From NCBI RefSeq assembly GCF_007954405.1, contig NZ_CP042344.1:434001-498000 (forward strand): a stretch of DNA of 64,000 bases, read 5' to 3'. Of the stretch, positions 1 to 64,000 are shown one piece after another. Below the pieces are notes generated by a model. That model was not told the DNA's origin, did not search any database, and was given only the letters and a program-made list of their open reading frames with translations. A program made the translations under genes and the position numbers. The stretch is from Comamonas flocculans. Its GTDB lineage: Bacteria; Pseudomonadota; Gammaproteobacteria; Burkholderiales; Burkholderiaceae_C. The number at the start of each line of letters is the position of its first letter. Positions within the stretch are counted from its first letter, which is position 1.

Positions 1-484
1 CGGCAATCTCGGGCTCGTAGCGATCACCCACGGCCAGCAGCATCTCCTTGGTGAAGTAGAGATCACCGCGCTTTTCGCCGTGGTATTCCAGGATGTGCGT
101 CTCGACGATGGAATCGGTCGGGCAGCTTTCCTCGCAGAAGCCGCAGAAGATGCATTTGGTCAGATCGATGTCGTAGCGCGTGGTGCGGCGCGTGCCGTCC
201 TCGCGCTGGATGGACTCGATGGTGATCGCCAGCGCCGGGCAGATTGCCTCGCAGAGCTTGCAGGCGATGCAGCGCTCTTCGCCATTGTCGTAGCGGCGCA
301 GCGCATGCAGCCCGCGAAAGCGCGGCGACAGCGGCGTGTGCTCTTCGGGGTATTCGAGCGTGACCTTGCGGCGAAAGGCGTAGCGCCCGGTCAAAATCAT
401 GCCCTTGGCGATTTCCCAGAGCATGAAGCTCTTGAGAAAGTCCTTGAGCACGAAGGTCGAGCTTTCTTCAGCAACGGCAGCCAT
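1..484 (-). CDS. nuoI: NADH-quinone oxidoreductase subunit I (3' end outside window)
   Basis: Peripheral-arm subunit of respiratory complex I that carries two [4Fe-4S] clusters passing electrons towards quinone. From the ATG at 484, 161 codons are visible before the window edge, so the C-terminus is missing. Two ferredoxin-type motifs are seen: cysteines at residues 72, 75, 78 and 82 ([12 protein letters not shown]) and at 111, 114, 117 and 121 ([12 protein letters not shown]). The gene lies 14 bp downstream of nuoH on the same strand and continues the nuoA-to-nuoH order. The start is supported by the usual MAAV...FLKSF N-terminus just upstream of the amphipathic segment. Confidence 0.97.
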
Positions 485-498
485 GAACGGTCCTCCGG

Positions 499-1575
499 TT
501 ATTTCCAGATGTTCAGCGGCGACATCAGCCAGGCGCCGACCACGACCAGCCAGAACAGCGTGACCGGAATGAAGACCTTCCAGCCCAGACGCATGATCTG
601 GTCGTAGCGGTAGCGCGGGAACGTGGCGCGGATCCAGATGAAACATGAAACGACGAACCCGGTCTTGAGCGCCAGCCAGATCCAGCCGGGGATGAAGTCC
701 AGCGCTCCGATGGGCGAAAGCCAGCCACCGAGGAACATGATCACGGCCAGCGTCGACACCAGCCACATGGCCGCGTATTCGGCCAGGAAGAAAATGGCAA
801 AGCCCATGCCGGAATATTCGACCATGTGGCCGGCGACGATCTCGGACTCGCCCTCCGTCATGTCGAAGGGGTGGCGATTGACTTCCGCCACGCAGGAGAC
901 GAGATAGACCAGGAATATCGGCAAGAGCGGCAGCCAGTTCCAGGACAGAAAGCCCAGCCCCACGTCGCTCATGTGGCCACGGCCTTGCATCAGCACGATC
1001 TCGGTCAGGTTCAGGCTGCCCGTGACCATGATGACCACCAGGAAGCAAAAGCCCATGGCGATCTCGTAGCTCACCATCTGCGCCGACGCCCGCAACGCGC
1101 CGAGCATGGCGTACTTGGAGTTCGACGCCCAGCCGGCGACGATGACGCCGTAGACCTCGATCGAGGTGATCGCCAGGATCAGCAGCAGGCCCGCGTCGAT
1201 GTTGGCCACCGCCATGTGGGGCGCAAACGGTATCGCGACCCAGGCGGCCAGCGCCGGCATGATGGCCAGCACCGGGCCGAGCCAGAACAGCCGCTTGCTC
1301 GAGGCCGTCGGCTGGATCAGTTCCTTGGTGAGCAGCTTGATGCCGTCGGCAAACGGCTGCAACAAGCCCCAGGGGCCGACGCGGTTGGGTCCTTGGCGCA
1401 CCTGCATGTAGCCCAGCAGTTTGCGCTCCCAAAGCGTCATGTAGGCCACTGCGACGAGCAGCGGCACGACCACGCAGACGATCTTCACCAGCGCCCATAC
1501 CACGGGCCAGCCAGCGCCCGTCCACCAGGGCGCACTGCTCAGCTGCAGGCCGGAGTTGTAGATGCTGTCGATCAC
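499..1575 (-). CDS. nuoH: NADH-quinone oxidoreductase subunit H
   Basis: Membrane subunit of complex I that forms much of the quinone-binding chamber at the junction with the peripheral arm. 358 residues, the usual length, with about eight hydrophobic segments. The conserved loops [12 protein letters not shown] and [16 protein letters not shown] are present. The start codon is GTG at 1575, and it overlaps the nuoG stop by 4 bp (GTGA), which suggests translational coupling. Confidence 0.97.
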
Positions 1576-3710
1576 GACGCACCCCCTTCACGCGCAGCGT
1601 GCGCATCGGCCGTCATCTGCAATGGACGCGATCGCCGCACCAGCCCGTCGAGCTGGTAGATGCTCGCGGATACCGGCTCGGCGACGGCGCCGCTGTCGGC
1701 CACCAGCGGCGCATCGGTGGTGTTGTCCAGCGCCTCGGCGGGCACGAAAGCCAGCTCCCCGGCGGCGGTGCCGGTGATCGCGGAGAGCACGTCCTGCGAG
1801 GCTTCCCACTGCATGCCCTCGATCTCCAGCAGGGTGCCGAGCACGCGCAGCACCTTCCATCCGGGGCGGCTGTCGCCCAGCGCCTTGGCTGCGGCGTGAA
1901 AACTCTGGATGCGGCCTTCGGCATTGACGAAAGTCCCCGATGTTTCAGTGAACGGCGCGATCGGCAGCAACACGTCGCTGAAGGCCATGTTGGCCTTGAA
2001 CGGGCTCAGGGTCACGACCATCCCGGCCTGGCCCAGCGCCTGCGCCGCGGCGGGGCCGGCGGCCGAATCAAATTCGGGCTCGGTGTTGAAAAGGAGTGCC
2101 GCCTTGAGCGCGCCTGAGAGCATCTGGCCGGCGTTCAGCCCGCCCTCGCCCGGCTCCGCCTTGACCCACTGCGCGCCTACGGTGTTGGCCGCTTCGCTCA
2201 GGTAGCCGACGCTGGCGCCGGTCTGGGCGCCTATCCACTGCGCCAGCGCCAGCAGGCTCGATGCCCTGGCGTGGTGCGCTGCGGCATTGCCCAGCAAGAT
2301 GGCCTTGCGCTCGCCGCTCAGCAGCGCTGCGGCAATCGCCTTGGCCTCGGCACCGGGCTCGCCCGTGGCGGCCGGCGCGGCCACGCCTTTTTGCGCCGCC
2401 ACGGCCGCGGCCACCTCGGCCAGCGCCGCCACCCAGCCAGAGGCCGGCGCCAGCAGCACCTGGCCCATGGCCATGGCCCAGTCGTAGTCCACTGCATTGA
2501 TGGCGTTGACGCTGCAGCCGCCCTTGCGCACCGCCTGGCGTATGCGCTGGGCAAACAGCGGATGGTCCTTGCGCAGGTTGGAGCCCACGACCAGAGCCGA
2601 CTGCAGCGTGCTGAGCGAGGCGATGGAAGTGCCCAGCCAGCGCACGCCGTGCCTGGTCGGGAACTCGGCCGCGCGGAGGCGGTGGTCGATGTTCTGGCTG
2701 CCCAGGCCGTTGAGCAACTGCCTGGCCAGGTACAACTCTTCGAGCGTGCTGTGCGGGCTGACGAGTGCGCCCACGCTGTTCGCGCCATGCTCGGCGATGA
2801 TGTCGCGCAGGCCGTTGCCGACGTATTCCAGCGCGGTCTGCCAGTCCACTTCCTGCCACTGCCCACCCTGCTTGATCATCGGCCGGGTCAGGCGCTCGTC
2901 GCAGTTCAGCGCCTCATAGGAAAAACGGTCGCGGTCGGCGATCCAGCATTCGTTGACGTCCTCGTTCTCATACGGGACGACGCGCAGCACCTTGTGGTTC
3001 TTGACCTGGACGATGAGATTGGCGCCCGTCGAGTCGTGCGGCGAGACCGAGCGGCGGCGCGAGAGCTCCCAGGTGCGGGCACTGAAGCGAAACGGCTTGC
3101 TGGTGATGGCGCCCACCGGGCAGATGTCGATCATGTTGCCCGAGAGCTCGGAATCGACGGTATCGCCCTTGATGGTGGTGATCTCCGCGAACTCGCCGCG
3201 GTTGACCATGCCGAGTTCCATGATGCCGCCGATCTCTTCGCCGAAGCGGATGCAGCGCGTGCAGTGGATGCAGCGCGTCATCTCCTGCAGCGACAGCAGC
3301 GGACCGACCTCCTTCGGGAGGACCACGCGTTTTTCCTCGGTGAAGCGCGAAGCCGACATGCCATAGCCAAGCGCCAGGTCCTGCAATTGGCATTCGCCGC
3401 CCTGGTCGCACACCGGACAGTCCAGCGGGTGGTTGATGAGCAGAAACTCCATCACCGACTTCTGTGCATTGACCGCCTTGTCGGTACGCGTGCGCACCAC
3501 CATGCCGTTGGTCACCGGCGTGGCGCAGGCCGGAACCGGCTTGGGCGCCTTCTCGACATCGACCAGGCACATGCGGCAATTGGCCGCGATGGAGAGCTTC
3601 TTGTGCCAGCAAAAGTGCGGGATGTAGGTGCCGGAGATCTCGGCCGCATGCATGACCATGCTGCCCTCGGGCACCTCGACCTTCTTGCCGTTCAGTTCGA
3701 TTTCAACCAT
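1572..3710 (-). CDS. nuoG: NADH-quinone oxidoreductase subunit G
   Basis: Large iron-sulfur subunit of the complex I electron-input module, 712 residues from the ATG at 3710. The N-terminal [2Fe-2S] domain has cysteines at 34, 45, 48 and 62. It is followed by the His/Cys cluster region ([17 protein letters not shown]) and a [4Fe-4S] region ([16 protein letters not shown]), then a molybdopterin-oxidoreductase-like domain that binds no cofactor in this family. The reading frame stays open upstream of 3710, but homologues begin at [13 protein letters not shown]. Nearest neighbours are nuoF (14 bp) and nuoH (4-bp overlap). Confidence 0.96.
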
Positions 3711-3724
3711 AACTCTTCCCGCGA

Positions 3725-5067
<1,343 letters not shown>

Positions 5068-5071
<4 letters not shown>

Positions 5072-5559
5072 GCCTTGTCCTCCGCGGTGCGCAGGCCGTC
5101 GATCAGCGCATCGAGCTTGCCGTTGTCCATGAAGCTGCACATGCTGCGGTCGTTGACCAGCATCACCGGCGCATCGCCGCAGGCGCCCAGGCATTCGCAT
5201 TCCTGCAGCGTGAACATGCCGTCGGCGCTGGTGTCGCCCATCTTCACACCCAGCTTGCTCTCCAGGTGCTCCATCGCCTGCTGGCTGCCGCGCAGCTGGC
5301 AGGGCAGGTTGGTGCAGACTGCCAGCTTGAAGCGTCCGACGGGCTTCTGGTTGTACATGTTGTAGAAGGTGGTGACCTCGTGCACCGCGATCGGCGGCAG
5401 GTCGAGATAGGCGGCCACCGCCACTTCGCTTTCCTGGCTGATCCAGCCCTGTTCCTGCTGGATGATGGCAAGGCAGGCCATCACCGCAGAGCGCTTCTGC
5501 TCGGCCGGGTACTTGGCCACTTCGCGGGCAAAGCGCTCACGGGTTGCTTCGCTGATCAT
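5068..5559 (-). CDS. nuoE: NADH-quinone oxidoreductase subunit E
   Basis: Thioredoxin-fold [2Fe-2S] subunit of the NADH dehydrogenase module. 163 residues from the ATG at 5559. The cluster ligands are C82 and C87 (CTNLPC) and C123 and C127 ([11 protein letters not shown]). The gene overlaps nuoD upstream and nuoF downstream by 4 bp each, so nuoD-E-F look translationally coupled. Confidence 0.97.
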
Positions 5560-6809
5560 CGATCTATCTCTCCGAACACGATGTCCATCGTGCCTATGAT
5601 GGCCACGGCATCGGCAATCATGTGGCCGCGCACCAGCTCGTCGTAGGCGGCCAGGTGGGCAAAGCCCGCCGCGCGGATCTTCAGGCGGTAGGGCTTGTTC
5701 GCGCCGTCGCTCACCAGGTAGATGCCGAACTCGCCCTTGGGGTGTTCGGTGCCCACGTAGGTCTCGCCGACGGGCAGGCGAAAGCCCTCGGTGAAGAACT
5801 TGAAATGGTGAATCAAGTCCTCCATGCCGGTCTTCATCTTGACGCGCGGCGGCGGAGCGATCTTGTAGTTGTCCACGATCACCGGGCCGGGATTGGCGCG
5901 CAGCCAGTCCACGCACTGCTTGATGATGCGGTTGGACTGGCGCATTTCCTCGACGCGCACCAGGTAGCGGTCATAGCAGTCGCCCGTCTTGCCCACGGGG
6001 ATGTCGAAATCCATCTGGTCGTAGACCTCGTAGGGCTGCTTCTTGCGCAAGTCCCAGGCAATGCCGGAGCCACGCAGCATCGGCCCCGTGAGGCCGAGGT
6101 TGAGCGCGCGCTCGGGCGTGACCACGCCTATGCCCACGGTGCGCTGCTTCCAGATGCGGTTGTCGGTCAGCAGCACCTCGTAGTCGTCCACGCAGGCCGG
6201 GAAGCGCTGGGTGAAGTCGTCGATGAAGTCCAGCAGCGAACCCTGGCGATTGCGGTTGAGCTCCTCGATGGCCTTGGCGCTCTTGACCTTGCTCTGCTTG
6301 TACTGCGGCATGCTGTCGGGCAGGTCGCGGTAGACGCCGCCCGGGCGGAAATAGGCCGCGTGCATGCGCGCACCCGAGGCCGCCTCGTACATGTCGAAGA
6401 GGTCTTCGCGCTCGCGAAAGGTCCACAGCAGCATGGTCGACGCGCCGCAGTCGTGGCCGTGCGAGCCCAGCCACATCAGGTGGTTCATCAGCCGCGTGAT
6501 CTCGGCGAACATCACGCGAATGTATTTGGCGCGGATCGGAATTTCCAGACCCAACAGCTTCTCGATGGCGAGGCAATAGGCGTGCTCGTTGCACATCATC
6601 GAGACGTAGTCCAGCCGGTCCATGTAGGGCAGCGACTGGATGTAGGTCTTGTGCTCGGCGAGCTTTTCGGTGGCGCGATGCAGCAGGCCGATGTGCGGGT
6701 CGGCGCGCTGGATGACTTCGCCGTCGAGCTCCAGCACCAGCCGCAGCACGCCGTGCGCCGCCGGGTGCTGCGGACCGAAGTTCAGGGAATAGTTCTTGAT
6801 TTCAGCCAT
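5556..6809 (-). CDS. nuoD: NADH-quinone oxidoreductase subunit D
   Basis: 49-kDa-type subunit of complex I that forms the quinone site together with NuoB and is related to [NiFe] hydrogenase large subunits. 417 residues starting at [20 protein letters not shown], which contains the signature GPQHPAAHG. The C-terminus ends DIVFGEIDR, as usual in the family. The ATG at 6809 overlaps the last base of the nuoC stop (TAATG). Confidence 0.97.
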
Positions 6810-7450
6810 TAGCGATTGACTCCGCCCAGCCACTGGTCGCCGCGGTCCAGGCCCGCATAGTGTTCTTCACGGATGATGCGCGGCGTCACTTCGCGCGGCT
6901 CTATGGTCACGGGCTCGTAGACCACGCGCCGCTGGGTCTCGTCGTAGCGCATCTCCACTTCGCCCGACAGCGGAAAGTCCTTGCGGAAGGGGTGGCCGAT
7001 GAAGCCGTAGTCGGTAAGGATGCGGCGCAGGTCCTCGTGGCCGTCGAAGACCACGCCGTACAGGTCGAAGGCTTCGCGCTCGAACCAGTTGGCGCCACTC
7101 CAGATCGGGCACAGCGAGGGCACCACGGGAAAGTCGTCATCGGGACAGAACACGCGCACCCGCAGGCGCTGGTTGAGCGCCACCGACAGCAGGTGCACGA
7201 CCACGGCAAAGCGCGGGCCTTCGGCACCCAGGTCGCGCCAGCTGGAATAGTCCACCGCGCACAGGTCGATGAGCTGGTCGAACTTGCACTCGGGCGCATC
7301 GCGCAGCAGCCGCATCGCCGCCAGATAGTCGGGCGCCCCCACCACGGCGGTGACCTCGTCCAGCACCAGCGTCACCTCGCGCGCCTTGGCACCGAGCACC
7401 CGGGCCACGGTATCGCGCAGTTCTTCGGGGCGTATTGCCACATCCGTCAT
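6809..7450 (-). CDS. nuoC: NADH-quinone oxidoreductase subunit C
   Basis: 30-kDa-type subunit of complex I connecting the NADH module to the quinone module. 213 residues from the ATG at 7450 ([16 protein letters not shown]). The family signature is seen around [23 protein letters not shown] (given here only as the core ERE-DLYG-F-H-LRRI), followed by [14 protein letters not shown]. It is a separate gene, not fused to nuoD as in enterobacteria. Confidence 0.96.
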
Positions 7451-7464
7451 GTCGATGCCCCTTC

Positions 7465-7944
7465 TCAAGCGCGCGCGATGGTTTGCGTGCGGCGGATTTT
7501 CTGCTGCAGCTGGATGATGCCGTAGATCAAGGCTTCGGCCGTCGGCGGGCAGCCGGGCACGTAGACGTCGACCGGCACGATGCGGTCGCAGCCGCGCACC
7601 ACGGAGTAGCTGTAGTGGTAGTAGCCGCCGCCGTTGGCGCACGAGCCCATGGAGATGACCCAGCGCGGCTCGGCCATCTGGTCGTAGACCTTGCGCAGCG
7701 CCGGCGCCATCTTGTTGCACAGCGTGCCGGCGACGATCATCAGGTCGGACTGGCGGGGGCTCGCGCGAAACACCTCGGCGCCGAAGCGCGCCAGGTCGTA
7801 GCGCGCGGCGGCGGCGTGCATCATCTCCACCGCGCAGCAGGCCAGACCGAAGGTCATGGGCCACAGCGAGCCGGTTTTGGCCCAGTTCACCACGGCGTCG
7901 TAGCTCATGGTGACGAAGCCTTCCTTCATCGCGCCTTCAATCAT
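7465..7944 (-). CDS. nuoB: NADH-quinone oxidoreductase subunit B
   Basis: Carries cluster N2, the last [4Fe-4S] centre before quinone. 159 residues. The tandem cysteines C36-C37 ([10 protein letters not shown]), a further cysteine in [10 protein letters not shown] and one in [14 protein letters not shown] are the four expected ligands. It lies 14 bp upstream of nuoC and 24 bp downstream of nuoA. Confidence 0.97.
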
Positions 7945-7968
7945 GACAAAAACCCTTCAGACGGACAC

Positions 7969-8328
7969 TCATTCCCACTCGAGCGCACCCTTTTTCCATT
8001 CGTAGATGAAGCCCACGACGAGGATGCCGAGAAAGATGAACACGGCAATCAGACCCGGCATGCCCACCTCCCGCAGCGCCACGGCCCAGGGGAAGAGAAA
8101 GGCGATTTCGAGGTCGAAGAGAATGAACAAAATGGCAACGAGGTAGTAGCGCACGTCAAACTTCATGCGCGCGTCGTCGAAGGCCTCGAAACCGCATTCG
8201 TAGGGAGAATTCTTCGCCGGATCGGGCCGGTTGGGGCCGAGGATCCAGCCCAGGACGAGCGGCACGACCCCGATCGCCAGACCGACCAGAATGAACAAGA
8301 GTACGGGGAGGTAGGCATCAAGGTTCAT
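7969..8328 (-). CDS. nuoA: NADH-quinone oxidoreductase subunit A
   Basis: Small three-helix membrane subunit of complex I and the first gene of the nuo operon. 119 residues with three hydrophobic segments. The conserved loop [20 protein letters not shown] contains the family's cysteine. It starts 69 bp downstream of tRNA-Leu(GAG) on the same strand, and no clear separate promoter or terminator lies between them, so the tRNA may be on the same primary transcript. Confidence 0.96.
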
Positions 8329-8397
8329 CGGGTCGATCTGCTTTTCACGAAGGCCGCATGGTCACCCCCTGCAAAGGAAACCATCCGACCTTGAAGG

Positions 8398-8482
8398 TGG
8401 TGCCGTCGGCGAGACTCGAACTCGCACAGCTTTCGCCACTACCCCCTCAAGATAGCGTGTCTACCAATTCCACCACGACGGC
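8398..8482 (-). tRNA. tRNA-Leu (anticodon GAG)
   Basis: 85 nt on the minus strand with an encoded CCA end. The acceptor strand GCCGTCG pairs with CGACGGC, the D-arm region is of leucine type (GGAATTGGTAGACAC), the anticodon loop is TTGAGGG within a CTATC/GGTAG stem (one T-G pair), and there is a long variable arm typical of class II tRNAs. It sits between secG and nuoA. Confidence 0.95.
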
Positions 8483-8531
8483 ATGCTGTAGCTGCCGGGA
8501 CTGCAAGAGGGCCGAACTGCTGTTCGATGTT

Positions 8532-8601
8532 CAAAGCCCCGGACAACGGACGATTCTACCCGGTAAAAACCCTCATACTGGCGTGTCCGGGGGCTTTTTC
8601 A
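8532..8601. repeat. Long inverted repeat between secG and tRNA-Leu
   Basis: AAAGCCCCGGACA near 8532 is complementary to TGTCCGGGGGCTTT near 8583, with a loop of roughly 36-38 nt. A T-run follows on the plus strand, so the shape resembles a terminator for plus-strand transcription although both neighbours are on the minus strand. It may instead structure the secG-to-tRNA spacer RNA. The same spacer should also hold the tRNA promoter, and a TAGAAT box on the minus strand lies inside the loop. Confidence 0.45.
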
Positions 8602-8617
8602 TGCGAGCGCCGGGCGC

Positions 8618-9001
8618 TCATTTGGTCGGGATCTGGCTGCTGTCGCTACCCGGCTTGTCCGCCGGCACATCGGTCGCTGCCGCGCCCGTATCGGGAGCGG
8701 GCGTGGCGGGAGCCACCGCTGCCGGCGTCTCCAGCACGCTGCCCACGCTGTTGTCCGTCGGACGCTGGTTGCCGAAGTAGGCGAGCGTGAGCGTGGCCAC
8801 CAGAAAAATGGTGGCCAGCACCGCCGTGGTATGCGAGAGGAAGTTGGCGCTGCCGCTGGAGCCGAACAGGCTGCCGGCACTGCCGCTGCCAAAGGCCGCG
8901 CCCATGTCGGCGCCCTTGCCGTGCTGCACCAGGATCAGCGCCACCATGGCGATGGCCGTGAGCATTTGAACGGCGAAAACGATGTTGAGCAGGAGATGCA
9001 T
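8618..9001 (-). CDS. secG: Protein translocase subunit SecG
   Basis: Accessory membrane subunit of the SecYEG channel. 127 residues with two transmembrane segments (about residues 5-25 and 55-75) separated by the conserved glycine-rich loop QHGKGADMGAAFGSG. The C-terminal tail (from about 85) is rich in Ala, Pro and Asp and is typical of betaproteobacterial SecG. The gene lies 25 bp downstream of tpiA, a common pairing. Confidence 0.95.
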   Translation of the reverse strand: MHLLLNIVFAVQMLTAIAMVALILVQHGKGADMGAAFGSGSAGSLFGSSGSANFLSHTTAVLATIFLVATLTLAYFGNQRPTDNSVGSVLETPAAVAPATPAPDTGAAATDVPADKPGSDSSQIPTK

Positions 9002-9026
9002 GGGAGTTTGCTCCGGGATTTGTAGC

Positions 9027-9800
9027 TTACTGCGCTTGCACAGCTTGTGCTGCGCTGATGATTTTCAGGAAGTCTTCGGCCTTCAGGGCCGCGCCCCCGA
9101 TCAGGCCGCCGTCGATGTCGCTCTGGGCCAGCAGCTCGCCCGCGTTGCCAGGGTTCATGCTGCCGCCATACAGCACGGGAATCGGCTCGGCCGCCGCCGC
9201 CAGCGCCGCGGCGAGCTGGCCGCGCAGCGCCGCGTGCACCTGCTGGGCCTGTTCGGGCGTGGCGGTGCGGCCCGTGCCTATGGCCCAGACCGGCTCGTAG
9301 GCCGCGACGATGCCCTCTGCGGCGCTGCCCAGCTCGCCGAGCACCGCGCCCAGCTGGCGCTGCACCACGGCCAGCGTCTGCCCCGCTTCGCGCTCGGCCA
9401 GCGACTCGCCCACGCACACCACGGGCGTGATGCCGTGCGCCAGCAGCCGGGCTGCCTTGGCGGCGACGTCGGCGTCGGTCTCGCCGTGGTACTGGCGCCG
9501 CTCGGAATGTCCGACCAGGCAGTAGCGCACGCCGAAGTCGGCCAGCATGGCGGCCGAAACCTCGCCGGTGTAGGCACCCTGCTCGTGGCGCGAGACGTCC
9601 TGCGCGCCGAGCGCCACCGCGCTGCCCTGCAGCAGCTGGCCAACCTGCGCCAGATAGGGCGCGGGCACGGCCACGGCGATCCGGCAGGCCGGCTCCTGCC
9701 CCTGCAGGCCCTGGCGCAGCGCCTGCAGCAGCGCGGCGTTGGCCTGCAGGCTGGCGTTCATCTTCCAGTTGCCGGCAATGAATTTGGGACGTGTGCTCAT
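9027..9800 (-). CDS. tpiA: Triosephosphate isomerase
   Basis: Interconverts dihydroxyacetone phosphate and glyceraldehyde 3-phosphate. 257 residues, a complete TIM barrel. Visible motifs are N-K near the start (GNWKMN), the catalytic-His segment [12 protein letters not shown], the catalytic-Glu segment [18 protein letters not shown] and the phosphate-binding YGGSMNPGN. It starts 4 bp after the end of the oxidoreductase gene upstream and is probably cotranscribed with it. Confidence 0.97.
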
Positions 9801-9804
9801 GCGT

Positions 9805-10791
9805 TCACCAGGTCAGGACGATCTTGCCGATGTGCTGGTTGGACTCCATCAGCAGGTGGGCGTCGGCCGCTTGCGCCGCCGCGAAGGTGGCGTGGACGAC
9901 GGGCTGCACCGCGCCGCTGGCCAGCAGCGGCCAGACGTGCTCGCGCAGCGCCTGGGCGATGGCCCCCTTGAAGGCGACGGGACGCACGCGCAGCGTGGAG
10001 CCGGTGATGAGCAGGCGCTTGCGCAGCACCAGACCGGCATTGAACTCCGCCCGGGTGCCGCCCTGCGCCGCGATGATGACGATGCGCCCGTCCTCGGCCA
10101 TGCACTGCACTTCACGCGCGATGTAGTCGCCCGCGACCATGTCCAGCACCACGTCCACGCCGCGCCCCGCGGTGAGGCGCTGCGCCTCGGCCACGAAGTC
10201 CTGCGTGCGGTAGTTGATCGCGGCGTCGGCCCCCAGGCGCAGGCAGGCGGCGCATTTTTCATCGCTGCCGGCGGTGGCCAGCACCGTGGCGCCAAAGGCC
10301 TTGCCCAGCTGGATGGCAGCCACGCCTATGCCGCTGCTGCCGCCCTGCACCAGCAGGGTTTCGCCGGCCTGCAGCCGGCCGCGGTCGAAGACGTTGCTCC
10401 AGACGGTGAAGTAGTTTTCGGGCAGCGATGCCGCCTGCACGTCGCTCAGGCCGTCCGGCACCGGCAGGCACTGCGCGACGGGCGCGACGCAGTGGTCGGC
10501 ATAGCCGCCACCGGCCAGCAGCGCGCAGACGCGCTGGCCCACCTTCAGGCCGGCGCGCGCCATCGCCGCTTCGTCACCGCGCACGATGACGCCGGCCACT
10601 TCAAGCCCCGGCAGGTCGGAAGCACCCGGCGGCGGCGGATAGTGGCCTTGGCGCTGCAGCACGTCGGGGCGGTTGATGCCGCTGGCGCCCACGCGGATCA
10701 GCAGCTCATCCGCGCCGGGCCGCGGCAGCGGCCGCTCGACTAGGCGCAGGTTCTGCGCCGGACCAAAGCCGGCGATCTCCACGGCGCGCAT
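9805..10791 (-). CDS. NAD(P)H-quinone oxidoreductase, zinc-independent MDR family
   Basis: Medium-chain dehydrogenase/reductase of the quinone oxidoreductase (PIG3-like) group, predicted to reduce quinones with NADPH. About 328 residues from the ATG at 10791 ([10 protein letters not shown]). An in-frame ATG four codons earlier at 10803 is also possible. The catalytic domain has [21 protein letters not shown], and the Rossmann domain has the nucleotide-binding loop [20 protein letters not shown] near residue 150. No zinc-ligand cysteine pattern is seen. It lies upstream of tpiA. Confidence 0.9.
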
Positions 10792-10814
10792 CACATCCTT
10801 CATGAATTTACAAC

Positions 10815-10868
10815 AAAATCAGGTGCAAACGCTTGCGGGGCAATCGCTTGCAGCTATCCTTTTCAAGG
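10815..10868 (+). repeat. Dispersed repeat copy R1 (upstream of qor-like gene)
   Basis: One of seven related elements in the window. Shared features are an AAAT-C-GG/GGCC-like left end, a central CGCTTG...CAAGCG imperfect palindrome and a right end GCAGCTATC. Here the core reads CGCTTGCGGGGCAATCG followed by CTTGCAGCTATCC. It occupies the short spacer between pnp and the oxidoreductase gene. Confidence 0.6.
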
Positions 10869-10870
10869 TA

Positions 10871-13126
10871 TCAAGCCTCTCCCTGACCGCCGGCCTCGTC
10901 GCGCGGGGCTTCATCGCGCGGGGTGCGCTCGTGCTCGCGCCCATTGCGACGGTGGCCCCGCTCGCCGCGGTCGCCGCGGTCGCCGTAGTCGCGACGCCCG
11001 CCGTTCTCGCCCTCGGGGCGGTCTTCGCGCGCGGGGCGCTCCAGCAGCGCCTTCATGGACAGCTTGACGCGGCCCTTGTCGTCGGTTTCCAGCACCTTGA
11101 CCTTGACGATCTGGCCTTCCTTCAGGTAGTCGCTGACCTGCTCCACGCGCTCGTGCGCGATCTGGCTGATGTGCAGCAGCCCGTCCTTGCCGGGCAGGAT
11201 GTTCACCAGCGCGCCGAAGTCCAGGATCTTGGTGACCGGGCCTTCGTAGACTTGGCCGACCTCGGCCTCCACCGTCAGCAGCTCGATGCGGCGCTTGGCC
11301 TCGTCGGCCTTGGCGGCGTCGTTGCTGGCGATGGTGATGGTGCCGTCTTCCTCGATGTTGATCTGCGTGCCGGTTTCCTCGGTCAGCTGGCGGATGGTGG
11401 CGCCGCCCTTGCCGATCACGTCGCGGATCTTCTCGGGGTTGATCTTCATGGTGTAGAGCTTGGGCGCGAAGCTGCTGATCTCTTCCTTGGCGCCGCCCAG
11501 CGCTTCCTGCATCTTGCCCAGAATGTGCATGCGCGCTTCCTTGGCCTGGGCCAGCGCGACCTGCATGATTTCCTTGGTGATGCCCTGGATCTTGATGTCC
11601 ATCTGCAGCGCGGTGATGCCCGCCGTGGTGCCGGCCACCTTGAAGTCCATGTCGCCCAGGTGGTCCTCATCGCCGAGGATGTCGGTGAGCACCGCGAACT
11701 TGTTGTCTTCCTTGATCAGGCCCATGGCGATGCCGGCCACGTGCGCCTTCATCGGCACGCCGGCATCCATCAGCGACAGGCAGCCGCCGCAGACCGAGGC
11801 CATCGAAGACGAACCGTTGGATTCGGTGATCTCGGAGACCACGCGCAGGGTGTAGGGGAACTCGTCCTTGCTCGGCAGGCAGGCGATGAGCGCACGCTTG
11901 GCCAGACGGCCATGGCCGACCTCGCGGCGCTTGGTCGAGCCCATGCGCCCGACTTCGCCGGTGGCAAAGGGCGGCATGTTGTAGTGGAACAGGAAGCGGT
12001 CTTCGTATTCGCCGGCCAGCGCGTCGATGCGCTGGGCGTCGCGCTCGGTGCCCAGCGTGGTCAGCACCAGCGCCTGGGTCTCGCCGCGCGTGAACAGGGC
12101 CGAGCCGTGGGTGCGCGGCAGCACGCCGGTGCTGATTTCGATGGGGCGCACGGTGCGCGTGTCGCGCCCGTCGATGCGCGGCTCGCCGGCCAGGATCTGG
12201 CTGCGCACGATGCGCGCTTCCAGCTCAAAGAGCAGGTTGTCCACGTTCACGGCGTCGAATTCCACGCCCTGCTCGGCAAGGCCCGCCTTCACGGCGGCGT
12301 AGGCCTCGCGGCAGGCCTGGGTGCGCAGCTGCTTGTTGCGGTTGTGGTAGGCCGCGCGCAGCAGGCCTTCGCCCAGTTCGTTGACCTTGGCGATCAGGGC
12401 TTCGTCCTTGGCCGGCGCCTGCCAGTCCCACGCGGGCTTGCCGGCTTCGCGCACCAGCTCGTGGATGGCGTTGATCGCGATCTTGCCCTGCTCATGACCA
12501 AAAACCACGGCGCCGAGCATCACGTCTTCGGGCAGCTGCTGGGCTTCGGATTCGACCATCAGCACGGCCGCCTCGGTACCCGCCACCACCAGGTCGAGCT
12601 GGCTGTTCTTGCGCTCGGTCTGGCCGGGGTTGAGCACGTATTCGCCGTTGATGTAGCCCACGCGCGCCGCGCCGATCGGGCCATTGAACGGGATGCCGGA
12701 AATCGCCAGCGCCGCGCTGGTACCGATCAGGGCGGCGATGTCGGCGTCCACCTCGGGGTTGAGCGAAACGGTGTGGATGACCACGTGCACTTCGTTGTAG
12801 AAGCCCTCGGGAAACAGCGGGCGGATCGGGCGGTCGATCAGGCGGCTGGTCAGCGTCTCGTGCTCGCTGGGCTTGGCCTCGCGCTTGAAGAAGTTGCCCG
12901 GAATCTTGCCCGCGGCGTAGGTCTTCTCGATGTAGTCCACCGTCAGCGGGAAGAAGTCCTGGCCGGGCTTGGGGTTCCTGGAGCCGACCACGGTAGCCAG
13001 CACCACGGTGTCGTCCATGCGCACCAGCACGGCGCCGCCGGCCTGGCGCGCGATTTCGCCGGTTTCCAGCGTCACGCTGTGCTGGCCCCACTGGAAGGTC
13101 TTGGTGATCTTGTTGAAGATGGTCAT
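10871..13126 (-). CDS. pnp: Polyribonucleotide nucleotidyltransferase (PNPase)
   Basis: 3'-5' phosphorolytic exoribonuclease of RNA turnover and the degradosome. 751 residues: two RNase PH domains, then KH (about 555-615, with [20 protein letters not shown]) and S1 (about 620-690). The C-terminal tail is rich in Arg, Glu, Gly and Asp. An AGGAG ribosome-binding site precedes the ATG at 13126. It lies downstream of rpsO in the classical rpsO-pnp order, separated by a terminator-like hairpin. Confidence 0.97.
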
Positions 13127-13140
13127 CGGTAACTCCTGAA

Positions 13141-13185
13141 AAAGTAGCTGCTAGCGATCGTGCAGCATGGGTTTCAAGGTCAAAC
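13141..13185 (-). repeat. Dispersed repeat copy R7 (pnp leader)
   Basis: Read on the minus strand, a GACC...GCTGCACGATCGCTAGCAGCTAC segment (split here as CGCTAGCAGCTAC at the right end) matches the GC-rich core and CAGCTATC end of the other copies, but with more divergence. It lies in the pnp 5' leader just upstream of the ribosome-binding site. Confidence 0.4.
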
Positions 13186-13284
13186 AGATCGCGATGCCAT
13201 TCCAGGTGGGCGCTGGCAGCTCTCAAAAGAAGAGCCAATGCCCATTTGGAATGACACAGCTTCGCTCTGTCTGGTGTCCTTGCG

Positions 13285-13326
13285 AAAAGAAGAAAACGCC
13301 TGGGCCAGGGTTACCAGCACAGGCGT
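13285..13326 (-). terminator. Rho-independent terminator after rpsO
   Basis: On the minus strand ACGCCTG (13326-13320) pairs with CAGGCGT (13302-13296), followed by TTTTCTTCTTTT. It ends 17 bp after the rpsO stop and may only partly terminate, feeding pnp by read-through as in other rpsO-pnp loci. Confidence 0.75.
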
Positions 13327-13342
13327 CGTCCGTGGCCGGCGC

Positions 13343-13609
13343 TTACTTGCGCAGGCCGAGCTTGGCGATCAGCGCGGTGTAGCGCTCGGCGTCCTTGGCC
13401 TTGAGGTAGTCGAGCAGCTTGCGACGGCGGCTCACCATGCGCAGCAGACCGCGGCGGCCATGGTGGTCCTTCACATGCTGCTTGAAGTGCGGGGTCAGTT
13501 CGTTGATGCGCGCGGTCAGCAGCGCCACCTGCACTTCGGGGCTGCCCGTGTCCGAGGCGGAACGGGCGTTGGCCTTGACGACTTCGGCCTTGGCTGTGGA
13601 AGAGATCAT
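13343..13609 (-). CDS. rpsO: 30S ribosomal protein S15
   Basis: Primary 16S rRNA-binding protein of the small subunit platform. 88 residues from the ATG at 13609 ([15 protein letters not shown]), the expected length. Typical motifs are [21 protein letters not shown] and [21 protein letters not shown] (cores only). S15 usually autoregulates through its mRNA leader. Here the leader from the TATAAT box at 13740 would be about 120 nt. Confidence 0.97.
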
Positions 13610-13734
13610 GATGTTTCCTGAAAATTGGGCGCTGGCTGCGGCGCGCATGGGTGCGCCGCGCAGGCTCCGGTGTGACTTGCGCCAGCAGCTGGAAGGGCCT
13701 CTGGCGTGCGTTCTGCACCATGCAAAACCCGCGG

Positions 13735-13740
13735 ATTATA
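13735..13740 (-). promoter_or_regulatory. -10 box, putative rpsO promoter
   Basis: A perfect TATAAT on the minus strand, about 125 bp upstream of rpsO. The -35 region is not convincing (a weak TGGCCG-like hexamer at about 17 bp). Confidence 0.45.
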
Positions 13741-13837
13741 CGGCGCCGGCCCCATTGCGGCCATGCTTGCAAACCCCGTGCCTGCCCGCTCGCACCCGTG
13801 CCACCATCACCGCTTTCTTCGACCCCTGCGCAAAGCC

Positions 13838-14140
13838 ATGCCGCGTCCCGCCCCTGCCCGTCTCCGTTTGTCGGCCCCTGCCCTGCGTTCAGCGCTGCGC
13901 GGACTCGCGCTTGCCATCGCCGCCACCGGCCTGCTGGCGCTGGCGCCCGCCTCCCACGGCGCCAGCAAGAACAAGAAGGCGAGCGCCACCACGCACGCGC
14001 CGGCCAAGAAGCGCAGCACCCGCGTCAAGCCCTCGCAAAACCATTCGGGCGAGAGCACCGCCGAGCGCGAAAAGCGCCTGTACCGCGAATGCCAGGGCAT
14101 GCCCAATGCCGGCGCCTGCCTGGGCTACGCCAAGCGCTGA
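13838..14140 (+). CDS. Small exported basic protein of unknown function
   Basis: I do not recognise this protein. 100 residues from the ATG at 13838. Residues 1-45 look like a signal peptide (arginine-rich start, hydrophobic LALAIAATGLLALAPASHGA, likely cleavage after SHG/A). The mature part is short, lysine-rich and ends with ECQGMPNAGACLGYAKR, which holds two cysteines that could form a disulfide. It is divergent from rpsO and precedes tRNA-Arg(ACG). The longer frame beginning at 13706 adds a poorly coding-like N-terminus. Confidence 0.65.
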   Translation: MPRPAPARLRLSAPALRSALRGLALAIAATGLLALAPASHGASKNKKASATTHAPAKKRSTRVKPSQNHSGESTAEREKRLYRECQGMPNAGACLGYAKR

Positions 14141-14187
14141 AGCGCCTGAAAAACCGGGCAAACTTGCCTGCGTGCGCCCAAATGCTG

Positions 14188-14196
14188 TGCTATAGT
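14188..14196 (+). promoter_or_regulatory. Extended -10 promoter of tRNA-Arg(ACG)
   Basis: TGCTATAGT, an extended -10 box, ends 10 bp upstream of the tRNA 5' end, which would place the start site a few bases before the mature tRNA. A TTGCCT at 14164 is too far upstream to be a good -35. Confidence 0.5.
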
Positions 14197-14206
14197 TGCG
14201 CGCTTC

Positions 14207-14283
14207 GCGGCTGTAGCTCAGCTGGATAGAGTACTTGGCTACGAACCAAGGGGTCGTGGGTTCGATTCCTGCCAGCCGCACCA
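14207..14283 (+). tRNA. tRNA-Arg (anticodon ACG)
   Basis: 77 nt including encoded CCA. Acceptor strands GCGGCTG and CAGCCGC pair fully, the anticodon loop is CTACGAA within TTGG/CCAA, and the T-loop is TTCGATT. Its last 45 nt (14239-14283) are duplicated exactly at 16640-16684, marking it as the integration site of a mini-island. The tRNA remains intact after insertion. Confidence 0.97.
14239..14283 (+). other. attL: 3' part of tRNA-Arg, left end of mini-island
   Basis: 45-bp direct repeat running from the anticodon loop (CTACGAACC) to the CCA end, identical to 16640-16684. A crossover segment spanning anticodon loop to 3' end is typical of tyrosine-recombinase elements that target tRNA genes. 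The sequences just outside the repeat differ at the two ends, which fixes its limits. Confidence 0.85.
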
Positions 14284-14291
14284 TTAAAATC

Positions 14292-14332
14292 AAGGACTTA
14301 CAGCGTCTTCGCTGTAAGTCCTTTTCTTTTTT
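14292..14332 (+). terminator. Terminator at the left edge of the mini-island
   Basis: A perfect 14-bp stem (AAGGACTTACAGCG with CGCTGTAAGTCCTT), a TCTT loop and a T-rich tail (TTTTCTTTTTT). It begins 8 bp after the tRNA, inside the island, and so replaces the native tRNA terminator now displaced to 16694. It may also stop the converging gene at 14361. Confidence 0.9.
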
Positions 14333-14360
14333 CTGTCCGGATGGGTAAACAGTTTTTGCG

Positions 14361-14948
14361 CTACAGCGCGAAGCGCTCGCCGTGCGAGACCTTGCGCAGG
14401 TAGTACAGCGTCAGCAGCTCGCCAGCGTAGCCGCGCCGCCGTGCGTACTCGAACAGCGCTTTTGACTGCTCGCGCACGCCGTGAAAGCCCGGTTGATTTG
14501 CGAGACGCAGCAAGTGCGCAGCGAGCTCGTCGGCGCGGCGCCGATGGCGCGCATCGTCAAGCATCGCGTAGTGCTCTGACATCTCCGTTTTCGGCCGCCC
14601 CCACGTCCACGCGGCGCGCCCGCGCGCGCCGTGGCGCATGAGCTCGTAGTTGAGGAATACGAGACGGTGTTTTCCTGTGATTTCGTGCAGTTGCTCTGAC
14701 TCGGCAAGCTCGCCGGGCGTGAACAGTAGTGCCCACTCTGCCGCGTCACCCTTTGACCAGTACAACGCGAGGATCGCGTTCGCGCGTCCGTTTTTCGTTT
14801 TTTTTCGCGTAAGTCTTTGCGCGGGCGTTGCGCCGATGGCGTGTTTCTCGTGCAGTTTTCTAATGACGCGTTCGACCTTGGCGGCGTCGATCCTGCCCGT
14901 AGCGTAACGCGTACCATTGCTCGCAGTCAACGACGTACAGGAAGGCAC
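14361..14948 (-). CDS. Mobile-element-type protein of unknown function
   Basis: No biochemical function can be assigned. About 195 residues if it starts at the GTG at 14948. A TTG at 14930 is the other option, and no in-frame ATG lies nearby. The protein is basic and mostly helical. Notable stretches are RVIRKLHEKHAIGATPAQRL, ILALYWSKGDAAEWALLFTPGE, YELMRHGARGRAAWTWGRPK and PGFHGVREQSKALFEYARRRGY. From memory, proteins with this LYW...LLFTPGE...YELVRH...AWTWR pattern recur as hypothetical proteins on plasmids and integrative conjugative elements, but I cannot confirm this here. The start lies only 6 bp from the start of the divergent WYL-like gene. The same frame stays open far upstream, antisense to other genes, which I treat as chance. 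Confidence 0.7.
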   Translation of the reverse strand: MPSCTSLTASNGTRYATGRIDAAKVERVIRKLHEKHAIGATPAQRLTRKKTKNGRANAILALYWSKGDAAEWALLFTPGELAESEQLHEITGKHRLVFLNYELMRHGARGRAAWTWGRPKTEMSEHYAMLDDARHRRRADELAAHLLRLANQPGFHGVREQSKALFEYARRRGYAGELLTLYYLRKVSHGERFAL

Positions 14949-14954
14949 GCCACC

Positions 14955-15821
14955 ATGAGTCAAACGCCCCCTCCCCATGCTCGGCCGCTGTTCCACATCC
15001 GCTACCGAGAGGACTTCGGTAATGTGGTGAGACGCGACATCTTCCCTATCCGCCCTTACGCCACAACGGAGGGCGTGCGAGCGTGGTGCTACCTGATGGG
15101 CGAGATGCGCCTGTTCAAGTTCGATCAGATCGAGGCCGTCAAGGAAATCAATACGGGCCGGGACATCAAGGCCCGTGGGCTGTGGGAGTGGTGCGGCCTG
15201 CCGACAACTGACATGGCGTTTTCGGACGAGTTGCCCGGGGCGCTTAAACAATCTCCTTGGGTAGAAGCGCCAGACAGTCCCAGATTCCGAGTGCAGTTCC
15301 TCCGCCGGGGAAAGGCCTGCACGCTGGATGTTGCGCCCAGCCGGTGGGAAAGTCATCGCGCAGCATTCGGTGGGTTGGCATGGCCCGCGAAGTCCCGCAT
15401 CGAGATTGAGTGGGCGGCCTTTCTTCAGATAACCGACCTTCAAACCGGTGAGGTGCTGGATCGGTGCGATTTCTGGCGGCGCGTATTGGAGCACCGATCC
15501 GACGAAGCATTGCCGTGGTATGTGCAATGGGCAGATCAGCGCCCCGTGGTCGACAGCCTGATCGCCGGCACGCGGGTATTGATCGGGCAATTCAGGGCAA
15601 CACACTTCCCTACCGTGAATGGCGCACTGGAATCCCTGAAAATGTCGCCGGTGGACGATTCGGGGATGCGCGCTATTGCCAAGGGGTCGAACAATGGCGA
15701 CTGGATTCGTCCGCTCACCCCTATTGAGCGCGCAGCGTGCCGCGTGGCCATACGCAAGATCTGCGAAGCACACAAGAAAGACCCAGGCGAGGAATTGCTG
15801 CGACGATTCCCATTGACCTGA
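14955..15821 (+). CDS. WYL-domain-like protein of the mini-island
   Basis: 288 residues from the ATG at 14955, preceded by AGGAAGG at a 9-nt spacing. Residues about 14-65 (IRYREDFGNVVRRDIFPI...VRAWCYLMGEMRLFKFDQIEAV) resemble a WYL domain, a ligand- or nucleic-acid-sensing fold found in many bacterial regulators. Here the W-Y-L core is replaced by W-C-Y-L. No helix-turn-helix is evident ahead of it. The remaining 220 residues are unrecognised: a tryptophan-rich middle and a basic C-terminal helix (ERAACRVAIRKICEAHKK). It is divergent from the neighbouring gene with a 6-bp gap and lies 106 bp upstream of hicA. A regulatory or effector role is inference only. Confidence 0.75.
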   Translation: MSQTPPPHARPLFHIRYREDFGNVVRRDIFPIRPYATTEGVRAWCYLMGEMRLFKFDQIEAVKEINTGRDIKARGLWEWCGLPTTDMAFSDELPGALKQSPWVEAPDSPRFRVQFLRRGKACTLDVAPSRWESHRAAFGGLAWPAKSRIEIEWAAFLQITDLQTGEVLDRCDFWRRVLEHRSDEALPWYVQWADQRPVVDSLIAGTRVLIGQFRATHFPTVNGALESLKMSPVDDSGMRAIAKGSNNGDWIRPLTPIERAACRVAIRKICEAHKKDPGEELLRRFPLT

Positions 15822-15877
15822 TTTCCGCTGTATGCCTCGCACAGCCATTTCCGCCATGGCGAACGACAGCACAAAAG

Positions 15878-15906
15878 ATTGCAAAAAATGATTGCAATAG
15901 ATTGCA
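15878..15906 (+). promoter_or_regulatory. Three ATTGCA iterons at the hicA promoter
   Basis: ATTGCA occurs at 15878-15883, 15891-15896 and 15901-15906, overlapping and flanking the -35 hexamer. This is a plausible operator for autoregulation by the HicB antitoxin, whose C-terminal part looks DNA-binding. Confidence 0.5.
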
Positions 15907-15920
15907 CTATTTGCTATCAT
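15892..15920 (+). promoter_or_regulatory. Putative hicAB promoter
   Basis: TTGCAA (15892-15897), a 17-bp spacer and TATCAT (15915-15920). Transcription would begin at about 15927, one base before the hicA ATG at 15928, so the message may be leaderless. No Shine-Dalgarno sequence is seen ahead of hicA. Confidence 0.6.
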
Positions 15921-15927
15921 CCGGCGC

Positions 15928-16182
15928 ATGAACAGCAAGCAGCGCAAAGCCCTTGAAGCCGTGTTTGCCAAGCCCACCAGCAAGACGCTGGAATGGGCGA
16001 CCATCGAATCCCTGCTCATGGCCACCGGGTGTGCGTTGGTAGAGGGCAATGGCAGCCGCGTGCGCTTCGTGAAGGACGGCCACGTCGCCGCCTTCCATCG
16101 CCCCCACCCGGCAAAGGAGGCCAAGGCGTACCAGGTGGAGCAGACCCGCGATTTTCTGACCCTGATCGGAGTGAAACCATGA
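15928..16182 (+). CDS. hicA: HicA-family toxin of a type II toxin-antitoxin pair
   Basis: 84 residues. The C-terminal half has the HicA pattern (GSRVRF...HRPHPAKEAKAYQVEQTRDFLTLIGV). Canonical HicA is an mRNA interferase with a double-stranded-RNA-binding fold and a catalytic His in a GSH motif. Here that position is Arg (GSR, residues 42-44), a variant seen in part of the family, so nuclease activity is uncertain. It overlaps hicB by 4 bp (ATGA), the usual toxin-first order. Confidence 0.85.
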   Translation: MNSKQRKALEAVFAKPTSKTLEWATIESLLMATGCALVEGNGSRVRFVKDGHVAAFHRPHPAKEAKAYQVEQTRDFLTLIGVKP

Positions 16183-16511
16183 ACACCATGACCCACAAGG
16201 GCTACACCGCCCGTGTCGAGTTCGATGAACGCGACGCCATCTTCGCTGGCCGCATCCTCGGCATTGCCGACGTGATCGGTTTCCACGGCGAAACCGTGGC
16301 CGAACTGCGCGCGGCGTTTGAGGAAGCCGTCGATGACTACCTGGCTACCTGCGCGAAGATCGGCAAGCAGCCGCTCAAGCCCGCCAGCGGCAACATGATG
16401 CTGCGCGTGCCGCCCGAGGTTCACCTGCAGGCGCAGATCGCCGCGCAGGCACGCGGGCAAAGCCTCAACCAGTGGGCTGCTGAAGTGTTTCGCAGTGCTG
16501 CGCTGGCCTGA
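16179..16511 (+). CDS. hicB: HicB-family antitoxin
   Basis: 110 residues from the ATG at 16179 (MNTMTHKGYTARVEFDE). The N-terminal part is the degenerate RNase-H-like HicB fold (GRILGIADVIGFHGETVAELRAAFEEAVDDYL, cores only). The C-terminal part, from about 72, is ribbon-helix-helix-like (LRVPPEVHLQAQIAAQ, SLNQWAAEVFRSA) and would bind the operator and the toxin. The start overlaps the hicA stop by 4 bp, implying coupling. It is the last gene of the mini-island, which such a pair would stabilise. Confidence 0.88.
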   Translation: MNTMTHKGYTARVEFDERDAIFAGRILGIADVIGFHGETVAELRAAFEEAVDDYLATCAKIGKQPLKPASGNMMLRVPPEVHLQAQIAAQARGQSLNQWAAEVFRSAALA

Positions 16512-16639
16512 TGTTGATGCTGGATTCATGGGGAATCCCGGGGGACATGCTCGATAAAACCTGTACACAACGTGCGCAATCTATGGGAATGGATGGCGCC
16601 AGAACTATAAAAATCAACTACTTGCCAGCGGCTGCAAAA

Positions 16640-16684
16640 CTACGAACCAAGGGGTCGTGGGTTCGATTCCTGCCAGCCGCACCA
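16640..16684 (+). other. attR: duplicated 3' part of tRNA-Arg(ACG)
   Basis: Exact 45-bp copy of 14239-14283 (CTACGAACC to the CCA end) with no 5' half, so it is not a functional tRNA gene. It marks the right end of the mini-island and sits directly before the strong hairpin that was probably the native tRNA terminator. Confidence 0.88.
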
Positions 16685-16693
16685 AAAGAGACG

Positions 16694-16730
16694 AGGGGTT
16701 TCAGTCGGGAGACTGAAACCCCTTTTCCTT
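16694..16730 (+). terminator. Original tRNA-Arg terminator, now right of attR
   Basis: The 12-bp stem GGGGTTTCAGTC/GACTGAAACCCC (13 bp with an outer A-T pair), a GGGA loop and a T-rich tail. It is separated from the tRNA by the inserted mini-island. Confidence 0.88.
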
Positions 16731-16872
16731 TTTTGCGCACCCATGCCGGTGCCAGTGTTCGAGTGTGCAACCCCTGACGCCACGCCCCGGCGGCCAGCGG
16801 CTGTCGCAATTTACCGAACCGGAGATTTCGCCGATGATGCGCCCCCCAGCCCCCGTTTGACACGCGGCAACG

Positions 16873-19521
16873 ATGACACTGGCACTGATCCAAGGCGCGG
16901 CCCTCCTGCTGGCTCTGTGTTTCCTGCAGAGCGTGCTGGCCCGCCTGGCGATCCGCCGGCCCTGGCCCGGACGCGTGCTTTCGGGCCTGCTGTTCGGCAG
17001 CATCTGCATCGTCGGCATGTACACCCCGCTGCAGCTTGCGCCGGGGGTGTTCTTTGACGCGCGCTCCGTGGTGCTGGCGATGGCGGCACTCTTTGGCGGC
17101 TGGCTGCCGGCGCTGATTGCCACCGCGATGGCAGCCTCCGCGCGCATTGCCCTGGGCGGCGGCGGTCTGGTGGTGGGCAGCCTCGTCATCGTGGCGTCGA
17201 GCGCACTCGGGCTGCTCTACCGCTGGGCCAGCCAGCAGGGCTACGTCGGGCGCGGCGTGGCGCACTATCTGGCCTTCGGCGTCCTGCTGCATCTGCTCGC
17301 GCTCGCCCTGTTCCAGGCGCTGGAGCCTGCGACCGTCGCGCACGTCAACAGCAAGCTCGCCCTGCCCTTCCTCGCCGTGCTGGCACCCGCGACGGCGCTG
17401 CTGGGCTGGATGCTCGGCGACATCGAGCGCCATCTGCGCACCGAAGCCTCGCTGGCCGAGACGGCCGCGCGCCTGCAGGCCGTCACCCGCTCGGCGCCCG
17501 ACCTGCTGATGCTGATCGACGTCGACGGAAACTACCTGGAAGTAATGTCTTCCGACGCCACGCTGGCCACCGCGCCGCTGTCGCAGTTGCCGGGCCAGAA
17601 CATCGACGATCAGCTGCCGCCCGAAATAGCGCGACACGTGCATGAGGCCATCACCCGCGCCGTGCAGAGCGGGCAGGCCCAGACCTTGCAATACACCCTG
17701 ATGACACCGGCAGGCCTGCGCCACTTCGAGGGCCGCTGCCAGCCCGTGGGGGTGCCGGTGCGCGGGCGCGGGGCGGTGGTCTTCATCGCGCGCGACCGCA
17801 CCGATCAGGTGCACTCCGAAGTGCTGCTGCGCGAGTCCGAAGAACGCTTTCGCAGCGTGCTCAGCAATCTGCCCATGGTGTCGGTCAAGGGCTATCTGGC
17901 CGACGGCAGCATCACCTTCTGGAATGGCGCCTCCGAACAACTCTACGGCTACACGGCAGGCGAAGTGCTGGGCAAGGATATCGTCAGCCTGGTGGTGCGC
18001 CCCGATACCGTGGCGCGGGCGCGCGCTGCGTCGGCGCGCATGTTCAGCACCGGCAGCCCCATCCCGCCGGGCGAAGCGCGCGTACGCCGCAAGGACGGCA
18101 GCGAAGTCGACGTATACGCCAGCCATGCGCTGATCCAGGTGCAGGGACAGGCGCCCGAAGCCTTTTCCATCGACATCGACATTTCGGTGCGCAAGGCGGC
18201 CGAAGAGCGGGCGCGCTACCTTGCCTATTTCGACGCACTGACCGGCCTGCCCAACCGGCGGCTGCTGGTCGACCGTGTCCAGCAGGTGCTGCTGGAGTGC
18301 CGGCGCAACGACTCCTTCGCTGCGCTCTTCTTCCTCGACCTGGACCACTTCAAGACCCTGAACGACAGCCATGGACACGAAGCCGGCGACCAGGTATTGA
18401 CGCAGACCGCGCGGCGCCTGCAGACCAGCGTGCGCGAGCAGGACACCGTGGCGCGACTGGGGGGTGACGAGTTCGTGGTGCTGCTGCCGCACCTGGGCAG
18501 CTCGGACGTGCCGGCGCCCGCCGTGCTGCGGCCGCTGGCCGAAAAGCTGCTCGCCCAACTGCGCCGCCCCTACGAATTGCAGGGACAGGAGCAGCAGCTG
18601 ACGGCAAGCCTCGGCATCGCGCTGATCGACGAACACACCACCAGCGTGGACGAGCTGCTCAAGCAGGCCGACCTGGCCATGTACCGGGCCAAGGACGAGG
18701 GGCGAAACACCCTGCGTTTTTTCGACCCGCACATGCAGGCCGCGGCCAACGCCCGCGCCGGCCTGCAAAGCCGGCTGCACCAGGCGCTCAAGCACGCCCA
18801 GTTCGAGCTGTACTACCAACCCCAGGTGGACGAAATCGGCCGCATCGTCGGCGCCGAGGCGCTGCTGCGCTGGAACGACCCGGTCCACGGCCTCGTGGGG
18901 CCGGCGCAGTTCATCCAGCTCGCTGAAGAGACCGGGCAAATCATGGAAATCGGGCAGTGGGTGCTGCAGGCCGGCATGCGGCAGCAGGCGCACTGGCAGA
19001 CCCAGGCAGACCTGCGCGCCCTGAGCCTGTCACTCAACATCAGCGCGCGCCAGTTCCTGCAGGAGGGCTTCGTCGGCGAGCTTGCCAGCCTGCTTGCGCG
19101 CAGCGGCGCCAACCCCGAACGCCTCAGGCTGGAGCTGACCGAGAGCGTGCTGCTGAGCAACGTGCAGGGCGTGATCGAAATCATGCAACAACTGCGCACG
19201 CTGGGGCTATGGCTCTCGCTCGACGACTTCGGCACCGGCTATTCCAGCCTGGGCTACCTCAAACGCCTGCCACTGTCGGAACTGAAGATCGACCAGGGCT
19301 TCGTGCGCGGCATCCTGGACAACCCCACGGATGCGGCGATTGCGCGCAGCATCATCACGCTGGCCGATTCGCTGCAGCTCACCGTGGTGGCCGAAGGCGT
19401 GGAAACCCGGGCGCACCACGCGCTGCTGCTCGACCAGGGCTGCCGCAAGTTCCAGGGCTACCTGTTCGGCCGGCCGGTACCGCTGGCCGATTTCGAGGCG
19501 TCCGTGCGCGCCCAGCTCTGA
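16873..19521 (+). CDS. Membrane GGDEF/EAL cyclic-di-GMP protein with 5TMR-LYT and PAS domains
   Basis: 882 residues. The N-terminus (about 1-185) has several transmembrane segments with the 5TM-LYT pattern (PGVFFDARSVVLAMAALFGG, RIALGGGG). Two PAS-like regions follow (about 190-310 and 315-435), then a GGDEF domain with an intact GGDEF at 530-534, then an EAL domain with EAL at 662-664 and DDFGTGYSSLGYLKRL. Both catalytic signatures are present, so either c-di-GMP synthesis or hydrolysis is possible. Proteins of this layout are often net phosphodiesterases. It starts 189 bp after attR and is probably monocistronic, since cutA converges with it. Confidence 0.93.
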   Translation: MTLALIQGAALLLALCFLQSVLARLAIRRPWPGRVLSGLLFGSICIVGMYTPLQLAPGVFFDARSVVLAMAALFGGWLPALIATAMAASARIALGGGGLVVGSLVIVASSALGLLYRWASQQGYVGRGVAHYLAFGVLLHLLALALFQALEPATVAHVNSKLALPFLAVLAPATALLGWMLGDIERHLRTEASLAETAARLQAVTRSAPDLLMLIDVDGNYLEVMSSDATLATAPLSQLPGQNIDDQLPPEIARHVHEAITRAVQSGQAQTLQYTLMTPAGLRHFEGRCQPVGVPVRGRGAVVFIARDRTDQVHSEVLLRESEERFRSVLSNLPMVSVKGYLADGSITFWNGASEQLYGYTAGEVLGKDIVSLVVRPDTVARARAASARMFSTGSPIPPGEARVRRKDGSEVDVYASHALIQVQGQAPEAFSIDIDISVRKAAEERARYLAYFDALTGLPNRRLLVDRVQQVLLECRRNDSFAALFFLDLDHFKTLNDSHGHEAGDQVLTQTARRLQTSVREQDTVARLGGDEFVVLLPHLGSSDVPAPAVLRPLAEKLLAQLRRPYELQGQEQQLTASLGIALIDEHTTSVDELLKQADLAMYRAKDEGRNTLRFFDPHMQAAANARAGLQSRLHQALKHAQFELYYQPQVDEIGRIVGAEALLRWNDPVHGLVGPAQFIQLAEETGQIMEIGQWVLQAGMRQQAHWQTQADLRALSLSLNISARQFLQEGFVGELASLLARSGANPERLRLELTESVLLSNVQGVIEIMQQLRTLGLWLSLDDFGTGYSSLGYLKRLPLSELKIDQGFVRGILDNPTDAAIARSIITLADSLQLTVVAEGVETRAHHALLLDQGCRKFQGYLFGRPVPLADFEASVRAQL

Positions 19522-19563
19522 GATGGCGCCGGCACTGCCCCAGAGGTACCGGCCGCGCGCCGC

Positions 19564-19911
19564 CTAAGCCTGGCCGGCCCCCTGCGCGGCATCGCCGGTT
19601 TCGGCGCGTACCCAGTCGGCATAGGCGGTGCTCACCTGGCAGAGGTTCACCGCCAGTTCGGGCAGTTCATAGGGATGGTGGGCGCGCAGCAAAGCCAGCA
19701 GCGCCGGCACCTGCGCCTGCGCCGTCTTGCCGTCGAGCCGCCATTCGGCTTCGCGCTGCAACGCACCCTTCCAGCGGTAGTGCGATTGCACCTGCACCAC
19801 CTGTACGCAGGCTGCCAGGCGTTGTTGCAGCGCCAGCGCCGCAAGCCGCTCCGCATCTTGCGCCTGCGCGACCGTGGTGCTCACGACCGCAATCGTCTCA
19901 AATCCCGTCAT
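19564..19911 (-). CDS. cutA: Divalent-cation tolerance protein CutA
   Basis: 115 residues from the ATG at 19911 (MTGFETIAVVSTTVAQ). Typical CutA1 features are LAACVQVVQVQSHYRWKGAL, E-W-R-L and HPYELPELAVN. CutA proteins are small trimers linked to copper tolerance, but their molecular role is unsettled. It is convergent with the GGDEF/EAL gene and divergent from rpoH. Confidence 0.92.
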   Translation of the reverse strand: MTGFETIAVVSTTVAQAQDAERLAALALQQRLAACVQVVQVQSHYRWKGALQREAEWRLDGKTAQAQVPALLALLRAHHPYELPELAVNLCQVSTAYADWVRAETGDAAQGAGQA

Positions 19912-20153
19912 CGTCCCAAGCTCCCTGCAGCCCGCACGCCGCCGCCCAGCTGGCCTTGCGTGTGCTTTCCACCATTTGACCGTCACGCGGCCACCGCCAG
20001 ACTACCCCAGACCCGCCCTGCCTGCCAGCCACGCAAGGCCGGGGCCCGCACCCCGCTTCACCAAGGGGGCCGGCGCAGGGGGCGCAGGGGGCACAGGCGA
20101 CCCCGCACGCCATTTGCCTGCACAAGGCGCCCTTCGGAACGTGACATTCGGGG

Positions 20154-20180
20154 GAACTTCGGTTTTGGCACTCTACCTAA
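20154..20180 (+). promoter_or_regulatory. Sigma-E-like promoter of rpoH
   Basis: GAACTT (20154-20159), a 16-bp spacer and CCTAA (20176-20180). The -35 matches the extracytoplasmic sigma-E consensus and the spacing equals that of the Escherichia coli sigma-E-dependent rpoH promoter. The -10 is only approximate (TCTGA expected). Confidence 0.4.
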
Positions 20181-20191
20181 CCGAGTGCTAA
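20165..20191 (+). promoter_or_regulatory. CIRCE operator overlapping the rpoH promoter
   Basis: TTGGCACTC, nine bases, GAGTGCTAA: one mismatch from the CIRCE consensus TTAGCACTC-N9-GAGTGCTAA bound by the HrcA repressor. The same DNA carries a -35-like TTGGCA and an extended -10 (TGCTAACAT, 20186-20194), so bound HrcA would block this promoter. Confidence 0.85.
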
Positions 20192-20224
20192 CATTTAGAC
20201 CAAGACACAGAAAGGACCGCTCCC

Positions 20225-21160
20225 ATGACCTTGTCCGAAGCCCGTACCAGCACCGCCCTGACGCCTGCCAACCCTTGGGCCATGGTGCCGCCGCTGGGCA
20301 ATCTGGACGCTTACATCACGGCGGCCAACCGTTTGCCCATGCTCACGCTCGACGAGGAGCAGCGTTTCGCACGCCAGCTGCGCGAGGACAACAACCTGGA
20401 AGCCGCGGGCCGGCTGGTGCTCTCGCACCTGCGCCTGGTGGTTTCCATCTCGCGGCAATACCTGGGCTACGGCCTGCCCCACGGCGACCTGATCCAGGAA
20501 GGCAACATCGGCCTGATGAAGGCCGTGCGCCGCTTCGACCCCGACCAGGGCGTGCGCCTGGTCAGCTATGCCATGCACTGGATCAAGGCGGAGATCCATG
20601 AATACATCCTGAAGAACTGGCGCATGGTCAAGGTGGCGACCACCAAGGCCCAGCGCAAGCTGTTCTTCAACCTGCGCTCGATGAAGCAGGAATTCAAGGC
20701 CGAGGCCGAGAACGCCGAAACCTATCGCGAAACGCTCTCCGAGCACGAGATCGACGCCATGGCCGAGCAGCTCAAGGTCAAGCGCGAGGAAGTCATGGAG
20801 ATGGAGACGCGCATGTCCGGCGGCGACGTGCTGCTCGACCCGGCGCCGAGCGACGACGGCGAGCAGAGCTTCGGTCCGATCTCCTACCTCAGCGACGCCG
20901 CTTATGAGCCGACGCGGGTGATCGAATCGCGCCAGCGCGACACCCTGGCCACGCAAGGCATCGCCACCGCGCTGCAGGAGCTCGACGAGCGCAGCCGGCG
21001 CATCGTCGAAGAGCGCTGGCTCAACGTCAACGACGACGGCTCGGGCGGCATGACGCTGCACGACCTGGCGGCCGAGTACGGCGTGAGCGCCGAGCGCATC
21101 CGCCAGATCGAGGTGGCGGCGATGAAGAAGATGAAGAAGGCCCTGGTGCAGTACGCCTGA
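20225..21160 (+). CDS. rpoH: RNA polymerase heat-shock sigma factor (sigma-32)
   Basis: 311 residues, full length for RpoH. The RpoH box region (QRKLFFNLRSMKQEF) distinguishes it from the housekeeping sigma factor. Region 2 (GLPHGDLIQEGNIGLMKAV, RRFDPDQGVRL) and region 4 (LHDLAAEYGVSAERIRQIE) are intact. It directs transcription of chaperone and protease genes. Control by HrcA (CIRCE) and possibly sigma-E is suggested by the upstream sequence. It converges with sco, with 39 bp between the stops. Confidence 0.97.
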   Translation: MTLSEARTSTALTPANPWAMVPPLGNLDAYITAANRLPMLTLDEEQRFARQLREDNNLEAAGRLVLSHLRLVVSISRQYLGYGLPHGDLIQEGNIGLMKAVRRFDPDQGVRLVSYAMHWIKAEIHEYILKNWRMVKVATTKAQRKLFFNLRSMKQEFKAEAENAETYRETLSEHEIDAMAEQLKVKREEVMEMETRMSGGDVLLDPAPSDDGEQSFGPISYLSDAAYEPTRVIESRQRDTLATQGIATALQELDERSRRIVEERWLNVNDDGSGGMTLHDLAAEYGVSAERIRQIEVAAMKKMKKALVQYA

Positions 21161-21199
21161 GGCGCTGCCCAGGCCTGCGCGGCCCGGCGCCGGCGCGCC

Positions 21200-21820
21200 T
21201 CAGCCGCGCCCCTTCTCGGCGAGCAGGGTGCGCGTATCGTCCACCAGCGCCTGCACCGGGCTGCCGTAGCGCTGGAACAGCCGCAGATGGCCGCCGGGGT
21301 CGAACATGTACATGCCCGCCGAATGGTCCATGGTGTAGCTGGTGGGCGTCGGGCCCTCGACCTGCTTGTAGAAGATCTTGAAGTCCCTGGCCACCGCGGC
21401 AAGCTCCTCGGGGCTGCCGCGCAGCGCGATGAAAGCCGGATCGAAATTGGCCATGTAGGCCTTGAGAATCTCCGGCGTGTCGCGCTCGGGGTCCACCGTG
21501 ACGAAGACCGCCACGAACTTGTCGCCGTCGATGCCGAGTTCGGCCTTGACCTGCGCCAGCTCGCTCATCGTGGTCGGGCAGACGTCGGGGCAGTGGGTGT
21601 AGCCGAAGAAGACCGCCACCACCTTGCCGGCAAAGTCCTTGATGTGGCGCCGCTGGCCGAACTGGTCGGTCAGCGGCAGGTCGCGTGCGTAGTCCACGCC
21701 CGTGATGTCCACACCCTTGAAGGCTGGTTTGGGCGCTTCGGTACAAGCAGAAAATAAGCCTGCAAGGCTTGCTGACATTGCGCCAGCAGCTATGAATTTG
21801 AAGAATCCTCGTTTGTGCAT
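21200..21820 (-). CDS. Sco-family copper chaperone for cytochrome oxidase
   Basis: Membrane- or lipid-anchored thioredoxin-fold protein that delivers copper to the CuA site of subunit II. 206 residues from the ATG at 21820. The copper ligands are C77 and C81 (CPDVC) and H166 (MDHSAG). The N-terminal signal (FIAAGAMSASLAGLFSAC) ends in a lipobox-like Cys. The DNA encoding residues about 4-23 matches the dispersed repeat (copy R4). It is the last gene of the SURF1-to-sco assembly operon and lies 8 bp after ctaB. Confidence 0.94.
   Translation of the reverse strand: MHKRGFFKFIAAGAMSASLAGLFSACTEAPKPAFKGVDITGVDYARDLPLTDQFGQRRHIKDFAGKVVAVFFGYTHCPDVCPTTMSELAQVKAELGIDGDKFVAVFVTVDPERDTPEILKAYMANFDPAFIALRGSPEELAAVARDFKIFYKQVEGPTPTSYTMDHSAGMYMFDPGGHLRLFQRYGSPVQALVDDTRTLLAEKGRG
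21750..21808 (+). repeat. Dispersed repeat copy R4 inside the Sco signal-peptide coding region
   Basis: Its right half, GCGCCAGCAGCTAT then AATTT, then AAGAATCC, is nearly identical to copy R3 at 46866-46923 (two substitutions over about 28 bp). The left half keeps the GAAA...GGCTTG pattern with more changes. It is read antisense by the sco gene. Confidence 0.6.
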
Positions 21821-21828
21821 TGCAAGGC

Positions 21829-22770
21829 TCAGAACACGTAGTGGTCCACCAGCAGCGCCAGAAACAGCAGGCTCAGGTGCATGATGGAAAAGCGAAAGGT
21901 CTTGCGTGCGAGTGCGTCGGAATAATTGCGCCACAGCCGAAAGCCGTACCAGCAGAACATCAGGCTCAGCACCACTGCGGCCGCAAGGTAGATCCAGGAA
22001 CTCATGCCGTAGACGAACGGCATCAGGCAGCCTGCGAACAAGACCCAGGTGTACAGGAAGACGTGCAGCCGCGTGAATTGGTTCCCGTGGGTGACCGGCA
22101 GCATGGGCAGGCCCGATTTGCGATAGTCCTCCACCCGGTACAGGGCCAGCGCCCAGAAATGCGGCGGCGTCCACAGAAAGATGATCAGGCACATGATCCA
22201 CGCCTCGGGCCCCACCTGACCCGTCATCGCGGCCCAGCCCAGCACCGGCGGCATGGCCCCCGAGGCGCCGCCGATGACGATGTTCTGCGGCGTCATCGGC
22301 TTGAGCACCACGGTGTAGATGATGGCGTAGCCGACGAAGGTGGCGAAGGTCAGCCACATGGTGAGCGCATTGATCAGTACCTGCAGCACGACGCAGCCCA
22401 CCAGGCCCAGCACGGTGGCGAACAACAGGGTCTGTCGGTTCGTCAGTTCACCCCTGGCGGTCGGGCGCCAGGCGGTGCGCTTCATGCGCGCATCCATGGA
22501 CTGCTCGATGATGCAGTTCACCGCCGCCGCTGCACCGGCGACGCACCAGATGCCAAAACTGGCGATCGCCATCCTCAGCCATTCGCGCACCGTGGGCCAG
22601 CCCGGCACCGCCATCACCATGCCGATGAAGGCACAGAAGACGATGAGCTGCACCACCCCGGGTTTGGTGAGTGCATAAAACTGGCGCGCCCGCGGGGGCA
22701 AGGGGCGTGCTGCCCGGGGCGCCGCGTCGGCGCCGGCCATGGAGGTGTCGGAGGTATGTGCTGCTGTCAT
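21829..22770 (-). CDS. ctaB: Heme o synthase (protoheme IX farnesyltransferase)
   Basis: UbiA-superfamily prenyltransferase that farnesylates heme b to heme o, the first step towards heme A. 313 residues from the ATG at 22770, with about nine hydrophobic segments. The Asp-rich active-site loop is seen as [20 protein letters not shown] and the second conserved loop as [16 protein letters not shown]. It overlaps ctaA by 4 bp. Confidence 0.96.
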
Positions 22771-23942
22771 GCAGAAGCTCCTGCTGCGCTGGATGCAGGC
22801 CCCGCCGGGGCGCCGGTGCTGGCGGACAGGGCCCAGGTCAGCACCACCAGCAGCGCGGCCGCGCCACCCGTGTGCAGGACCGCGGCCACCAGGGGCCAGT
22901 CCAGCACCACGTTGGACAGGCCGGTAAGAAACTGCAGCACCAGCAGCAGCCACAGCCAGTTGGCCTGGGCAGCGAGTGCCGGTGCGCGTCGGCGCAGCTG
23001 CACGGCCACCACCGCCAGCGCAAGCAGCACCCCGTAGGCCGCCAGCCGGTGGGTGTAGTGGATCGCGGTCAGCGCCTCGAAGCTGATGTGGCTGCCGTCC
23101 GCCCGCAGGCCCAGCTCGCGCCAGAGCTGAAAGCCTTCCGCAAAAGCCATCGGTGGCCACCAGCTGCCTTGGCAGGTCGGAAAGCTGGTGCAGGCAAGCA
23201 CCGCATAGTTGGTGCTGACCCAGCCCCCCAGCAGCAGCTGCGCGAGCACCAGCAGCATGCAGGCGACAAGACCGTGACGCAGCCCGCGCGCAACCGGCGC
23301 GGGCGAGCGGCCTTCCACCGCCAGGCTCAGGCGCACCGCCGGCACGCACAGCAGCATCAGCAGCACCGCCCCGCCCAGCAGGTGCAGCGTGACGATGGCC
23401 GGAAACAGCCGCATCGTCACCGTCAAGGCGCCGAATGCGCCCTGCAGACAGACCCAGAGGAAGGTGGCCAGCATCCACCAGCGTCCCAGCACCGGAGCCG
23501 GCGCCAGGCCTCGGCGGTGACGGCGCCATTGCCACCACGCGGCGATCGTCAGCACGACGATGAGCGCGCCCACGCTGGTCGCGAGATAGCGGTGGATCAT
23601 CTCTATCCATGCCTTGGTGTGCGTCACCGGTCCGCTGGGCAGCTGGGCCTGGGCGGCGCTGATTTCGGCATTGGCCCCGAGCGGATTGGATTGGCCGTAG
23701 CAGCCCGGCCAGTCGGGACAGCCCAGGCCCGAATCGGTCAGGCGCGTGAAGGCGCCAAAGAGCACCAGGTCGAAAGTGAGGAACAACGTGAGCGCGGTCA
23801 GCGCCTGCAGCCGCCTTGAGCCACTGCCATGGCGGTGGCGCCAGGCGGTCCAGGCCAGCGGAAACAGGGCGATCAGCGCGCCGAAAGCGAGCAGTTCCCA
23901 GACCGGCGCCCAGTCGTAGAGTGCGGTGTGCGCAGCGTTCAT
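22767..23942 (-). CDS. ctaA: Heme A synthase (COX15/CtaA family)
   Basis: Membrane monooxygenase converting heme o to heme A. 391 residues with about eight transmembrane helices. Conserved parts are [22 protein letters not shown] near residue 65 (cores only), EMIHRYLA with a heme-ligand His, and HYTHRLAAY in the second half. It overlaps the Sco-like gene upstream and ctaB downstream by 4 bp each. Confidence 0.96.
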
Positions 23943-24667
23943 TTGCCCTCTCCCCGGCCGGGCCGGTCCCAGGCGGCGGAGGCGTACAGCAGGCGCGACA
24001 AATCCTTGCGCACCCGCTCCGCGCTCGCGATCGTCAGTTGGGGCGGAAAGCGCATCATCCAGTTGCCCTGCGGATCGACCAGATAGAGCTGCTCAGGCAG
24101 CGCATGCCCGGTTGAGGGTGCAAGCCAGCGCTGCAGCGCCTGCGCGTCGATGCGGCGCACCGTCGCATCACGCAAGGCATCGCGGATCTCCTGCGGCGGA
24201 GCGGCGTCGTCCATGATGAGCCAGACCCAGTCGATGCGGTCACGCCCCTCGCCCAGGCTCTCGCGCAGCTGCCGCTGGAAGTAAAGGTTGTTGCGGCAGA
24301 CCTCGTCGCAGGCGCCGTCGGCCACGCTGAGCAACAGCCACTGGCCGCGCAGATCACCGAGCACCCCGGCCGAGCCGTCGAGCGCCTGGATGGGCTGAGC
24401 TTGCGGCATGGGCCGTTGCGGCTCGATCAATTCACCGAAATTCAGCAAGCCGCCGCTGGGGCGCACGACGTAATAGACGAAATAGGACGCGAGCACCGGC
24501 GCCACGCAAACTGCCAGCATCAGCCAAAGCTGCCAGCGGCCCTTGCGTGAGTCGGGCAACCGCCGGGCCTCGAGGGCACCGGGCAGGCTGTGCACCGTCA
24601 GCTGCACCGGATCGGTCGATTCAGCGGCGGCGGCCGCCAAGGCGTCGGATGAGTTGGAACCAGACAT
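23939..24667 (-). CDS. Membrane-anchored Sco/thioredoxin-like protein
   Basis: Not a named family member that I recognise, usually left as hypothetical in cox clusters. 242 residues from the ATG at 24667. One transmembrane segment (about 45-66, [20 protein letters not shown]) precedes a periplasmic domain with a Sco-like C-D-E-V-C motif (C120, C124) in [14 protein letters not shown] and a histidine at 188 before [12 protein letters not shown], a position comparable to the Sco copper ligand. A second copper or thiol chaperone role is inferred from this and from its place between SURF1 and ctaA. It overlaps SURF1 by 47 bp. Confidence 0.75.
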
Positions 24668-25385
24668 AAAGCACAACCACCAGGGCGCAGAGCCCAAACC
24701 ATTGAAAGGCGTAGCCATAGTGCATGTCCACGCCGCTGTCCGGCGCGGGCCAGTCACGCAACAAGCCATCGTCTGCCGCGTCGGTCTGCACCACGGTCAA
24801 GGGCAGCAGATCCAGCGAATAATCGGCCGCGTAGGCGGCAATCGTCAGATTCTGCCGTATCTGGCCAGCGCCCTTGGCATCCGGCGCATCGGCAAACTCG
24901 AAAAGCCGGCCCGGCTCGCCCGCGATACGGCCACGCAGCACGATCTCGCCCTCGGGCTGCGCCAGTTGCGGCAGGCGGGTGCGGTCACTGAAGTCTCGCG
25001 CTGCCCAGCCGCGCTGCACCGCCAGCACCTGGCCGCTGCCGGCAAGCTGCAGCGGCGTGTAGACGTAGAAGCCGGGCTTGCCGTGCATCTGGCGGTTTTC
25101 CAGATACACCGTCGCATCCGCAAGCCAGCGCCCGCGCAGCTGCACTGGATGGTAGGCCTGGGTCTGCGCCAGCGCCGGGTCTTGCGCCAGGGCGGCGAGC
25201 AACTGCGCAGCGGACCAGGGCGCAAGCTGCTCACGGTCGAGCATGGCCTGATGCGCGGCAAGTTTCTCGTGCGCGCGCGACAATTGCCAGCTACCGAGCC
25301 ATCCGGTTGCCACGGCCATCGCCAGCGCCGCCACGGCAATCAACGCAAAGCGCAAACCGGACGCAGAGCGCCCCGCATCAACCAT
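24621..25385 (-). CDS. SURF1-family cytochrome oxidase assembly protein
   Basis: Inner-membrane protein aiding insertion of heme A into oxidase subunit I. 254 residues from the ATG at 25385. An in-frame GTG at 25394 is possible. Two transmembrane helices, near the N-terminus (LIAVAALAMAVATGWLGSWQ) and at the end ([15 protein letters not shown]), flank a periplasmic domain with the family's GRWLADATVYLENRQ and QRGWAARD. It is the first gene of the assembly operon, divergent from a small membrane gene 14 bp away. Confidence 0.92.
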   Translation of the reverse strand: MVDAGRSASGLRFALIAVAALAMAVATGWLGSWQLSRAHEKLAAHQAMLDREQLAPWSAAQLLAALAQDPALAQTQAYHPVQLRGRWLADATVYLENRQMHGKPGFYVYTPLQLAGSGQVLAVQRGWAARDFSDRTRLPQLAQPEGEIVLRGRIAGEPGRLFEFADAPDAKGAGQIRQNLTIAAYAADYSLDLLPLTVVQTDAADDGLLRDWPAPDSGVDMHYGYAFQWFGLCALVVVLYVWFQLIRRLGGRRR

Positions 25386-25399
25386 CGGAAGCACGCACC

Positions 25400-25627
25400 A
25401 TGAAAATCATCATTGCCTTGGCATTCCTTGCCATTATCGCCAGCCTCGGTGCAGCCTATGTCTTCATGGTGCGCGGAGACCCCAAGGACGACCAGCCATC
25501 GAGCACGCGCATGGCCCATGCGCTCGCGGTGCGCGTCATCCTCTCCATCGTGCTCTTCGTCTGCCTGCTGGCCGCCTACAAGCTGGGCTACATCCTCCCG
25601 ACCGGCTTGCTTGCGGGCAAAGCCTGA
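25400..25627 (+). CDS. Small twin-transmembrane protein (DUF2909-type)
   Basis: 75 residues with two hydrophobic helices (about 3-23 and 47-67) and a charged loop GDPKDDQPSSTRMAHAL. Genes of this type commonly sit between ctaE and SURF1 in Burkholderiales. The function is unknown, and a link to oxidase assembly is inferred from position only. It is the only plus-strand gene inside the cox/assembly region: divergent from SURF1 (14 bp between starts) and convergent with ctaE. Confidence 0.85.
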   Translation: MKIIIALAFLAIIASLGAAYVFMVRGDPKDDQPSSTRMAHALAVRVILSIVLFVCLLAAYKLGYILPTGLLAGKA

Positions 25628-25649
25628 AGGCCAGCTTCACGGAAGCGGC

Positions 25650-25670
25650 AAAAAGGCGCCTTGCGGCGCC
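25650..25670 (-). terminator. Terminator of the cox operon after ctaE
   Basis: On the minus strand GGCGCC-GCAA-GGCGCC followed by TTTTT. It lies about 40 bp after the ctaE stop and ends the coxB-to-ctaE transcript. Confidence 0.8.
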
Positions 25671-25708
25671 CTGGTGCCTCTGGTGGGCGGCACAGGCCGC
25701 CGCCTTGC

Positions 25709-26590
25709 TCACATCCAGTACACGAGGATGTACAGACCCAGCCAGACCACGTCCACGAAGTGCCAGTACCAGGCAGCGCCCTCAAGACCGAAATGGTGCT
25801 GCGGCGAAAAATGCCCGGCCTGCAGCCGCATGGTGATGAAGAACAGCGTCACCATGCCCACGAAGACGTGAAAGCCATGAAAACCCGTGAGCATGAAGAA
25901 GGTGGAGCCGTAGATGCCCGAATCGAGCTTGAGGTTGAGCTCGGTATAGAGGTGGTAGTACTCATAGCCCTGCACGCACAGGAAGGTCAGACCCAGCAGC
26001 ACCGTCACCCACATGAAGGCAATGGTCTTGCCGCGGTTGTTGGCCAGCAGCGCATGGTGGGCAATGGTCAGCGTCACGCCCGAGGTGAGCAGCAGCGCGG
26101 TGTTGATGGTCGGCAGCCAGAACGGCCCGACGGTGCTGAACGGCTCGATGATGTCCCCGGGCGACCCGGTGGCGCCCGCGGCCACGCTGGGCCAAACAGC
26201 CTTGAAATCGGGCCAGAGAATGGCGTGCTCGAGGTTGCCCAGTTCCGGCACCGAGTGCGCGCGCCCCCACCACAGCGCGGTGAAGAAGGCACCGAAGAAC
26301 ATCACTTCCGAGAAGATGAACCAGCTCATGCCCCAGCGGTAAGACACGTCGATGCGCCGGCTGTTGAGCCCGGCCTCGCTCTCGTGCGCCGCATCGCGAA
26401 ACCACTGGAACAGCACGCCCAGCCACCAGAGCACGCCGAACAGCAGCGCCCACTTGCCCCAGCCAAAGCCGTTCATCCAGCTGGCCGCGCCGACGATCAT
26501 CCAGAACAGCCCGAAGACTGCCGTGATCGGATGGCGCGAAGGCTCGGGCACAAAGTAATACGGGGTAACCCCTTGGGTAGATGTGCTCAT
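25709..26590 (-). CDS. ctaE: Cytochrome c oxidase subunit III
   Basis: Membrane subunit of the aa3-type oxidase. 293 residues with seven hydrophobic segments, and conserved FIFSEVMFFGAFFTALWW, FHGFHVFVGM and the C-terminal WYWHFVDVVWLGLYILVYW (cores). The N-terminus PYYFVPEPSRHPI is family-typical. It is the last gene of the cox operon, 52 bp after the DUF2970 gene. Confidence 0.96.
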   Translation of the reverse strand: MSTSTQGVTPYYFVPEPSRHPITAVFGLFWMIVGAASWMNGFGWGKWALLFGVLWWLGVLFQWFRDAAHESEAGLNSRRIDVSYRWGMSWFIFSEVMFFGAFFTALWWGRAHSVPELGNLEHAILWPDFKAVWPSVAAGATGSPGDIIEPFSTVGPFWLPTINTALLLTSGVTLTIAHHALLANNRGKTIAFMWVTVLLGLTFLCVQGYEYYHLYTELNLKLDSGIYGSTFFMLTGFHGFHVFVGMVTLFFITMRLQAGHFSPQHHFGLEGAAWYWHFVDVVWLGLYILVYWM

Positions 26591-26642
26591 TTCAGCTCCT
26601 CGATCTTCAATTTCTCATTCAACACTTGTTAATGCCTGACGC

Positions 26643-26840
26643 TCAGGCTATCCAGTGCACCAGCGCGAGCAGCACCAGCACGAACAGCAGCACCGCGCCC
26701 AGGGCAGTGAACATCAGCGCCACCACCCCGACCTTGCGCTGGTCTTCGCTGTGGCGCCTGCCGTTGCGTATGCCGATCAGCGACCAGGCCACGATGCGCA
26801 GCGTCTGCAGCCATGAACCGCGCTCCGCCTTCCGATTCAT
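26643..26840 (-). CDS. DUF2970 small membrane protein
   Basis: 65 residues from the ATG at 26840 (MNRKAERGSWLQTLRIVAWS). One C-terminal transmembrane helix (ALMFTALGAVLLFVLVLLAL) and an N-terminal amphipathic part with the family's GIRNGRRHSEDQRK. It overlaps ctaG by 4 bp and precedes ctaE. The function is unknown, and a minor oxidase assembly role is inferred from context. Confidence 0.88.
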   Translation of the reverse strand: MNRKAERGSWLQTLRIVAWSLIGIRNGRRHSEDQRKVGVVALMFTALGAVLLFVLVLLALVHWIA

Positions 26841-27463
26841 GAGCCCGCCTGCAGCGCGGCTGCAGCCGGCACCAGGGCGGCGGTCGATTGCGGCGCGGCC
26901 GGCGTGCGACCTCCGACCTCGAAGAAGGTGTAGGACAGCGTGATGGTCTGCACGTCCCTGGACAGCTTGGGATCGATCACGAAGGTCACCGGCCACTGCT
27001 TCTTTTCACCGGCATCGAGCGTGTACTGGCTGAAACAAAAGCATTCAAGCTTGTGAAAGTGCGGGCCGGCCTGGCGCGGCGCATAGCTTGGAATCGCCTG
27101 GGCCGCCATGCGCCTGTCCTGCACGTTCTGGAATTCGTACATCACGGTGGCCAGCTCGCCCGGGTGCACCTGCAAGCTGGTCTTCTCCGGCTTGAAATGC
27201 CAGGGACCGCGGACATTGGCATCGAACTGCACCGTGATGGTGCGCGAGCGATCCACCTGGGTGTTGCTGGCCAGCGTCTTGGCCGATTCGCCGGTGTAGG
27301 CATTGCCCGGCACCTGGCCTTCCTGGCGCGAGAGGATGTTGATGCCCGTGACCTCGCAGATCGCCTTGTACAAGGGGATCAGGCTGTAGCCGAAGGCAAA
27401 CATGCCGCAGGCCACCACCAGCAGCTTGCCCACCATCTTGGCGTTTTCGACACCGAGGTTCAC
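26837..27463 (-). CDS. ctaG: Cytochrome c oxidase assembly protein CtaG (Cox11)
   Basis: Copper chaperone for the CuB centre of subunit I. 208 residues starting at a GTG (27463). One N-terminal transmembrane helix (LLVVACGMFAFGYSLIPLY) is followed by a periplasmic domain with the copper-binding ECFCFSQ motif. The C-terminal Ala-rich tail is unconserved. It lies 4 bp after the 37-aa small gene. Confidence 0.95.
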   Translation of the reverse strand: MNLGVENAKMVGKLLVVACGMFAFGYSLIPLYKAICEVTGINILSRQEGQVPGNAYTGESAKTLASNTQVDRSRTITVQFDANVRGPWHFKPEKTSLQVHPGELATVMYEFQNVQDRRMAAQAIPSYAPRQAGPHFHKLECFCFSQYTLDAGEKKQWPVTFVIDPKLSRDVQTITLSYTFFEVGGRTPAAPQSTAALVPAAAALQAGS

Positions 27464-27467
27464 TGTT

Positions 27468-27581
27468 TCAGCCTCCCAGCAGCGCCCAGCGCACCATGAT
27501 GCCGAAAAACAGCACGAGCACGATGGACGCCAGGATCAAGCCCAGGCGCAGATTGCGTTTACGCTGGTCCTGGCCAGACAT
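27468..27581 (-). CDS. Cytochrome oxidase small assembly protein, 37 aa
   Basis: Short gene from the ATG at 27581 to TGA at 27468: a basic N-terminus (MSGQDQRKRNLR) and one transmembrane helix (LILASIVLVLFFGIMV), ending RWALLGG. Such single-helix proteins occur between ctaD and ctaG in betaproteobacterial cox operons. Spacing to ctaG is 4 bp and to ctaD 39 bp. The role is inferred from position. Confidence 0.85.
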   Translation of the reverse strand: MSGQDQRKRNLRLGLILASIVLVLFFGIMVRWALLGG

Positions 27582-27620
27582 CTCCAGTCTCTCCTGTCGC
27601 GGCGCGCTGCCCTCGTGCCT

Positions 27621-29261
27621 TCAGCCGGCGATGCGCGTGGCGCTCGCGTCCAGCTTGGGCGGCGTGGTGAAGGAATGGAAGGGCGCCGGCGAAGGCAGTT
27701 CCCACTCCAGGCCATAGACGGCACCTTCCCAGGGACGCTGCGGCGCCTTCTCGCCCTTGCCGCGCATCAGCGGCACCACGACGGCGAAGAAGAAGTACAC
27801 CTGGGCCAGGCCGAAGAAGAAGGCGCCAATGGAGGCAATCATGTTGAAGTCGGCGAACTGCATGGGGTAGTCGGCATAGCGGCGCGGCATGCCGGCGAGG
27901 CCCAGGAAGTGCATCGGGAAGAAGGCCACGTTGAAGGAGATCATCGACCACCAGAAGTGGATCTTGCCGCGCGTCTCGTTGTACATGTAGCCGGTCCACT
28001 TGGGCGACCAGTAGTAGAACGCACCGTAGATCGCGAACAGCGAGCCCGCCACCAGCACGTAGTGGAAGTGGGCAATGATGTAATAGGTATCCTGGATCTG
28101 GGTGTCCACCGGCACCACGGCCGGAATCACGCCGGTGAAGCCGCCGATGGTGAACACGAAGATGAAGCCCACCGCCCAGAGCATGGGGGTTTCAAAAGTC
28201 ATGGAGCCGCGCCACATGGTGGCCGTCCAGTTGAACACCTTCACACCCGTCGGAATCGCGATCAGCATGGTGCCATACATGAAGAACAGCTGGCCGGTGA
28301 CCGGCATGCCCACGGTGAACATGTGGTGCGCCCAGACGATCATCGACAAGGTGGCGATGGCCGCAATCGCATACACCATGGAGGTGTAGCCGAACAGGCG
28401 CTTGCGCGCGAAGGCCGGGATGATCTCGCTGATCATGCCGAAGGCCGGCAGGATCATGATGTAGACCTCGGGGTGGCCGAAGAACCAGAAGATGTGCTGC
28501 ATCATGACCGGATCACCGCCGCCGGCGGCGACGAAGAAGTTGGTGCCGAAGTGGCGGTCGGTCAGCGTCATGGTGAGCACGCCGGCAAACACCGGCATCA
28601 CCGCCAGCAGCAGGTAGGCGGTGATCAGCCAGCCCCAGCAGAACATCGGCATCTGCATGAGCTTCATGCCCGGAGCGCGCATGTTCAGGATGGTGACGAT
28701 GATGTTGATCGCCCCCATGATGGAAGAGGCGCCCATGATGTGCAGCGAGAAGATGGCGTAGTCGAGAGACATCGGCATCTGCAGCGACAGCGGCGCGTAC
28801 AGCGTCCAGCCGCCTGCGGGCGCGCCGCCCGGCATGAAGAAGGTGGCCGAAAGAATCAGACCGGCGGGCACCAGCAGCCAGAAGCTGAAGTTGTTCATGC
28901 GCGCGAACGCCATGTCCGAAGCGCCGATCTGCAGCGGAATCATCCAGTTGGCGAAGCCCACGAAGGCCGGCATGATGGCGCCGAACACCATGATGAGGCC
29001 GTGCATCGTGGTGAAGGAGTTGAACATCTCCGGATTCACGATCTGCAGGCCCGGCTGGAACAGCTCGGCACGGATCAGCATCGCCAGCGTGCCCCCCACC
29101 ATCAGCATGGTGAAGGAGAACAGCAGGTACATCGTGCCGATGTCCTTGTGGTTGGTGGCAAACACCCAGCGACGCCAGCCCGTAGGCATGTGGTGGTGGT
29201 GGTGGTCGTGCCCCTGCGCGAGGCCGCCCACCTGGCCGTGATTGTCCAAAACTGCACTCAT
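27621..29261 (-). CDS. ctaD: Cytochrome c oxidase subunit I
   Basis: Catalytic subunit of the aa3-type oxidase, binding heme a, heme a3 and CuB. 546 residues with twelve transmembrane helices. Conserved are [19 protein letters not shown], the CuB region [18 protein letters not shown] and the His pair in AHFHYVL (cores). The N-terminus has a histidine run (GHDHHHHH) common in this group and of unknown role. It lies 34 bp downstream of coxB. Confidence 0.97.
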
Positions 29262-29295
29262 GCTCGACTCCTCGTTACGCGTTGTGCATCAGCAC

Positions 29296-30459
29296 TCATT
29301 TGGCTCGCTGGGCCACGATTTCGGAAGGCTGGACCACCTGGCTGGTCTTGTTCGACCAGGCGTTCTTGGTGTAGGTGACGACCGCCGCCAGATCGGTGTC
29401 GCTCAGCGCATTCCAGGGCGGCATGGCGCCATTGGCCGCGCCATGCAGCACGATCTGGATCTGCTTGGCATGGTCGTCGCTCTTGACGACGGCCGAACCA
29501 TCGAGCGCCTTGATCGCGCCGCCACCCTGGCCATTGGGCTGGTGGCAGGCGGCGCAATTGGCCGCATACACCTTGGCGCCGCGCTCGGCCAGCGGTGCGA
29601 GCTCCCACACCTTGTTCGGATCGTCCAGCAGAGCTGCGGCCTTCTTGTGCTGCTCGTCCACCCACTTGGTGTAGTCCTCGCCCGAGACCACCTTCACGTG
29701 GATCGGCATGTAGGCGTGTTCCTTGCCGCAGAGCTCGGCACACTGGCCGTAGTAGTCGCCGATCTTCTCCGCACGGAACCAAGTGTCGCGCACGAAGCCG
29801 GGAATCGCATCCTGCTTGACCCCGAAGGAGGGTACGAACCAGGAATGGATCACGTCGTTGGCGGTGGTGATCACGCGCACCTTCTTGTTGACCGGCACCA
29901 CCACCGGGTTGTCCACCTTGAGCAGGTAGTCGTCGCCCTTGGGCGTTCCGGCGCTGGACAAGGCACGCTGTTCAGGATCAATGGTGGAGAGAAAGCCGAT
30001 GCCCTCGCCTTCGCCTGCAAGGTAGTCGTAGCCCCACTTCCACTGGTAGCCGGTCGCCTTGATCGTGATGTCGGGGTTGGTGGTGTCCTTCTGCGCCACG
30101 ATGACCTTGGTGGCCGGCGCCGCCATCCCGATCACGATCAGAAAGGGCACGACCGTCCAGGTCACCTCGACCATGGTGGATTCATGGAAGTTGGCCGACT
30201 TGGCGCCGCGCGACTTGCGGTGGTTGATCACCGAATAGAACATCACGCCGAACACGCCGATGAAGATCAGCGTGCAGATGATCAGAAGCATCCAGTGCAG
30301 GTCGCTTTGCGCCTCGGCGATCTTGGTGACCGGCGGGTGCAGGTTGAGCTGGTTGACCGCCGGCCCTCCGGGAAGGTCCTGGACCGCATGGGCGGTGCTT
30401 GCCAGCCAGGTGCCACACACGAGCAGGGGCGCAGCCAGCCGGTTGGAAATGCTTCTCAT
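29296..30459 (-). CDS. coxB: Cytochrome c oxidase subunit II with fused cytochrome c domain
   Basis: 387 residues from the ATG at 30459. Signal peptide (about 1-25), two transmembrane helices, the CuA cupredoxin domain with CAELCGKEHAYM, then a C-terminal class I cytochrome c domain with CAACH at residues 302-306 and a distal Met in GAMPPW. Electrons enter CuA, and the fused heme c probably receives them from a soluble or membrane c-type cytochrome such as cytochrome c4. It is the first gene of the cox operon, with a GGGAG ribosome-binding site upstream. Confidence 0.96.
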   Translation of the reverse strand: MRSISNRLAAPLLVCGTWLASTAHAVQDLPGGPAVNQLNLHPPVTKIAEAQSDLHWMLLIICTLIFIGVFGVMFYSVINHRKSRGAKSANFHESTMVEVTWTVVPFLIVIGMAAPATKVIVAQKDTTNPDITIKATGYQWKWGYDYLAGEGEGIGFLSTIDPEQRALSSAGTPKGDDYLLKVDNPVVVPVNKKVRVITTANDVIHSWFVPSFGVKQDAIPGFVRDTWFRAEKIGDYYGQCAELCGKEHAYMPIHVKVVSGEDYTKWVDEQHKKAAALLDDPNKVWELAPLAERGAKVYAANCAACHQPNGQGGGAIKALDGSAVVKSDDHAKQIQIVLHGAANGAMPPWNALSDTDLAAVVTYTKNAWSNKTSQVVQPSEIVAQRAK

Positions 30460-30783
30460 AGTTCTCCCACTTCTCTGCAAAGCACGTTCAGCGCGGGCAG
30501 CAGCCCACGCACCACGGGCGGCAAGGGCCCGCATCCCGCAGGATGCAGACCGCCCCGAATGCCGTGTACGACGAAAGGTTTGCGCCGCGACACGGCGGCG
30601 CACATGCATGATTCTTGACACGTTCAATGTCCATCCGGGCCACGCTGCGTGGCACCTTGTCTCCGTTTGCGGCGGCTCCCGAGTGCAGGTTCTGCGCGCC
30701 AGGCGGACACTGCGGTCGGCGCTGGGCGAGCTCACCACGACGGGCAGGGCCACCGTTTCTTGTCAGTCGAAAATTCTAACCAT
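30460..30783. other. 324-bp leader/promoter region upstream of coxB
   Basis: No convincing gene. It contains two short perfect hairpins: GCATCC-CGCA-GGATGC at 30531-30546 and TGCGCCGC-GACACG-GCGGCGCA at 30581-30602. The coxB promoter must lie here or just beyond, but I cannot assign a box with confidence. Confidence 0.5.
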
Positions 30784-31707
30784 TTATGCGCCAGGGTGTT
30801 GCTTGACAGCGGGATTGGCACCCATCTGCGCGAGGTACTCGGTCTTGGTCTTGGTCCACGAGCGTTGCTCGCGCGGGGCGCGCGCTGCAGGCTTGAACGC
30901 GTGCCCGTAGATGATTTCGAAAGTCAGGGCCAGGCGCCCCTCGTTCTTCGGGTCCGGCAGCTGCTCGGCGATGGCGTGCTCGAGCTCGCGTTTCCACTGG
31001 CGCCCGCGCAGCGCAGGAAAGCGCTCGGGGTGCAGATTGCGCCCCAGGCCGCGCAATTCCTGCAGCAGGCGCTCGGGGCTGGCAAAGGTCAGGATGATGC
31101 GCTCCATGTCCATCACCGGCTCCGCAAAGCCGGCGGCGGCGAGCATGTCGCCCCAGTCGTGCATGTCGGTGAAGCTGTGGCTGGGCTGTGGCCAGCCCAA
31201 GCGGGCATAGAGCGCCCTGAGCTCCTGCACGGTGTCCGGTCCGAGACAGGAAAACATCAGGAAGCCATCGGGCGCGAGCGCCCGGTGCCAGCGGGCGACG
31301 AGCGCCTGGGGTTGCGCGCTCACATGCAGCGCCATGTTGGCCCAGAGCATCTGCATGCTCGCCGGAGCGGGTTCGGCAAAGTGCTGGCGCGGCCCCCGCC
31401 AGCGCGCGGCGCTCCACCATGCGGGGGCCAGCTCGCGGCGTGCCACGGCCTGGGCGGCGGCGCTGGAAGTCTCGTGGATCCATTGCGGGGCGCGGGGCAA
31501 ACCGGCGGCGATCGTGGCATGCGCCTGCAGGCCGCCGCGCACCGGGTCCCAATGGCACCAGTTGTCGGGCGGGCGCACGATCCAGCTGAGCCGCTCCTGC
31601 ATGCGACGCGCCACTTCCTCATGCAGCCAGGGTGAGGGTTCAGCCGCCAGCGCATGCCAGCGGGCGGCGGCGGCGGGGTCTATCGTGGGTGGGGTCTTTT
31701 CCGGCAT
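30784..31707 (-). CDS. BioC-like methyltransferase-fold protein
   Basis: 307 residues from the ATG at 31707. An upstream in-frame TTG is disfavoured. It resembles malonyl-CoA-ACP methyltransferase BioC: the N-terminal WLHEEVARRMQERL and the central ANMALH...RWHRALAPDGFLMFSCLGPDTVQELR (cores) match the family. The glycine-rich AdoMet-binding motif I (D-x-G-x-G) expected near residue 55-65 is absent (GLQAHATIAAGLPRAPQ there), so catalysis is doubtful. It is divergent from comF, with 35 bp between starts. Confidence 0.75.
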   Translation of the reverse strand: MPEKTPPTIDPAAAARWHALAAEPSPWLHEEVARRMQERLSWIVRPPDNWCHWDPVRGGLQAHATIAAGLPRAPQWIHETSSAAAQAVARRELAPAWWSAARWRGPRQHFAEPAPASMQMLWANMALHVSAQPQALVARWHRALAPDGFLMFSCLGPDTVQELRALYARLGWPQPSHSFTDMHDWGDMLAAAGFAEPVMDMERIILTFASPERLLQELRGLGRNLHPERFPALRGRQWKRELEHAIAEQLPDPKNEGRLALTFEIIYGHAFKPAARAPREQRSWTKTKTEYLAQMGANPAVKQHPGA

Positions 31708-31742
31708 GGCGTCCTGCAAACCCGCGCGAGTATATTGAGCCC

Positions 31743-32450
31743 ATGCTCTTCACTCGGCTGTTGGGGACATCGTTCGCCGGGGCCGGGTGGCTGCCCAGCC
31801 GCTGCGTCGTCTGCCGCGCCTGGCCGGCGCAGCGCATCTGCGTCGACTGCGCGAGCACGCTCGCGCCGCTGCGCCGGCGTTGCCCACGCTGCGCCCTGCC
31901 GCTGGCAGATGGCGCGCCGGCATGCGGGCACTGCCTGCGTGAACCCTCGGGGCTCGATGCCTGCGTTGCGGTGGTGGACTACGCCTGGCCCTGGTCCGGC
32001 CTGGTCACGCAATTGAAGTTCCATGGCGCGCCCGGTGTGGCGTCGGCGCTGGCCGAGCTGATGCGCACCCGCCCTGATGCGTGCGAGATGGTTGCGGCCT
32101 GCGACGCGCTCGTGCCGCTGCCGCTGGCCCCGGGCCGGCTGCGCGAACGCGGCTACAACCAGGCCCAGCTGCTGGCACGCGCGCTGGCGCGCACCAAGCT
32201 GCGAGCGCACTGGCTGGTGCGCTCGCGCGAGACCACCGCCCAGACGCGGCTGGACCGGCGCGAGCGCCTGCGCAATCTCCAGGGCGCGTTCCGGCTGACG
32301 CCGGCGGCGCAAGCCCAACTCCCGGGCAAGAGCGTGCTGCTGGTCGATGATGTGATGACGACCGGCGCGAGCCTGCATGCGGCGGCCGAGGTGCTGCGCG
32401 GTGGCGGCGCACTCAGCGTGGGTGCGCTGGTGTTTGCGCGCACACCCTGA
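31743..32450 (+). CDS. ComF-family phosphoribosyltransferase-like protein
   Basis: 235 residues from the ATG at 31743. The N-terminal zinc region has paired cysteines (CVVC...CVDC, CPRC...CGHC), followed by a PRTase fold with the PRPP-binding segment SVLLVDDVMTTGASLH near residue 200. In naturally competent bacteria ComF acts in DNA uptake or recombination, but most homologues have no defined role. The gene is followed 32 bp later by trmL. Confidence 0.9.
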   Translation: MLFTRLLGTSFAGAGWLPSRCVVCRAWPAQRICVDCASTLAPLRRRCPRCALPLADGAPACGHCLREPSGLDACVAVVDYAWPWSGLVTQLKFHGAPGVASALAELMRTRPDACEMVAACDALVPLPLAPGRLRERGYNQAQLLARALARTKLRAHWLVRSRETTAQTRLDRRERLRNLQGAFRLTPAAQAQLPGKSVLLVDDVMTTGASLHAAAEVLRGGGALSVGALVFARTP

Positions 32451-32482
32451 GGCCGGGCCCAGGCACGCCACAATCGGGACCC

Positions 32483-32965
32483 ATGTTCCACGTCGTCCTG
32501 GTCGAGCCCGAAATACCGCCCAACACGGGCAACGTGATTCGCCTGGTGGCCAACACCGGTTGCCGGCTGCACCTGGTGGAGCCGCTGGGCTTTTCGATGG
32601 AGGACCGGTTGCTGCGCCGCGCGGGCCTGGACTACCACGAATGGGCCGACGTGCGCTGCCATGCCAGCTGGCAGGCACTGCTCGATGAAGCGCAGCCGCG
32701 CGCGCAGCGCATGTTCGCGCTGACCACGCACGGGCGGCGGTCCACGCACGAGGTCGCGTTCGAGCCGGGCGACTGGCTGGTGTTCGGTTCGGAGACGCGC
32801 GGCCTCGCGCCCTGGCTGCGCGAGCGCTTCGCGCCCGAACAGCGGCTGCGTCTGCCCATGCGGCCCGATCAGCGCAGCCTCAACCTCTCCAACGCGGTGG
32901 CCGTCACGGTATTCGAGGCCTGGCGGCAAAACGGCTTTGCCGGAGCCGCCCCCGCAGCCGGCTGA
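32483..32965 (+). CDS. trmL: tRNA (cytidine(34)-2'-O)-methyltransferase
   Basis: SPOUT-class (trefoil-knot) enzyme that 2'-O-methylates the wobble base of certain leucine tRNAs. 160 residues. Motifs are EPEIPPNTGNVIRLVANTG at the start, FGSETRGLAPWL in the middle and LNLSNAVAVTVFEAWRQ forming the knot (cores). It is convergent with the ParA-like gene (6 bp apart). Confidence 0.95.
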   Translation: MFHVVLVEPEIPPNTGNVIRLVANTGCRLHLVEPLGFSMEDRLLRRAGLDYHEWADVRCHASWQALLDEAQPRAQRMFALTTHGRRSTHEVAFEPGDWLVFGSETRGLAPWLRERFAPEQRLRLPMRPDQRSLNLSNAVAVTVFEAWRQNGFAGAAPAAG

Positions 32966-32971
32966 GCGGGC

Positions 32972-33592
32972 TCAGGCGGCGTCGAGCCACCGGCACAGCG
33001 GCTGCCACTGCTCCAGATCGCGCGCCACGCGGGTGGGCGAGACGTCAAACAGCGTCAGGCCATGGGCGGCCAGATGCACATAGTTTTGCGTGCTGCGCAG
33101 ATGGCCCAGCACCGGCAGACCCAGCGTGGCCACGAACTCCTGCAACTGGTCGGCCGCATGGGTGCGCGGATCCACCCGCATGCAGACGATGCCTATGCGC
33201 TGCGACTCGCCCGCGTGCATCTCGTGCAGCTCATCGAGAAACTGCCGCGTGGCAAAGATGTCGAAGACGCTGGCCTGCAGCGGCACGACGACGCGGTCGG
33301 CCTTGCGCAGCACGTCCTTGAGCCGCCAACCCTGCAGGCCCGCGGGCGTGTCGAGCACCGCACTGTGCGCCTCGCGCGGCGGGCGGCCCAGCCAGTCGGG
33401 GCTGGCTTCCCACAGCGCGATCGGGCGCGCCGCCGCAGGGCGCTGCTCCAGCCACCAGCGCGCCGACTGCTGCCCGTCGATGTCACCCAGCGCGACATCC
33501 CTGCCGCGGCTGGCGTAGTAGCCGGCGATGTTCGTGGCCAGCGTGGATTTGCCTACCCCGCCCTTGGGATTCGCAACCGCAATCAAGGCCAT
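32972..33592 (-). CDS. Orphan ParA-family ATPase
   Basis: 206 residues. The deviant Walker A KGGVGKST is at residues 10-17, and DGQQSARWW and the switch-II DTPAGLQ follow. Such short ParA proteins without a ParB partner position various cargos (for example chemoreceptor arrays or carboxysomes) or are uncharacterised. No parB, plasmid or chemotaxis gene is adjacent, so the cargo is unknown. Confidence 0.9.
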   Translation of the reverse strand: MALIAVANPKGGVGKSTLATNIAGYYASRGRDVALGDIDGQQSARWWLEQRPAAARPIALWEASPDWLGRPPREAHSAVLDTPAGLQGWRLKDVLRKADRVVVPLQASVFDIFATRQFLDELHEMHAGESQRIGIVCMRVDPRTHAADQLQEFVATLGLPVLGHLRSTQNYVHLAAHGLTLFDVSPTRVARDLEQWQPLCRWLDAA

Positions 33593-33616
33593 GCACCACC
33601 TCTTTTCTTACTCATC

Positions 33617-33662
33617 AAATCGGCCCCAAACGCTTGTGGGGCAAGCGCTTGCAGCTATCAAT
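33617..33662 (+). repeat. Dispersed repeat copy R2 (between parA-like and kef genes)
   Basis: The clearest copy: AAATCGGCCCC, then the palindromic CGCTTGTGGGGCAAGCG, then CTTGCAGCTATCAAT. It lies in the 241-bp divergent region, where it could affect either promoter. Confidence 0.65.
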
Positions 33663-33833
33663 CCAGGGAAGGACGGCCGCGCCACACAACCGCGCGCCTG
33701 CGGCTACTCTAACGCAGGCGCCGCCGCGCTCCCCGCTGTCAACGCCCTTGCGTGAAAATCGCTTCCATGTGCATGGCGCCAGAGCGCGCCGCCCGCACGC
33801 CACCGCATCCACACCCGCACCGCATTCGGCACC

Positions 33834-35699
33834 ATGGCACAAGCGCCCGTCTGGCTCACCTACGGCTTCACCTACCTGGCGGCCGCGGTGATTGCCGTGC
33901 CGCTCACGCGGGCGCTGGGGCTGGGTGCCATCGTCGGCTACCTGGCGGCCGGCATTGCCATAGGCCCTTGGGGCATGGCGCTGGTGAGCAACGTGCAGGA
34001 CATCCTGCACTTCGCCGAGTTCGGCGTGGTGCTGATGCTGTTTCTCATCGGGCTGGAGCTGCAGCCCAGCCGGCTGTGGAGCATGCGCCGGCCCATCTTC
34101 GGCCTGGGCGGGGCGCAGATGCTGTCCTGCACGCTGCTGCTGGGTGCGGCGGCCTGGCTCTGGGGCCTGCCCTGGCGCACCGGGCTGGTCGCCGCGCTGG
34201 GGCTGGCGCTGTCGTCCACCGCGATTGCGCTGCAGATCCTGGCCGAGCGCAACCTGATACGCAGCGAAGGCGGACAACACGCCTTCTCCATCCTGCTGTT
34301 CCAGGACATCGCGGCCATCCCCATCCTGGCGCTGCTGCCGCTGCTGGGCGCCACGGGCAACGCGCTGCCCGGCACCGGCGAGGCGCTGCTGGCCGAGGTG
34401 CTCAAAACCCTGGGCGTGGTCGGCGCCATCATCCTGGGCGGGCGGCTGATGCTGCGCCCGGTGCTGCGCTGGGTGGCGCAGAGCAAGACGCCGGAGATCT
34501 TCACCGCCACCTCGCTGTTTCTGGTGGTGGGCATCGCCATGCTGATGGTGGTGATGGACCTGTCCATGGCGCTGGGCGCCTTTCTGGCCGGCGTGCTGCT
34601 GGCCGACAGCGAATACCGCAGCGAGCTGGAAACCGACATCGAACCCTTCAAGGGACTGCTGCTCGGCCTGTTCTTCATCGCGGTGGGCATGAGCATCGAC
34701 TTCGGCGTGCTGCTGGCTTCACCGCTGAAGATGCTGGCGCTCGTCGCCGGCTTCCTGAGCCTGAAGGCGGTGGCGATCTACTTCCTGGCGCGCGCCACCG
34801 GCATGCCCGAGCAGGAGCGGCCGGTGTTCACGCTGCTGCTCACCCAGGGTGGAGAGTTCGCCTTCGTCGTGTTCCAGACGGCGATGAACTTCCAGGCGCT
34901 GCCTTCGGACATCGGCTCCATGCTGATCGCGGCGGTCACCCTGTCGATGCTGCTGGGGCCGCTGCTGCTGGTGCCCATGGACCGCGCGCTGCAGCGCCAT
35001 TACGCGCAGAGCAACCCGCACCAGGGCACGCCGGACGCCGCCCTGGTCGAGCCGCAACGCGCGCCCGTCATCATCGCGGGCTTCGGGCGCTACGGCCAGA
35101 TCGTCGCGCGCGTGATGCTGGCGCAGGGCGTGCCCACCACGGTGCTGGACCACAGCGTGGAAATGCTGGAAGTGGCGCACACCTTCGGCTATCGCGTGTT
35201 CTTCGGCGATGCGACGCGCGCGCGCCTGCTGCGCAAGGCCGGCGCCGAACACGCGCGCGTGCTGATGGTGGCGGTCGATACGCCGCAGCAGTCGATCAAG
35301 ATCGTGCAGGTGGCGCGCAAGCACTTCCCCCACCTGCAGATCGTGGCGCGTGCGCGCGACATCTCGCACTGGCATGCGCTGCGCGACCTGGGCGTGACGC
35401 TGGTCGAGCGCGAGCTGTTCGAGTCCAGCCTGCAAAGCGCCAAGGCGGTGCTGCAGTGCATGGGCCTCGATGAGATGGAGTCGCGCCACACGGTGGAGCG
35501 CTTTCGCGCCTACAACCTGGAACTGGCCGAGCGCCTGTACCCGCACCACAAGGACCGCGAACGCTTCATCGCCGCGGCCAGGCAGGGCCGCGAGCAACTG
35601 GTGGAGCAGATGGCGCGCGAGCGCCAGGAGCGCCTGCGCGAGCACCCCGCCAACGACGACGCAGCGCCGCCGGCCAACGACACGCCGGACGCCGCCTGA
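33834..35699 (+). CDS. Kef/CPA2-family cation:proton antiporter
   Basis: 621 residues: an N-terminal Na/H-exchanger domain with about 12 transmembrane helices (residues 1-385) and a C-terminal TrkA-N (RCK) domain with the nucleotide-binding motif GFGRYGQIVARVM near residue 420. A charged tail follows. It is likely to mediate K+ or Na+ efflux coupled to protons, controlled by NAD(H) or glutathione as in KefB/KefC. The exact ion and ligand cannot be told. Confidence 0.9.
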   Translation: MAQAPVWLTYGFTYLAAAVIAVPLTRALGLGAIVGYLAAGIAIGPWGMALVSNVQDILHFAEFGVVLMLFLIGLELQPSRLWSMRRPIFGLGGAQMLSCTLLLGAAAWLWGLPWRTGLVAALGLALSSTAIALQILAERNLIRSEGGQHAFSILLFQDIAAIPILALLPLLGATGNALPGTGEALLAEVLKTLGVVGAIILGGRLMLRPVLRWVAQSKTPEIFTATSLFLVVGIAMLMVVMDLSMALGAFLAGVLLADSEYRSELETDIEPFKGLLLGLFFIAVGMSIDFGVLLASPLKMLALVAGFLSLKAVAIYFLARATGMPEQERPVFTLLLTQGGEFAFVVFQTAMNFQALPSDIGSMLIAAVTLSMLLGPLLLVPMDRALQRHYAQSNPHQGTPDAALVEPQRAPVIIAGFGRYGQIVARVMLAQGVPTTVLDHSVEMLEVAHTFGYRVFFGDATRARLLRKAGAEHARVLMVAVDTPQQSIKIVQVARKHFPHLQIVARARDISHWHALRDLGVTLVERELFESSLQSAKAVLQCMGLDEMESRHTVERFRAYNLELAERLYPHHKDRERFIAAARQGREQLVEQMARERQERLREHPANDDAAPPANDTPDAA

Positions 35700-35711
35700 G
35701 CGCCGCCCGCT

Positions 35712-36554
35712 TCAACCGGCAACGATGCGATTGCGCAGCAGCCCCAGGCGCTCTATGCCCACCTCGACCACGTCGCCCGGCTGCATGTAGCGCACGGGCG
35801 TGCGACCCATGCCGACCCCGGCCGGCGTGCCGGAAAAGAGGATGTCGCCCGGCTCCAGCGTCATCGCTTCGCTCACGCTGGCCACGAGGGTGGCCACATC
35901 GAAAATCATGTCGCTGGTGTTGGCCGACTGCATGACCTGCCCGTTGAGCCAGGTTTCTATCTTCAGGCCCGAGCCACCGGGCGGCAGCGCATCGGCCGTG
36001 ACCACCCATGGCCCCCAGGGGCCGGTGCCGTCCACGTTCTTGCCCAGCGTCCACTGGGGCGAGCGGAACTGGAACTCGCGCACCGAAATGTCGTTGCCCA
36101 CCGCATAGCCGAACACGTGGCTGAGCGCCGCCTCGCGGCGGATGTGGCGCCCGCCGGTACCGATCACCACCACCATCTCGCCTTCGAAGTCCAGACTGTC
36201 GTCTCCGGGCGGGCGGCGCACCGCGCTCTCGTGCGCCGCCAGGCTGCTCGCGCAGCGCATGAACAGCGTGGGGTGTGCCGGCTGCTCCATGCGGCTTTCC
36301 CGGGTGTGGTCGGCATAGTTCAGCCCCACGCAGACGGCCTTGCCCGGGCGCGGCACGGGCGCGAGGAACTGCGCGTCGGAAAGCGCATGCCATTCACCGG
36401 CCTGCGCCGCCAGCGCGGCAAATTCGGAAATCGAGGTGCCGGCGCGCAGCAGCGCACCGAGGTCCTCGCCGGGCGCACCTATCGTGGCCACCTGCGCCCC
36501 TTGCACCACGGCGGCCCGGACCTGCCCCTGGATCTGCACACTGGCCAGCTTCAT
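35712..36554 (-). CDS. Fumarylacetoacetate hydrolase-family protein
   Basis: 280 residues. The C-terminal FAH domain (about 75-278) carries the metal-binding pattern: GLNYADHTRESRMEQP, then DFEGEMVVVIG with acidic ligands, and PGDILFSGTPAGVG. The family hydrolyses or isomerises C-C bonds in acylpyruvates and aromatic-catabolic intermediates. The substrate is not deducible, and no catabolic operon surrounds it. It is convergent with the kef gene. Confidence 0.9.
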   Translation of the reverse strand: MKLASVQIQGQVRAAVVQGAQVATIGAPGEDLGALLRAGTSISEFAALAAQAGEWHALSDAQFLAPVPRPGKAVCVGLNYADHTRESRMEQPAHPTLFMRCASSLAAHESAVRRPPGDDSLDFEGEMVVVIGTGGRHIRREAALSHVFGYAVGNDISVREFQFRSPQWTLGKNVDGTGPWGPWVVTADALPPGGSGLKIETWLNGQVMQSANTSDMIFDVATLVASVSEAMTLEPGDILFSGTPAGVGMGRTPVRYMQPGDVVEVGIERLGLLRNRIVAG

Positions 36555-36622
36555 GGCGACGGCTCCCGAAAAACGAATCGGCCAATAATAGATGCACCCG
36601 CGACCCCTGCACCGCCTCTTCG

Positions 36623-37057
36623 ATGTTCAACCCCACCCAGGCCGATGTGCGCCGTTTCTTTTGCACCGTCCAGCGCAAGCAGCGCGACGGCGCTCCCCTG
36701 GAGGCGATCGAAACCCTGGCGGGACTGTGGCTGCAGGAGCACCCCGAGTACCAGGCGGACCTGAGCGACGAGGCCACCGCCATCGCCACCAACTACGACA
36801 CGCGCCCGGGCCAGACCAACCCCTTCCTGCATCTTTCCATGCACCTGTCGATCAGCGAGCAGTGCAGCATCGACCAGCCGCGCGGCATACGCCAGGCGGT
36901 GGAGCTGCTCAGCGCCCGGCTGGGTTCGCTGCACGAAGCCCACCATGCGGCGATGGAGTGCCTGGGCAGCATGCTCTGGGAGGCCCAGCAGAGCGGGCGA
37001 GCACCCGACGGCGACGCCTACCTCGCCTGCGTGCAGCGGCGCGCCACCCGCGACTGA
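36623..37057 (+). CDS. DUF1841-family protein
   Basis: 144 residues from the ATG at 36623 (MFNPTQADVRRFF). The conserved stretch NPFLHLSMHLSISEQCSIDQP and a C-terminal helix with HHAAMECLGSMLWEAQ (histidine and glutamate rich) identify the family. The function is unknown; the clustered H and E residues could bind a metal, which is inference. It is divergent from the FAH gene. Confidence 0.88.
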   Translation: MFNPTQADVRRFFCTVQRKQRDGAPLEAIETLAGLWLQEHPEYQADLSDEATAIATNYDTRPGQTNPFLHLSMHLSISEQCSIDQPRGIRQAVELLSARLGSLHEAHHAAMECLGSMLWEAQQSGRAPDGDAYLACVQRRATRD

Positions 37058-37074
37058 ACCACTGCGCGCGGGCC

Positions 37075-37101
37075 GAAAAAAAGCCCGCACGGTGGCGGGC
37101 T
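37075..37101 (-). terminator. Terminator after cytochrome c4 gene
   Basis: On the minus strand AGCCCGC-CACCGT-GCGGGCT followed by a run of T, about 20 bp after the cytochrome c4 stop. It converges with the DUF1841 gene end. Confidence 0.8.
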
Positions 37102-37121
37102 GGTGTCCGGCGGGCGCTGGT

Positions 37122-37784
37122 TCAGCGAAAGCGCGGCTCGGGCACGATCTGCAGCTGCCCGTCGAGTGAGCCTATGTAATTGGCCAGCGCGCGCAGCTCG
37201 TTGTTGCTGAACTGCGCGGCGATGCCGCTCATCACGCCGTTGTTGCGCCCCGAGTACGGCCCTTCCTTTGGGTTCTTGTAGCCGCGCAGCGAGACGTAGA
37301 GGTAGTCGGGGTGTTGCCCGGCGATCTTGGGGTAGGCGTCGCTGATGGGCTTGGAGAAGTTCTCGCCGTGGCAGGAAACGCAGGCGCCCTTTTCCAGCAA
37401 TTGGGCGACCTCGGAGCCGGGCTCCGTCGCGGGCTTCTCGGGGACTTCGATCTGCTTGCCGTCGGCGGCGTAGAACGCGCCCAGGTCGGCCATGTCCTGC
37501 TCGGTCAGCGTGATGGCGATGCCGCGCATGGTGGGGAATTTGCGTTCGCCCTTCTTGTATTCCTGCAGCGCGGCGCTGATGTAGGCGGCATTCTGGCCGG
37601 AGATCATGGGAACCTTGTAGACCTCGGGGAAGCTCGCCTTGTAGCCGACGATGTTGTGGCAGCCGATGCACATCGCGTTCTTCTGCGCCCCCGCAGCGGC
37701 GTCCCCCTTGGCCTCTTGTGCAAAAACGGTGGTGGTCGCCAAAGCGACCACCACGGCCCAACCGATAGTCAATGCTTTATTCAT
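37122..37784 (-). CDS. Diheme cytochrome c4
   Basis: 220 residues with a signal peptide (about 1-22, cleaved after VFA). Two cytochrome c domains carry CIGCH (near 39) and CVSCH (near 136), with distal Met residues in the GQNAAYISAAL...MRGIAIT and NGVMSGIA regions. This periplasmic or membrane-associated electron carrier is a likely donor to the cytochrome oxidase encoded in this window. Confidence 0.94.
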   Translation of the reverse strand: MNKALTIGWAVVVALATTTVFAQEAKGDAAAGAQKNAMCIGCHNIVGYKASFPEVYKVPMISGQNAAYISAALQEYKKGERKFPTMRGIAITLTEQDMADLGAFYAADGKQIEVPEKPATEPGSEVAQLLEKGACVSCHGENFSKPISDAYPKIAGQHPDYLYVSLRGYKNPKEGPYSGRNNGVMSGIAAQFSNNELRALANYIGSLDGQLQIVPEPRFR

Positions 37785-37885
37785 TTTGCGGACACAATCT
37801 CTGGGTTGTCTCTTTTGTTGACGTGCCGAAGATTATGGCAGCACTCGCCCTTCGCTGCACGTCCGAACCCTACGCAGTTTCCCGC

Positions 37886-38728
37886 ATGAAATTCCAAGGC
37901 TCCTCCCACTACGTCGCCACCCCCGACCTGATGCTGGCCGTGAATGCCGCCATCACGCTCGGACGCCCGCTGCTCGTCAAGGGCGAACCGGGCACCGGCA
38001 AGACCATGCTCGCCGAGGAGGTGGCGCAGGCGCTGTCCATGCCGCTGCTGCAGTGGCACATCAAGAGCACCACCAAGGCGCAGCAAGGCCTGTACGAATA
38101 CGACGCGGTGAGCCGCCTGCGCGACTCGCAACTCGGTGACGAGCGGGTAAAGGACATCAACAACTACATCGTCAAGGGCGTGCTCTGGCAGGCCTTCACC
38201 GCGGAGCAGCCGGTGGCGCTGTTGATCGACGAGATCGACAAGGCCGACATCGAATTCCCCAACGACCTGCTGCGCGAGCTCGATCGCATGGAGTTCTACT
38301 GCTACGAGACGCGCGAGATGATCCGCGCCCGCCACCGCCCGCTGGTCTTCATCACCTCGAACAACGAAAAGGAGCTGCCCGACGCCTTCCTGCGCCGCTG
38401 CTTCTTTCACTACATCAAGTTCCCCGAGGCCGAGACAATGAAGAAGATCGTCGAGGTGCACTTTCCCGGCCTCAAGGGCGCGCTGCTCGATGCCGCAATG
38501 AAGTCCTTCTACGACGTGCGCGGCCTGCCGGGCCTCAAGAAGAAGCCTTCGACCAGCGAGTTTCTCGATTGGCTCAAGCTGCTGCTGGCCGAGGAGATTC
38601 CGCCCGAGGCGCTGCAAAGCCCCGACGCCAAGGTCAGCGTGCCGCCGCTGGTGGGCGCGCTGCTCAAGAACGAGCAGGACGTGAGCCTGTTCGAAAAGCT
38701 GGTCTTCATGAACCAGAGGAATAGATGA
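37886..38728 (+). CDS. MoxR-family AAA+ ATPase
   Basis: 280 residues from the ATG at 37886 (MKFQGSSHYVATPDLM). Walker A is GEPGTGKT, Walker B LLIDEIDKAD, and sensor 1 is in FITSNNEKELPDAFLRRC. MoxR ATPases act as chaperones for metal-cofactor insertion or protein maturation together with VWA-domain partners. The partner is probably the VWA gene at 39499, with a GNAT gene in between. Confidence 0.92.
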   Translation: MKFQGSSHYVATPDLMLAVNAAITLGRPLLVKGEPGTGKTMLAEEVAQALSMPLLQWHIKSTTKAQQGLYEYDAVSRLRDSQLGDERVKDINNYIVKGVLWQAFTAEQPVALLIDEIDKADIEFPNDLLRELDRMEFYCYETREMIRARHRPLVFITSNNEKELPDAFLRRCFFHYIKFPEAETMKKIVEVHFPGLKGALLDAAMKSFYDVRGLPGLKKKPSTSEFLDWLKLLLAEEIPPEALQSPDAKVSVPPLVGALLKNEQDVSLFEKLVFMNQRNR

Positions 38729-38744
38729 GTACCCCCGTGCGGAC

Positions 38745-38850
38745 GCGCCGCCTCCCTCTTCGCTCGCGGAGTCGCGCCTTGCGGGAAGGGGGAGCGATGG
38801 CCCCGGGGCGGCGGGGTGACCCTTGCGCGGTGTCCGCTTGCGGTGGCGGC
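38745..38850. repeat. GC-rich imperfect palindrome between moxR-like and GNAT genes
   Basis: CTCCCTCTTCGC and GCGGGAAGGGGGAG form an imperfect inverted repeat inside a 149-bp spacer. The spacer also holds a 48-codon open frame that overlaps the moxR stop (ATGA) and looks non-coding. Only one copy is in this window. Confidence 0.35.
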
Positions 38851-38877
38851 GCCCATCGCTTGTCCCGGTGAATTGCC

Positions 38878-39477
38878 ATGAGCTTTGTTGAACCTGTCGT
38901 TTTGCATGATCGCGGAGTGCGGCTGGAGCCGCTGGCGCTCTCGCACGAAGCCGGACTGGCCGCGGCAGCGGCCGATGGCGAGTTGTGGCGCATCCGCGTG
39001 ACCTCGGTGCCCGAGCCGCAGGCCGTCCGCGCCTACATCGAAACCGCGCTGGCTGCGCGCGAGGCTGGCAACCGCTTTGCCTTTGCCGTGATCGACGAAG
39101 CCAGCTCGCGCGTGCTGGGCAGCACGAGTTACCACGACATCCTCCCCGCCGTGCGCCGCGTGGAGATCGGCTACACCTGGTATGCCCAGAGCGTGCAGCG
39201 CACGCATGTGAACACCACGGCCAAGCTGCTGATGATGGGCCACGCCTTCGACACGCTCGGTTGCCACGTCGTGGGCTGGCGCACGGACAACTACAACTTC
39301 GCCAGCCAGCGCGCGATCGAGCGCCTGGGCGCGCGCAAGGATGGCGTGATCCGCGGCCACGCGCTGCGCCGCGACGGCACCATACGCGACACGGTGATGT
39401 ACAGCATGCGCGCCGGTGAATGGCCCGAAGCACGGGCGCAGTTGATATATTTATTGGAGCGCTACACGCAAACCTGA
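38878..39477 (+). CDS. GNAT-family N-acetyltransferase (RimJ/RimL type)
   Basis: 199 residues. Acetyl-CoA-binding region: RRVEIGYTWYAQSVQRTHVNTTAKLLMMGHAFD (cores EIGYTWY, NTTAKLLM). The C-terminal NFASQRAIERLGARKDGVIRGH is typical of RimJ/RimL-like enzymes that acetylate protein N-termini or small amines. The substrate is unknown. Its place between the MoxR and VWA genes could mean cotranscription with them. Confidence 0.9.
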   Translation: MSFVEPVVLHDRGVRLEPLALSHEAGLAAAAADGELWRIRVTSVPEPQAVRAYIETALAAREAGNRFAFAVIDEASSRVLGSTSYHDILPAVRRVEIGYTWYAQSVQRTHVNTTAKLLMMGHAFDTLGCHVVGWRTDNYNFASQRAIERLGARKDGVIRGHALRRDGTIRDTVMYSMRAGEWPEARAQLIYLLERYTQT

Positions 39478-39498
39478 CGGGCGTTTGGGCCAGATTTC

Positions 39499-40686
39499 AT
39501 GCTGATCGATTTTTTTTATACCCTGCGCGCCGCCAAGCTCCCTGTTTCGGTCAAGGAGTTCCTGGCGCTGCTCGAAGCGCTCAAGGCCGGGGTGGTCGGT
39601 CCGCTGTCAAGCGATGCATGGAGCCTGGACGATTTCTACCATCTCGCGCGCACCGTGCTGGTCAAGGACGAAAAGCACTACGACAAGTTCGACCGCGCGT
39701 TCGCGGCCTACTTTCATGGCGTGGAGCTGCTGGCCGACTTCAGCAAGAAGATCCCGGCCGACTGGCTGCGCCAGATGCTCGAGCGCGAACTCACGCCCGA
39801 GCAGAAGGCCGCGATCCAGAAACTGGGCTGGGACGAGCTGATGCAGACGCTGAAAAAGCGCCTGGAAGAGCAGAAGGAGCGCCACGAAGGCGGCAGCAAG
39901 TGGATAGGCACGGGCGGCACCAGTCCCTTTGGCCACGGCGGCTACAACCCGCAGGGCGTGCGCATCGGCGGGGCCGGCAAGAACCGCAGCGCCGTCAAGG
40001 TGTGGGAGCAGCGGGCGTACCGCGACTACGACGACACGCAGGAGCTCGGGACACGCAACATCAAGGTGGCGCTGCGCCGCCTGCGCAAGTTCGCGCGCGA
40101 GGGCAACGAGCTGGAGCTGGACCTGCCGGACACCATCCGCAGCACCGCGGCCAATGCCGGCTGGCTGGACATCAAGATGGTGCCCGAGCGCCACAACAAC
40201 GTGAAGGTGCTGCTGCTCATGGACGTGGGCGGCACCATGGACGAGCACGTCCAGCGGGTGGAAGAGCTCTTCTCGGCCGTGAAGGCCGAGATGAAGCACC
40301 TGGAGTTCTATTACTTCCACAATTGCGTCTACGACTATCTGTGGAAGAACAACCGCCGGCGCTTCGCCGAAAAATTCCCCACCTGGGACATCATCCGCAA
40401 GTACAACAAGGACTACAAGCTGATCTTCGTGGGCGACGCGACCATGAGCCCCTACGAGATCCTGCAGCCCGGCGGCAGCGTGGAATACAACAACGAGGAA
40501 GCCGGCGCCGAATGGCTGCAGCGCCTGACGAACGCGTTTCCGAAATTCGTCTGGATCAACCCCGAGCCGCAGGGCGTCTGGCAGTACCGCCAGAGCATTG
40601 CCATCGTCCAGCAGCTCATGGGGCAGCGCATGTTTGCGCTCACGCTCAAGGGCCTGGAAGACGCGATGCGCATGCTCTCCAAGTAG
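39499..40686 (+). CDS. VWA-domain protein, CoxE-like
   Basis: 395 residues. The C-terminal von Willebrand A domain (about 225-390) starts LLLMDVGGTMDEHV, where the metal site motif is D-V-G-G-T instead of the canonical D-x-S-x-S. The N-terminal half is helical with a Gly-rich loop (GGTSPFGHGGYNPQG). The pairing with a MoxR ATPase matches the known MoxR-VWA chaperone arrangement. The client protein is unknown. Confidence 0.88.
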   Translation: MLIDFFYTLRAAKLPVSVKEFLALLEALKAGVVGPLSSDAWSLDDFYHLARTVLVKDEKHYDKFDRAFAAYFHGVELLADFSKKIPADWLRQMLERELTPEQKAAIQKLGWDELMQTLKKRLEEQKERHEGGSKWIGTGGTSPFGHGGYNPQGVRIGGAGKNRSAVKVWEQRAYRDYDDTQELGTRNIKVALRRLRKFAREGNELELDLPDTIRSTAANAGWLDIKMVPERHNNVKVLLLMDVGGTMDEHVQRVEELFSAVKAEMKHLEFYYFHNCVYDYLWKNNRRRFAEKFPTWDIIRKYNKDYKLIFVGDATMSPYEILQPGGSVEYNNEEAGAEWLQRLTNAFPKFVWINPEPQGVWQYRQSIAIVQQLMGQRMFALTLKGLEDAMRMLSK

Positions 40687-40844
40687 GCGGGCAAGCGTTT
40701 TCGCCGCTCCCGCCCGCGCCCCTTGAACGCGGGGCCTGAAGCGGTGCGGCCCTGCCCTGCCAGCCTTGAGCGCCCCTGCGCGGCGCACGGCCGCTGCCGC
40801 GGGCACGCCGCTTGCCTCGGACGGCGTTTGCCACAATCTCCGCC

Positions 40845-42719
40845 ATGACCCTGCTCTTTCCCACGCCCGCGCGCCGCCTGCAGCTGCTGCTCGCGCCGGT
40901 GCTGGCGGTGCTGCTGGGCGCCTGCAGCCTGCTGCCCGGGGCTGCGGCGCCGCAGGACGATGCGGCCGTTGCACCGCCCCCCACCTTCACCCTGCGGGTC
41001 GAGGCCGATGACCCTGCGGCGCAGACCCTGCTGCAAAAGCACCTGGAGCTGCAGCGCTACCAGCTGCTTCCCGACCTCACCGCAAGCGAGCTGCAGCGCC
41101 TGAGCCTGACGGTGCCCGACAACGCCCGCGAGCTGCTGGCCACGCTGGGCTACTTCGAGCCGGAGATCACGCTCGGCACCTCCGAGACCGAGCCGCCGCA
41201 GATCACCGTCAGCGTGCAGACCGGCGCGCAGACCCATGTCCGCAGCGCTCGCATCACCCTCACCAGCCCCGACGGCGACGAGGCGGCGCGCGCGCGCCGC
41301 GAACAGCGCCTGCAGACGAGCTTTGCGCTGCAACCGGGCGCCGCCTTCACCCAGCACGACTGGAGCCAGGCCAAGACCCAGGGGCTGCGCAGCCTGCAGC
41401 AGGGGCGCTACCCGGTAGCGCGCATTGCCGACAGCCGCGCCGACATCGATGCCGATGCGGCCGAAGCCGCGCTCAGCGTTGACTACGCGAGCGGCCCGGC
41501 CTACCGCTTCGGCACGCTGACCATGGAAGGTGGCAGGCGCTACGACAGCATCGGCACCGCGCGCATCGCCCGCCTGCCCACAGGCGAGGTCTACAGCGAA
41601 AGCGCGCTGCTCGATGCCCAGCAGCGCCTGGCCTCGAGCGGCTACTACGACAGCGTCTTTCTCACGCTGGAAACGGACGAGGCCAAGGCCGAGCCGGGGG
41701 ATGCGCCCGGCGAAGTGAGCGCTCCGGTGATCGCCCATGTGCGCGAGGCAAAGCTGCAGAAGGCGGTGTTCGGCGTGGGCTTTTCCACCGACAGCGGCGC
41801 GCGCCTCTCGCTGGACCACACGCACAACCGCCTGCCCTGGCTGGGCTGGCGCGCGCTCAGCAAGGTGCAGCTGAGCAACAAGCTCAAGAGCCTTTCCACC
41901 GACTGGATGGGCTTGCCCAATGCGCAAGGCTGGCGCTGGACCGGCGGCGCGCTGCTCAAGCGCGAGACCACCGGCAGCTTCGTCACCGACAGTACCCAAT
42001 GGCGCTTTGGGCGCAGCCAGAGCGGCGAACACATCGAACGCAGCCAATGGCTGCAATACGACCTGAGCCGCAGCCACGGCGACGACGCTCCGCCCATGGC
42101 TGCCACCCTCAGCGCCAACTGGGGCTGGACGCTGCAGCGCCTGAACCGGCCTACGGCCCCGACACGCGGCTGGGCGCTGGCGGCCGAGCTCGGCGCCGGC
42201 ACCACGCTGCGCAGCTCGCACGACCCCTTCGTGCGCGCACGCCTGCGCGGCCTGGCCTTCATCGGGCTCGGGCGCGTGCAGATGAACGAACAGATCAGCC
42301 GCGGCAGCCGCATCGCGCTGCGTCTGGAAGGCGGCGCGCTGCTGGCGCGCAAGCAGGCGGCGCTGCCCGCCACCCTGCTGTTTCTGACCGGCGGCGACAC
42401 CAGCGTGCGCGGCTACAGCTGGCAAAGCATAGGCGCGCGCGTGCAGGGCGACCAGATCTACGGCGGACGCTACCTGAGCGTGGCCAGCGTCGAATGGCAG
42501 CGCCCGATCGCTCTGGGCGGCAACCTCACCGACTTTGAAAGCGCCGCCTTCATCGACGTCGGCGCGGTGGGCGACACCCCGGCCGAGATGCGCCCGCGCG
42601 TGGGCATCGGCGCGGGCCTGCGCTGGACCAGCCCCGTCGGTCCGCTGCAGGCCGATCTGGCCTGGGGCGTGCAATCGCGCCAGCTCAGGCTGCATCTGCG
42701 CCTGGGCTTCAGCTTCTGA
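40845..42719 (+). CDS. tamA: Outer-membrane assembly factor TamA (Omp85 family)
   Basis: 624 residues from the ATG at 40845. The lipoprotein-like signal (VLAVLLGACS) is followed by POTRA-like repeats (about 45-290) and a C-terminal 16-strand barrel (about 300-624) with the Omp85 signature GGDTSVRGYSW and a terminal aromatic (LGFSF). It works with TamB to move proteins or lipids across the envelope. tamB follows 246 bp downstream. Confidence 0.92.
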   Translation: MTLLFPTPARRLQLLLAPVLAVLLGACSLLPGAAAPQDDAAVAPPPTFTLRVEADDPAAQTLLQKHLELQRYQLLPDLTASELQRLSLTVPDNARELLATLGYFEPEITLGTSETEPPQITVSVQTGAQTHVRSARITLTSPDGDEAARARREQRLQTSFALQPGAAFTQHDWSQAKTQGLRSLQQGRYPVARIADSRADIDADAAEAALSVDYASGPAYRFGTLTMEGGRRYDSIGTARIARLPTGEVYSESALLDAQQRLASSGYYDSVFLTLETDEAKAEPGDAPGEVSAPVIAHVREAKLQKAVFGVGFSTDSGARLSLDHTHNRLPWLGWRALSKVQLSNKLKSLSTDWMGLPNAQGWRWTGGALLKRETTGSFVTDSTQWRFGRSQSGEHIERSQWLQYDLSRSHGDDAPPMAATLSANWGWTLQRLNRPTAPTRGWALAAELGAGTTLRSSHDPFVRARLRGLAFIGLGRVQMNEQISRGSRIALRLEGGALLARKQAALPATLLFLTGGDTSVRGYSWQSIGARVQGDQIYGGRYLSVASVEWQRPIALGGNLTDFESAAFIDVGAVGDTPAEMRPRVGIGAGLRWTSPVGPLQADLAWGVQSRQLRLHLRLGFSF

Positions 42720-42945
42720 GGACCCGGGCGCAAGCGGCCGCGCACACCGGATGCCGGGGAATCTGCAAGAATCGTCGCCATGCACCTCGCGGCCAGTGCG
42801 CCTTTTGCTCTTGCGCTCGCTCCCGTGGCTGGCGCAGCCACGCGGGCGCCGCTGCGGCTCGAGCCGAGGGCGGGCAGCGGCCGACGAACCCGCCGTGCGT
42901 TCGGCCTGCTGCCTCGGCCCACGTGCTGAAACTTTCCGTGGCCCC

Positions 42946-42962
42946 AAGGGCTGCGCCCTTTT
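42946..42962 (+). terminator. Small hairpin just upstream of tamB
   Basis: AAGGGC-TGC-GCCCTT followed by TT, ending 3 bp before the proposed tamB start. It is too small to be a confident terminator, but is placed to act as an attenuator or to hinder initiation. Confidence 0.3.
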
Positions 42963-42965
42963 GCC

Positions 42966-45900
42966 TTGACCGCATCCCAGCCCAGCCCCTCTCCCGCCGC
43001 CGCACGGCCCCGGCGCCGTCCCTGGCGCATGCTGGCCCGCGCGCTGGTGACGCTGGTGCTGCTGCTGATCACCGCGCTGGCCGCGCTCTGGGGCTGGGCG
43101 GGCAGCGAGGGCTCGCTGGCCAGCGTGCTGCGCCTGGCAACGCGCGAGCTGCCCGCGCCGATGCAGCTCGATGCCAGGGACGTGCACGGCACGCTGCTGC
43201 ATGGCGGGCAGATCGGGCAGCTGGATTTCAGCCAGCCGGGGCTGGCGCTGCAACTGCAGGGCCTGCGCATCGCCTGGCAGCCGCTGGCGCTGCTGCACGG
43301 AGAACTGCGGGTGACCGAACTGCACGCGCACCGTGTCGCACTCACCCCGCTGCAGCAGCCCGAGCCGGCCGCCGAAGAGACCGAACCCCTGCAGCAGCTG
43401 GTGCTGCCGCTGCACGTCAGCACGCCGCTGTCGGCCGACGAGATCGTCTGGAACGCGCCGAGCGGGGGGCCGCCGCCCACGCTCGCCGCGCTGCGCGGCC
43501 ACTACGACTGGGACGGGCGCCTGCACCAGCTGCGCATCGATCAACTGCGCTTTGCCGACGGCGACTACCGCCTGCAGGCGACGCTGCAGGGCGCCGCGCC
43601 CATGCAGCTCGAGGCGGCGCTGCAGGCCGGTCTGCAGGCGCGGCTGGCGCCAGACGGCGCTCCCGTGACGGCCAGCGCCCGGGTGCAGGCCGCAGGCCCG
43701 CTGGCCGGGCACGATGCGCGCCTGGTCTTGGATGCCCGGCTCAAGGGTGAAGACGGCAACCCGCTGCGGGCCCGGGCCAGCGCCACCGTGCTGCCTTGGG
43801 CCACGCAGCCGCTGCACGAAGCGAGCGCGCAACTGCAGGCGCTGAATCTGGCGCTGCTCTGGCCAGCCGCGCCGCAGACCGAACTCACCGGGCGCTTGTC
43901 GCTACATCCACAGGAGCAGCCAGCGCAAGCTGGATGGGCGCTACAGGCCGATTTGACCAATGCTTTCTCCGGCCCGTGGGACGCGGGTCGCCTGCCCCTG
44001 AGCGCGCTGCAGGCGAGCGCCCGCCTGGATGGCTCGCTGCTAGAGCTCGACAGCGCCCGCGTCGAAGTGGGCAGCGGCCGCATCGAGGTGCAGCAGGCGC
44101 GCTACGGGCTTGCCAGCGGCGCGCTGCAGGGCAGGCTGAGCGTGCACGAGCTCAAGCCCGCGCTGCTGCACCGGCAACTGGAAGCGGCGCCGGTGAACGG
44201 CGAGATCAGCGCCTCAGGTTCGCTGCAGGATGGCCTGGACCTGCAGGCCAGCCTGCGCGGCGCCGCCGCGCACCAGCGCGACCGCTGGCAGTTCGAGCAA
44301 TTGCAGCTCAAGGCGCGCTGGCAGGGCGAGACGATACACATCTCCACGCTGACCCTGGCCGCGCTGCAGGCCAAGGTACAGGCAAGCGGGCTCAGCCTCG
44401 ACCTGGCGGCACGCGCCGGCAGCGGCCGCGTCGGCGCCAGCGTGCCCGGCGCCAGCCTGCAGCTGCAAGGCGAACTGGCGCCGCGCCGCGGCAAGGGCCA
44501 GGTCGAGCTGGCGCTGCAGAACGCGCAGGCGCTGCAGGGTTGGCTGGGCGCATTGCCGCTGCCGCTGCCGCTGCCGCCCGAACTGACCCAGGCCGAAATC
44601 AAGGGACAGGGGCGGCTGCAGGCGCAGTGGCAAGGCGGCTGGCAGACGCTGCTGGACGCGGCCCAGGGGAAGAGCGCCGCCGAGGCGCCCGCCGTACAGG
44701 CCACGCTGCAGGTGCCGCAGCTGGACTACCGGCCGGCCGCAGGCGCCCCGCTGGCGCTGCGCAAGCTGCAGGCACGCCTGGAGGGCACGCCCGCGAACAT
44801 GGCGCTGAGCCTGGACGCCAGCGCCAGCCAGGGTCGGGACGAAGCGCTGCTCAGCGCCGGCGTGCACCTGCGGGGCAGCGCCGCTGTGCTGGGCCAGGGG
44901 CACTGGCAGGCGCATCTGGCCGAGCTGTCGCTGCAGGCGCGCCAGGGCCGGCGCCCCGGCCCCTGGCGGCTGCAGCTGCAGTCGCCAGCCACGCTGGTGC
45001 TGCGGACGCAGGCGGGCTTGCAGATCGACGCCAGCGCGCTGGACGCGCGCCTCGAAGGTCCGCAGGCGGGCGCCGCCCTGCTGCAGGCCGAAGCCCTGCA
45101 CCTGGCCCTGCCCGCCGCTGGCGCGGCGCCCCAGGCGCTGCGGCTGAACACCCGGGGCAGCCTGCGCGACCTGCCGCTGGCCTGGGCCAACGCGCTGGAC
45201 GCCGAACCCACGCCGCTGCTGCAGCGCCTGGGCCTGGGCGGCGACCTGGTGCTGGGCGCCGATTGGGACGTGCAGATGGGCGAGGCCCTGCAGGCCAGCG
45301 TCACGCTGCGGCGCAGCGGCGGCGACCTGCATCTGCCGATCGACGGCCAGAGCACCGCCGCCGGCCTGCGCCAGCTGCAACTGCAAATGCTTGCAGACGG
45401 GCGCGAGCTCAAGCTGGACGCCGCCTGGGACAGCGAGCGCGCCGGCCAGGCCAGCGCCCAGGCCAGCGTGCCCCTGCAGCGCGTGGGCGGCGCCTGGCAG
45501 ATTGCGCAGGACGCGCCGCTGTCCGGCCGTGCGCACGCAGCGCTGCCCGATGTCGGCGTGTGGTCCATGTTTGCGCCACCGGGCTGGCGCGTGCAGGGCA
45601 GCCTCGGCGCCGACGTACGGCTGGCGGGCAGTCTGGGCATGCCGCAGTTGAGCGGCACACTCGGCGCCGACGATTTCGCGGTGCGCTCGGTGCTCGACGG
45701 CATCGATCTGCGCGACGGGCGGGTGCGCGCCAGCCTGCAGGGCGAGCAGTTGCAGATCACCGAACTGTTCGTGCGCGGGGGCAGCGGCAGCGGCGCGCGC
45801 ATCCTCGGGCCCAGCGGCAACCTGACGCGCGCACCCGGCGACGGCGGCAGCCTGCGCGGCAGCGGCCTGATCACCTGGCAGGGCCCGCAGGTGCGCATGG

Positions 45901-46862
45901 ACATGAACGCCGAGGCCGACGCGCTGCAGCTGCTGGTGCGCGCCGACCGCCAGCTGAGCCTGTCGGGCAAGCTGCACGCGCAACTGCAGGACGGACAGCT
46001 GGTGCTCAGCGGACGGCTCAGGACCGACCGCGCAAGCATCCTGCTGCCCGACGACAGCGCGCCCAGGCTCGGCGAGGACGTGGTGGTGCACGGCGGCGAC
46101 GCGCCATCGGCCCAGGATGCGGAGGACGCCCGGGTCCAGGCGGCCAACGCGCCGGCCATGGACATCGAGCTGGACCTGGGCGACGACTTCGCGGTGCAAG
46201 GTCGCGGCCTGACCACGCGGCTCAAGGGCCGGCTCAAGATCACCAGCGACGGCAAGAGCGGGCCGATGCCGCGCGTGCTCGGGGAGATTCGCACCGAACA
46301 GGGACGCTACCGCGCCTGGGGCCAGATGCTGGATGTGGAAACCGGGCTGCTGCGCTTTTCCGGCGCGGCGGACAACCCGCAACTGGACATCCTGGCGCTG
46401 CGCCCGCAGATCAGCGAGCGCGTGGGCGTGCAGGTCAGCGGCAGCGCGCTGGCGCCGCGCGCGCGGCTGTACTCCGACCCCGAGATGCCCGACGCGGAAA
46501 AACTCTCCTGGCTGGTTCTGGGGCGCAGCGCCGCCGCCGGCGGGGCCGAAGCCGCGCTGATGCAGCAGGCGGCGCTGGCCCTGCTCAGCGGCGGCGGCGA
46601 CCCGGCCGGCGGCATGGCGCAGCGCCTGGGGCTGGACGAGATCGGCTTTCGCGGGCCCGATGGCGCGAACGGCCTGAACGGCGCCGCGCTCACGCTGGGC
46701 AAGCGCCTCTCGCGCAGGCTGTACGTCACTTACGAACACAGCCTGGCCGGGGCCATGGGCACGCTCTACATCTTCCTGGACCTGTCGCGCAGCCTGACGC
46801 TGCGCGGGCAGACCGGGGCGCAGAGCGCGCTCGACCTGATCTATACCCTGCGCTATGATTAG
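42966..46862 (+). CDS. tamB: Translocation and assembly module protein TamB
   Basis: 1298 residues if translation starts at the TTG at 42966. The ATG at 43029 (21 codons later) is the alternative. One N-terminal transmembrane anchor (ALVTLVLLLITALAALWGW) is followed by a very long Ala/Leu/Gln-rich beta-helix-like region and the C-terminal DUF490/TamB domain (GEIRTEQGRYRAWGQMLDVE, LSWLVLGRSAAAGG, ending TLRYD). TamB-type proteins form a hydrophobic groove spanning the periplasm for lipid transport or autotransporter assembly. The gene contains a repeat-derived segment (residues about 316-331) and a Leu-Pro hexanucleotide repeat. Confidence 0.9.
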   Translation: MTASQPSPSPAAARPRRRPWRMLARALVTLVLLLITALAALWGWAGSEGSLASVLRLATRELPAPMQLDARDVHGTLLHGGQIGQLDFSQPGLALQLQGLRIAWQPLALLHGELRVTELHAHRVALTPLQQPEPAAEETEPLQQLVLPLHVSTPLSADEIVWNAPSGGPPPTLAALRGHYDWDGRLHQLRIDQLRFADGDYRLQATLQGAAPMQLEAALQAGLQARLAPDGAPVTASARVQAAGPLAGHDARLVLDARLKGEDGNPLRARASATVLPWATQPLHEASAQLQALNLALLWPAAPQTELTGRLSLHPQEQPAQAGWALQADLTNAFSGPWDAGRLPLSALQASARLDGSLLELDSARVEVGSGRIEVQQARYGLASGALQGRLSVHELKPALLHRQLEAAPVNGEISASGSLQDGLDLQASLRGAAAHQRDRWQFEQLQLKARWQGETIHISTLTLAALQAKVQASGLSLDLAARAGSGRVGASVPGASLQLQGELAPRRGKGQVELALQNAQALQGWLGALPLPLPLPPELTQAEIKGQGRLQAQWQGGWQTLLDAAQGKSAAEAPAVQATLQVPQLDYRPAAGAPLALRKLQARLEGTPANMALSLDASASQGRDEALLSAGVHLRGSAAVLGQGHWQAHLAELSLQARQGRRPGPWRLQLQSPATLVLRTQAGLQIDASALDARLEGPQAGAALLQAEALHLALPAAGAAPQALRLNTRGSLRDLPLAWANALDAEPTPLLQRLGLGGDLVLGADWDVQMGEALQASVTLRRSGGDLHLPIDGQSTAAGLRQLQLQMLADGRELKLDAAWDSERAGQASAQASVPLQRVGGAWQIAQDAPLSGRAHAALPDVGVWSMFAPPGWRVQGSLGADVRLAGSLGMPQLSGTLGADDFAVRSVLDGIDLRDGRVRASLQGEQLQITELFVRGGSGSGARILGPSGNLTRAPGDGGSLRGSGLITWQGPQVRMDMNAEADALQLLVRADRQLSLSGKLHAQLQDGQLVLSGRLRTDRASILLPDDSAPRLGEDVVVHGGDAPSAQDAEDARVQAANAPAMDIELDLGDDFAVQGRGLTTRLKGRLKITSDGKSGPMPRVLGEIRTEQGRYRAWGQMLDVETGLLRFSGAADNPQLDILALRPQISERVGVQVSGSALAPRARLYSDPEMPDAEKLSWLVLGRSAAAGGAEAALMQQAALALLSGGGDPAGGMAQRLGLDEIGFRGPDGANGLNGAALTLGKRLSRRLYVTYEHSLAGAMGTLYIFLDLSRSLTLRGQTGAQSALDLIYTLRYD
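43911..43958 (-). repeat. Dispersed repeat copy R6 inside tamB
   Basis: Read on the minus strand: AAATCGGCC, TGTAGCGC, CCATCCAGC, TTGCGCTGGCTGCTCCTG. It aligns with R2/R3 (AAAT-GGCC...AGCGC...CAAGCGC...GCAGCT). In the tamB frame it is read through as QEQPAQAGWALQADLT. Confidence 0.4.
44553..44578 (+). repeat. Hexanucleotide microsatellite in tamB
   Basis: Four tandem TTGCCG/CTGCCG units encode alternating Leu-Pro (LPLPLPLPP). Gain or loss of a unit would stay in frame. Confidence 0.75.
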
Positions 46863-46865
46863 GAC

Positions 46866-46923
46866 GAAATTGGCCCGCAGCGCTTGACCCACAAGCGCCA
46901 GCAGCTATCAATTTCAAGAATCC
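46866..46923 (+). repeat. Dispersed repeat copy R3 (after tamB)
   Basis: GAAATTGGCCCGC, then CGCTTGACCCACAAGCG as an imperfect palindrome, then CCAGCAGCTATCAATTT and CAAGAATCC. It begins 4 bp after the tamB stop and ends 46 bp before tRNA-Arg(CCT). Its right half is almost identical to copy R4 in sco. Confidence 0.65.
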
Positions 46924-46951
46924 CCGAATTCTCCGGCCCCGGGCATGCCCG

Positions 46952-46957
46952 TACAAT
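46952..46957 (+). promoter_or_regulatory. -10 box, putative tRNA-Arg(CCT) promoter
   Basis: TACAAT ends 12 bp upstream of the tRNA 5' end, the expected position. The -35 (TTCTCC at 17 bp) is weak. Confidence 0.45.
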
Positions 46958-46969
46958 CGGCCGTTTTCC

Positions 46970-47044
46970 GCCGCCGTAGTTCAATGGATAGAACGGGCGC
47001 CTCCTAAGCGCCAGATGCAGGTTCGATTCCTGCCGGAGGCGCCA
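46970..47044 (+). tRNA. tRNA-Arg (anticodon CCT)
   Basis: 75 nt with encoded CCA. The anticodon loop CTCCTAA lies in a GGCGC/GCGCC stem, and the T-arm is GCAGG-TTCGATT-CCTGC. The acceptor strands are GCCGCCG and CGGAGGC, which leaves a G-A mismatch at pair 4-69. The EamA transporter reading frame starts 2 bp after the CCA. Confidence 0.94.
47035..47039 (+). promoter_or_regulatory. Shine-Dalgarno sequence inside the tRNA-Arg(CCT) acceptor strand
   Basis: GGAGG within the 3' acceptor strand, 6 nt before the TTG at 47046. It is the only good ribosome-binding site available to the downstream gene, because no spacer exists between tRNA and gene. Confidence 0.6.
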
Positions 47045-47045
47045 T

Positions 47046-47975
47046 TTGCTGCGCCGCGTGCAGACCGCCCTCCTCACCGCCATCGCCATGCTGGCCTTCG
47101 CCGCCAACTCGGTGCTGGCGCGCATGGCGCTGTCGGACGGCGCCATCGACCCCCTCGCCTACACCGGCATACGCCTGAGCGCCGGCGCCGCCGTGCTGGT
47201 GTGCGCCGCACTCTGGCACGCGCGGCGCAAGCAGGCAGGGGGCGACCGTGGCGCCGGTGCGCCCGCCAGGCCGCGCGCTGCCTGGCTGGGCGGCAGCTGG
47301 CAGGGGGCGTTCTCGCTCACGCTGTATGCCGCCACCTTCTCGGTGGCCTACGTCATGGTGCCGACCGGGCCGGGTGCGCTGATCCTGTTTGCCTTCGTGC
47401 AGATAGCCATGCTCGCCTGGGCGGTGTATCGGGGCGACCGCCCTGCGCCGCTGGAGTGGCTGGGCATGGCCATCGCCTTTGCCGCGCTGGTCTATCTGGT
47501 CTCGCCCGGGCTGGTGGCGCCGCCGCTGCCGGGCGCGGTGCTGATGGCCGTTGCCGGCGTGGCCTGGGGCGCGTACTGCCTGGTGGGGCGCGGCTCGCAG
47601 GCGCCGGTGGCCGATTCCGCCGGCAACTTCGCGCGCAGCGCGCCGGCCGGGCTGGTGCTGATCGCCCTCGGGCTCCTGCGCCTGCGCCCGAGCTGGCAGG
47701 GCGTGACCCTGGGCCTGGTGTCGGGCGCGATCACCTCGGGTCTGGGCTACATCATCTGGTACAGCGCCCTGCCCCGGCTGTCGCGCTCGCGCGCGGCGCT
47801 GGTGCAGCTCACGGTACCGGCGATCGCTGCCGCGGGCGGCGTGGTCTTCATCGGCGAGGCCATCACCACGCGGCTGGTGCTCGCCACCCTGGGCATCACC
47901 GGCGGCGTGGCGCTGGCGCTGCTGGCATCGCAGCGGCGCGCGCCGGCGCCGGTGCTCAAGCACCCCGAAACATGA
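47046..47975 (+). CDS. EamA-family (DMT) transporter
   Basis: 309 residues from the TTG at 47046, ten predicted transmembrane helices in two EamA repeats (FAANSVLARMALSDGAIDPLAYTGIR at the start, GLGYIIWYSALPRLSRSRAALVQLTVP in the second, cores). Probably a metabolite exporter; the substrate is unknown. The start lies 2 bp after tRNA-Arg(CCT), with a GGAGG inside the tRNA as ribosome-binding site. The end overlaps the convergent DUF486 gene by 20 bp. Confidence 0.88.
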   Translation: MLRRVQTALLTAIAMLAFAANSVLARMALSDGAIDPLAYTGIRLSAGAAVLVCAALWHARRKQAGGDRGAGAPARPRAAWLGGSWQGAFSLTLYAATFSVAYVMVPTGPGALILFAFVQIAMLAWAVYRGDRPAPLEWLGMAIAFAALVYLVSPGLVAPPLPGAVLMAVAGVAWGAYCLVGRGSQAPVADSAGNFARSAPAGLVLIALGLLRLRPSWQGVTLGLVSGAITSGLGYIIWYSALPRLSRSRAALVQLTVPAIAAAGGVVFIGEAITTRLVLATLGITGGVALALLASQRRAPAPVLKHPET

Positions 47976-48318
47976 AATACACCGCGCCCATCAGGCACAG
48001 GCCGGCCCAGAGGTAGTCCCACTTGAGCGGCTCGTGCAGGTAGAGCAACGCGAACGGCACGAAGACCGACAGCGTGATCACCTCCTGCATGATCTTGAGC
48101 TGGGCCACGCTGAATTCGGCATGGCCGATGCGGTTGGCCGGCACCTGCAGCAGGTACTCGAACAGCGCAATGCCCCAGCTGGCCAGCGCAGCGGCCCACC
48201 AGGGGAAGCTGCCCATGTTCTTCAGGTGGGCATACCAGGCGAAGGTCATGAAGACGTTGCTGGCCGCCAGCAGCGCGATGGTCTGCAGGGGAACGGGAAG
48301 GGTGTGAAACCAGCTCAT
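47956..48318 (-). CDS. DMT-family membrane protein (DUF486)
   Basis: 120 residues from the ATG at 48318 (MSWFHTLPVPLQTIALLAAS), four transmembrane helices. The family signature is FAWYAHLKNMGSFPWW...ASWGIALFEYLLQVPANRIG (cores). This is a small single-repeat relative of drug/metabolite transporters; the substrate is unknown. It overlaps the EamA gene tail-to-tail and is divergent from the thioesterase gene. Confidence 0.9.
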   Translation of the reverse strand: MSWFHTLPVPLQTIALLAASNVFMTFAWYAHLKNMGSFPWWAAALASWGIALFEYLLQVPANRIGHAEFSVAQLKIMQEVITLSVFVPFALLYLHEPLKWDYLWAGLCLMGAVYFMFRGA

Positions 48319-48376
48319 GGCGTGCGCTGTCCGGGCGGCGACGGCCGAAGACGTGATTACACGCCAGAATCGCGCC

Positions 48377-48796
48377 ATGAGAATCGAACTGCCCGAAGAG
48401 AAAAAGCTGGTCCATCAGAGCACCATCCCGATGCGCTGGGGCGACATGGACGCTATGGGCCACCTGAACAACACCGTCTATTTCCGCTACATGGAGATTG
48501 CGCGGCTGGACTGGCTGATGGCGGTCGGCTGCCCGATCAACCCGCAGGGCGAGGGCGTGGTGATTGCCAACGCGTTCTGCAACTTCATCCGCCAGCTCGA
48601 ATTTCCCGCCGAGGTGCTGGTGCGCACCTACGCGAGCAATCCGGGGCGTTCGTCCTTCGACACCTGGGCGGTGATGGAGCGCAGCGACCAGCCCGGCGTC
48701 GTCCACGCCACCGGCGGCGCCACCGTGGTCTGGGTGGATTTCCCGCGGCAAAAATCCGCGCCGCTGCCCGAGCATCTGCGCCAGCTGGTGAGCTGA
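48377..48796 (+). CDS. Hotdog-fold acyl-CoA thioesterase (4-hydroxybenzoyl-CoA type)
   Basis: 139 residues from the ATG at 48377. The catalytic region MRWGDMDAMGHLNNTVYFRYME carries the Asp and the H-N-N signature of the 4HBT family (cores). It hydrolyses acyl-CoA thioesters; the precise substrate is unknown. It is convergent with livF, 59 bp apart, where a GC-rich inverted repeat without T-run lies. Confidence 0.92.
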   Translation: MRIELPEEKKLVHQSTIPMRWGDMDAMGHLNNTVYFRYMEIARLDWLMAVGCPINPQGEGVVIANAFCNFIRQLEFPAEVLVRTYASNPGRSSFDTWAVMERSDQPGVVHATGGATVVWVDFPRQKSAPLPEHLRQLVS

Positions 48797-48855
48797 AGGC
48801 GCCCGCGCGCCCGGCAAGGGGCGCGGGCCGGATGCTGCGGCCGCAGGCCCCGGAC

Positions 48856-49593
48856 TCAGCTCGATTCGTCGCCCAGGTAGGCGGCGCGCACGCGCGGATC
48901 GGCCAGCAGTTCGCTGCCCGTGCCTTCCATGGTAAGCAGGCCCGACTCCATCACGTAGCCGCGGTCGGCAATCGCCAGAGCGCGGCTTGCGTTCTGCTCC
49001 ACCAGCACGATGGTCACCCCGAGCGCATAGACGTCGCGCACCACCTCGAAGATGGTGTCCACCAGGATGGGCGACAGGCCCATGGAGGGTTCGTCGAGCA
49101 GCAGCACCTTGGGACGCGCCATCAGCGCCCGGCCCATGGCCAGCATCTGCTGCTCGCCGCCGCTCATGGTGCCGGCCAGCTGGTTCTTGCGCTCGCGCAG
49201 GCGCGGAAAGATGCCGAAGACCTTTTCCACGTCCTCGGCAATGCCCGCCTGGTCGTTGCGCGTGTAGGCGCCCATGAGCAGGTTCTCGGTGATGCTCATG
49301 CGCGCGAACACGCCGCGGCCCTCGGGCACCATCACCAGACCTTCCTTGACCATGTCCCAGGGGCCGCGGCCCTTGATGGAGCGACCCAGGTATTCGATGT
49401 CGCCATCGCTCGCCCCGAGCATGCCGGTGATGGCCTTCATCGTCGTGGTCTTGCCCGCGCCGTTGGAGCCGATGAGCGACACCAGTTCGCCCTCGCGCAC
49501 CTGCATGTCTATGCCCTTGACGGCCTGGATGCCGCCATAGGCAACCTTCAGGCCCTTGACGCGCAGCAGCACCGCCTTTTCGTTATCCGCCAT
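48856..49593 (-). CDS. livF: Branched-chain amino acid ABC transporter ATPase LivF
   Basis: 245 residues from the ATG at 49593. Walker A GSNGAGKTTT, signature MSGGEQQMLAMGRALM and Walker B VLLLDEPSMGLSP are intact. It is the last gene of livHMGF and starts 1 bp after the livG stop region. Homologous importers serve leucine-type amino acids, but also urea, amides or aromatic acids. Confidence 0.95.
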   Translation of the reverse strand: MADNEKAVLLRVKGLKVAYGGIQAVKGIDMQVREGELVSLIGSNGAGKTTTMKAITGMLGASDGDIEYLGRSIKGRGPWDMVKEGLVMVPEGRGVFARMSITENLLMGAYTRNDQAGIAEDVEKVFGIFPRLRERKNQLAGTMSGGEQQMLAMGRALMARPKVLLLDEPSMGLSPILVDTIFEVVRDVYALGVTIVLVEQNASRALAIADRGYVMESGLLTMEGTGSELLADPRVRAAYLGDESS

Positions 49594-49594
49594 G

Positions 49595-50377
49595 TCAGTG
49601 GCCTCCCGTGCCCAGATACGCTTCAATCACCTTCGGATCCTTCTGGACCTCGGCCGGCGTGCCCTCGGCAATCTGCTTGCCGTAGTCCAGCACCGTGACG
49701 CGGTTGCACAGGCCCATGACGAGCTTGACGTCGTGCTCGATCAGCAAGATGGTGCTGCCATCGCCGCGGATGCGGTCGATCAGCTCGCGCAGCGCCACCT
49801 TCTCGGTGGCATTCATGCCGGCGGCCGGCTCGTCCAGCGCCACCAGCAGCGGGTCGGTGGCGAGCGCGCGGGCTATCTCCAGGCGCCGCTGGTCGCCGTA
49901 GGACAGCGTGCGCGCCTTGTAGTCGGCGTACTCCGACAGGCCCACGTATTCCAGCAGATCGCGCGCGCGGCGGGTGATGGCCTTTTCCTCGCGCCTGAAA
50001 CCGCTGCTGCGAAACACCGCGCCGAACAGGCCCGAGTGCGTGCGCACATGGCGCCCGACCATGACGTTTTCCAGCGCCGTCATCTCGGCGAACAGGCGGA
50101 TGTTCTGGAAGGTGCGCGCAATGCCGGCCTTGGCCACCAGGTGCACCGCATGCGGAGCATAGGGTTTGCCGCCGAGCTCAAAGTGACCGCTGTCGGGCGT
50201 GTACAGCCCGGTGATCACGTTGAAGAAGGTGGTCTTGCCGGCGCCGTTGGGGCCGATCAGGCCGTAGATCTGGCCCTTGCGTATCGTGATGCCCACGTCC
50301 GAGAGCGCCTGCAAGCCGCCAAAGCGCTTGGAGATGCCCGAGACCTTGAGCACTATCTCGTTGGATGCTTCTGTCAT
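49595..50377 (-). CDS. livG: Branched-chain amino acid ABC transporter ATPase LivG
   Basis: 260 residues. Walker A GPNGAGKTTF, signature LSYGDQRRLEIARALA, Walker B LVALDEPAAGMN and the LivG-specific C-terminal extension (VTVLDYGKQIAEGTP, VIEAYLG). It lies between livM (21 bp) and livF (1 bp). Confidence 0.95.
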   Translation of the reverse strand: MTEASNEIVLKVSGISKRFGGLQALSDVGITIRKGQIYGLIGPNGAGKTTFFNVITGLYTPDSGHFELGGKPYAPHAVHLVAKAGIARTFQNIRLFAEMTALENVMVGRHVRTHSGLFGAVFRSSGFRREEKAITRRARDLLEYVGLSEYADYKARTLSYGDQRRLEIARALATDPLLVALDEPAAGMNATEKVALRELIDRIRGDGSTILLIEHDVKLVMGLCNRVTVLDYGKQIAEGTPAEVQKDPKVIEAYLGTGGH

Positions 50378-50398
50378 GTCGTTGCCCAGTCAGCCGAT

Positions 50399-51475
<1,077 letters not shown>

Positions 51476-51488
51476 GTGCCGTCTCCTC

Positions 51489-52418
51489 TCAGGCGCGGTC
51501 CGCGACACGCTCACCCAGCAGGCCCGAGGGGCGCAGCGTCAGGATGATGATGAGCACGATGAAGGCAAAGATGTCGGTGTACTGGCTACCCAGGACGCCG
51601 CCCGTGAGGTCCCCGATGTAGCCCGAACCTATGGCCTCGATCAGGCCCAGCAGCACGCCGCCGATGACGGCTCCGGCCAGGTTGCCGATGCCGCCGAACA
51701 CCGCTGCCGTGAAGGCCTTGAGGCCGGGCAGGAAGCCCATGGTGTGAAAGGCCGTGCCGTAGTTGGCCGCCCACATGACGCCGGCAATCGCCGCGAGGAT
51801 GGCGCCGATCACGAAGGTGGCGGAAATGACCATGTCGGGCTTGACGCCCATGAGCGATGCCACGCTCGGGCTCTCGGCGGTGGCGCGCATCGCCCGCCCG
51901 AGCCTGGTGTAGCCCACGACGTAGACCATCAGCGCCAGCGACACGACGGTGATCGACAGGATGAGGATCTGCGTCGGCGTGATCACGGCGCCGCCGATGA
52001 AGTACGGGTCCACCGGCAGCAGCGCCGGATAGGGCTTGTAGGTGGGCTTCCAGATCATCATCGCCACCGTCTGCAGGAACAGCGACATGCCGATGGCGGT
52101 GATCAGGGGCGCCAGGCGCGGACTGTTGCGCAGGCGCTTGTAGGCGACCTTTTCCACGCAGAAGTTGAGCACCGCCGCCAGCACGCAGGCAATCAGCATC
52201 GAAATCAGCAACATGGCCCAGCCGGGCAGGTAAGTCATGTGCTCCTGCATGTACCCCACGCAGGTCCAGCTGATCAGCGCCCCGAACATCAGCACCTCGC
52301 CGTGGGCGAAGTTGATGAGCTGGATGATGCCGTAGACCATGGTGTAGCCCAGCGCGATGAGGGCATACATGCTGCCCAGAACCAGACCATTGATGATCTG
52401 CTGCAGCAGGATTTCCAT
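51489..52418 (-). CDS. livH: Branched-chain amino acid ABC transporter permease LivH
   Basis: 309 residues from the ATG at 52418 (MEILLQQIINGLVLGSMYALIALG), which is the typical LivH N-terminus. The ATPase-contact loop is GRAMRATAESPSVASLMGV (core). It is the first gene of livHMGF; the periplasmic binding-protein gene is not adjacent. Upstream lie 294 bp of non-coding DNA with a palindrome at 52597. Confidence 0.94.
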   Translation of the reverse strand: MEILLQQIINGLVLGSMYALIALGYTMVYGIIQLINFAHGEVLMFGALISWTCVGYMQEHMTYLPGWAMLLISMLIACVLAAVLNFCVEKVAYKRLRNSPRLAPLITAIGMSLFLQTVAMMIWKPTYKPYPALLPVDPYFIGGAVITPTQILILSITVVSLALMVYVVGYTRLGRAMRATAESPSVASLMGVKPDMVISATFVIGAILAAIAGVMWAANYGTAFHTMGFLPGLKAFTAAVFGGIGNLAGAVIGGVLLGLIEAIGSGYIGDLTGGVLGSQYTDIFAFIVLIIILTLRPSGLLGERVADRA

Positions 52419-52596
52419 AAAGACAGTCCTTCTAGGGTGGTGCGTCAGCGCACACACGGCACGAGGTGCCGCCTGCTTGCCGCAGCCTGAGGCGCCACCG
52501 CCAGTCCCCGGGCAGGACTGGACGGCACTTGCAGACCGTGCCGCGAAGCCGGCACCAGGGCCTTTTGGGCCCGGACCGGAATCACGCCTTCACACG

Positions 52597-52609
52597 CGTT
52601 TGACAAACG
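52597..52609. promoter_or_regulatory. Perfect palindrome in the liv upstream region
   Basis: CGTTTGACAAACG, a 13-bp perfect palindrome 179 bp upstream of livH in the 294-bp non-coding stretch between livH and the EamA gene. A candidate operator; the regulator is unknown. Nothing else recognisable is seen in this stretch. Confidence 0.4.
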
Positions 52610-52712
52610 ACCCCCGGCAAAAACGATCCGGAAGGTCGGCGGGCGCGATTTTGGCACGGTATGGCCAAGCGCCCGCGGGGCAGAGACACGGGTTTTCCCT
52701 TGAAAGACCACG

Positions 52713-53651
52713 CTAGCGCGCCCTGCCGGCGCGCGTGAAAAGGTAAATGCCGGCCAGCACCAGGGTGGTGCCCGCGATCATCGAGGGCGTGATCGCTTCG
52801 CCCAGCAGCCAGGCCGCGAGCACGATGGTGGACAGCGGCCCGAGCATGCCGGTCTGCGCCGTCAGCGCCGCGCCGATGCGCTCTATCGCCAGCATCACCA
52901 TGAGCACCGGCGCGGCGGTGCAGGCGGTGGCATTGAGCAGCGAAAGCCAGATCACCTCGGGCGCCACCAGCGCCGCCGACAGCGGCCTCGCCAGCAGGAA
53001 CTGCAGCACGCAGCAGACACTGGCCACGCTGGTGGCCAGGCCGACCAGGCGCAGCGCGCCCACGCGGCGCACCATGGCGCCGCTGTAGACCAGATAGAAG
53101 GCATAGCTCAAGGCGCTGCCGAACACCAGCAGCACGCCCCAGGCGATATGCCCGCCCGGGTTGCCGCCCGACATTGCCTCCATGCCGAAGACCAGCACCA
53201 CGCCGCAATAGCTCAGCAGCATGGCAAGCATCTGGCCGCGGCCCATGCGCTCGCCATAGAGCAGCCAGCCGAGCAGCATCACGATGGTGGGGTTGAGGTA
53301 GAGGATGAGCCGCTCCAGCCCGGCGGTGATGTAGGCCAGCCCGGCAAAATCCAGAAAGCTCGCCAGGTAGTAGCCGCACACCCCGAGCCCGATGATGCCG
53401 CGCCAGTCGCGCGCCGACAGGCGCGGCTGACCGCGCCCGGCCCACCAGGCCATGACGAGAAAGATGGGCAGGGCGAACAACATGCGGTACATCAGCAGCG
53501 TGACCGCATCGACGCCGTAGCGGTAGGCGAGCTTGACGATGATGGCCTTGCCGCTGAACGCGACCGCGCCCAGCGCCGCGAGCACGAGGCCGTGCGCTGC
53601 GCTTTCAGGAGCTGTTTGCGCTTGTCCCACCTGCGTTTGAGCCGGTTTCAA
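52713..53651 (-). CDS. EamA-family (DMT) transporter, start inside a dispersed repeat
   Basis: About 312 residues from a TTG at 53651 that overlaps the DUF3422 stop (TTGA), with AGGAA as ribosome-binding site. Ten predicted helices in two EamA repeats (AFSGKAIIVKLAYRYGVDAVTLLMYRM at the start, IERIGAALTAQTGMLGPLSTIVLAAWLLGE in the second, cores). The first 20 residues (MKPAQTQVGQAQTAPESAAH) are encoded by repeat copy R5 and look unconserved, so a later start is possible. Confidence 0.85.
   Translation of the reverse strand: MKPAQTQVGQAQTAPESAAHGLVLAALGAVAFSGKAIIVKLAYRYGVDAVTLLMYRMLFALPIFLVMAWWAGRGQPRLSARDWRGIIGLGVCGYYLASFLDFAGLAYITAGLERLILYLNPTIVMLLGWLLYGERMGRGQMLAMLLSYCGVVLVFGMEAMSGGNPGGHIAWGVLLVFGSALSYAFYLVYSGAMVRRVGALRLVGLATSVASVCCVLQFLLARPLSAALVAPEVIWLSLLNATACTAAPVLMVMLAIERIGAALTAQTGMLGPLSTIVLAAWLLGEAITPSMIAGTTLVLAGIYLFTRAGRAR
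53601..53650 (-). repeat. Dispersed repeat copy R5 at the EamA N-terminus
   Basis: On the minus strand AAACCGGCTC, AAACGCAGG, TGGGACAAGCG, CAAACAGCTCCTGAA aligns over its whole length with R2 (AAATCGGCCCC, AAACGCTTG, TGGGGCAAGCG, CTTGCAGCTATCAA). Confidence 0.6.
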
Positions 53652-54946
53652 TGCAAATTCCTGAAGAGCCGATGATGCATGCGCCTGAGCGACCACCAGA
53701 CCGCCAGCGCGACCACGGGAATGGCCGCAGCCGCCGTCGCCGGCGCACTCCAGGGCCAGCCCAGCGCCTGCGCGCCCTGGGCCAGGTAGCTGATCAGGCC
53801 GACGACGTAGTAGGTGATGGCGGCCACCGACAGCCCTTCCACCGTGGACTGCAGGCGCAGCTGCATGTCCTGGCGCCGGTTCATCGCCGCGAGCAGCTGC
53901 TGGCTGCTCTGCTGCTGGGCGATCTCCACGCGCGTGCGCAGCAGGTTGCTGGTGCGCGAGACGCGCTCGGACAGCGCGTTCTGGCGGCGCACCGCCCATT
54001 CGCAGGTGTTGCGCGCCGGGCTCAGGCGCCGGTCCATGAAGTCGCCCAGGGTCTGCAGGCCCGCCAGCGGCGTCTCGCCAAGCTCGCGAATGCGCTGCGC
54101 CACCAGGTCGAAGTAGGCGCTGCTGGCCGAGAAACGCGCATGCGTGGCGGCATACAGGCTCTCCACCTGCCCGGCCAGGCGCGTGAGCTCGTCGAGCAGC
54201 CGGGGCTCGGCGTCGCGGTCGGCCAGGCGGATGGCTTCAGCAAGTTGCGCCAGCTCGCGCTCGGCCCGCGCCAGCGCGCCGGCCGCATCGCGCGCCAGCG
54301 GCAAGCCCAGCAGCGCGGTCATGCGGTAGGTTTCCATCTCCAGCAGGCGCTGCACCGCGCGCCCCAGGCGCCGCGGCGACAGGCTGCCCGCCAGCAACAC
54401 CATGCGCGAGCTGCCGTCGGCGCGCAGCGCGAAGTCGGTGTAGACCTCGGCCTGTCCCCCGGCCACGCAAGACGCCACCAGCGTGCCTTCCTGCAGCACC
54501 TGCGCCACCAGCCGCCCGTCCGCGTGGCTGTGCCTGTCCAGCACCCACAGGTCGAGCCGGCACAGGCACTGCCCGGGCAGGCCGGCGAGCCACTCGCCCG
54601 GCACTGCGCCCAGGGCGGCTGCGGGCGGCTCCTGGCCAAGGCCTTCGGGCGCCAGCGCGGTGGCGAAGGTCCAGGAGACGAACTCGGTATGCATCTCGCA
54701 GACCACGCGCAAGGACCCCAGGTCGGCGCGCCAATGCGTCGCACCCGCCGGTGGCGCAGCCAGGCCGCGCTGTTGCAGCAGCGCCGCCAGATGGGCGCGG
54801 CTCGCATCGCGCTCGGGCGCGTCGGCCCACATCACCACATGGCTGATCGCCTGCGGCGCGGTGACCGGCTGCGGCGGGCGTGCATGGATCTCCTCGTGCA
54901 GCAGCGCACGCTGGGAATGCGAAGGCGGCGCGGTGGGTGCGGTCAT
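53648..54946 (-). CDS. DUF3422-family membrane protein
   Basis: 432 residues from the ATG at 54946. A soluble N-terminal part begins HEEIHARPPQPVTAP, a long helical middle includes QNALSERVSRTSNLLRTRVEIAQQQ, and two transmembrane helices lie near the C-terminus (ITYYVVGLISYLAQG and a second from about 400). This matches the DUF3422 family, whose function is unknown. The stop overlaps the TTG start of the next EamA gene. Confidence 0.9.
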   Translation of the reverse strand: MTAPTAPPSHSQRALLHEEIHARPPQPVTAPQAISHVVMWADAPERDASRAHLAALLQQRGLAAPPAGATHWRADLGSLRVVCEMHTEFVSWTFATALAPEGLGQEPPAAALGAVPGEWLAGLPGQCLCRLDLWVLDRHSHADGRLVAQVLQEGTLVASCVAGGQAEVYTDFALRADGSSRMVLLAGSLSPRRLGRAVQRLLEMETYRMTALLGLPLARDAAGALARAERELAQLAEAIRLADRDAEPRLLDELTRLAGQVESLYAATHARFSASSAYFDLVAQRIRELGETPLAGLQTLGDFMDRRLSPARNTCEWAVRRQNALSERVSRTSNLLRTRVEIAQQQSSQQLLAAMNRRQDMQLRLQSTVEGLSVAAITYYVVGLISYLAQGAQALGWPWSAPATAAAAIPVVALAVWWSLRRMHHRLFRNLH

Positions 54947-54983
54947 GGACAGTCTCCGTAAACGCCGCCAGCGCGGCGCCTGC

Positions 54984-56495
54984 CTACTCTTCGATGAAGG
55001 CCTCTTCACGCTTCCTGCTGACGGCCGGCAGCAGCACCAGCGCCACCATCAGCGCCGAGGCGATCAACAGCCCCGCGGACAGCGGCCGGGTGAAGAGCAC
55101 GCTCCAGTCACCGCGCGAGAGCAGCAGCGCGCGGCGCAGGTATTCCTCCATCATCGGGCCGAGGATCAGGCCGAGCAGCAGCGGCGCGGCCTCGAGCTCC
55201 AGCTTGTGAAACACGTAGCCCACCAGGCCGAAGAGCGCCACCATCCAGATGTCGAACTGGTTGTTGTTGTTGGTGTAGACCCCGAGCGCGCAAAACAGCA
55301 CGATGGAGGGAAACAGCCAGCGGTAGGGCACGGTGAGCAGCTTGATCCAGATGCCCACGAGCGGCAGGTTGAGCACGACGAGCATCAGGTTGCCTATCCA
55401 CATCGAGGCCACCAGCCCCCAGAACAGCTCGGGGTTGCTGCTCATCACCTGCGGGCCGGGCTGGATGTTGTGGATGGTCATTGCACCGATCATCAGTGCC
55501 ATCACCGGATTCGGCGGGATGCCCAGGGTCAGCATCGGAATGAAGGAGGTCTGCGCTCCCGCGTTGTTGGCCGATTCGGGCCCCGCCACGCCGCGGATGT
55601 TGCCCTCGCCAAACGGCAGTTCGCCCTCGCCGAGGCGCGTCTTCTTTTCCAGCGTGTAGGAGGCGAAGGAAGACAGCACCGCCCCGCCCCCGGGCAGGAT
55701 GCCCAGCACCGAGCCGAGCGCCGTGCCGCGCAGCATCGCGGGCAGCATGCGCCGGAAGTCCTCGGCCTTGGGCATGAGGCCCGAGACCTTGGCGGCAAAC
55801 ACCTCGCGGTGCTCGGCCGGGCGCGAGAGGTTGGCGATGATCTCGCCATAGCCGAAGATGCCCATGGCGATCGGCACGAAGTCGATGCCGTCGATCAGGT
55901 CGGGGATGTCCAGCGCAAAGCGCACCGTGCCCGAATTCACGTCGGTCCCCACCAGGCCCAGCATCAGCCCGAGCACGATCATGCCGATGGCCTTGAGCAG
56001 CGAGCCCGAGGCCAGCACCACCGCGCCGATCAGGCCGAGCACCATGAGCGAGAAATACTCCGCCGGGCCGAACTTGAAGGCCAGCTCGGTCAGCGGCGGC
56101 GCAAACGCCGCCAGCACCACCGTGCCCACGCAGCCCGCAAAGAACGAGCCGATGGCCGCGGAGGCCAGCGCCGGCCCCGCCCTGCCCCGGCGCGCCATCT
56201 GGTAGCCGTCGATGGTGGTCACCACCGAGGACACCTCGCCCGGCAGGTTCACCAGGATGGCCGTGGTGGAGCCGCCGTACTGTGCGCCGTAGTAGATGCC
56301 GGCGAGCATGATGAGCGCCGCCACCGGCGGCAGCGCGTAAGTCACCGGCAGCAGCATCGCGATGGTGGCCAGCGGCCCTATGCCGGGCAGCACGCCGATC
56401 AAGGTACCCAGAAAGCAGCCGACGAAGCAGTACACCAGGTTCTGCCAGGTGAAGGCAACGCCAAAGCCCAGGATCAGGTGGTCGAGCAGTTCCAT
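54984..56495 (-). CDS. tctA: Tripartite tricarboxylate transporter permease TctA
   Basis: Large membrane subunit of a TTT-type importer. 503 residues, about 11-12 transmembrane helices. Conserved G-rich segments GCFLGTLIGVLPGIGPLATIAMLLP and LGILPGGGAVLSSFASYTLEKK (cores) identify TctA. It follows tctB by 22 bp. No periplasmic TctC binding-protein gene is adjacent, so the substrate is unknown. Confidence 0.95.
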   Translation of the reverse strand: MELLDHLILGFGVAFTWQNLVYCFVGCFLGTLIGVLPGIGPLATIAMLLPVTYALPPVAALIMLAGIYYGAQYGGSTTAILVNLPGEVSSVVTTIDGYQMARRGRAGPALASAAIGSFFAGCVGTVVLAAFAPPLTELAFKFGPAEYFSLMVLGLIGAVVLASGSLLKAIGMIVLGLMLGLVGTDVNSGTVRFALDIPDLIDGIDFVPIAMGIFGYGEIIANLSRPAEHREVFAAKVSGLMPKAEDFRRMLPAMLRGTALGSVLGILPGGGAVLSSFASYTLEKKTRLGEGELPFGEGNIRGVAGPESANNAGAQTSFIPMLTLGIPPNPVMALMIGAMTIHNIQPGPQVMSSNPELFWGLVASMWIGNLMLVVLNLPLVGIWIKLLTVPYRWLFPSIVLFCALGVYTNNNNQFDIWMVALFGLVGYVFHKLELEAAPLLLGLILGPMMEEYLRRALLLSRGDWSVLFTRPLSAGLLIASALMVALVLLPAVSRKREEAFIEE

Positions 56496-56517
56496 GCGGG
56501 GGTCTCGGCGGCGGTCT

Positions 56518-57006
56518 TCAGCCCGTGAGGAATTGCGGCCAGACCGGCAGGTGCATGTTCAGCGCCTGCACGAAGACCAGGTAGCAGCCGGCGGCCAGCA
56601 CCGTGGCCAGCACCAGGGCGTCGCGCAGCCGGTATTCGCGGCTGGCCATGCCGGCCACCAGCACCAGCGCATAGATCGCCACCATCAGCCCCATGCCGGG
56701 GACATGCCAGGCGGGCAGGCCCACGAGCAGCAGCCCGAACAGCAGGTTGCCGCCCAGTATGAAGAACAGCGGGCGCCAGGCCCAGGCACCGACGCGCCCG
56801 CCGCCTTCGGTCTCGATCACCAGCGCCTTGAACATGATGAGCACGCCCAGCAGCGCCAGCAGCACGCCCACCAGCAGGGGAAAGTAGCCCGGACCCATGC
56901 GCGCCGCGCTGCCCAGGGGATAGCTGGTGGCGCCCCAGGCGTAGCCCGTGCCCAGCACCAGAAACAGCAACCCGGCGAAGAAGTCCTTTTCGTTCTTGAT
57001 CTTCAC
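56518..57006 (-). CDS. tctB: Tripartite tricarboxylate transporter small subunit TctB
   Basis: 162 residues from a GTG at 57006. Four transmembrane helices, and the family's KDFFAGLLFLVLGTGYAWGA and RMGPGYFPLLVGVLLALLG (cores). It is the first gene of a tctBA pair and lies 56 bp downstream of the GspE-like ATPase gene. Confidence 0.93.
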   Translation of the reverse strand: MKIKNEKDFFAGLLFLVLGTGYAWGATSYPLGSAARMGPGYFPLLVGVLLALLGVLIMFKALVIETEGGGRVGAWAWRPLFFILGGNLLFGLLLVGLPAWHVPGMGLMVAIYALVLVAGMASREYRLRDALVLATVLAAGCYLVFVQALNMHLPVWPQFLTG

Positions 57007-57062
57007 GAGCCCGACCCGCCCTCATGCAACAAGGCGCAAATTATCTGCGCAGCCGCCGCGCT

Positions 57063-58856
57063 TCATTGCAGCGGCGGCGTGGCGGCCACCACCTCGCCTA
57101 TCGTGGTCGCGCCTTCGGCGGCGCGCAGTGCGCCGGCCAGGCGCAGCTGGCGCATGCCGTCGCTCACCGCCTGGCGGCGCAGCTCGTCGATCGAGGGGCT
57201 TTGCGAGATCTTGCCGCGCAGCGCCTCGGTCACGGTGAGCAGCTCGTAGATGCCCATGCGCCCGCGAAAGCCGGTCATGCGGCATTCGATGCAGCCCACC
57301 GGGCGGTAGGCGCGGTAGCCGCCGCTGAGCTTCCAGGGTTTGATGATCTCGGCAATCTCGGCCGGGTCGGCGTCGCGCTCGCGCCGGCGGCAGTGCGTGC
57401 ACAGGGTGCGTACCAGGCGCTGCGCCAGCACCCCCAGCAGCGTCGCATTGATCAGGTAGTAGGGCACGCCCAGCTCCATCAGCCGTGTGATGGCGCTGGG
57501 TGCGTCGTTGGTGTGCAGCGTGGAGAACACCAGGTGGCCGGTGAGCGCCGCCTGGATCGCCATCTCGGCGGTTTCCAGGTCGCGGATCTCGCCCACCATG
57601 ATGATGTCCGGGTCCTGGCGCATCAGCGAGCGCAGGCCCTCGGCAAAGGTGAAGTCGATCTGCGGCTGCACCTGGGTCTGGTTGAAGCTCGGCTCGATCA
57701 TCTCGATCGGGTCTTCCACGGTGCTGACGTTCACCTCCTCCGTGGCCACGCGCTTGAGCGTGGAATACAGCGTGGTGGTCTTGCCCGAGCCCGTGGGGCC
57801 GGTGACCAGGATCACGCCGTGCGGGCGGCCGATGAGCTGCTCCCAGCGCGTCGCGTCGTGCGCGGTGAAGCCCAGGGCGCCCAGGTCCTTGACGGTGTTG
57901 TCCGGGTCGAAGATGCGCATCACCATCTTCTCGCCAAAGGCCGTGGGCAGGGTCGAGAGGCGCATTTCCACCTCCTGCCCCCCGGGGTTGCGCGTCTTGA
58001 TGCGCCCGTCCTGCGGGCGGCGCTTTTCCACCACGTCCATGCGCCCGAGCAGCTTGATGCGCGCCACCATGGCGTTGAGCACGCCGATCGGAATCTGGTA
58101 GACCGTGTGCAGCACGCCGTCGATGCGAAAGCGGATCACCCCCTGCTCGCGCCGCGGCTCCATGTGGATGTCGCTCGCGCGCTGATCGAACGCGTACTGC
58201 CAGAGCCAATCGACCACGCGCACCACGCCCTGGTCGTTGGCGTCGAGCTGGCGGTTGGCGCGCCCCAGCTCCACCAGCTGCTCGAAGCTGCTGCCGGCGG
58301 CGCTGGAGCCGCTTTTTTGCACCGAACGCACCGACTTGGCCAGAGCGTAGAACTCCGCGGTGTAACGGGTGATGTCTTTCGGGCTTGATAGCACCCGGCG
58401 CACGCCGCGCTTGGCCTGGCGCTCAATTTCAACCACCCAATCGGTGATGAAGGGCTCGGCCGTGGCAACGACGATCTCGGTGTTGGAGATCTGCACCGGC
58501 AGGATCTTGTGGCGTTCGGCGTAGCTTGCGCTCATGGCCTCGGCCACGCGCCCGACGTTGACCTTGAGCGGGTCTATGCGCAGAAAGGGCAGGCCGGTGC
58601 GCCCGGCCACGAACTCGGTCAGCGCATCCAGATCCAGCACCTTGCCATCGCTGGCGCGCGCCATGGACACACTCGCCAGGCGCACCAGCGGGTGCTGGCT
58701 GCTCTCGGCGCTGGCGCAGCGCTCCACGGTGCGCTCGGCCTGGTCTTCCGAGATCACGCCGTCCTCGCACAGCCAGTCCACCACCTGGCGCCAGTGCAGC
58801 GGGCCCTGCGGATGGTGGCGGGGGCGGGTCGGGTGCGGGGTGGCGGCGGAGCTCAT
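57063..58856 (-). CDS. GspE/PilB-family secretion or pilus assembly ATPase
   Basis: 597 residues from the ATG at 58856. N-terminal GspE-II-type domain, then the ATPase domain with Walker A GPTGSGKTTTL near residue 345, an Asp box and Walker B (IIMVGEIRDLETAEMA) and the tetracysteine zinc site (CTHC ... CIEC). Hexameric ATPases of this family power type II secretion or type IV pilus extension. It is isolated here: no pilin or secretion genes adjoin, so the system is unknown. Confidence 0.92.
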   Translation of the reverse strand: MSSAATPHPTRPRHHPQGPLHWRQVVDWLCEDGVISEDQAERTVERCASAESSQHPLVRLASVSMARASDGKVLDLDALTEFVAGRTGLPFLRIDPLKVNVGRVAEAMSASYAERHKILPVQISNTEIVVATAEPFITDWVVEIERQAKRGVRRVLSSPKDITRYTAEFYALAKSVRSVQKSGSSAAGSSFEQLVELGRANRQLDANDQGVVRVVDWLWQYAFDQRASDIHMEPRREQGVIRFRIDGVLHTVYQIPIGVLNAMVARIKLLGRMDVVEKRRPQDGRIKTRNPGGQEVEMRLSTLPTAFGEKMVMRIFDPDNTVKDLGALGFTAHDATRWEQLIGRPHGVILVTGPTGSGKTTTLYSTLKRVATEEVNVSTVEDPIEMIEPSFNQTQVQPQIDFTFAEGLRSLMRQDPDIIMVGEIRDLETAEMAIQAALTGHLVFSTLHTNDAPSAITRLMELGVPYYLINATLLGVLAQRLVRTLCTHCRRRERDADPAEIAEIIKPWKLSGGYRAYRPVGCIECRMTGFRGRMGIYELLTVTEALRGKISQSPSIDELRRQAVSDGMRQLRLAGALRAAEGATTIGEVVAATPPLQ

Positions 58857-58877
58857 GGCGCTATGGTGCCGCAAAAA

Positions 58878-59636
58878 TCACGGCGCCACGGGCTTGAGGG
58901 TGCGCAGCCATTTGCGCGCCACCAGGCCCCAGCGCTCTTCCACCACCTGGGCGCGCTGCAGCAGCAATGCCCGCCGGGGCCGGCTCGCGTGGCGCTGGGC
59001 CAGCACCACGGTATTGCCTTCGCGCGTGGGCCGGAAGGCCCAGACGGCCTGCGCGCCGAAGGCCTCGCAGATGCGCGCCAGGCTCTCCTCGTAGCGGCTG
59101 CTGCGCCCGAACAGGTTGACCGTCATGCAGCCGTCGTCGGTCAGCACGGCGCGGCAGTCGCGGTAGAAGTCCGCACTGTCGAGAACCGGCGCGGCCGCGT
59201 CGTCGTCGTACATGTCCACCGCCAGCGCGTCGACGTTCGCGAGATACCGCGGATCGCGGATCACCTCGCCCGCGTCGCCCTGCACCACCGAAAGCCGCGC
59301 GCCGTCGGGCGGCAGCTTGAACCAGCTGCGGCACACATGCACCACCTGCGGGTTGAGCTCCACCGCGGTGGCATGCATGCGCAGGCGCTTGCAGCAGAAC
59401 TTGGTGATGGCCCCGGCCCCCAGCCCGAGCTGCATCGCGCGGCGCCGGGGCACGCTGTCGGGCTCGACGAACAGCAGCCAGGCCATCATGCGCTGCACGT
59501 ATTCGAGCGCGATGTCGAAGGGCGCGTCCACGCGCATCGAACCCTGGATCCAGGGTGTGCCCAGATGCAGGTGGCGCAGCTCGCCATCGTCGGAGATGCT
59601 GACCTCGGGCAGTTCGATCGGGGGTTTGCGTGGCAT
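58878..59636 (-). CDS. Spermidine-synthase-like methyltransferase-fold protein
   Basis: 252 residues from the ATG at 59636 (MPRKPPIELPEVSIS). The Rossmann motif MQLGLGAGAITKFCCK replaces the GGGDG of true spermidine synthases, and DALAVDMYDDDAAAP supplies the acidic loop. Such proteins lack clear polyamine activity and are annotated as spermidine synthase-like. The start overlaps the stop of the glycosylase gene by one base. Confidence 0.85.
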   Translation of the reverse strand: MPRKPPIELPEVSISDDGELRHLHLGTPWIQGSMRVDAPFDIALEYVQRMMAWLLFVEPDSVPRRRAMQLGLGAGAITKFCCKRLRMHATAVELNPQVVHVCRSWFKLPPDGARLSVVQGDAGEVIRDPRYLANVDALAVDMYDDDAAAPVLDSADFYRDCRAVLTDDGCMTVNLFGRSSRYEESLARICEAFGAQAVWAFRPTREGNTVVLAQRHASRPRRALLLQRAQVVEERWGLVARKWLRTLKPVAP

Positions 59637-60187
59637 CAGAGCAGTCCGCATTGCGTGAAGGCCTGCTCCCAGGCCGCGCACTTGCGCGCGAAGCTCCAGG
59701 AGGCATTGGCCGGGCTGGTGGAAGGCAGGCGCAGCGAGGCGACGGGCGAACCGGAGGCCAGACCCATGTCCTCACGCACGCGCCGCGCCCGCGAGAAGCT
59801 CTCGCCCCCGTTGTGCGCGATGGCCGCAAGCTGCGGCAGGCGCGCGCGCAGACCGGCGAAATCGTTGAGCCGGGCATTGCGTATGCTGGTGTCCAGGCTG
59901 CCTTCGCGCAGGCAGGTGGCGTACACGTCCCAGATGCCCAGGCCGCGCGCCAGCACCCAGGCGCAGCGCCCCGCATAGTCCTGCGGCCCGGGCATGGGCT
60001 GCCGCGGCCAGAGCGCGGCCAGCAGCCGCCAGAACTGGTTCTGCGGGTGGCCGTAGTACTGCTGCGCACGCAGCGACGCCACGCCCGGAAAGCTGCCCAG
60101 CACCAGCACGCGGGTGTGCGCCGCGACCAGCGGCGCCAGGCCTTGCAGCATGGGCCCGGGCGCGGCGGGGTGGGCGGCAGGGACCAC
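59636..60187 (-). CDS. DNA-deoxyinosine glycosylase (uracil-DNA glycosylase superfamily)
   Basis: About 183 residues from a GTG at 60187, or 171 from the ATG at 60151. Motifs are VLVLGSFPGVASLRAQQYYGHPQNQFW near the N-terminus and IAHNGGESFSR and RLPSTSPANA towards the end (cores), matching the UDG subfamily that excises deaminated bases such as hypoxanthine. It starts 4 bp after the DUF1566-like gene. Confidence 0.85.
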   Translation of the reverse strand: MVPAAHPAAPGPMLQGLAPLVAAHTRVLVLGSFPGVASLRAQQYYGHPQNQFWRLLAALWPRQPMPGPQDYAGRCAWVLARGLGIWDVYATCLREGSLDTSIRNARLNDFAGLRARLPQLAAIAHNGGESFSRARRVREDMGLASGSPVASLRLPSTSPANASWSFARKCAAWEQAFTQCGLL

Positions 60188-60191
60188 GGCC

Positions 60192-60788
60192 TCAGCGCTC
60201 CCGCGGCGCAGGCCGCACCAGCCGCACCACCAGGGCGCTGGCATGCGGCACATCGCCATGGCCCTGGGCACTGTCCATGTCCACCGCCCAGGCGCTGCGC
60301 ACCCGCAGGGTGTCGCCGCCCTGGCCGCCGCGCATCACGTTGTCGTAGGCGTAGGGGTTGACGACACGGGCGTTCACGCTGCTCGTGCCGCTCCAGTGCA
60401 GGCCGCCGGGGGCATCGGGGAACAAGTTCGGGTCCACGCCCTGCTGCGCGCCGCCGCGCTGCACCAGCCGGCGCAGCTCGGGCACGCGCGGCAGGCGCCA
60501 GCGCACGCCCTCGGCCTTCCAGCGTTCGGTCGCCAGCGCCTTGGCTTCGGAAAAGGTCAGCAGCTGCGCGCGCCCGCGACAGCCCCGCCCGTCCCAGCGC
60601 ATGCCGACGACGCAGCGCTCCCACGCCAGGTGCGAGCGCGTGTCCACCACCAGCGCGCCATCGGCGGACACCGCCCAGGGCGACGCGGGCGGCGCGGGCG
60701 CGGGCGCGCCGCCCTGCGCCAGGGCGAGGGACATCTGCAAGGCTGCGCCGGCCGCCGCCAGCCGGCGCAAGGGGGTGTGCATCTGCAT
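60192..60788 (-). CDS. Exported DUF1566-like protein
   Basis: 198 residues from the ATG at 60788, which has GGAGG at a suitable distance. Signal peptide about 1-25 (ending ALAQ). The mature part has the DUF1566 pattern: an early LAWERCVVG, FSEAKALATE, WRLPRVPELRRLV, then HWSGTSSV and a closing V-R-L-V-R-P. The family is a C-type-lectin-like extracellular domain. The binding partner is unknown. Confidence 0.8.
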   Translation of the reverse strand: MQMHTPLRRLAAAGAALQMSLALAQGGAPAPAPPASPWAVSADGALVVDTRSHLAWERCVVGMRWDGRGCRGRAQLLTFSEAKALATERWKAEGVRWRLPRVPELRRLVQRGGAQQGVDPNLFPDAPGGLHWSGTSSVNARVVNPYAYDNVMRGGQGGDTLRVRSAWAVDMDSAQGHGDVPHASALVVRLVRPAPRER

Positions 60789-60901
60789 GGGGAGCCTCCG
60801 CGCCGATTGTCGCCCGCACGCCGCCGGGGGCAAGCGTGGCAGGCCCGGCATGGGCGCGCCGGCCGCGACAGCGCGCCGCGGCCATGGCGTGGACAATCGC
60901 C

Positions 60902-62107
60902 ATGATGCCCTTTTCCGCCTACTTTCGCATGGCCCTGGTGCTGGGCCTGCTCTCGGCCATAGGGCCGTTCGCCATCGACATGTACCTGCCGGCGCTGCCG
61001 GACATAGGCCAGAGCCTGCACGCCGGGGTCGGCCCGGTGCAATGGAGTCTGACCTCCTTCTTCCTCGCCCTCGGCATCGGGCAGGTGGCGTACGGGCCGC
61101 TGTCGGACATGTTCGGGCGCAAGCCGCCGCTGTACTTCGGGCTGGCGCTGTTCGTTGCCACCAGCGTGGCCTGCGCGCTGGCCAGCGACATCGGGGCGCT
61201 GGTGCTGCTGCGCTTCCTGCAGGGGCTGGGGGCGGCGGCCGGCACGGTGATTCCGCGCGCCGTGGTGCGCGATCTGCATACCGGCAACGAGGCCGCGCGC
61301 CTGATGGCGCTGCTGATGCTGGTGTTCAGCGTCTCGCCGCTGCTCGCGCCGCTGGCCGGCAGCGGCGTGATCGCGCTGGTCGGCTGGCGCGGCGTGTTCT
61401 GGGCGGTGGCCTTGCTCGGCGTGGCGGGCGTGCTGGTGGTGCACCGCGCCCTGCCCGAGACGCTTTCGCCCGCGCAGCGGCGCCGCGGCACACTGGCGGG
61501 CGCCACCCAGGCTTATTGGACGCTGCTGCGCGATGCGCGCTACCTGGGGCTGGTGGGCATAGGCAGCTTCACCATGGCGGGGTTCTTCGTCTTCCTGGCG
61601 GGCTCGCCCTTCGTCTTCATCAACCACTACGGCCTCACACCGGTGCAGTACAGCCTGGCCTTTTCGGCCAACGCGGCCGCCTTCTTCGTCACCGCCCAGT
61701 TCACCGCCCGCCTGGGGCGGCGCTTCGGGCTCGAGCGCGTCACCGTCTGGGCCGCCAGCGGCGCCGGTCTGGCGCTGGTGCTGCTGCTCGCCTGCTTCCT
61801 GCTGGGCGCCGACGGCATGTGGGTGCTGGTGATCCTGTATTTCATTGCCAGCGGCTGCATGGGGCTGGTGATACCCACCACCGCGGTGCTGGCGCTCGAT
61901 GACCACGGACCCATCGCCGGCACCGCCTCCGCGCTGATGGGCACGCTGCAGATGCTCGTCGGCACCGTGGCGATGGCGCTGGCCGGGCTGTTTTCCAGCG
62001 GCAGCCCGCTGCCCATGGTGGCGGGCATGGCGACGGGCGCGTTGATCGGCGTGGCGCTCACCTGGGCCACCTTCGGACGCCGGCGGGGGCCGGCGCGCGC
62101 GCCATGA
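60902..62107 (+). CDS. MFS multidrug exporter, Bcr/CflA family
   Basis: 401 residues from the ATG at 60902, twelve predicted transmembrane helices. Motif A is GPLSDMFGRKPPLYFGL, and IDMYLPALPDIGQSL at helix 1 is typical of Bcr/CflA drug:proton antiporters (cores). It overlaps the next MFS gene by 4 bp (ATGA), so the two exporters are cotranscribed. Confidence 0.9.
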   Translation: MMPFSAYFRMALVLGLLSAIGPFAIDMYLPALPDIGQSLHAGVGPVQWSLTSFFLALGIGQVAYGPLSDMFGRKPPLYFGLALFVATSVACALASDIGALVLLRFLQGLGAAAGTVIPRAVVRDLHTGNEAARLMALLMLVFSVSPLLAPLAGSGVIALVGWRGVFWAVALLGVAGVLVVHRALPETLSPAQRRRGTLAGATQAYWTLLRDARYLGLVGIGSFTMAGFFVFLAGSPFVFINHYGLTPVQYSLAFSANAAAFFVTAQFTARLGRRFGLERVTVWAASGAGLALVLLLACFLLGADGMWVLVILYFIASGCMGLVIPTTAVLALDDHGPIAGTASALMGTLQMLVGTVAMALAGLFSSGSPLPMVAGMATGALIGVALTWATFGRRRGPARAP

Positions 62108-63489
62108 ACGCGCCCGTCAGCGACGGCCTGCCCGAGCCGCTACGCTCGGGCGCGATGCGCGTCATCCTGCTGGGCCTGACGCTGGCGGTGCTCGACACCA
62201 GCATCGTCAACCTGGCGCAGCCCGACATTGCCCGCGAGCTGCAGATGAACGCGGCGCAAAGCGTCTGGGTGGTCAACGCCTACCAGCTCGCGGTGCTGGT
62301 GTCGCTGCTGCCGCTGGCGGCCGTGGGCGAGCGCATCGGTTACCGGCGGGTGTACCGGGCGGGCATGCTGCTGTTCGCGCTGGCGTCGATCGCGGCGATG
62401 GCTGCCTCCAGCATGGGCACGCTGATCGCGGCGCGCGCGCTGCAGGGGCTGGGCGCCTCGGGCGTGATGGCGGTCAACTCGGCGCTGGTGCGCCTGATCT
62501 ATCCCGCGGGCCGGCTGGGGCGGGGCATGGCGCTCAATTCGCTGGTGGTGGCCGTCTCTGCCATGGCCGGACCGACGGTCTCCGCGCTCATCCTCTCGGT
62601 AGCCAGCTGGCCCTGGCTGTTCGCGCTGAACCTGCCCCTGGGCGTGCTGGCCTGGCAGCGGGCCGGGCGGGTGCTGCCGCGCAACCCGGCGTCGCCCACG
62701 CCGCCCGCACGCTTTTCGGTGTTCGACGTGCTGCTCAACGCGGCGATGTTCGGGCTTCTGTTTCTCGGCGGCTCGGAGCTCACGCAGCGCGGCAGCGGCC
62801 CGCACGCCGGCCCGCTGGCCGGCTGGTGGCTGCTGGGCGGCGGGCTGGTCGTGGGTGCGCTGCACCTCAGTCGCCAGTGGCGCCGCACGGTGCCGCTGTT
62901 TCCGGTGGATCTGCTGCGCATACCGGTGTTCGCACTGTCCATGGCATCGTCCGTCAGCGCCTTCTGCGCCCAGATGCTGAGCTTCCTGGCGCTTCCGTTT
63001 CTATTGCTGCAGACGTATGGCCACAGCCATTTGCAGGCCGGTTTGCTCATTACCGCCTGGCCGCTGGCGACGGCCATCGTCGCGCCCATCGCGGGGCGCC
63101 TGATCGGCCGCTACCACAGCGGCCTGCTCGGCGGCCTGGGCATGGCGGTGTTCGCCTGCGGTCTGGCGGCGCTGTCCTTCATGCCCGCGCATGCAGCCAA
63201 TGCCGACGTCGCCTGGCGCCTGGCCCTGGCCGGTGCGGGCTTTGCACTGTTTCAGTCGCCCAACAACCACACCATCGTCAGTTCGGCCCCGCTGCACCGC
63301 AGCGGGGGCGCCAGCGGCATGCTGGGCACGGCGCGCCTGACCGGGCAGACGCTGGGCGCCGTGATCCTGGCGGCGATCTTCACGCTGCATCCGGGCCACG
63401 ACGGCAGCGCCGAGACCCTCGCGCTGCTGGTGGCCGCGGGCTGCGCGCTGTGCGCGGGGGTATGCAGCTGCCTGCGCGTGAAGGCCTGA
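62104..63489 (+). CDS. MFS drug exporter, DHA2 (EmrB/QacA-like) family
   Basis: 461 residues, about fourteen transmembrane helices. The helix 1 motif LDTSIVNLAQPDIARELQMN and VVNAYQLAVLVSLLPL are typical of the 14-helix DHA2 family, and motif A appears as GERIGYRRVYRAGM (cores). Likely proton-driven efflux of hydrophobic compounds. No EmrA-type membrane fusion protein is adjacent. Confidence 0.92.
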   Translation: MNAPVSDGLPEPLRSGAMRVILLGLTLAVLDTSIVNLAQPDIARELQMNAAQSVWVVNAYQLAVLVSLLPLAAVGERIGYRRVYRAGMLLFALASIAAMAASSMGTLIAARALQGLGASGVMAVNSALVRLIYPAGRLGRGMALNSLVVAVSAMAGPTVSALILSVASWPWLFALNLPLGVLAWQRAGRVLPRNPASPTPPARFSVFDVLLNAAMFGLLFLGGSELTQRGSGPHAGPLAGWWLLGGGLVVGALHLSRQWRRTVPLFPVDLLRIPVFALSMASSVSAFCAQMLSFLALPFLLLQTYGHSHLQAGLLITAWPLATAIVAPIAGRLIGRYHSGLLGGLGMAVFACGLAALSFMPAHAANADVAWRLALAGAGFALFQSPNNHTIVSSAPLHRSGGASGMLGTARLTGQTLGAVILAAIFTLHPGHDGSAETLALLVAAGCALCAGVCSCLRVKA

Positions 63490-63524
63490 GACGCCGGCAT
63501 GGCGGTCCGGCCCGCGGCCGCGCG

Positions 63525-64000
63525 CTACTTGAAGTAGATCGACAGCGCCGGCAGCAAACCCTCGGGGTGGGCGCTGCTCGCAAGCGGCACCAGCTGGTCC
63601 ACGTTGTAGGTCACATCGTCGTGGAAATGCGCCCACTGGTACTTGCCGTCCACCATGTGCCCCATGCCGAAGGCGCCGGTCTTCGACTGGCACAGCGTGC
63701 CGCCGTAAGCGTTGATGCCGAAGGTGCTCTCGGTGTTGTCGGCCGTGCCGCCGCGCTTCCAGTTGGCGTTCTGCCATTCGAAGATCGCAAAACCCTTGAC
63801 CATGGAATCGGGGTTGGCGTCCATGTATTCGCGCACCGCGCCAGCCTGGCCCAGCACCGCATCCACCTTGGCGTTGACCGAGCCGATCGCCACGCTGTTG
63901 GTGCCCAGCTCGGTGATCACCAGCGGCACGCCCAGGTCCAGCTCGTCGTAGGCCTTGAGGATGTTGTTCTTCAGATCGTCGCCATCCTTGAGCTTGAAGG
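63525..64000 (-). CDS. C-terminal part of a possible glycosidase-like protein (5' end outside window)
   Basis: About 157 codons are visible, ending at TAG 63525. The sequence runs FKLKDGDDLKNNILKAYDEL, then VPLVITELGTNS, then GFAIFEWQNANWKRGG. A strand ending in Ile-Thr-Glu followed by a strand with aromatic residues resembles the nucleophile region of clan-A glycoside hydrolases (TIM barrels), but the family cannot be fixed from the fragment. No signal peptide is visible because the start is missing. Confidence 0.55.
   Translation of the reverse strand, partial: FKLKDGDDLKNNILKAYDELDLGVPLVITELGTNSVAIGSVNAKVDAVLGQAGAVREYMDANPDSMVKGFAIFEWQNANWKRGGTADNTESTFGINAYGGTLCQSKTGAFGMGHMVDGKYQWAHFHDDVTYNVDQLVPLASSAHPEGLLPALSIYFK

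Follow-up and report, generated by a model that had tools for sequence, protein, structure and literature searches.

The accessible part of PMC5704250 defines the cis-mobilizable element (CIME) as a decay product of ICEs and IMEs, and the accessible part of PMC3146451 describes 15 ssrA islands without integration modules which might be CIME-like elements. In the excerpt of PMC8978831, CGI48 is presented as a 48-kb composite island at tRNA-Trp that is stabilised by HipAB and excised upon expression of integrase and excisionase. AcpG and the circularly permuted (CP) group II RNA are the subject of PMC8637638 (2021), likewise available as an excerpt, which was the only paper about the AcpG protein among the matches listed. 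A term search of the papers available returned none on integrase-less genomic islands at tRNA genes.

The locus studied here lies in a window of 64,000 nucleotides, by which the whole stretch of DNA that was analysed is meant. It holds 2.4 kb of foreign DNA bracketed by two core repeats at tRNA-Arg(ACG), and it is probably (rough probability 0.8) a decayed, non-autonomous remnant, of CIME type, of tyrosine-integrase islands at the 3' end of this tRNA. The features of the locus are given below.

14207-14283, + strand: tRNA-Arg(ACG), the target gene, complete at the attL-side (left) junction; ARAGORN, same upstream context in congeners
14239-14283, + strand: left core copy, made up of the tRNA 3' part
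14284-14330, + strand: terminator-like hairpin T1, arms 14292-14305 and 14310-14323; differs from the empty-site hairpins and from T2
14361-14918, - strand: acpG fragment (gene 1), 5'-truncated, without start codon and first ~25 residues; homologue alignment, profile match to AcpG
14914-14954, no strand: putative deletion junction between acpG fragment and gene 2; end of similarity
14955-15821, + strand: gene 2, an orphan of 288 aa whose N-terminal part (residues 14-66) is weakly WYL-like
15928-16182, + strand: hicA toxin gene; Pfam PF07927 (E 4.4e-9), PHROG 8887
16179-16511, + strand: hicB antitoxin gene; Pfam PF05534 (E 1.5e-17), PHROG 9151
16611-16623, + strand: arm-like motif AAATCAACTACTT, beginning 33 bp ahead of the 41-nt core probe; common to other elements at tRNA-Arg(ACG)
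16640-16684, + strand: core repeat, right copy (attR side)
16685-16730, + strand: terminator-like hairpin T2 (16695-16722), resembling the hairpins on both sides of the remnant in the sister species G007

The tRNA-Arg(ACG) site and its integrase family

The two core copies are identical at 45 of 45 positions, start 2401 bp apart and cover the tRNA between its anticodon loop and its CCA end. Nine genomes of the genus were scanned with a 41-nt core probe at up to 3 mismatches; a second copy was found only in the window genome and in G007, and the probe read backwards gave 0 second copies in the nine genomes. The duplication is not a product of chance. Around the window's two further tRNAs, no direct repeat of at least 25 bases was located at a tRNA. 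Neither the open reading frames nor Pfam revealed a recombinase between the repeats, and 0 of the 11 PF00589 loci of the genome fall inside. The preliminary description had reported the perfect 45-bp tRNA copy at 16640-16684, the missing recombinase and an att-like duplication that encloses foreign cargo at a known target of integrase elements; all three were confirmed, and integrase elements in the family do use this site.

The empty sites, proposed there as something to look for in relatives, were found in the congeners G008 (L027) and G002 (L030), where the tRNA and a terminator are followed by the gene that stands after the right repeat of the window (in L030 seen for its first 45 codons only, up to the contig end). 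The proposed search for the same gene set between tRNA-Arg(ACG) repeats returned a smaller, 1.0-kb version in the sister G007, ordered as tRNA, T2, the last ~11 codons of gene 2, hicAB, a core with 2 mismatches and T2, in which hicAB alone is whole. The two sister species would thereby represent two decay stages at one tRNA and offer a worked example of island decay. In another genus, G013 has 2.5 kb of DNA, again without an integrase, enclosed by tRNA-Arg(ACG) and a partial copy of the core; it includes one gene for a GHKL ATPase. A wider class of integrase-less mini-islands was considered and dropped: G340, G438 and G422 have a further copy at a distance of 0.9-3.0 kb, but these proved to be complete duplicated tRNA genes, and so did the pairs in G128 and G368. 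The mini-islands left among the matches listed and fetched are those of the window, G007 and G013, which is no census, as double matches exist in further genomes.

The motif at -33 matches at 12 of 12 positions in the window, G007, G366 and G376, at 11 of 12 in G084 and at 10 of 12 in G406 and G439, and in each case no more than 1 of 2000 block shuffles did as well. It was first recognised by eye in the window, G007, G376 and G084, and 3 of the 5 remaining copies carry it. It is present in 7 of the 9 distal copies fetched (all except G013 and G372) and, with the same spacing, in 5 of the 7 other elements fetched at tRNA-Arg(ACG); beside 4 of these 5, an integrase gene of one family adjoins the tRNA. 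Among tRNA-proximal genes, PF00589 was matched in G084, G406, G366 (a 212-aa frame) and G372 and not in G128 (4 of 5 tested). The integrases of G084, G406, G366, G372 and G376 belong to a single family with identities of 38-72%, and none of the 11 PF00589 loci of the window genome is close to it. G372 has the integrase and lacks the motif at -33, and G439 has the motif, while the 9 kb fetched beside its tRNA contain no member of the integrase family; both observations count against the remnant reading. The tie between the integrase family and a recognisable end motif makes other integrase-less remnants identifiable.

Genes between the repeats

Four frames lie between the repeats, at 14361-14930 (- strand, a section of a longer open frame), 14955-15821, 15928-16182 and 16179-16511 (all + strand). 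The four genes listed earlier were thus recovered with HicAB confirmed, and the first of them proved to be 5'-truncated and not complete. The adjacent hicA and hicB genes carry their family domains by Pfam and PHROG; HicA matched no solved structure, and neither protein matched a PADLOC model at E 0.1. Against G007, dN/dS was 0.09 for hicB (16 substitutions) and 0.26 for hicA (15 substitutions), values by which the pair is judged to be under purifying selection, and this selection suggests retention by addiction. The pair is the survivor intact in both sister species, which fits such retention, and it appears to have been at the site before these species split. In G005 and G002, hicB with a truncated hicA stands at other places.

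Gene 2 is an unbroken 288-codon frame preceded by a Shine-Dalgarno-like GGAAGG; not every part of the segment is broken, which counts against the remnant reading. The earlier WYL-like label stood in weak form, with a PADLOC WYL match at E 0.0038 and no match in Pfam, and PHROG 6785 (function unknown) was matched at E 0.0017. A search for the protein elsewhere, suggested as a check for co-occurrence, gave beyond itself one weak match to the WYL part in each of two samples, 300 genomes of the order (32%) and 398 of the phylum (28%). No homologue was seen in plasmids or phages at E 1e-5, in genome and viral contigs scanned by exact short peptides only, or among solved structures, and the structure model was unusable (pLDDT 33).

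The acpG fragment and its RNA-associated relatives

An intact acpG copy is present elsewhere in the window genome, and a CP group II-like RNA lies in another island of that genome. The DNA similarity of gene 1 to the intact paralogue stops at 14913, and all 11 homologues aligned with gene 1 (A1) extend past the point where the window copy ends. What had been described as a divergent unknown/WYL pair is, on the truncation and the end of similarity, more probably a junction of two unrelated pieces. The gene 1 family matched the ~260-aa pTT8 protein with an hhalign probability of 95% (E 4e-8) and at E 3.4e-9 by hmmsearch on the given frames; the 259-aa CDS at pTT8 6164-6943 was equated with TTHC007 from its length. 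By this homology, gene 1 belongs to the AcpG family, the companion of CP group II RNA. A HAD_SAK_2 match (E 2.8e-4, below its cut-off) was taken as spurious, a plain protein search of plasmids, phages and viral contigs gave no match to gene 1, and no solved structure was matched. The main gain is a name for the gene, an AcpG fragment, and a guess at the nature of AcpG that is now testable.

The intact relatives are mostly divergent to a ~1.1-kb covarying RNA, as is often the case for the large structured RNA of the CP group II system. In the A5 alignment, 131 of 222 pairs showed changes on both sides and 0 of 500 shuffles reached this count; the structure count used 19 of the 23 A4 sequences, without L086 and without L064, L068 and L088, where the RNA is missing or broken within the part aligned. 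The strand was assigned by folding energy. R1 matched 11 of the 24 sources holding gene-1 relatives and none of the other 13 (L064, L069, L087, L088, L089, L091-L095, L135-L137), several of which end at contig or stretch edges; on the contig of L064 the RNA lies ~13 kb away from acpG (L026). A gene-1 match stood within 1.7 kb at 23 of 24 RNA places, and 20 of 21 RNA-bearing genomes in the order sample also had AcpG, both figures being biased because the RNAs from which R1 was made were themselves neighbours of gene 1. In the window R1 found no match, and the acpG copy has no adjoining RNA. The permuted order, D5 and D6 at the 5' side and then D1-D4, was looked for, and GUGYG in 14 of 19 stretches is a weak sign of it. 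R1 missed pTT8 with default filters and matched at E 0.012 and 0.02 with filters off. A new RNA class was at one point considered and was dropped when the literature led to CP group II RNA. No Rfam family reached its gathering score at 8 loci, and one locus gave chance-level matches only; this is uninformative because the pTT8 region of the known CP group II class also stays below the gathering score.

The predicted fold of AcpG is most like group II intron reverse transcriptases. By sequence a reverse transcriptase was unsupported: against 12 group II maturases the hhalign probability was 0.2, on par with 0.1 for an integrase control, and homology at profile level to the intron-encoded RT/maturase was not found. 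It is conceivable, though doubtful, from the fold model that AcpG represents a group II intron RT that is catalytically dead (RRM-like palm and three-helix thumb), kept as protein partner of the CP group II ribozyme and travelling with it on islands. If so, CP group II RNA would have in AcpG the maturase that it was missing, and the window would hold the broken end of acpG.

Origin of the segment and comparison with described elements

The remnant reading draws on the duplicated tRNA end, the empty sites in two congeners, the shorter form in the sister, the right-end motif in common with other elements, the truncation of acpG and the lack of an integrase. An integrase element would have inserted at the tRNA-Arg(ACG) 3' end; later deletions would have taken most of the cargo together with the integrase and joined the acpG stub to gene 2, and hicAB would have been kept since cells that lose a toxin-antitoxin pair pay for it. 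The right core speaks against it: it is still 45/45, although hicAB appears to predate the split from G007, in which the core shows 2 changes. Drift would be expected in a pure relic, and therefore homogenisation or a later event is needed. The plain remnant, which the preliminary description had set against its own proposal, is largely what was found, apart from a complete ancestor.

A more specific form of this explanation, whose probability overlaps with it and stands near even, traces T1 and the acpG stub on the left, and gene 2, hicAB and T2 on the right, to two different elements stacked at the tRNA and fused by deletion. The terminator difference suggests such stacking: T1 lies beside the tRNA in the window, T2 lies there in the sister, which has T2 on both sides, and the junction within acpG falls directly before gene 2. 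No internal core copy is left, however, and gene conversion between the repeats could yield an identical terminator pattern.

It is improbable that the segment is instead a compact cargo unit that an integrase in trans mobilises in its present form. The perfect core repeats, the arm-like motif kept at the right end and the second integrase-less segment in G013 would agree with it, but acpG is truncated, none of the 11 integrase-like loci of the genome is close to the integrase family, the motif is absent from the G013 segment, and gene 2 is in none of the 300 and 398 sampled genomes, weak WYL-part matches aside. The compact unit proposed earlier was accordingly not upheld as an intact one, with one of four genes truncated, the pair a probable junction and the sister remnant smaller still. 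Movement in trans may still occur, because one arm-like site is kept; under the remnant reading, the retained ends could recombine again if an integrase of the tRNA-Arg(ACG) family entered the cell. A small defence cassette of WYL-like protein and HicAB acting together, to which the PADLOC match (E 0.0038), HicAB and the mobile context might point, is very improbable, as gene 2 has no homologue in the genomes sampled and hence no recurring association, the sister has hicAB without gene 2, hicB with truncated hicA occurs elsewhere in G005 and G002, and HicA and HicB match no PADLOC model at E 0.1.

The AcpG treated in the available text of PMC8637638 differs from the window copy in that the latter is truncated and lacks a neighbouring RNA. 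The toxin-antitoxin genes resemble type II HicAB systems in the order hicA-hicB and in their Pfam and PHROG matches, and are known here from their sequence. In the accessible part of PMC8978831, a toxin-antitoxin pair is likewise held to maintain a composite island at a tRNA, but CGI48 has HipAB, measures 48 kb and is excisable with integrase and excisionase, whereas the window segment has HicAB and 2.4 kb. Several features are those of a CIME: direct repeats of the target form attL and attR flanks with an arm-like motif at the right end, frames and Pfam reveal neither integration nor transfer genes in the segment, the target is a tRNA 3' end, and there are signs of stacking. Towards an origin by deletion, the truncated acpG and the end motif in common with other elements were seen and a complete ancestral element was not found. 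The segment is very small for a CIME (2.4 kb), and its mobilisation is hypothetical; in its kept att sites and lost integrase and transfer genes it resembles one.

The duplicated tRNA end and its site in congeners

The last 45 bases of the tRNA-Arg(ACG) gene are repeated without mismatch at 16640-16684, which is 2401 bp further on.

14207-14283: tRNA-Arg(ACG)

Four frames lie between the two core copies, and no recombinase was found among them from the frames and a Pfam scan. This confirmed the preliminary description, in which a duplicated tRNA 3' part brackets recombinase-free genes. When nine genomes of the genus were searched with a 41-nt probe from the repeat, a second core copy turned up only in the window genome and in the sister species G007; the probe run backwards as a control gave none.

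In the congeners G008 and G002 the order is pnp, rpsO, small secreted protein and tRNA-Arg, and immediately after comes the GGDEF/EAL gene, which in the window stands behind the right repeat; the G002 contig stops 45 codons into this gene. A single core copy each was detected in G003, G004, G005 and G006, and the stretches fetched beyond it showed no GGDEF/EAL gene; cutA lies downstream of the core in G004 and G005. The remaining congener, G001, gave no match. The names pnp, rpsO, GGDEF/EAL and cutA of the housekeeping neighbours were assigned by reading the sequences.

At the same site G007 carries an insertion of about 1.0 kb, of which 853 bp aligned with the window at 93%. Its order is the tRNA, a terminator resembling hairpin T2, some 11 codons that match the last part of gene 2, an intact hicAB, a core copy and T2. 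Since G007 shares part of the insertion, that part appears to have been in place before the species separated; their insertions have diverged in content since. T2 flanks both sides of the G007 remnant (L021:10000-11100), while in the window, compared over 14284-16730, another hairpin, T1, lies beside the tRNA; this difference suggests either that two elements were stacked or that gene conversion took place. The G007 core copy has two mismatches, whereas the right copy of the window is perfect, too perfect for an old relic. The window island is best filed as a CIME-like remnant, using the definition of a cis-mobilizable element in an excerpt of PMC5704250.

Elements sharing the tRNA-Arg(ACG) target

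Core copies were probed in 150 family genomes, and 12 of these were re-examined. Two probe matches occurred in many of the genomes, among the matches listed. The double matches fetched in G128, G368, G340, G438 and G422 proved to be complete tRNA genes. The tRNA 5' half is absent from nine fetched core copies (window, G007, G013, G366, G439, G372, G406, G084 and G376), and seven of these carry AAATCAACNACTT at an identical distance before the core. The score was 12/12 in the window, G007, G366 and G376, 11/12 in G084 and 10/12 in G406 and G439, each score being reached by no more than one block shuffle in 2000; at that distance the motif is absent in G013 and G372. It was first noticed in four copies and then tested on the other five, of which three were positive.

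Pfam identifies the genes adjoining the tRNA in G084, G406, G366 and G372 as tyrosine integrases, and these four and that of G376 make up a single family with 38-72% identity; the fifth candidate tested, in G128, was not a tyrosine integrase by Pfam. An integrase of this family occurs in G372, which lacks the motif; G439 shows the converse, carrying the motif with no such integrase in the fetched 9 kb. From the motif common to these elements, the window looks like it retains the inner arm of the attR of this integrase family. Its own genome holds 11 integrase-like loci, one of which matched the hot-spot integrases, at 21-30% identity.

Two further observations were made by the way. Just before the distal core of G372 (L102), the arm-like motif seemed by eye to be present but inverted. 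In G013, of another genus, tRNA-Arg(ACG) is separated from a partial core copy by a 2.5-kb segment (L023:5239-7779). The only gene in it codes for a GHKL/HSP90-like ATPase of 659 aa (Pfam E 6.4e-6) that may serve in defence; no integrase, arm-like motif or PADLOC match was seen in this segment.

Gene 1 and its companion RNA

The DNA similarity of gene 1, the unknown gene, to a second copy in its own genome (C1:2333206-2333829) stops at window position 14913. All 11 other members of the gene-1 protein alignment have N-terminal residues like MPASTPIARSKTAAL, which are missing from the window copy; the frame of the latter joins the homologue alignment at about residue 25, with only TTG as a start and no obvious ribosome site as read from the sequence. 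Gene 1 is thus a stub, and the divergent unknown/WYL pair proposed earlier is really a junction with gene 2. The intact own-genome copy adjoins a tyrosine integrase.

L022:9707-10330, minus strand: intact own-genome acpG
L022:10331-11480, plus strand: circularly permuted group II-like RNA of about 1.1 kb beside it

The neighbours of this place (C1:2333206-2334980) are the tyrosine integrase and, by reading, a type I methylase-like gene. Three of the four integrase candidates scanned near gene-1 homologues (L022, L050, L054) have a Pfam integrase domain, while L056 matched only DUF6538; tRNAs lie near several homologues. A HEARO RNA (Rfam RF02033; L071:5270-5545) lies a few kb from one homologue. 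Group II intron maturase domain matches (C1:858018-858254, C1:2311435-2311656) occurred only in the own genome among the nine genus genomes searched.

About 1.1 kb upstream of gene-1 homologues is conserved, with 21 loci matching others; downstream flanks matched in 10 loci, each with one or two others only. The conserved stretch is a structured RNA. Pairs were predicted on 19 sequences and retained at 80% canonical or more, giving 222 pairs, 131 with changes on both sides and 96.4% of cells paired (35-42% when slid by 1-3 columns); covariation was 0.478 against 0.178 shuffled (0 of 500 shuffles as high), statistics biased in favour of the structure, since it was derived from and filtered on the same alignment. 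Consensus folding energy placed the RNA on the strand opposite to gene 1 (-507 vs -412 kcal/mol), and three shuffled alignments gave -122 to -128 kcal/mol.

Searched in 300 genomes of the order, the model R1, covering 148 positions of the RNA, matched 21, and the gene-1 protein matched 23 in apparently the same 300. Both occurred together in 20 (Fisher p about 5e-27), and a gene-1 protein match lay within 1.7 kb of 23 of 24 RNA places. These figures are biased: the RNAs used for R1 had been chosen for lying next to gene 1, six or more of the 21 positive genomes (G000, G069, G096, G114, G146, G226) supplied sequences for it, and the genomes are related to each other. The co-occurrence mainly means that the RNA seldom turns up where the protein is absent.

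In the part of Roth et al. 2021 (PMC8637638) consulted here, a circularly permuted group II RNA is described with an often divergent ORF, AcpG, of no known homology or function; the pairing is already published. The gene-1 profile matched a 259-aa pTT8 plasmid protein, at 95% probability in hhalign (E 4e-8) and at E 3.4e-9 in hmmsearch over the supplied frames, by which gene 1 is assigned to AcpG. The RNA is likely the permuted group II RNA, an identity less directly shown than that of AcpG: R1 gave no match on pTT8 with default filters and a weak one with filters off, and D5 is unassigned. DNA similarity extends to 27 plasmid records, including 152 bp at 74% in one from Polaromonas naphthalenivorans CJ2, an organism used in the same study.

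Gene 2 and the hicAB pair

Gene 2 is an orphan. Beyond itself, one weak match each was obtained in searches of 300 and 398 genomes, none in the other collections searched, and its structure model was useless. Between the window and G007, with few substitutions, dN/dS was 0.09 for hicB and 0.26 for hicA. In G005 and G002, hicB persists with a shortened hicA at places other than the tRNA.

L024:6634-7037 (G005): hicB and shortened hicA, beside an acetyltransferase-like gene (by reading)
L025:1895-2292 (G002): hicB and shortened hicA, beside an acetyltransferase-like gene (by reading)

The low dN/dS and the outlasting of hicA by hicB would fit selection on the pair, with the toxin lost before the antitoxin. 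One case in which a toxin-antitoxin pair stabilises a tRNA-located island has been published (PMC8978831).
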